Of a DNA stretch of 21,138 nt, positions 1 to 21,138 are shown piece by piece. Position numbers and translations under genes: made by a program. The stretch covers positions 1 to 21,138 of the IMG/VR virus record IMGVR_UViG_3300047560_001263; one strand, 5' to 3'. The stretch is from a virus. Numbering within the stretch: the first letter of the stretch is position 1; the number at the start of each line of letters is the position of its first letter. Below the pieces are notes generated by a model that was not told where the DNA came from, searched no databases, and saw only the letters and a program-made list of their open reading frames with translations.

Positions 1-10
1 GGCATTGCCC

Positions 11-43
11 AATACTAACAATACGATCAATACTAACAATACG
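11..43 (+). repeat. 15-bp direct repeat in the gp32 leader
   Basis: AATACTAACAATACG occurs at 11-25 and again at 29-43, so the period is 18 bp, and the second copy runs into the GGAG Shine-Dalgarno at 43-46. The stretch is A-rich and looks unstructured. T4 gp32 represses its own translation by binding an unstructured leader containing repeats next to the ribosome binding site; this repeat is well placed for that role, but the role is inference. Confidence 0.6.
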
Positions 44-52
44 GAGAATACT

Positions 53-985
53 ATGACAGATTTCGCAAAACTCAGAGCCAACTCTAAGAACTCTCTTCAG
101 AAGCTCACGTCCGAGTTGAACAAGATCAACGGCAACGGACAGACCGAGTCCTTCAAGGACGATCGTTTCTGGTATCCCAACGTAGACAAGGCAGGCAACG
201 GGTACGCAGTCATCCGATTCCTTCCCGCTCCCGGCGACGAGGACGTACCGTTCGTGCGTATGTTCGAGCACGGCTTCAAGGGTCCTACGGGTTCGTGGTA
301 CATCGAGAACTCTCTCACCACCATCGGCAAGCCAGATCCTGTAGGCGAGTACAACTCTATGCTGTGGAACAGCGGGTTGGAGTCCGACAAGGAGATCGCT
401 CGTAAGCAGAAGCGTAAGCTTCACTTCGTCTCTAACATCTACGTGGTCACTGACCAGCAGAATCCTGAGAACGAGGGTAAGGTGTTCTTGTTCAAGTACG
501 GCAAGAAGATCTTCGATAAGTTGAACGACGTGATGAATCCTTCCTTTCCGGATCAGGATCCAATGAACCCGTTCGACCTGTGGGCGGGTGCTAACTTCAA
601 GTTGAAGATCCGCAACCTCGAGGGCTATCGCAACTACGATAAGTCGGAGTTCGCTGCTCCCGGTCCTCTGTCGAACGACGACGAGGAGATGGAGAAGATC
701 TGGAAGAAGACGCACTCGTTGAAGGCGTTCTTGGATCCTTCCAACTTCAAGCCGTACGAGGAGTTGAAGGCCAAGCTGAATCGTGTGTTGGGTCTCGACG
801 GGTCTACTGCGGGCTTCACACCCGAGGTAGCGCGTAAGAAGGCTGCTGAGGTAGACTTGCCTTGGCAGACCGAAGAGGCTGCACCGGCGCCTAAGCTGAA
901 GGCTAAGGAGGCTCTTACATCTCGCATCTCGGAAGACGAGGACGAGGACATGGAAGAGTTCTTCTCTAAGTTGAACGACAAGTAA
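53..985 (+). CDS. 32: gp32-like single-stranded DNA-binding protein
   Basis: Replication and recombination ssDNA-binding protein of the T4 gp32 family, which coats ssDNA cooperatively at phage forks. The 310-residue protein has the family order: a basic N-terminal segment (residues 5-24), an OB-fold core with DKAGNGYAVIRFLP (45-58), EHGFKG (72-77), the basic run RKQKRK (117-122) and ENEGKVFLFKYGKKIFDK (139-156), then an acidic tail (294-302) of the type that binds partner proteins. The ATG at 53 is chosen because GGAG at 43-46 lies six bases before it; an in-frame TTG at 5 lacks such a site and would only add Asn/Thr-rich repeat residues. Oddity: T4 gp32 binds zinc through one His and three Cys, but here only the His (H73) remains, and CPVC is replaced by DPVG (95-98). 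The protein has no cysteine at all. Family assignment is near certain. Confidence 0.95.
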   Translation: MTDFAKLRANSKNSLQKLTSELNKINGNGQTESFKDDRFWYPNVDKAGNGYAVIRFLPAPGDEDVPFVRMFEHGFKGPTGSWYIENSLTTIGKPDPVGEYNSMLWNSGLESDKEIARKQKRKLHFVSNIYVVTDQQNPENEGKVFLFKYGKKIFDKLNDVMNPSFPDQDPMNPFDLWAGANFKLKIRNLEGYRNYDKSEFAAPGPLSNDDEEMEKIWKKTHSLKAFLDPSNFKPYEELKAKLNRVLGLDGSTAGFTPEVARKKAAEVDLPWQTEEAAPAPKLKAKEALTSRISEDEDEDMEEFFSKLNDK

Positions 986-990
986 GAGAG

Positions 991-1016
991 AAGGGGGCGA
1001 AGAGCCCCCTTTTTTT
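991..1016 (+). terminator. Rho-independent terminator after gp32
   Basis: A perfect stem GGGGGC (993-998) / GCCCCC (1004-1009) with a five-base loop is followed by seven T (1010-1016), six bases after the gp32 stop. The flanking A991-A992 can extend the stem by pairing with T. It separates gp32 from the convergent holin gene that ends at 1018. On the other strand the base run after the stem is only partly T-rich, so it works mainly for gp32. Confidence 0.93.
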
Positions 1017-1017
1017 A

Positions 1018-1494
1018 TTAGTTCTTGCCCGCTATCTTTTCTTGTCCGCGGGTCCAGGCTGCTACGCCGAGGATGGCGCCGAAGGCCATGTGAATGAGGC
1101 CTCCGTTGTCCAGTGTAATGGACTTCCAGGGTATGTACTGCATACCCTTGATGAACTGGGGCATGAACATCGCGATGATGGGGAATGCCACGAAGTCGCA
1201 GAAGCACATGAGCATGTACAGCCAACCCATGGCTGGTCGCCACATGGACTTCATCCAGGGCTCGTTCTCTTTGGCGTTCTGAGCCTCCCACTGCTGCTTC
1301 TCCAACTCGATCTTGGCCATCTGCGCTTCTGCTGACAGCTGCTGAGTAGCTGAAGCGGAAGATCCGCCCACCGAGACTGCTACGTAGGGTGCAGATTGGT
1401 TGATGTTGGCAGCTGCGCCCTTGGTGGCTGGTGGGATCTCGTCCATTGCCGGCTTGGCTACCGGTTCTTCTTCTTGTGTACCGAACTTGGGCAT
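1018..1494 (-). CDS. Holin, GTA/3TM-type small membrane protein
   Basis: Probable holin that permeabilises the inner membrane and releases the endolysin encoded just upstream. The 158-residue protein has a low-complexity Ala/Pro/Glu N-terminus (1-50), a charged helix with EKQQWEAQNAKENEPW (65-80), then the WRPAMGW signature (85-91), which is typical of the 3TM holin family found in gene transfer agents and alphaproteobacterial phages. One clear hydrophobic segment spans about 88-112 and a second 132-149; a third is not obvious. The start ATG at 1494 has GGAGG overlapping the last endolysin codons, with five bases of spacing, so the two genes are translated together. Its position after a GH19 endolysin supports the call. 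It could alternatively be a membrane protein of other function. Confidence 0.8.
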   Translation of the reverse strand: MPKFGTQEEEPVAKPAMDEIPPATKGAAANINQSAPYVAVSVGGSSASATQQLSAEAQMAKIELEKQQWEAQNAKENEPWMKSMWRPAMGWLYMLMCFCDFVAFPIIAMFMPQFIKGMQYIPWKSITLDNGGLIHMAFGAILGVAAWTRGQEKIAGKN

Positions 1495-1495
1495 A

Positions 1496-2116
1496 TTATC
1501 CTCCGAATATCTCTAGTGCTGCCTCGTAGTGTTCTTGTCTGTCTTTGAGGCCGATGGTACCGCCGTTGATCTTCTTAGTGACTGTGACGACGTCTCCCTT
1601 GTCCGCCCACTGGTTCAACTCGCGAGAGTCCCAGAACCAGCCAGCAGACCACGCGGCGCCTTCCTCGTCCTTCAACCACTCGGTGGCCTCTTCCAATGCC
1701 ATGTTCATGTCAGCGGCAAAGGCTGCGTAGTTGGACTTACCGGTCAACTGGATCAGACCGCGACCGCAATAACGATAACCATCTCCACTAGCCTCGTCCC
1801 CGTTACCCATACGATTAGAATAGACTCTGTTAGCGATCTTCTCAGGGTTACGAGCATAAGCCGACGTATCTACTCCGCGAAAGTACTTCGGGAATATGAC
1901 TTTCAGCCTATCGGCCGAGTACATAAGATTCTCTTTGATGGTCCTCAATCCACCAGACTCATGCCCGACCTGAGCCAGAAACATGGATATACGCTGGGGA
2001 TTGTTTATCTCGTAGAACTCCATCACTTCATTCAATGGATCTACGTATCTCTGAATCACTTCCTCGTCAGTGTCTTCAAAGAACTCATTCAGTTGTTCTG
2101 AGGTTACTAATGGCAT
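1496..2116 (-). CDS. Endolysin, glycoside hydrolase family 19
   Basis: Cell-wall hydrolase for host lysis, acting on the glycan strands of peptidoglycan. The 206-residue, single-domain protein shows the phage GH19 pattern: FLAQVGHESGG (46-56), ENLMYSADRL (62-71), YRYCGRGLIQLTG (114-126) and a helical C-terminus ending in LKDRQEHYEAALEIF. The probable catalytic acids are Glu53 and Glu62, nine residues apart as in known phage GH19 endolysins. There is no signal peptide, so export must depend on a holin, and the holin gene follows after one base. The ATG at 2116 is preferred over an in-frame ATG at 2122, because AGGAG (2123-2127) abuts the latter but is six bases from the former. A hairpin lies on the ribosome binding site and a late promoter box lies upstream. 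Confidence 0.93.
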   Translation of the reverse strand: MPLVTSEQLNEFFEDTDEEVIQRYVDPLNEVMEFYEINNPQRISMFLAQVGHESGGLRTIKENLMYSADRLKVIFPKYFRGVDTSAYARNPEKIANRVYSNRMGNGDEASGDGYRYCGRGLIQLTGKSNYAAFAADMNMALEEATEWLKDEEGAAWSAGWFWDSRELNQWADKGDVVTVTKKINGGTIGLKDRQEHYEAALEIFGG

Positions 2117-2125
2117 ACACATCTC

Positions 2126-2148
2126 CTATATCATGAGTCATAATATAG
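2126..2148 (-). promoter_or_regulatory. Hairpin overlapping the endolysin ribosome binding site
   Basis: On the minus strand CTATAT (2148-2143) pairs with ATATAG (2131-2126). An inner ATG/CAT pairing and one U-G wobble give about ten pairs around a three-base loop. The 3' arm contains the first two bases of the AGGAG for the endolysin. It could dampen endolysin translation, as an RNA structure does for the T4 lysozyme gene, but the stem is AU-rich and function is unproven. Confidence 0.4.
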
Positions 2149-2174
2149 GGGAAAATCACACGCAAATTGCTCAA

Positions 2175-2182
2175 TATTTATT
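2175..2182 (-). promoter_or_regulatory. Late promoter box for the lysis cassette
   Basis: The minus strand reads AATAAATA, seven of eight bases of the T4 late consensus TATAAATA. It lies about 60 bases before the endolysin ATG in the only intergenic gap of this block. A perfect 12-bp palindrome abuts it upstream. Confidence 0.6.
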
Positions 2183-2184
2183 AT

Positions 2185-2196
2185 TGATTTAAATCA
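2185..2196. repeat. 12-bp perfect palindrome TGATTTAAATCA
   Basis: A perfect palindrome lies two bases upstream, in the minus sense, of the AATAAATA late box, between the end of the M15-peptidase protein and the lysis genes. It could be an operator-like site, but the segment is AT-rich and chance cannot be ruled out. Confidence 0.3.
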
Positions 2197-2229
2197 GTTT
2201 ATTTTAATCAGATCCGATACGAGACCCAT

Positions 2230-4722
2230 TCAGTTCGTAGCGGCAGCCATCTGACCCAGCATCTCCACTGAGGACTGACTCTGCTTCTGTGGCTTAGCTG
2301 AGGGAGCTGCGGCAGCCCTCGCCTTCGCTTCTGACTTCTGTTTTGGCTTAGGAGCGGGAGCTGACTCTCTCTGAGGAGGGGATGAGGGAACCAACTGATC
2401 TATGGCTGCGCCGGCTACACCAGTGGCTGCCTGTACAGCGGCGCCACCAGGGATCATACCGAGGGAAGACTTCATCGCTTCCTTGGCATTGCCCTGAGAT
2501 AGGTGATAGGCAGTCTCAGCGCCTGAGATGACCTGACCTGCAACGGGAACGAATCCAGCGCCGAACTTGAGAGCGGAGAAAGCAGTCCCTAGCATAGACG
2601 ACTCTTCCTGCTTAGGAGCTTCGACCTTCTGAGCGGACTTAGTGCCCTTCGCGAACTGTGGTACGAGGGGCTTCAGTGTGCCCTTGACTCTAGCTTCTTC
2701 CGCTGCCTTCTTCTGCTGTTCGTACAGCCTCTGCTTCTCTTCTAGGACGTTGCGCCACTCGTACTGGTCTGCTGCCCTACGAGATGATGCTGCTAGTGCT
2801 GCTTGTTCTGGAGAGACTCTGGCTGACTTACCACCGCGCTCTTCTAGACCGATGGAAGTCTCTGCGCCCAACATTCTTCTGTTGATGAGCTCGCCGCCGG
2901 AGTACTGAGTTCCGGTATTCTTAGCATGCTCTCTGGCCAGGTACCTTTCCTTGTTGAACTGATCTCTCTGAGAGTCCGACATAGCTGACCAGTCGATGCC
3001 TGTCTCTGCTAAGGCTTTCTCTGACTCCGACATACCAGTGTAGAGGCCACCCGTCTCACCAAGGCCGCTGTCTTCCTTCATCATCCTCTGCAGGTTGCTG
3101 AAGATCTTCTGATGAGCAGGATCTACGCTACCTAACTGACCCTTGCTGATGGCTTCAAGTACTTCAGGAGTGTTGTACCCGTACTCGTTCTGTACGTTCT
3201 TCATCATCTGATCAGTTATCTTCTTGGTCTGACCAGCCGGGACTACCGTGTCGCCCTGATTGAGTACAGTCATATGAGCTGATGGTCCGGACATGCGCAC
3301 GCCGTCCTTACCCATGATCAGTTCTGGACCCTCTTCGCCGACGATGGCAGGACCAGTGTTCGGTACGTAGTCAGATCCTTCCGCGTACTGAGGAGGCATC
3401 ATAAGACTAGGGTTGCCGCCCTCGTTGCGACCCATGGAGAAGTGCATCGTGTCGACCGAGCTCTTCCAGTTTCCACCCCATCCTAGTCCGTACTTAGCCG
3501 CCATAGCAGCGATTCCGTCTGGAAGGTTGTCCTTGCCGTAGCCGAACGGATACTTCGGATTCTTGTACTGGCGAGCATCCGCATTGGTTGCCCAGTGACG
3601 TGGTATTCCCTGAGCGTCCATCTTGAACATCGGGTTGTCGTCGGGATTGATGTCGATCGCCATAGCCTTGCCGTGCCACATAGCTGAGGGACGATAGCCG
3701 CCGATCGCTTTGATCTGATAGCCGGAAGACTCGAGCTCACTGACGAATCCCTGGAAGTTTCCTGCATACTCCTTCGCTACCTGATACGACTTACCAGCAC
3801 GTGTCTTCAGAGTAGCTATGTTTCCGGTGATCGTTGGTGCTTGTCCACCAGGACCTGGCGCTGCTGGAGGAGCCGTTCCGGGAGCGCCACCGGGAGCTGC
3901 GCCTCCGGGAGGACGAGTAGATCCCTCGTTGAGCTTCTTCAGAGACTCCGCGTCTATCTCTACTTCGCCGGCAGTGATCTCCATCTGCTGCGAGTTGTAG
4001 ATGAGCTCGTCTGAGGTGAAGTTGATCTCTTCGTCGCCTACAGGACCCTCTTCTTCTGGATAAGCCGCGTCGCCCGCTGACATGGGAGCTCCGGCTACTT
4101 GCTGACCGCCCTCTGCTGCAGACTTCCTTCTGGCGATCTCTTCGTCAGACGGCTTGTTGAAAGGGTTTAACCACTCTCCCCATGTCTGGTACTTGTTGGC
4201 GTCTTCTATGCTGGCTACTAGTCCTGCACGAGCTTCTGGAGAAGCGTTCGATTCATCCAGCGGATCTAGCTTAGCTATCTTGCTGATGCCGTAAGCGGAA
4301 GCCACAGACCAAAGCAATGGAGCTGCGAAGCCCTTCGGCAGGTAGTCTAACAGATCTAGGAGAGAAGACGGGTCCATTCCACCGCCTCCGTCGCTACTGG
4401 TAGCTGGTCCGCTTCCGAGTCCCTTCTGATCTAGCTTCTGATAGATCTTCTGCAGGACAGCGTTCTGCTGGTACTTAGCTTCTATGGACTGCGCTAGAAT
4501 CGTGTTCTGAGCGTTGGTCTCGTTGGTCAGCTTGTTGATGGAAGCCACCAAGGGATTGTCGTCGTTCTCGTCTTCGTCTCTGGTACCGATGGCAGACTGC
4601 GCGTCTTTGCTGACCGCTGAGTACACCGAGGGAAACAACGCTGAGAGAGCTGTCTGACCGACCGCTTTACCGGCGCTCTTAGCTGCTGAACCCACGTCTT
4701 GAAGGAGAGTCGTCTTGGCCAT
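2230..4722 (-). CDS. Large tail/virion protein with M15 D,D-peptidase domain
   Basis: Probable structural tail protein of 830 residues with a peptidoglycan endopeptidase domain. Order: an N-terminal module containing GQTALSALFPSVY (22-34) that is shared with the upstream gene; an Asn/Gln-rich helical segment (60-100); a Gly linker; a hydrophobic stretch (120-150); a Pro/Gly-rich linker (268-298); an M15 peptidase domain (about 300-432); then GPAIVGEEGPELIMG (457-471), a motif common in tape-measure-type proteins; charged helices (580-690); a hydrophobic region (710-778); and a Lys/Ala/Pro-rich tail. The zinc site is visible as HGKAMAID (H350, D357) and DTMH (catalytic D424, H427). Its start overlaps the previous stop as TGATG and lacks its own Shine-Dalgarno, so translation is coupled. 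I infer wall penetration during infection. It may also contribute to tail length or hub assembly. Confidence 0.8.
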   Translation of the reverse strand: MAKTTLLQDVGSAAKSAGKAVGQTALSALFPSVYSAVSKDAQSAIGTRDEDENDDNPLVASINKLTNETNAQNTILAQSIEAKYQQNAVLQKIYQKLDQKGLGSGPATSSDGGGGMDPSSLLDLLDYLPKGFAAPLLWSVASAYGISKIAKLDPLDESNASPEARAGLVASIEDANKYQTWGEWLNPFNKPSDEEIARRKSAAEGGQQVAGAPMSAGDAAYPEEEGPVGDEEINFTSDELIYNSQQMEITAGEVEIDAESLKKLNEGSTRPPGGAAPGGAPGTAPPAAPGPGGQAPTITGNIATLKTRAGKSYQVAKEYAGNFQGFVSELESSGYQIKAIGGYRPSAMWHGKAMAIDINPDDNPMFKMDAQGIPRHWATNADARQYKNPKYPFGYGKDNLPDGIAAMAAKYGLGWGGNWKSSVDTMHFSMGRNEGGNPSLMMPPQYAEGSDYVPNTGPAIVGEEGPELIMGKDGVRMSGPSAHMTVLNQGDTVVPAGQTKKITDQMMKNVQNEYGYNTPEVLEAISKGQLGSVDPAHQKIFSNLQRMMKEDSGLGETGGLYTGMSESEKALAETGIDWSAMSDSQRDQFNKERYLAREHAKNTGTQYSGGELINRRMLGAETSIGLEERGGKSARVSPEQAALAASSRRAADQYEWRNVLEEKQRLYEQQKKAAEEARVKGTLKPLVPQFAKGTKSAQKVEAPKQEESSMLGTAFSALKFGAGFVPVAGQVISGAETAYHLSQGNAKEAMKSSLGMIPGGAAVQAATGVAGAAIDQLVPSSPPQRESAPAPKPKQKSEAKARAAAAPSAKPQKQSQSSVEMLGQMAAATN

Positions 4723-7187
4723 CAGGAGTTACTCATTGGGAGCGCCGCTCCGTTGTTGTTGTTCTTGAACAGGTACGGATAGAACTTGTTGAAGTCGCCC
4801 ACGTCAGGAGACTTAGTATCTACGCAGAGCTCGTCCTGTGCTCCCTTGCCGCCGGACTCCGTTCCCAAGTAAGCGTCCACACCGTTCGATCCCTGTGGTT
4901 CTCTGAGCAAGCTGTCCTGAGAAGGTCCTCCGCCGACTTCTCCGTAGGAACCGGTCGATCCAGAAGCGAACTCGTCTGGAGTCCTTGACAGGTTCTCCAT
5001 CATCTCTGCCGATCTGCCAGCCACAGATCCCGTCTGCGCCTTGCCGGAAGAGATGAGTCTGTCTATAGCCGCGTTGGTCTCTTCTGGCATAGAAGGAATC
5101 GAGTCAGGAGATCCCTGCACCATAGCTTTCTTCTGCATAGCTGCGATGTCTGCCTTCATGCCCAGCACGTCGCCGACCTTGTTTCCATAGGGTACTACCG
5201 GAGCAGCGCCCATTTCCAGTGCATGGAACTCGCCGGCGTCCGCTTCTGACTTCTTGATCGATGGCATGCCGGTCAAGCTGGCCGCTTCGGTCTCCGCGAT
5301 CTCTCTCATGGCTTGCTGTTGCGCCGCTTCTTCTCTGAGCTTGGCTACTCCTTCCATGTGAGACGGAGTTACCTTGCCGGCCGCCTTCAGTCTGTCTATG
5401 GCGTCGTAAGCAGCTGACTGGTCTACGTTCGCTAGAGTCGGGTCGCCAGATGGAGTAAGCTTCGCTCCTCCCATCGGCGTTCCAGAAAGCATTCCGCCGA
5501 GGTCTCCGGGAGCTACTGCAGAGGCCTTTACTTGCTTCACTCCGCCAGAAGCAGCTGCCGCTGGAGTAGTAGCCGCTGGAACAGCTTGATTGGATGGAGC
5601 AGCCTGCTGACCGCCAGCTGCCTGCTTTCCGTTGAATACCTTCATCCAGTCCGCTGCGTAGGCATTGACCGTAGCTGCCGAGACGTCGTTGCTCTGACCC
5701 CTGATGTTGCCGGTATACCAAGCTACAGGGATGCGAGACACGTCGCCGTTGGCCTGCTTCAGGAACTTCTCTGCATGAGACCTAGCTACCGCTCTCTGTA
5801 CGTCGTACGGAGCTGACATGGCTGTAGGGTACTGAGACACGTCTATGCCCGCAGCTGCAGCCGCTCCCTTCCATGTGGAGTTGGTGAACTGAAAGTAGCC
5901 GGAAGCTGAGCTGCTCGGGTTCTTGATGTTCTGTCCGCGAGACTCCTTGAACATGATCGTGTCGAGGATGGTGTCGATCTGAGAGCCGCCCGATCCGTAC
6001 TGCCTCTCTCCGCCGCTTCCCTGACCGACGTAACCCGACTGCTGAAAAGATCCCGCTCTCTGTACGTCCGCCGCTACCGACTCTGCCGTCTGTGGCTTGC
6101 CGTCGAAGCCCTTGAAGGCTCCCTTTCCTGCGGGCGTCTCTCCGAATGCAGGCGTCTCCGTCTTCTCTTCGAACTTACCCTGAGGAGTGGTAGTCGTGCC
6201 GCTGCCGCCCGTTCCTCCGCCGGTACCGCCTCCAGTGCCTCCGCCAGTTCCTCCGGGAGACTCGTTAGCTGGAGCGGAATCTAGTCCGCCGCCCATTCCG
6301 CCCGACTGCTGGCTAGCTCCGAGTACGGTCAGCGTCAGCTTGTCTACGTTGAACTTCAGCAGTCTGGAAGTGTAGGTGATCTTGTCTGCCATGAAGTCCA
6401 GGACGCGTCTGCCGTCGCCACCCTTGCCCCTAGCTCTTCTGATAGCTTCCGTCTCCGCGCCTTCAGCCACTGACCCATCATTGGATCCCATCATGTAGCC
6501 GATGCCGCCGCCAGCTAACAGACCGCCGAGCATGCCGAGCATGCCGAGCTTTCCCTTACCGCCCTTTGGTCCTGCAGGAGGTGGACCCTTCGGACCGGGG
6601 GCACCCCTGTTGATCCCTGGCAAGTCTACGTTCAGTCCGCCTCCGCCGCCGCTCTTGATGGCGTTCAGCGCGTTCAGTATCTGGTTGAGAGTGGTGTTGA
6701 TCTTCTGCTCTTGTACGAGAGACTGCTTGATCAGGGAAGTGTTGGTGTCGGTAGAGGACTTGATCGCGGCTATGGACAGCTTCAGGTCCGCCACGTCTCT
6801 CCTGCTCTGGTTCTCTCTGTTCTCTCTGGCTTCTTTGGTGCCGCGGGCCTTCTTACCCTTGTACAGACTAGGGAAGAGCGCTGACAGTGCCGTCTCTCCC
6901 ACCGCTCCGGCCGCTCTTCTGAGGATTCCTGGACCGGCTTCTTCTGGAAGCTCGGTCTCTACCTCTACTTTATCTGGAGCGGGTTCTGGTTCTGACTTGG
7001 CCTTCTCTACGTCCTCCACGACGTTGGCCTTGTGATTCTCCTTGAGGATCTCTGCTAACTGCTTGGGTACCGCGACTCCGTTGTAGTCTACGATGTTACC
7101 CTTGTCGTCTATGTAGTAGGCATCGCCCCAAGCGACGATGAAGAGGACGTGACCCTGAGCGTTCTTCTTCTTGTGTTTACCGGCCAT
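4722..7187 (-). CDS. Large tail/virion protein with lytic transglycosylase domain
   Basis: Probable structural tail protein of 821 residues with a glycan-cutting domain. Order: a small N-terminal domain (1-55, with HVLFIVAWGDAYYIDDKG); an acidic linker; a module with GETALSALFPSLY (97-109) shared with the next gene; a charged helix and coiled-coil-like segment (115-178); a poly-Gly linker; a hydrophobic glycine-rich segment (214-235); a Gly-Thr repeat linker (311-330); an SLT-type transglycosylase domain (about 402-520); then a long Ala/Ser-rich C-terminus. The catalytic Glu415 sits in FKESRG, followed by SASGYFQFTNSTW (427-439), as in SLT/lysozyme-like enzymes. It starts inside the frameshift extension of the gp26-like gene, where tape measure genes usually sit. 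A weak ribosome binding site suggests coupling. The exact place in the virion is unknown. Confidence 0.8.
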   Translation of the reverse strand: MAGKHKKKNAQGHVLFIVAWGDAYYIDDKGNIVDYNGVAVPKQLAEILKENHKANVVEDVEKAKSEPEPAPDKVEVETELPEEAGPGILRRAAGAVGETALSALFPSLYKGKKARGTKEARENRENQSRRDVADLKLSIAAIKSSTDTNTSLIKQSLVQEQKINTTLNQILNALNAIKSGGGGGLNVDLPGINRGAPGPKGPPPAGPKGGKGKLGMLGMLGGLLAGGGIGYMMGSNDGSVAEGAETEAIRRARGKGGDGRRVLDFMADKITYTSRLLKFNVDKLTLTVLGASQQSGGMGGGLDSAPANESPGGTGGGTGGGTGGGTGGSGTTTTPQGKFEEKTETPAFGETPAGKGAFKGFDGKPQTAESVAADVQRAGSFQQSGYVGQGSGGERQYGSGGSQIDTILDTIMFKESRGQNIKNPSSSASGYFQFTNSTWKGAAAAAGIDVSQYPTAMSAPYDVQRAVARSHAEKFLKQANGDVSRIPVAWYTGNIRGQSNDVSAATVNAYAADWMKVFNGKQAAGGQQAAPSNQAVPAATTPAAAASGGVKQVKASAVAPGDLGGMLSGTPMGGAKLTPSGDPTLANVDQSAAYDAIDRLKAAGKVTPSHMEGVAKLREEAAQQQAMREIAETEAASLTGMPSIKKSEADAGEFHALEMGAAPVVPYGNKVGDVLGMKADIAAMQKKAMVQGSPDSIPSMPEETNAAIDRLISSGKAQTGSVAGRSAEMMENLSRTPDEFASGSTGSYGEVGGGPSQDSLLREPQGSNGVDAYLGTESGGKGAQDELCVDTKSPDVGDFNKFYPYLFKNNNNGAALPMSNS
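6211..6255 (-). repeat. 12-bp tandem repeat encoding a Gly-Thr linker
   Basis: Units begin at 6211, 6223, 6235 and 6247 (last one partial); each minus-strand copy encodes Gly-Gly-Gly-Thr. Copies differ at third codon positions, so the repeat is kept for the protein. It forms a flexible linker before the transglycosylase domain of the 821-residue protein. Confidence 0.7.
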
Positions 7188-8054
7188 TCTTAGCTTCTTG
7201 ATCTTTTATGTGAGAGACTAACATGTCGACGTAGATGTCACGCTCGAACGGGATCAACTCCTCGATCTCGGTCATTGAGTATTTATGATGTTGGACCAGA
7301 GAAAAGACGGTCTTGTAGTAGTTCGCTAAGTTGTTGTGGCTTAGCGCAAGGTAAAAAAATCTGATAGCGTCTTCATCTCGATCGAGCGAGGGTTGCCCAG
7401 AGAGTTCTTGTACTCGATCTTGTAGTACAGAGACGGGACGTTCAACAGGAACTCCCTGACTCTATCGAAGGTCTTGATGTCCAGCAGCTCGACGAACTCC
7501 TGCAGCTCCGCATCCGAAAAGTCCTTGCCCTCGTACACCGAGTCCCCGTCGTACACCCGATCGATGCAGCGAGTCACCAGCTTGTAGAAGGTCTCGTCTT
7601 CCTTGGCAGACAAGAAGTCTTTGTCCGAGTACAAGCTAGCAGACGGGTACTTCAGGACGATGCCGCTCTTCTCCGTGATCTTGACCTTGTTCTCCGACTT
7701 CTCAGGGAACTTCACTTCCACGTTCTTGATGTTGATCTCGAAGTCGTACGTCTGGTCGTCCTCGTAGTCTCTATAGGAGACCTTGATCACGTCGCCTACC
7801 GACACCGCGCGAAGGTTGAGGAACAAGTACTCTAGTGCAAAGAGAGGGATAGCGTCGACGTTGAACGTGTTGTCCATGCAGCAGTTGTTCACCACCTGCC
7901 TGATAGCCTGAAGGATGTCCGTGGGTTCGTTGGACTCCTTGGCCATCAGGAGAAGCTTCTCCTCCTTGACCAGCATGGGTCTGAAGGTGTACTTGTCTTT
8001 GGAATTGGGGATCGCGAAAGTCACGATAGGATACTGAATCTTAGGAAGTGCCAT
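7177..8054 (-). CDS. Predicted -1 frameshift product of the hub chaperone gene
   Basis: If ribosomes slip back one base on the T7 run at 7359-7353, reading continues past the 0-frame stop (7343-7341) for 58 more codons to TAA at 7179-7177, giving a 292-residue protein. The extension follows DFF with YLALSHNNLANYYK, then VFSLVQHHKYS, MTEIEELIPFERDIYVDML and a charged end. It looks like genuine protein: hydrophobic spacing, no stops over 58 codons, and a PFExxxY pattern like the downstream part of frameshifted tail chaperones (lambda GT type). It has no convincing start or ribosome binding site of its own; the only ATG, at 7275, lacks a Shine-Dalgarno. The extension fills the whole gap to the next gene and overlaps its start. 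The minor long form would be made alongside the 237-residue form. This is prediction from sequence, not shown experimentally. Confidence 0.72.
7280..7287 (-). promoter_or_regulatory. Possible late promoter box before the transglycosylase gene
   Basis: The minus strand reads CATAAATA, seven of eight bases of TATAAATA, 93 bases before the start of the 821-residue protein. It lies inside the frameshift extension, where it codes HKY, so coding constraint alone could explain it. Confidence 0.35.
7324..7359 (-). promoter_or_regulatory. Programmed -1 ribosomal frameshift signal
   Basis: Slippery heptamer T TTT TTT at 7359-7353, aligned so that the two 0-frame codons are TTT TTT. A six-base spacer (ACCTTG, 7352-7347) follows, then a perfect hairpin: CGCTAAG (7346-7340), nine-base loop, CTTAGCG (7330-7324). 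The hairpin contains the 0-frame stop codon. Slip sequence, reading register and spacing all fit known -1 signals in phage tail genes. Confidence 0.75.
7341..8054 (-). CDS. 26: gp26-like baseplate hub assembly chaperone, 0-frame form
   Basis: T4 gp26-family baseplate hub protein, probably a chaperone for central hub or tape measure assembly. The 237 residues open with a beta-rich part and the family signature FRPMLVKEEKLLLMAKES (24-41), then the helical NxxxDIxxAIxxVxxxC region (42-58) and an IPLFALEYLFLNLRA helix (69-83). The rest is acidic and alternates short strands and helices. The ATG at 8054 follows GAGG with about six bases of spacing. The last codons are GAT TTT TTT ACC TTG CGC TAA, and the T run forms an ideal -1 slippery site. 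It lies between the tube-like protein gene (27-base gap) and the two large wall-hydrolase proteins. Confidence 0.85.
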   Translation of the reverse strand: MALPKIQYPIVTFAIPNSKDKYTFRPMLVKEEKLLLMAKESNEPTDILQAIRQVVNNCCMDNTFNVDAIPLFALEYLFLNLRAVSVGDVIKVSYRDYEDDQTYDFEINIKNVEVKFPEKSENKVKITEKSGIVLKYPSASLYSDKDFLSAKEDETFYKLVTRCIDRVYDGDSVYEGKDFSDAELQEFVELLDIKTFDRVREFLLNVPSLYYKIEYKNSLGNPRSIEMKTLSDFFTLR

Positions 8055-8081
8055 AATTTACCTCATGATGTTGATGTGTTG

Positions 8082-8768
8082 TTAGCCAAGGTCGCCGGGT
8101 GCAGATACTTCTATCGGTAGGATGCCAGTCGGAGCGTTGGGGTTCGCTAGACCGGGAATGTTGAGAGCCACGCGTGAGTTGTCTATCTGCCATTCCTTGA
8201 AAGTGAACGTGCCGGTCAGCTTCATCAGGTTGTTGTTGTCCGACCAAGAAACCGAGATGTCGTTCATGGAGATGGGGAACGCCTTGTACAGCCTGTACCT
8301 GATGGGCGCTCCGGCAGCGTTGTCGTACACGGTGATGTCCACGGTGGCAGAGTAGTTGTCCTTGTACTCGGCCGTGTAGAAGTCCCTGCCAAAGGTAGCA
8401 GTCGGAGCCACAGCTCCCGTCACCGAGAATATCGAGTTCAACCAACCGTACATGAACCTGTTGACCGAACCGTGCCTGTCACACAGGAAAGAAAGAGTTA
8501 TCTCGGTGTAGTTGCCAGAGAACGGCATCTTCTCGGTCACACCCAATCCGTAACGGTTCACGTCCTGAGTACGAAGAGCGAGTCCAGGAAGAGAAGCGCT
8601 CACACACCTTTCCCTCAACTCTCTAGTAACCTGCGCGAAGTTCATCTGACCCATGACGCTGGACGCAAAGCCAGCGTTGTCGAAGTTGATCGCTACCTCG
8701 TACTTGTTCGTCTGAATGAATCCAGACTGAGCGACCCTACCCTTGAACTGCGATACGTCGAATGCCAT
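8082..8768 (-). CDS. Tail-tube-family protein, gp54/gp19-like
   Basis: Structural protein of the T4 tail tube fold. The 228 residues include NKYEVAINFD (21-30), CVSASLPGL (55-63), the ITLSFLCDRHG segment (90-100) and the signature AFPISMNDISVSWSDNNNLMKL (163-184), followed by TGTFTFKEWQ, as in T4 gp19 and its paralogue gp54. The major tube protein gp19 usually lies beside the sheath and portal genes and is about 160 residues in T4. This longer copy sits beside gp26 and close to gp48, so I favour gp54, the tube initiator that works with gp48 at the baseplate. gp19 remains possible. The stop of the upstream gene is immediately before its ATG (TAA ATG), with a weak GGTAGGG site. Confidence 0.75.
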   Translation of the reverse strand: MAFDVSQFKGRVAQSGFIQTNKYEVAINFDNAGFASSVMGQMNFAQVTRELRERCVSASLPGLALRTQDVNRYGLGVTEKMPFSGNYTEITLSFLCDRHGSVNRFMYGWLNSIFSVTGAVAPTATFGRDFYTAEYKDNYSATVDITVYDNAAGAPIRYRLYKAFPISMNDISVSWSDNNNLMKLTGTFTFKEWQIDNSRVALNIPGLANPNAPTGILPIEVSAPGDLG

Positions 8769-9344
8769 TTACCCTACCGATGCTAGCGAGTCTCTATAGA
8801 CCGTCTGTTTGTTAGCCTTCTCGAACCTCTCCGTCGGCAACATGAGAGCGAAGTCCCACTCATCTGGCGCCACGTATACGAACGGCGATCCAACATGAGA
8901 GAAGAGGTACCTCTTGATGCACGGCTTGAAGTACTTGTACCTGGCAGCGCCGGCCAAGATCTGATAGCTGATCCTGAGCTTGGTCGTACTGTCGTACTTC
9001 TTATTATTTATGTTCTCGTACAGGGCGTCCATCAACTTGGCTCTCGTAACTGGAGGCAGGTAGTGAAGGTTCAGACCCAAGAACCCGTCCTTGTACAGCT
9101 CGATAGGAAACACGAGCGGGAAAGTGTCGTAGTAGGGAAGGATCTCTTTCATCTTGGGATCGTAGGTGAACATGTACATCTTACCGATCGACTTCTGGTC
9201 GATGGTAGCCATTCGATTCACATCCTCGGTCTCGTTGATGATCTTGTCTTTATTGATCCTCTGAAAAGAAAGAGCCTGCTTTCGAAACCAGTCTATCGAA
9301 GCTCGCGAACCAGCCTTGGCCTGACTGGGGTTCTTCTTCAACAT
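8769..9344 (-). CDS. Conserved T4-superfamily protein of unknown function
   Basis: I do not recognise a defined function. The 191-residue protein has a basic N-terminus (SIDWFRKQALSFQRINKDK, 16-34), then a strongly patterned block: GKMYMFTYDPKMKE (54-67), LPYYDTFPLVFPIELY (69-84) and GFLGLNLHYLPP (87-98). A lysine/arginine-rich C-terminal half follows (KYKYFKPCIKRYLF type). I recall similar blocks in marine T4-like phages, where they are hypothetical proteins. The place right after gp4 suggests head completion, DNA-end or tail-joining roles, but this is only context. The start is uncertain: ATG at 9344, five bases after the gp4 stop, lacks a Shine-Dalgarno; TTG at 9365 has GGAG seven bases upstream; ATG at 9428 would overlap gp4 by 80 bases. 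Confidence 0.75.
   Translation of the reverse strand: MLKKNPSQAKAGSRASIDWFRKQALSFQRINKDKIINETEDVNRMATIDQKSIGKMYMFTYDPKMKEILPYYDTFPLVFPIELYKDGFLGLNLHYLPPVTRAKLMDALYENINNKKYDSTTKLRISYQILAGAARYKYFKPCIKRYLFSHVGSPFVYVAPDEWDFALMLPTERFEKANKQTVYRDSLASVG
9005..9012 (-). promoter_or_regulatory. Possible late promoter box inside the unknown gene
   Basis: The minus strand reads CATAAATA, about 240 bases before the tube-family gene at 8768 and in the same direction. It is internal to a coding region (codes NINN), so support is limited to the match and the orientation. Confidence 0.3.
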
Positions 9345-9348
9345 GTCG

Positions 9349-9792
9349 CTAAAAGTGGATGCCAAGTTCTTTCTCCGTAAATATGTGGAAAGTCCAGCCG
9401 CGATCCTCACAGAACTCTCTGGCAGCATTCCATTTGGCCTCGTTGACGCCCCAAGTCATCACCTCCGTGAGGTACCTCTTGGTCTTCTTGGCCTGCCTCT
9501 CTGGCGGCTTAGTCTGCGCCGCTGGCTTGACCTCGATGAGAGACGTCTCTCGCTTGCCTTCCTTATTTATTTTGGTCACGACGAAGTCGACGAAGTACCT
9601 GTGCACTCGTCCGTCTATCGGCGACCTGTACGGGATGACGACTTCTTCTGATCCCCACTTGATCACGTCTCTGTGATCGTCTAGGTACATCATCAACTTA
9701 AGTTCCCACCTCGAGCGATAAATAATATTTCTAGGATCGCCCATGTACTTCTGAGGATTTTTGGGACGAAAGAAACCCTTGTATGTCTTCAT
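9349..9792 (-). CDS. 4: gp4-like head completion protein
   Basis: T4 gp4 (also called gp50/65) family protein needed to complete filled heads before tail joining. The 147 residues match the family along their length: KNPQKYMGDPRNIIYRSRWE (11-30), VIKWGSEEVVIPY (43-55), RVHRYFVDFVV (62-72), LIEVKP (85-90) and the C-terminal MTWGVNEAKWNAAREFCEDRG. The order Glu30, Asp69, Glu87-X-Lys89 matches a PD-(D/E)XK nuclease-type fold, which may trim or recognise DNA ends; activity is inference. The start follows a weak GAGAG site and lies about 25 bases after a GATAAATA late box. Length agrees with T4 gp4 (about 150). Confidence 0.93.
   Translation of the reverse strand: MKTYKGFFRPKNPQKYMGDPRNIIYRSRWELKLMMYLDDHRDVIKWGSEEVVIPYRSPIDGRVHRYFVDFVVTKINKEGKRETSLIEVKPAAQTKPPERQAKKTKRYLTEVMTWGVNEAKWNAAREFCEDRGWTFHIFTEKELGIHF
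9564..9571 (-). promoter_or_regulatory. Possible late promoter box inside gp4
   Basis: The minus strand reads AATAAATA within the gp4 coding region, oriented toward the unknown gene that follows. Seven of eight bases match the T4 late box. It codes for KINK, so it may be incidental. Confidence 0.3.
9717..9724 (+). promoter_or_regulatory. Possible second late box toward gp48, inside gp4
   Basis: GATAAATA on the plus strand, 113 bases before gp48 and antisense to gp4. If active it would make a longer gp48 leader that also covers the start of gp4 in antisense. Weak evidence. Confidence 0.25.
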
Positions 9793-9799
9793 GACTCTC

Positions 9800-9807
9800 T
9801 ATAAATA
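9800..9807 (+). promoter_or_regulatory. Late promoter, exact TATAAATA, for the baseplate operon
   Basis: An exact match to the T4 late promoter octamer lies 30 bases before the gp48 start, which puts transcription about 23 bases before the ATG. It is the only perfect copy found in the window and heads the long rightward operon. Confidence 0.85.
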
Positions 9808-9816
9808 ATAAAGAAA

Positions 9817-9824
9817 TATTTATC
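9817..9824 (-). promoter_or_regulatory. Late promoter box GATAAATA for gp4, divergent
   Basis: The minus strand reads GATAAATA, 25 bases before the gp4 ATG at 9792. With the + box at 9800 it forms a back-to-back pair in which each box lies in the initial transcribed region of the other. Confidence 0.65.
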
Positions 9825-9836
9825 AAGGATCTATAG

Positions 9837-10733
9837 ATGCCGGCAACAACACCACAAGCAGTCCCAGCTATACCGATAACTCCCGGCAATCAGTTCACGC
9901 GCATACAGCAGATCGGAAGCGGACAGGGTTCGGCGGCGAGCGGTAACTTAATATTTCCTTCAGACTTAGGCAGAAATAACTTTCCGTACTGGATGTCCTT
10001 CTCTTTCTATGAGTACACTCGTCCTTCGTTTACTGGTACTGAGTCTATGATCCTCAACGACGTCGGCACCATAAGACTTCCTTTGCCGAACGCGATGCAA
10101 GATCAGATGGACGTAGTGTACGAGCAAGAGAAGCTTGGTACAGCAATCGGCGGTGCACTCGCTAGCGTACCAGCAGTCAACGGTCTTTCTCGCGGGCTAA
10201 ACGCTGTAGGAGGAGTAGTCGGCGGAGCTTACAACACAGCAGGTGCTGGTGCTCTTCAGTTCGCTGGCGTCGCAGCTAACCCGTTCTTGACCGTCATGTT
10301 TAAGCAACCGTCTTTCAAGAAGCACTCGTTTACTTGGAAGCTGGCGCCGTCTAACGCAGATGAGTCGCAGAGACTCAACTCTATCATCAACACTTTCAGG
10401 TTTAACCAGCTCCCAGATGCTGCGCTCGGCGGTCTTCTGTTGACTTATCCGAACATCTGCAAGATCTCTGTGAGTACAAGCAATCCAGAAACTTTTACTT
10501 ATAACTTCAAGCCAGCGGTCATCGAGTCTCTCTCGATCAACTTTGCTCCTGCTGGTCAGGCTTCTTTCTTTGGCTCAACAAGAGCGCCTACACAGGTAGA
10601 GATAAGGATCAACTTCCTTGAGATCGAGTTCTGGTTGCAGAGAGACTACGGAGCAGCTAGCACTGCAGGCAATAGACTGGGACAAAATATAGCAGACGCA
10701 GCTACTGCTATAACGAGAGCTCTAGGACTCTGA
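9837..10733 (+). CDS. 48: gp48-like baseplate tail tube cap
   Basis: T4 gp48 family: sits on the hub and, with gp54, starts tail tube polymerisation. The 298-residue protein has the tube-like core: FPYWMSFSFYEYTRP (49-63), GTIRLPLPNAMQD (77-89), an Ala/Gly-rich insert (100-147), then NPFLTVMFKQPSFKKHSFTW (148-167) and KLAPSNADESQRLNSIINTFR (168-188), ending with INFLEIEFWLQRDYG (258-272). AAGGA (9825-9829) lies seven bases before the ATG. First gene of the rightward baseplate operon, behind an exact TATAAATA; the gp53 gene follows after one base. Confidence 0.88.
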   Translation: MPATTPQAVPAIPITPGNQFTRIQQIGSGQGSAASGNLIFPSDLGRNNFPYWMSFSFYEYTRPSFTGTESMILNDVGTIRLPLPNAMQDQMDVVYEQEKLGTAIGGALASVPAVNGLSRGLNAVGGVVGGAYNTAGAGALQFAGVAANPFLTVMFKQPSFKKHSFTWKLAPSNADESQRLNSIINTFRFNQLPDAALGGLLLTYPNICKISVSTSNPETFTYNFKPAVIESLSINFAPAGQASFFGSTRAPTQVEIRINFLEIEFWLQRDYGAASTAGNRLGQNIADAATAITRALGL

Positions 10734-10734
10734 G

Positions 10735-11622
10735 ATGACAGACAGCAACTACTTTAACAAGTTTAAGAAGATAACGTACGCTAACACGACTGCTATAGAC
10801 ATCACGCAGCGCGCCGTCTTGTCTAGAAACACTCTGTCTAACCCTTACATCTTCTATCCGATGGACATCACCAACGACGTAAGACCAGATCAGGTCAGCT
10901 ATTCAGAATATGAAGATCCTTACTACAGCTGGTCGCTCTACTTAGTCAACGGTATCACCGATCCGTACTACGAATGGTACATGTCCGACAGACAGTTCAC
11001 TAACTTCATAAAAGACAAGTACGGCTCTATCGAGAACGCCACGCAAAAAGTTGCCTTCTATAGAAACAACTGGCCTGGTAAGGAAGACATAGACGTTGCA
11101 GCTTATGATGCATTGGATGCAGAACAGAAAGCTTATTGGGAACCAGTCTATGTCGGCAGTCGTATAGCTTCTTATTCAAGAATCAAAGTAGACACAAAGA
11201 TCTCTACTAACTACATCATCAAGTACGAGATAACTGGCGCAGCAAACAACACACCGTTTACAAAGAACGAAGTAGTCAGCGTCAAGCTCGAACCGTCTTC
11301 GAATGGTAAAGCGCAGGCTATATTCTCTAACAGTAGCGTACTAATGATACAGCATATCTTCGACGACTGCTTTCCAAATGGACCAATCACTCTAAACTCA
11401 AACAGCTACGTATACGGAACAGAGAGCGGTTCGAATTGCACTATCACTTCTGTTAACTTCGTGGCCAATAACTTATCAGAACCGACAGCTTCTTACTGGT
11501 CACCCGTATATTACGTAGACTATGAGATAGAGAAGAACGAGGGTAACAGGACTATTAGAATTCTTAGACCAGAATATGTGACGCAGCTTGTGACTGATCT
11601 TGATACGGAGCTCAATAAGTAA
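10735..11622 (+). CDS. 53: gp53-like baseplate wedge protein
   Basis: T4 gp53 family wedge component that joins wedges around the hub. The N-terminal 110 residues carry the family pattern: YFNKFKKITYANTTAIDIT (6-24), NPYIFYPMDITNDVRPDQVS (36-55) and the aromatic block YEDPYYSWSLYLVNGITDPYYEWYMS, which recalls the Tyr-rich NDNYDPYYGW block of T4 gp53. At 295 residues it is longer than T4 gp53 (about 196); the extra part (150-260) is beta-rich and resembles domains used as insertions in marine-phage homologues. The stop overlaps the next ATG by one base (TAATG at 11622). Confidence 0.85.
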   Translation: MTDSNYFNKFKKITYANTTAIDITQRAVLSRNTLSNPYIFYPMDITNDVRPDQVSYSEYEDPYYSWSLYLVNGITDPYYEWYMSDRQFTNFIKDKYGSIENATQKVAFYRNNWPGKEDIDVAAYDALDAEQKAYWEPVYVGSRIASYSRIKVDTKISTNYIIKYEITGAANNTPFTKNEVVSVKLEPSSNGKAQAIFSNSSVLMIQHIFDDCFPNGPITLNSNSYVYGTESGSNCTITSVNFVANNLSEPTASYWSPVYYVDYEIEKNEGNRTIRILRPEYVTQLVTDLDTELNK

Positions 11623-12845
11623 TGCCTAGATTTAATCCCGGTGATGTGGCTGTAACTAAACTTTTGATAGTGTCGCCTAGGACTTCGACGTGGGACTTTA
11701 CAGTCAACTTTTTGTCTTGCACTATAACTGAGACAATCTTTACTCCTGGTGTTCAGGGAACTATAGAAGTCATCGACTACGACGATCTGTTAGGAAAGTT
11801 GAAGATCGCAGGTGACGAAGAAGTGTTGTTTAACATGCAAAAACCAAATGGTCTTGCACTGAAGTACAACTTTCATCTTAATTCAGTACAAGAAGTCGAA
11901 GTAGCTGGTACGTTGAAGGCAAAGATCTATAAGTTAGAAGTCATATCGCGTGAAGTGTTGAAGGGTCAAGCTGTATACGCTCAGAAGGGTTACAATCAAC
12001 CGATCTCTGAGATCGTTCAAGACATGTTTAAGAAGTTGGACTCTAAGTTGCCCATACAGGTCGAACAGACTAAGGGTAAGCGTAACTTCAAAGTCGTCAA
12101 TCAACCAGTGTTTCATGCTATCGAGACTCTTCGTAAAGAGAGCATATCTCAAAAGAACAAGACGTCTAACTACATGTTCTGGCAAACTTGGCGTGGATTC
12201 TATTTCAAGACATTAGAAGGAATGATGCAGGGCGGAGACGTCAAGCGTCTGAAGCAAGACATGACAGTTGGCTACTCTATCTATTCGGACGTAGACAGCT
12301 CTATCCTTGCATGGAAGGTCAATCAGACTATGGACGCGATCAAGCGTCTGCAAGCCGGTACACCTAATCAGAGAGTGACTACGTTCAATATCAATACGAA
12401 CCAGTTTCGCCGTAAAGACTTCAAAGACGTTAAGCCTATAACTGCTATGGGTGCAGGAGTAATCACTGCATTAGCTACTTTTAACGCTCTGTTTCCAAAA
12501 GCAAATCGTACTGTGTTCAGATACGTTAATCCGAATCCAGCACTAAATATAGAGAAGTCTCATGTACCGGAAACTATTCCGGACAAGATGATGAACTTAG
12601 CACAGATGCAAGAACAACAGCTTCATCTCACTACCATAGGTGATCCTGTACTCGAAGCTGGTAAGACAGTGTATTGTACTATACCAAAAGCTATAGCTAA
12701 AGCTGGTATGACTGAGTTAGATCCTGTAGCTAGTGGAAGATGGCTTATATCGAAAGTGGAACATAACATACGTAGACCCGATGTAAGACCGAGGTACATC
12801 TGTCACCTTGAATGTCTGAAGGGTGCGTATCAGGAGAGAATGTAA
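11622..12845 (+). CDS. 27: gp27-like baseplate hub protein
   Basis: Probable hub ring protein, equivalent to T4 gp27, on which the gp5 spike sits. The 407 residues show two tube-like beta domains at the N-terminus (MPRFNPGDVAVTKLLI; STWDFTVNFLSCTITETI; GVQGTIEVIDYDDLL), a KIYKLEVISREVLKGQAV segment, then ISEIVQDMFKKL and FHAIETLRKESIS helices, and a C-terminal beta region ending with RPRYICHLECLKGAYQERM. The pattern and length fit gp27 (391 in T4), and the next gene is the gp5 OB-fold. Sequence similarity to T4 gp27 itself is low by eye, so the call relies on fold pattern and order. Junction with gp5 is TAATG. Confidence 0.72.
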   Translation: MPRFNPGDVAVTKLLIVSPRTSTWDFTVNFLSCTITETIFTPGVQGTIEVIDYDDLLGKLKIAGDEEVLFNMQKPNGLALKYNFHLNSVQEVEVAGTLKAKIYKLEVISREVLKGQAVYAQKGYNQPISEIVQDMFKKLDSKLPIQVEQTKGKRNFKVVNQPVFHAIETLRKESISQKNKTSNYMFWQTWRGFYFKTLEGMMQGGDVKRLKQDMTVGYSIYSDVDSSILAWKVNQTMDAIKRLQAGTPNQRVTTFNINTNQFRRKDFKDVKPITAMGAGVITALATFNALFPKANRTVFRYVNPNPALNIEKSHVPETIPDKMMNLAQMQEQQLHLTTIGDPVLEAGKTVYCTIPKAIAKAGMTELDPVASGRWLISKVEHNIRRPDVRPRYICHLECLKGAYQERM

Positions 12846-13150
12846 TGTCAAGTCAACAGGGAAGCGGCTTCGGTCAGTTCTTCGTGGGTGAAGTGAGAGA
12901 CATAAGAGATCCGGATAGATCTGGTAAAGTGAAGATAATGGTGCACGGCTATCATAACGCTGGCGATGAAGATATTCCAGACAAAGAACTACCGTGGGCT
13001 CAATGCGTAATGAACAATTCACCGTCTTTAAATAAAGTTGGACAAACTAGTGACTATCTACCTGGAACTACAGTGATCGGCTTTTGGTTAGATCCTGAAA
13101 CGAAGCAGATGCCAGTCATACTTGGAAGTTTTCATAGAGCGGGTCTATAA
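12845..13150 (+). CDS. 5: gp5-like baseplate OB-fold protein lacking lysozyme
   Basis: A 101-residue protein equal to the N-terminal OB-fold of T4 gp5: FFVGEVRDIRDPDRSGKVKI (12-31), HGYHNAGDEDIPDKELPWAQ (34-53), YLPGTTVIGFWLD (71-83) and MPVILGSF (89-96). T4 gp5 continues with a lysozyme domain and a beta-helix; here the gene stops after the OB-fold. The ATG at 12845 is preferred over one at 12812 because AGGAG lies eight bases before it and it overlaps the previous stop. The missing lysozyme is probably replaced by the two wall-hydrolase tail proteins, and the missing beta-helix by the gene at 14838. Confidence 0.9.
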   Translation: MSSQQGSGFGQFFVGEVRDIRDPDRSGKVKIMVHGYHNAGDEDIPDKELPWAQCVMNNSPSLNKVGQTSDYLPGTTVIGFWLDPETKQMPVILGSFHRAGL

Positions 13151-14838
13151 TGGCGTTACCATCAGGAAAAGACATAGACGCTCAGTTAAAGAGCACCGTA
13201 ACGGACATAGAGAAGCCTACGATCGATACGTCGTATGGTTCTTATACTACTTTGGGTGCAAAGCCTTCAGATTTCAATCCTGGTCTCGTTCTTGGAAATG
13301 CACCTAATCAAGATAAGAATGCATTATTATTTCAACCTAAGCCGTTCTCACCAGAAGATTCTGGTAGAAACACCAAAGTAGCGGGCGAGGGTAAGCCAGA
13401 CGACACTGGTGATAATGCTCAGAAGAAAGCAAAAGACGAGAAGAAGACTCAGGTTCCAAAGAACTTGAAGCCTGATAATCCGACTGCTGCTTCTCAAGAC
13501 AAAGACAAGCCGATCCTCGAAGCGATCATGAGTGCCGATCCTGGTAACATCGTCGGTGCAGTTCAAAAAGCTTTGCAAGCGATGGTAATGCTTAAGATGA
13601 TGGATAAGCTCACGAGTCCAGCTGGCATAGCTGCTATGGCTGCCGGTGGTATGGGTGGTGCATTGGGTGCATTGTCTGGCATCATGGGTGGTCCGGGTTC
13701 TATGATGAACCTTATGGGTGCTGCGATGCCTGCACTTCAGGGCGCTCTTCCTCTTTCACAACTCGGTGCAGTAAATCTCGGCATAACAGGAATGCTTTCT
13801 GGTAATCCAGTCGGTGCATTGGCTGCTGATGCTGTACAGGCTGCAGCTTATACTGCTTCAGCTATCGCAGTAGCTAAAGCTGCTTCTACTCCATTAGGAC
13901 AAACGATCGCTACTGCTGCGATGCTTGGTGGACCTGCGCTTGGTCTTACACCAAACAGTCTTGCATATACTATCGCTTTGTCGACTCCCGGGACTGTGAT
14001 AAGAAAGTCTTCTTATGTAAACGGTATAGCTATTAACTCCACTTTGGAAGTTGTAGATCCGTTCATTCAAAACCAGTTGGGTGATATTCCACAGTTAGCG
14101 GGCGATGAACACGTTATCATAGCTCAAAACAGTATGAATCAGTTCAGAATGGGTATGGGTATTCCAGTTGTCAGACAACTGAATGCCGCCAACATCATCG
14201 GTGGTGTTATGGCAGACAGTCTCATCAATGGTATTACTAGTAATATTATCAATCCTGATCTTTCTAACGCAGCTGCAAACATCTTGACTGGTGCAGGCAT
14301 CGGCGCGCTTCTTGGAGGAGCTAAGGGAGCTATCGGTGGTGCATTACTCGGTGGCGTAACTGGAGGTGTAGGTGGAATCGTAGACGCTGGTCTTAACAGT
14401 CTTCTCGGTGGTGGACTGGGTGATCTTGGCGGAATGGTAGGAAAACTATTACCAGATATCGCCGGTGGTATAACTAACGTCATCGGACCACACTCTCAAC
14501 TCGGTAACTTAAATGTTGGCGCTATCGGTGGATTGATGAACGAGACTACTAAAGCTCTCTCACTCGCAAGTAAAGAGTTTAAGATCGCCAGCGTATTTGG
14601 ATCTAACGTAGCTGAACAAGTAGCAGACGTGCATGACTCTATGTTAGGTAACGTTCTTAAGAATGCCGTTGCAGGTGCCGCAGCTGGCGCTGCTATTGGA
14701 GCTGCTGCTTCTGCTTTAGCGCCGACTACACTTCGTACTGTAACTAACGGCGTAAGAATAACTGTTGGAGTTCCAATAACACCTCCAGCTATTGTGAGTC
14801 CGAACTACTTCTATTATAAAGATACTGGTATATTATAA
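13150..14838 (+). CDS. Glycine-zipper hub-associated structural protein
   Basis: Function not recognised. The 562 residues contain a hydrophilic, Lys/Asp-rich N-terminal third (1-125), a Gly/Ala/Met-rich hydrophobic region (155-265), a beta-like central domain (280-345), glycine-zipper stretches GAGIGALLGGAKGAIGG (381-397), LLGGVTGGVGG (399-409) and AAGAAIGAAASALA (511-524), and a short beta tail ending in YFYYKDTGIL. Such repeats occur in membrane-inserting proteins, so it may form or plug a channel in the spike region, or be a membrane-active part of DNA injection; this is inference. It lies between the gp5 OB-fold and the beta-helix spike gene with TAATG overlaps at both ends, so it is made together with hub parts. 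Confidence 0.7.
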   Translation: MALPSGKDIDAQLKSTVTDIEKPTIDTSYGSYTTLGAKPSDFNPGLVLGNAPNQDKNALLFQPKPFSPEDSGRNTKVAGEGKPDDTGDNAQKKAKDEKKTQVPKNLKPDNPTAASQDKDKPILEAIMSADPGNIVGAVQKALQAMVMLKMMDKLTSPAGIAAMAAGGMGGALGALSGIMGGPGSMMNLMGAAMPALQGALPLSQLGAVNLGITGMLSGNPVGALAADAVQAAAYTASAIAVAKAASTPLGQTIATAAMLGGPALGLTPNSLAYTIALSTPGTVIRKSSYVNGIAINSTLEVVDPFIQNQLGDIPQLAGDEHVIIAQNSMNQFRMGMGIPVVRQLNAANIIGGVMADSLINGITSNIINPDLSNAAANILTGAGIGALLGGAKGAIGGALLGGVTGGVGGIVDAGLNSLLGGGLGDLGGMVGKLLPDIAGGITNVIGPHSQLGNLNVGAIGGLMNETTKALSLASKEFKIASVFGSNVAEQVADVHDSMLGNVLKNAVAGAAAGAAIGAAASALAPTTLRTVTNGVRITVGVPITPPAIVSPNYFYYKDTGIL

Positions 14839-15839
14839 TGGCATATGAACCAACACAACGCGATTTAAACTTAGCTCAAGCTGCCGGTGTACCTCCAGGT
14901 AAAACTGTTGAGATCGCCGGTAATAAGTTTACTATGCCTGATAATGCAGCATCGAGTTCTTCAGCTAAAAAGAAAGTTGATAATAAGAGACTGGACGATC
15001 ATCCTAATTTAGGTGATCAATATCTTCTCAAAGTCGTATCAGACGCAGTTGGCAACTACTTCTTCCAGTCACGTGATCCTAAATCTCTTGCTACGATGAA
15101 AGCTACTGTCACTGAAGACGGTAAGTACTCTACTGAGATGATGGATAAGACTGGTACTAGAAATTCTGTCGACAGTAACGGGGTAAAGACTGCAGCTGCT
15201 AGTACTACGACTACTACTGCGGGTCATAACGACTCTGCTACTGGTGGCGGTGTACGTTCGAACGTTGGTAAGGGCAAAGATACACAGAACGGTGAAGCTG
15301 AGACTAAGTCTACTGACGGACCGAAGATCAATACTTCTAATCAGTCTAATCAAAACTATGGTCAGGGTGGTAATGGTCGACAAGTTATGGAAGGTGATCA
15401 GTCGATCGTAGTCAACAACGGTCTTCTAGCATACAAAGCTTCTAAGGGATTTAGTGTTAACTCAGACAAGTCCGTTCAGTTATTTTCACAAGCTGGCGAG
15501 TTCTCTATTAACGCTAAAGCCGGTAATATCGCTATGACTTCTACGAACGGTGAGATAACACTCAACGCTTCTAAGAAGATTACTTTACAAGTAGCCGATA
15601 ACAGGATCTCTATAACTCCCCAGGGAATAGCTATATTTAATGCTGCTACTGGTGGTTATCTTAACATAATTTCTAACGGCAGCTTAGTAGCTATCGGTAA
15701 GGGTTCAACTGTAGCATTCTGTGCTCCAAACTCTACAGCGTATCTATCTGGTAAAGCAGTCAGAACAAAATCTGATGATGGCACTAAGCTTGAGAATTCA
15801 AGCACTGTTCCTCCATCTGGTCAATTAGTAGTAGGATAA
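14838..15839 (+). CDS. Beta-helix spike protein, gp5 C-terminal-like
   Basis: Probable central spike. The 333 residues open with a globular part including KVVSDAVGNYFFQSRD (65-80) and TVTEDGKYSTEMMDKTGT (90-107), similar in pattern to the segment before the beta-helix in T4 gp5. A disordered Thr/Ser/Asn-rich linker follows (118-185), then short strands separated by Asn/Gly turns (186-300: QSIVVNNG, KGFSVNSDKS, GEFSINAKAG, GEITLNASKK, NRISITPQG), as expected of a triple-stranded beta-helix. The gp5 function of T4 appears split over the OB-fold gene and this one. A PAAR-type tip was not seen. Next gene (gp25) starts four bases after the stop. Confidence 0.7.
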   Translation: MAYEPTQRDLNLAQAAGVPPGKTVEIAGNKFTMPDNAASSSSAKKKVDNKRLDDHPNLGDQYLLKVVSDAVGNYFFQSRDPKSLATMKATVTEDGKYSTEMMDKTGTRNSVDSNGVKTAAASTTTTTAGHNDSATGGGVRSNVGKGKDTQNGEAETKSTDGPKINTSNQSNQNYGQGGNGRQVMEGDQSIVVNNGLLAYKASKGFSVNSDKSVQLFSQAGEFSINAKAGNIAMTSTNGEITLNASKKITLQVADNRISITPQGIAIFNAATGGYLNIISNGSLVAIGKGSTVAFCAPNSTAYLSGKAVRTKSDDGTKLENSSTVPPSGQLVVG

Positions 15840-15843
15840 AAAG

Positions 15844-16269
15844 ATGGCACTCACAAGAGCCCAACTCATTTCACAGACACAGAAGAAGGTCGAGACATAC
15901 TCGGACTTCGCTAATAGCTTTAAGCCTCATCCTACAACCGGTGAGTTGATCACACTTAAAAACGAAGACAGTATTAAGCAAGCTCTTAAGAACTTGATCT
16001 TGACTAATATAGGTGAGAGACTCTTTAATCCGTTCTTTGGTTCAAACGTTAACAAGACTATGTTCGAACTTGATAGTCCGTTTTTAATAGAAGACATGAA
16101 AAGATATGTTACGACGGCTGTCAATCAGTTTGAACCAAGAGTAAATCTGCTCATGGTAGATGTATACGATGAACCAGATTATCAAAGACTTACGGTAGTC
16201 GTTACTTTTTCTGTAATAAATACTTCTGAACCGATAAGTCTAAATCTATTCATTAGAAGAGTCCGATAA
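15844..16269 (+). CDS. 25: gp25-like baseplate wedge protein
   Basis: Small wedge protein that links sheath and wedge. The 141 residues carry the gp25/GPW family block LTNIGERLFNPFFGSNV (53-69) and the EPR motif at 97-99 (FEPRV), the conserved handshake motif of gp25-type proteins, followed by a beta-rich C-terminus. Length is close to T4 gp25 (132). It is followed by gp6 with a TAATG overlap, the usual gene pairing. Confidence 0.95.
   Translation: MALTRAQLISQTQKKVETYSDFANSFKPHPTTGELITLKNEDSIKQALKNLILTNIGERLFNPFFGSNVNKTMFELDSPFLIEDMKRYVTTAVNQFEPRVNLLMVDVYDEPDYQRLTVVVTFSVINTSEPISLNLFIRRVR
16215..16222 (+). promoter_or_regulatory. Possible late promoter box before gp6
   Basis: AATAAATA on the plus strand near the 3' end of gp25, 47 bases before the gp6 ATG and in the correct orientation. 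Seven of eight bases match TATAAATA. Confidence 0.4.
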
Positions 16270-18110
16270 TGGCAAATAGCTCGCTCTCGCTTACATCTCT
16301 TGACTTTGGAACATTAAGGTCAAATCTCAAGAGCTATTTGGCTTCTCAGCCAAACTTCAAAGACTACAACTTTGATGGATCGAACATGGGTGTCCTTATG
16401 GACATCATGAGCTATAATACTTTCATCAATTCATTCTATTTGAACATGGTAGCTTCTGAGATGTTTATGGACTCAGCTCAGAAGCTAGATTCAGTCGTAT
16501 CTCATGCAAAAGAACTAAACTATGTTCCTAAGTCTTACTCTTCTTCTATAGCTACTATTGACTTAACAGTAGATGCTGGTGTAGTAGCTAACCCGTTCAT
16601 CATTCCAAAGGGTACTCTGTTTAGTGGTACCAATTCTAACGGTTCGTTTACATTTACTACTGCTGAGACTGTATCTTATACTTCTACAAACTCTACATAT
16701 ACTGCTAACGGTTTGATGATCTATGAGGGTACTTATGTAACTGATTCATTCGTAGTCGACGATACTATTGAAAATCAAAAGTTTCTTCTACAAAACGAAA
16801 ACGCAGATGTAAGCAGTTTATCTGTTACCGTAACTGAGATCAATGCTGAAACTACTACCACTACTTATAAGAAAGTAGATACGCTCTTCAATCTTACTGC
16901 TGATTCAAAGGTATACTTCATTCAGGCTGCACAGAACGGTCAGTATGAAATCTTGTTCGGTGATGGAACTCTTGGTTACGTTCCTAAAAATGGATCAGTC
17001 ATTGAATTGAACTACAGAACGTGTGTTGGACCTACTTCTGATGGCGTTGCAGTCTTCACGCTTTCCAGTGATCTTGGTGTGATCAACGGACTTGGTTCAA
17101 TTGGTGCTGCTACTATTACTACTGTAGACAGCGCAGCTAGCGGTGAACTTCCAGAGACTATCGAATCTATTAGAAAGCTTGCTCCAAGATACTTTGCTAC
17201 ACAGCAACGTGCTATAGCTTCTGACGACTATGCTTCATTAGTGAGAAGCGAGTTTGGTGGTAAGATAGCTGACATCAACGTGTATGGTGGTGAACTTCTA
17301 AATCCAAAGCAATATGGCCGCGTAGCAGTTTGCTTGAAGCCGACTGCTGGTACTATCGCACCAGACTATCTGAAGAACCAGATAGTTACATATCTGAAGC
17401 CATACATAGCTCTTCCGAATCGTGTGCTCATAACAGATCCGGACTACATGTATCTTAAGATCGATTCTACAGTCCAATATGATCCAACTATTACTACTAA
17501 GACTCCTAGCGAGTTGAGTAGCAACATCACTGCTGCTATCAAGCAGTTCAGTTCTGATCACTTAGAGATGTTTGACAACGACTTCCGCTATTCCAAGTTT
17601 GTGACTCATATCGACAGCATCGATTCGAGTATAGTTAGTAACTCTACTGATATTAAGATAACGAAGAGAATATCTCCACTTATCAACTACTCTACTTCTT
17701 ATATCTTGGATTTCAACAATCCAGCAGAAGAAGAGGGAAGAAACGCTGCGATCGGGTACGTAGGTGGTAATAGATTCTATGATGAACCTATGGTTACATC
17801 GTCACCGTTCACTTACATAGATGATACTGGTACTGCTCTCGATCTATGCTACTACCGCGATGATAACTATGGCGTAATGGTCATCTATCGCTATGTAGAT
17901 GGCGCGTTCAAAGTAGTCAACAATGCTGCTGGCGAAGTAGACTACGCTACTGGTATAGTAAAGTTAAACAATCTTAAGACTTCTTCTTATGGTGACTACA
18001 TCTCTATATACATGGCACCTAAAAATAAAGACGTAATAGCTAACAACGATAAGATCATTATTGTTGACTTAGCAGACGTCGACGTCTCAATCATTACTCA
18101 CATGAAGTAA
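16269..18110 (+). CDS. 6: gp6-like baseplate wedge protein (Baseplate_J family)
   Basis: Wedge protein forming the inner iris of the baseplate. The 613 residues begin with NSFYLNMVASEMFMDSAQ (53-70) and VVSHAKELNYVPKS, typical of gp6. The baseplate J signature follows: ILFGDGTLGYVP (228-239) with NGSVIELNYRTCVG (241-254), then ETIESIRKLAPRYFATQQRA (296-314), SDDYASLVRSEFGGKIADI (318-336) and the YGRVAVCLKP strand (349-358). The C-terminal 130 residues are beta-rich and carry aromatic DDNYGVMVIYRYVDGA. Length is near T4 gp6 (660). Gp25 precedes it by overlap and the gp7-position gene follows after four bases. Confidence 0.95.
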   Translation: MANSSLSLTSLDFGTLRSNLKSYLASQPNFKDYNFDGSNMGVLMDIMSYNTFINSFYLNMVASEMFMDSAQKLDSVVSHAKELNYVPKSYSSSIATIDLTVDAGVVANPFIIPKGTLFSGTNSNGSFTFTTAETVSYTSTNSTYTANGLMIYEGTYVTDSFVVDDTIENQKFLLQNENADVSSLSVTVTEINAETTTTTYKKVDTLFNLTADSKVYFIQAAQNGQYEILFGDGTLGYVPKNGSVIELNYRTCVGPTSDGVAVFTLSSDLGVINGLGSIGAATITTVDSAASGELPETIESIRKLAPRYFATQQRAIASDDYASLVRSEFGGKIADINVYGGELLNPKQYGRVAVCLKPTAGTIAPDYLKNQIVTYLKPYIALPNRVLITDPDYMYLKIDSTVQYDPTITTKTPSELSSNITAAIKQFSSDHLEMFDNDFRYSKFVTHIDSIDSSIVSNSTDIKITKRISPLINYSTSYILDFNNPAEEEGRNAAIGYVGGNRFYDEPMVTSSPFTYIDDTGTALDLCYYRDDNYGVMVIYRYVDGAFKVVNNAAGEVDYATGIVKLNNLKTSSYGDYISIYMAPKNKDVIANNDKIIIVDLADVDVSIITHMK

Positions 18111-18114
18111 TCAC

Positions 18115-20265
18115 ATGGATTTCTCTGTAGAAAAGAAAATATCGAACTTCATTGAGAGTCAATTCCCCCAATTCTACTTAGAAGAGGGCGAAAACTTCGT
18201 TATGTTTGTGAAAGCCTACTATGAGTGGCTTGAGACTGAAGGAAACGCTGTAAGAGAAGCTCGTAGACTAGAAGACTATCGTGACATCGACAATACGATA
18301 GAAGACTTCTTAGTATACTTTCAAAGGAAATATCTCTATGGGATTCCGTTCAACGTAATCATCAATAAGAGATACTTACTTAAGCACATCTTAGACGTAT
18401 ATCGTTCTAAGGGTACTATTCAGTGCTACAAGCTTCTGTTCAAACTTATCTACAATCAAGACATAGACGTTTACCTTCCTGGAACTGACGTCTTTAAGCC
18501 GTCAGATGGTACTTGGTACAATCCAAAGTATATTGAAGTCACCGACGTACCAAATCTAACTGATTTTGTTGGCACCGAGATAGTCGGTATTAGTTCTGGT
18601 ACTACTGCTATCGTAGAGAGCTATAACACTGAGATCATCAACAACTCTAAAGTCTCTACACTCTTTATCTCAAATATACTTCCTCTTGGTGGTACGTTTG
18701 AACAAGGAGAAAAAGTTCTTAGACGCATTGATGAAGGTAATCCGTCTGCATTGGACGCAGCACCATCTATCGTAGGTTCTCTCGATAGGATCTTGGTCAT
18801 TGATGGTGGACAAGGCTATCATGTCGGTGAAGTAGTTAAGGTAGTACACAGAGATATAGTCAACAACGCTGTCAACTCTTTTGGCGTCGACGGCGAGCTT
18901 AGAATTACTGAAGTCATTGATGGCAATGGCGGCTTGAAGTTTGAAATAGAAGACGGTGGCTTTGGATTTACTACTAATGCTTCTTGTTTTGTGTATAGGG
19001 GTGTAGGTGACAATACAGGTGAAAACGCTTCCTTTAGTTTAGGTCCTGTAGCATATCAAACGTCGATTTCTTTTAATACAGACGTCATAGTAGATTACTA
19101 TGACACACAGCTTGATTCTACTTCTTTTGGATTGCCAGCTAGTCCTAGTGCAAACATTTCTTCTACATTAGATAGCTGTTTGACTACTACTTCTAGAAAC
19201 TTTGGTACTATAGCTGCTCTGACCAATGTTCGTGCTGGTAATACCTATACGAATTTGGCTGCTACTTTTGTTAGATCTTCTCAAACGACTCGTAATGCTC
19301 TTCCTGGTCAAGTGATCTACTACAACTATTCTAATACAGTTATCGGTGTTGGTACTATGTTTGCCGGCAACTCTTCTACTACTTTCTTTGAAGCTAACGA
19401 TGTTATAGTTCTACAAGCTACTAGTAATCCAAGTACAAAAGAATTGGCAGTTATCAAAGAAGTAGTTTCTAATACAGAACTTACACTGTATGGTCCTCCA
19501 AAGTACAGTTCTACTTTGACTTCTACATATAAGACTGCGCCGACTATTCTTCCATCTAACTATGCTCTATATGAATCAGAAATGGAGGGATCTACTGTAA
19601 ATAATCCAGTCGGTGAGAACGAAAGTCTTTATGCGTTTCCTAGCAGCGGTACCAACATCGTTGCTAATGCTTATGCTGTCAATTCTGGTAAAGGATACAT
19701 CGATGGTGAAACTGTAACGATGTATCTTGCTAACGGTCTAGGTGAGATAGAGATCGCCGCGAGCGGAACTGGATATGCTAATAATGAGAAGTTGGAATTC
19801 GCAGGAGGTGGTACTAACTCTGTAGCCCGTGGATATGTTACAACAGACAGTAACGGAGCTATTACTTCGTGTGTCTTACAGTACTCTGGTTCCGGTTATC
19901 AAAGCATACCAACAATAAGAGTCAAGACTACTAGTGGTTCTGGTGCAGTGTTGAGAACTACCATAGAGCCATATAACACGTTTAGCCAAATCATTGGTAA
20001 AGTTATAAAGACCGGTGTTGGAAGAACTAGGGGTTATTGGACTACTTCCAGAAGTTTCTTGGATAATGACAAATACATTCAAGATAGTTATTTTTATCAA
20101 GACTACTCCTATCAAATTAAAGTGGCTGCCACGCTTGATAAATATAAAGATATTCTTTATAAGTCTTTCCACACATCTGGTTCTGAGCTCTTTGGTAAGT
20201 ATTTAAACATCATTGTTGAAGAAGAGCCAATGGAAATTCTTCATGAAAATCTATACGTTGGTTAA
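18115..20265 (+). CDS. Large baseplate wedge-region protein in the gp7 position
   Basis: Virion structural protein, probably of the baseplate wedge. Its N-terminus (FSVEKKISNFIESQFPQFY, 3-21; FVKAYYEWLETEGNAVREAR, 31-50; the DFLVYFQRKYLYGIP helix, 64-78) is a block I recall from cyanophage-type T4-like structural proteins. GxGY modules occur at 231-235, 524-528, 550-554 and 591-595, and a variant GGFGF at 281-285. The C-terminus has YIQDSYFYQDYSYQIKV (654-670) and a final SELFGKYLNI segment (690-699), also typical of that group. At 716 residues it is shorter than T4 gp7 (1032). Gene order gp25-gp6-this-gp8 argues for a gp7 equivalent, but direct similarity to T4 gp7 is not visible, so no symbol is given. 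Confidence 0.8.
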   Translation: MDFSVEKKISNFIESQFPQFYLEEGENFVMFVKAYYEWLETEGNAVREARRLEDYRDIDNTIEDFLVYFQRKYLYGIPFNVIINKRYLLKHILDVYRSKGTIQCYKLLFKLIYNQDIDVYLPGTDVFKPSDGTWYNPKYIEVTDVPNLTDFVGTEIVGISSGTTAIVESYNTEIINNSKVSTLFISNILPLGGTFEQGEKVLRRIDEGNPSALDAAPSIVGSLDRILVIDGGQGYHVGEVVKVVHRDIVNNAVNSFGVDGELRITEVIDGNGGLKFEIEDGGFGFTTNASCFVYRGVGDNTGENASFSLGPVAYQTSISFNTDVIVDYYDTQLDSTSFGLPASPSANISSTLDSCLTTTSRNFGTIAALTNVRAGNTYTNLAATFVRSSQTTRNALPGQVIYYNYSNTVIGVGTMFAGNSSTTFFEANDVIVLQATSNPSTKELAVIKEVVSNTELTLYGPPKYSSTLTSTYKTAPTILPSNYALYESEMEGSTVNNPVGENESLYAFPSSGTNIVANAYAVNSGKGYIDGETVTMYLANGLGEIEIAASGTGYANNEKLEFAGGGTNSVARGYVTTDSNGAITSCVLQYSGSGYQSIPTIRVKTTSGSGAVLRTTIEPYNTFSQIIGKVIKTGVGRTRGYWTTSRSFLDNDKYIQDSYFYQDYSYQIKVAATLDKYKDILYKSFHTSGSELFGKYLNIIVEEEPMEILHENLYVG
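20137..20144 (+). promoter_or_regulatory. Possible late promoter box before gp8
   Basis: GATAAATA on the plus strand inside the end of the gp7-position gene, 130 bases before the gp8 start and in the same direction. Seven of eight bases match the late consensus. Confidence 0.35.
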
Positions 20266-20273
20266 GGACAAAA

Positions 20274-21138
20274 ATGGGTAAGATTCTTCCTCAATACAAA
20301 AAAGCAATAATAGATGAAGTAGCTAACAGCATTTCATCTAATACGTCTCAGTACTATGTTTTTGCTTCTAATCCGGTGGCTCAGGGAGAAACTATTCCGC
20401 CCATCATCAATGATGACTATCATACACTTTTCATCAATGATTGGCAGATGTTGTTTGGAAAGAAGTTAACTGAAAATGACATCATCCCAGTCATTGACTA
20501 TAATGTTTGGGTTTCCAACACGGTTTATACTTCATACAATAATACTACAGCCAACTTAAGTAACTATTTTGTAGTGACTGAGCCTGCTATTCCGGGTGGT
20601 AACTATCAAATATTCAAGTGCATAGATAACGCAAATGGCGCGCCTTCTACTGAAATTCCGGATCAATTACAATCTCGTTCATTCACTAAAGCTGACGGAT
20701 ACACTTGGAGATACATAGCTTCCGTTACTGATTCTAACTTTACTAAGTTTGCTTCTGCGAGCTACATTCCAGTGTTTCCAAACAATAGTATTGTAGCAGC
20801 TGCATATGATTATTCCGGTGTAGAAAAAATAGTCATATCAAATACTGGATCTGGCTACAACGCATATAATTCTGGTTATGTACGCGATGTAACTAATACT
20901 ACTGTAGTTCAGATCGAATCTGGAGCTTCTACTACACAAGACTATTATACAAGAAACGGAATCTATTTCTATAATCCATTGGAACCCACTACAGCTCAAC
21001 TCAAAGTCATAACCAACTACGTTTCAAATCTGAGTGGTAGATTTGTTTACTTAGACAGCGAGCTGAATACTAATAACGTAGTAGTGGATGAGACTCAGTA
21101 CATCATATCACCTAGAGTAGTATTTGAAACTGACGGAA
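20274..21138 (+). CDS. 8: gp8-like baseplate wedge protein, 5' part
   Basis: The gene runs off the window end after 288 complete codons. ATG at 20274 has AAGGA (20264-20268) five bases before it. The translation starts MGKILPQYKKAIIDEVANSI and contains SQYYVFASNP, INDWQMLFGKKLTENDIIPV, YNVWVSNTVYTSY, NYQIFKCIDNANGAPST and KADGYTWRYIAS. The order of an N-terminal domain with DxxxVIPxxxW and the KCxD ... DGYxWxY blocks matches T4 gp8, where the equivalents are VYRCLD and DGYVWEYLF. It also has a TGSGY motif, as in the preceding protein. T4 gp8 is 334 residues, so most of the gene is probably here. Confidence 0.85.
   Translation, partial: MGKILPQYKKAIIDEVANSISSNTSQYYVFASNPVAQGETIPPIINDDYHTLFINDWQMLFGKKLTENDIIPVIDYNVWVSNTVYTSYNNTTANLSNYFVVTEPAIPGGNYQIFKCIDNANGAPSTEIPDQLQSRSFTKADGYTWRYIASVTDSNFTKFASASYIPVFPNNSIVAAAYDYSGVEKIVISNTGSGYNAYNSGYVRDVTNTTVVQIESGASTTQDYYTRNGIYFYNPLEPTTAQLKVITNYVSNLSGRFVYLDSELNTNNVVVDETQYIISPRVVFETDG

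Follow-up and report, generated by a model that had tools for sequence, protein, structure and literature searches.

A probable -1 frameshift at the end of a gp26-like tail assembly chaperone gene in an uncultured T4-like phage, and candidate RNA signals among its relatives

Introduction

Two bodies of work provide the setting for the locus described here. In phage lambda, the tail assembly chaperones gpG and gpGT are a short form and a long form made by a -1 frameshift (Levin, 1993; Xu, 2004; reviewed in PMC5009743). Nearer to our subject, tail assembly chaperone genes in T4-like phages were identified by Vladimirov, Gautam and Davidson (Virology 2022, 566:9-15, a study used here in the form in which PMC10885494 and PMC12846349 cite it), and poly-T runs are recognised as signals for -1 frameshifting in the TAC-N genes of T4-like phages (the Adele paper, PMC12846349, citing Vladimirov et al., 2022). 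Frameshifting does not extend to every such phage: some have one short gene and one fused long gene in its place (PRFect; PMC10885494).

The first-pass annotation of the DNA analysed here proposed a -1 frameshift at the end of a gp26-like gene, and knew of no account of such an arrangement for the T4 gp26 family. The arrangement had, however, already been reported (Vladimirov et al., 2022, per PMC10885494 and PMC12846349). Since both the poly-T signals and the T4-like chaperone genes are on record, the mechanism is a known one in the gp26/gp51 family, and the present locus is a further example of it.

The gp26-like gene and its surroundings

The window (the whole stretch of DNA analysed, 21138 bases from an uncultured virus record) comes from a T4-like phage, since it contains homologues of gp32, gp48, gp53, gp25 and gp6 in addition to a gene of the PF12322 family. 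This last, the gp26-like gene (7341-8054, minus strand; 237 amino acids), matches Pfam PF12322 (T4_baseplate, E 1.9e-52), its whole-protein score of 178.5 bits lying above the gathering cut-off of 24.5, and PHROG 150 (baseplate hub, E 1.3e-55). It is preceded by a gene for a tail-tube-like protein of 228 amino acids (8082-8768, minus strand; PF23849, Phage_TTP_2, E 2.8e-12) and followed by a gene for a protein of 821 amino acids (4722-7187, minus strand; ATG at 7187).

In relatives, genes in the area of the 821-amino-acid gene are annotated as encoding the tape measure protein, and the position of the gene in the window fits this. Judged by position only, it sits where a tape measure protein gene would be expected; phmmer comparison with annotated tape measure proteins gave no match, either for this protein or for an 830-amino-acid protein encoded at 2230-4722 (minus strand). 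The tape measure protein could be either of the two. They have in common an N-terminal TALSALFPS-Y motif; the 830-amino-acid protein contains a domain of the M15 peptidases (PF13539, E 5e-13), and the 821-amino-acid protein has a weak match to transglycosylases. Elsewhere in the window, plus-strand genes at 12812-15839 encode an OB-fold-like protein, a 562-amino-acid protein and a DUF2345 spike-like protein, and it looks as if the functions of T4 gp5 are split over these three genes. At 1018-2122 (minus strand), a GTA-type holin (PF11351) adjoins a weakly matching GH19-like endolysin.

The slip site

The gp26-like gene ends GAT TTT TTT ACC TTG CGC TAA. The GAT codon is at 7361-7359, the run of seven Ts at 7359-7353 (minus strand) forms an in-register slippery heptamer, T TTT TTT, and the zero-frame stop, TAA, lies three codons after the heptamer (7343-7341). 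In terms of the X XXY YYZ criterion, both tRNAs can re-pair after a slip, here on T TTT TTT and in the relatives on T TTT TTC or T TTT TTT.

Relatives were gathered by similarity to the gp26 protein, and thus independently of the slip site. Among those found in the first round, all 32 that were complete (42-93% identity) had GAT TTT TTT and a conserved -1 extension. Extended to further viral contigs and annotated phages, the collection came to 275 distinct loci, and in 269 of these T TTT TTY stood in register at the corresponding point (the loci are related, and the counts are therefore non-independent). In most relatives the heptamer consists of six Ts and then a C (T TTT TTC), and the zero-frame stop follows mostly after zero to three codons, in some after six to eight. 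The comparison of homologues that the first-pass annotation had put forward as a check thus found the slippery run conserved, and reading of the sequence confirmed to the base the coordinates that had been assigned to the GAT codon, the T run, the stop, the downstream hairpin discussed below and the -1 frame.

Four of the six exceptions (L044, L045, L047 and L048) are three Ackermannviridae and the Vibrio phage K444; of the other two loci, L195 has T TTT TTA at the site, and L138 an early stop at another point in its gene. In the Vibrio phage and the Ackermannviridae, gp26 ends with N NTT TTY sites and not T TTT TTY, and the -1 extension is kept, mostly with an MPWH-like motif. At this place phiMAM1 has G GTT TTC, the sequence of the T7 gene 10 frameshift site.

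Grouping at 80% identity gave 165 cluster representatives. All have T as the last base of the codon that precedes the Phe-Phe pair, although the amino acid that this codon specifies varies (Asp, Ser, Asn, Ala and others). Of the 149 Phe-Phe pairs at other places in these genes, only 6 take the heptamer form, TTT making up 67% of Phe codons. On these counts, the conservation of T TTT TTY exceeds what chance would be expected to give. Together with a homologous -1 extension, T TTT TTY is found in cyanophages, in Pelagibacter and Methylophilales phages, and in phages of Caulobacter, Sinorhizobium, Stenotrophomonas, Aeromonas and Citrobacter.

The -1 extension and its relation to gp51

The -1 frame leading on from the heptamer (TAC-C; 7177-7353, minus strand) comprises 58 codons and a stop, TAA, at 7179-7177, and overlaps the start of the 821-amino-acid gene; joined to gp26, it gives a long form of 292 amino acids. 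The extension matches PHROG 634 (gp51, the baseplate hub assembly catalyst; E 1e-24) and can be aligned to the C-terminal end of T4 gp51. In all complete loci except L138 it stays open for 152-215 nt past the stop, the +1 frame usually being shut within 40 nt. Differences at -1 codon positions 1, 2 and 3 number 0, 0 and 3 from the closest relative (L001), and 7, 3 and 35 from the relative L002; mean entropy at the same positions among 39 sequences is 0.86, 0.49 and 1.35. This bias by codon position indicates that selection is acting along the -1 frame in the extension.

In T4 itself, gp26 (208 amino acids) and gp51 (249 amino acids) both match PF12322, and their genes are on opposite strands. 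When they are aligned with the fused products of the relatives, T4 gp26 stops just past the Phe-Phe pair, and T4 gp51 runs in frame through the region that is -1-encoded elsewhere. The end of T4 gene 26 reads GAG TTC TTT GAG, the slippery heptamer having been lost. From the end of gp26 and the in-frame gp51, the short and long forms of T4 are to be seen as the products of two separate genes, and T4 would seem to be the two-gene version of what in most other T4-like phages is probably a single gene with a slip. The original study of these chaperones reportedly found the frameshift conserved in several T4-like groups, T4 using genes 26 and 51.

An earlier comparison of T4-like genomes found that the cyanophage gp51 is missing its first 200 residues and that Aeromonas phage Aeh1 is without gp51 (Sullivan et al., 2010; PMC3037559). 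The first of these findings can be explained because the missing part is gp26, to which the extension would be joined by frameshifting. In Aeh1 (L043; gp26 at 2480-3256 and downstream), gp51 is present as a -1 extension of gp26, and its apparent absence would be due to this change of frame.

The short form was modelled with AlphaFold from 48 aligned sequences (mean pLDDT 90.7). Residues 1-86 of the model match 2ob9, the tail assembly chaperone of HK97, over 84 residues (Z 7.3, rmsd 3.7); the best structures are 3fgx (8.3), 2ob9 and 3klu (each 7.3) and 5ir0 (5.2), the next being at 3.7. Foldseek by itself gave no significant match to the model in the PDB, and the gp26 profile found nothing relevant among PDB sequences, while the named top matches in a viral structure library were other baseplate hub (gp26-type) proteins. 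A chaperone-like fold is thus predicted, with moderate confidence, for the N-terminal domain (about residues 1-87).

Candidate stimulatory signals

How might a slip at this heptamer be stimulated? The window has a local 7-bp hairpin (7324-7346, minus strand), in which CGCTAAG (7346-7340) and CTTAGCG (7330-7324) pair perfectly across a 9-nt loop, after a spacer of six bases (7352-7347); it folds at -8.2 kcal/mol (z -3.4). The first-pass annotation had drawn attention to this hairpin around the stop, which proved real to the base and is common to the closest relative (L001, 93% identity). It is not, however, conserved in the group to which the window belongs: its pairs are kept in 57% of cells across 39 group representatives. 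Shuffles did equally well or better, and the local hairpin was ruled out as a conserved stimulator.

Structure downstream of the heptamer exceeds that in upstream control windows (mean z -1.83 vs 0.01 and -0.41). Single-sequence folding and a scan of pair registers, tested on the same 39 sequences, revealed a long-range stem of nine pairs in the window's group, in which offsets 7-15 after the heptamer pair with offsets 54-62 and which holds the zero-frame stop. Its place in the window is 7290-7345 (minus strand), with a 5' arm at 7345-7337, including the stop, and a 3' arm at 7298-7290. Among the 39 sequences, 89.2% of cells in this stem pair, compared with 20-37% when the register is slid, and there are 15 double changes, compared with 4.2 in shuffles (0 of 500). 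On the protein tree, at least four changes on supported branches are required to account for the A-U state of one of the pairs. Paired comparisons on the tree point in the same direction for two pairs, with 3.6 to 0 for columns 23-68 and 5.0 to 0 for columns 19-72, and median p values of 0.125 and 0.0625; the covariation is therefore consistent, but not individually significant once kinship is corrected for. RNAalifold found no consensus structure for the whole set of 39, and Rfam no match to the window. As far as comparison of these sequences goes, the conserved structure predicted for the window's group is the long-range stem and not the local hairpin. In the window's own copy of the stem three of the nine pairs are broken, and here the local hairpin may have taken over from it. 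A single stem common to all T4-like phages was ruled out, since the T TTT TTC group does not keep the register.

In a second group, mainly marine, a Shine-Dalgarno-like element (AGGA, GGAG or GAGG) lies 8-18 nt upstream of the heptamer. Its frequency is 48% overall and 62% with T TTT TTC, as against 10% in the T7 group to which the window belongs, control positions giving 5%, and Glu at the position of the element is encoded by GAG in 70% of cases, compared with 29% elsewhere. The spacing of the element resembles that of the dnaX stimulator. No inverse relation between the element and local structure was seen. A limited search of the open-access literature found no description of either the stem or the element. 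Conceivably, each clade drives the T4-like gp26/gp51 frameshift with an undescribed RNA signal of its own (a long-range 9-bp stem holding the stop in the window's group, a dnaX-like upstream element in the mainly marine one), and these signals have been swapped while T TTT TTY remained fixed, an idea that we take seriously while stopping a little short of calling it probable. The conserved stem and the upstream element would provide two natural test cases for a bacterial -1 signal rebuilt around a fixed slip site.

Proposed expression of the locus and alternative explanations

The locus is very probably a tail assembly chaperone gene of a T4-like phage, with a short form and a -1 frameshifted long form. 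Both the frameshift and the lambda G/GT-like layout of short and long chaperones were part of the first-pass account, and both are supported by the heptamer, the conserved gp51-like extension, the usual absence of a start codon for the extension, and the fold. Most ribosomes would end at the TAA, giving the 237-amino-acid short form (gp26, TAC-N). Some would slip back one base at the T run, where both Phe tRNAs can re-pair with TTT, and would read 58 further codons to give the 292-amino-acid long form (TAC-NC), the counterpart of T4 gp51. Downstream RNA structure would presumably stimulate the slip, and both forms may act like lambda gpG and gpGT in loading the tape measure and tail tube proteins.

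From the sequences compared, we infer that the slippage takes place on the ribosome. If RNA polymerase were instead to slip on the seven Ts in a row, mixed mRNA would encode both forms, and such a shift in transcription would sit well with the rarity (10%) of the upstream element in the window's T7 group; but most relatives have only six Ts followed by a C, which is a poor substrate for polymerase slippage, and the invariant codon register and the covarying stem 7 nt downstream fit a ribosomal signal, so that we regard the transcriptional route as very unlikely. Slightly more improbable again is the reading adopted in the annotation of several cyanophages, by which the extension would be a small gene (gp51) in its own right, started independently of gp26. 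Annotated gp51 genes of 50-60 codons do begin just after gp26 in S-ShM2, S-PM2, DLP6 and others, and an ATG occurs within the first ten -1 codons in 44 of the 165 representatives, where a separate short gp51 would be possible, though not in the window. Against this, 89 of the 165 have no ATG, GTG or TTG within those ten codons; in the window the first ATG of the extension is that of the Met in SMTEIEE, more than 20 codons in, and a start there would lose the conserved HN and NYY part. Moreover, the annotated starts vary widely (60 codons in S-ShM2, about 30 in P-HM2 and ACG-2014a), gp51 is annotated in neither S-CAM1 nor S-BM3, and the homology extends upstream of the ATG into the heptamer. 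The single open frame of T4 gp51 might also suggest that the gene in the window is decayed or misassembled, with a frameshift error in what should be one frame; the chance of this is negligible, because the same frame relation is conserved across hundreds of independently sequenced relatives, isolates included.

If -1 slippage on the ribosome is indeed the means by which the long form arises, then frameshifting is how most T4-like phages, among them the abundant marine cyanophages, produce the chaperone pair. In public annotations gp51 either appears as a separate short gene, with starts that are inconsistent, or is missed; treating it as a frameshift product would correct hundreds of genomes.

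Comparison with known systems

The T4-like gp26/gp51 chaperones (Vladimirov et al., 2022, as cited in PMC10885494 and PMC12846349) belong to the same gene family as the gene in the window, which differs in coming from an uncultured T4-like phage and in its combination of T TTT TTT, a stop after three further codons and a local hairpin of its own. T4 genes 26 and 51 are alike in that both products belong to PF12322 and gp51 has the same C-terminal extension as in the window, but there the two forms come from two genes on opposite strands, with TTC TTT in gene 26 replacing the heptamer. With lambda gpG/gpGT the window has in common a short form, a predicted -1 long form, a stop just past the slip site and a tail-tube-like gene upstream; its short form is, however, longer, with a chaperone-like fold predicted only for about residues 1-87, and the comparison is one of layout. 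The slippery heptamer of lambda also differs from that of the window. In Vandenendeviridae and Andersonviridae, too, TAC-N has a -1 frameshift close to its end, at a motif rich in T, although there the motif is GTTTTT (PMC12846349); the comparison is one of frameshift position and motif.
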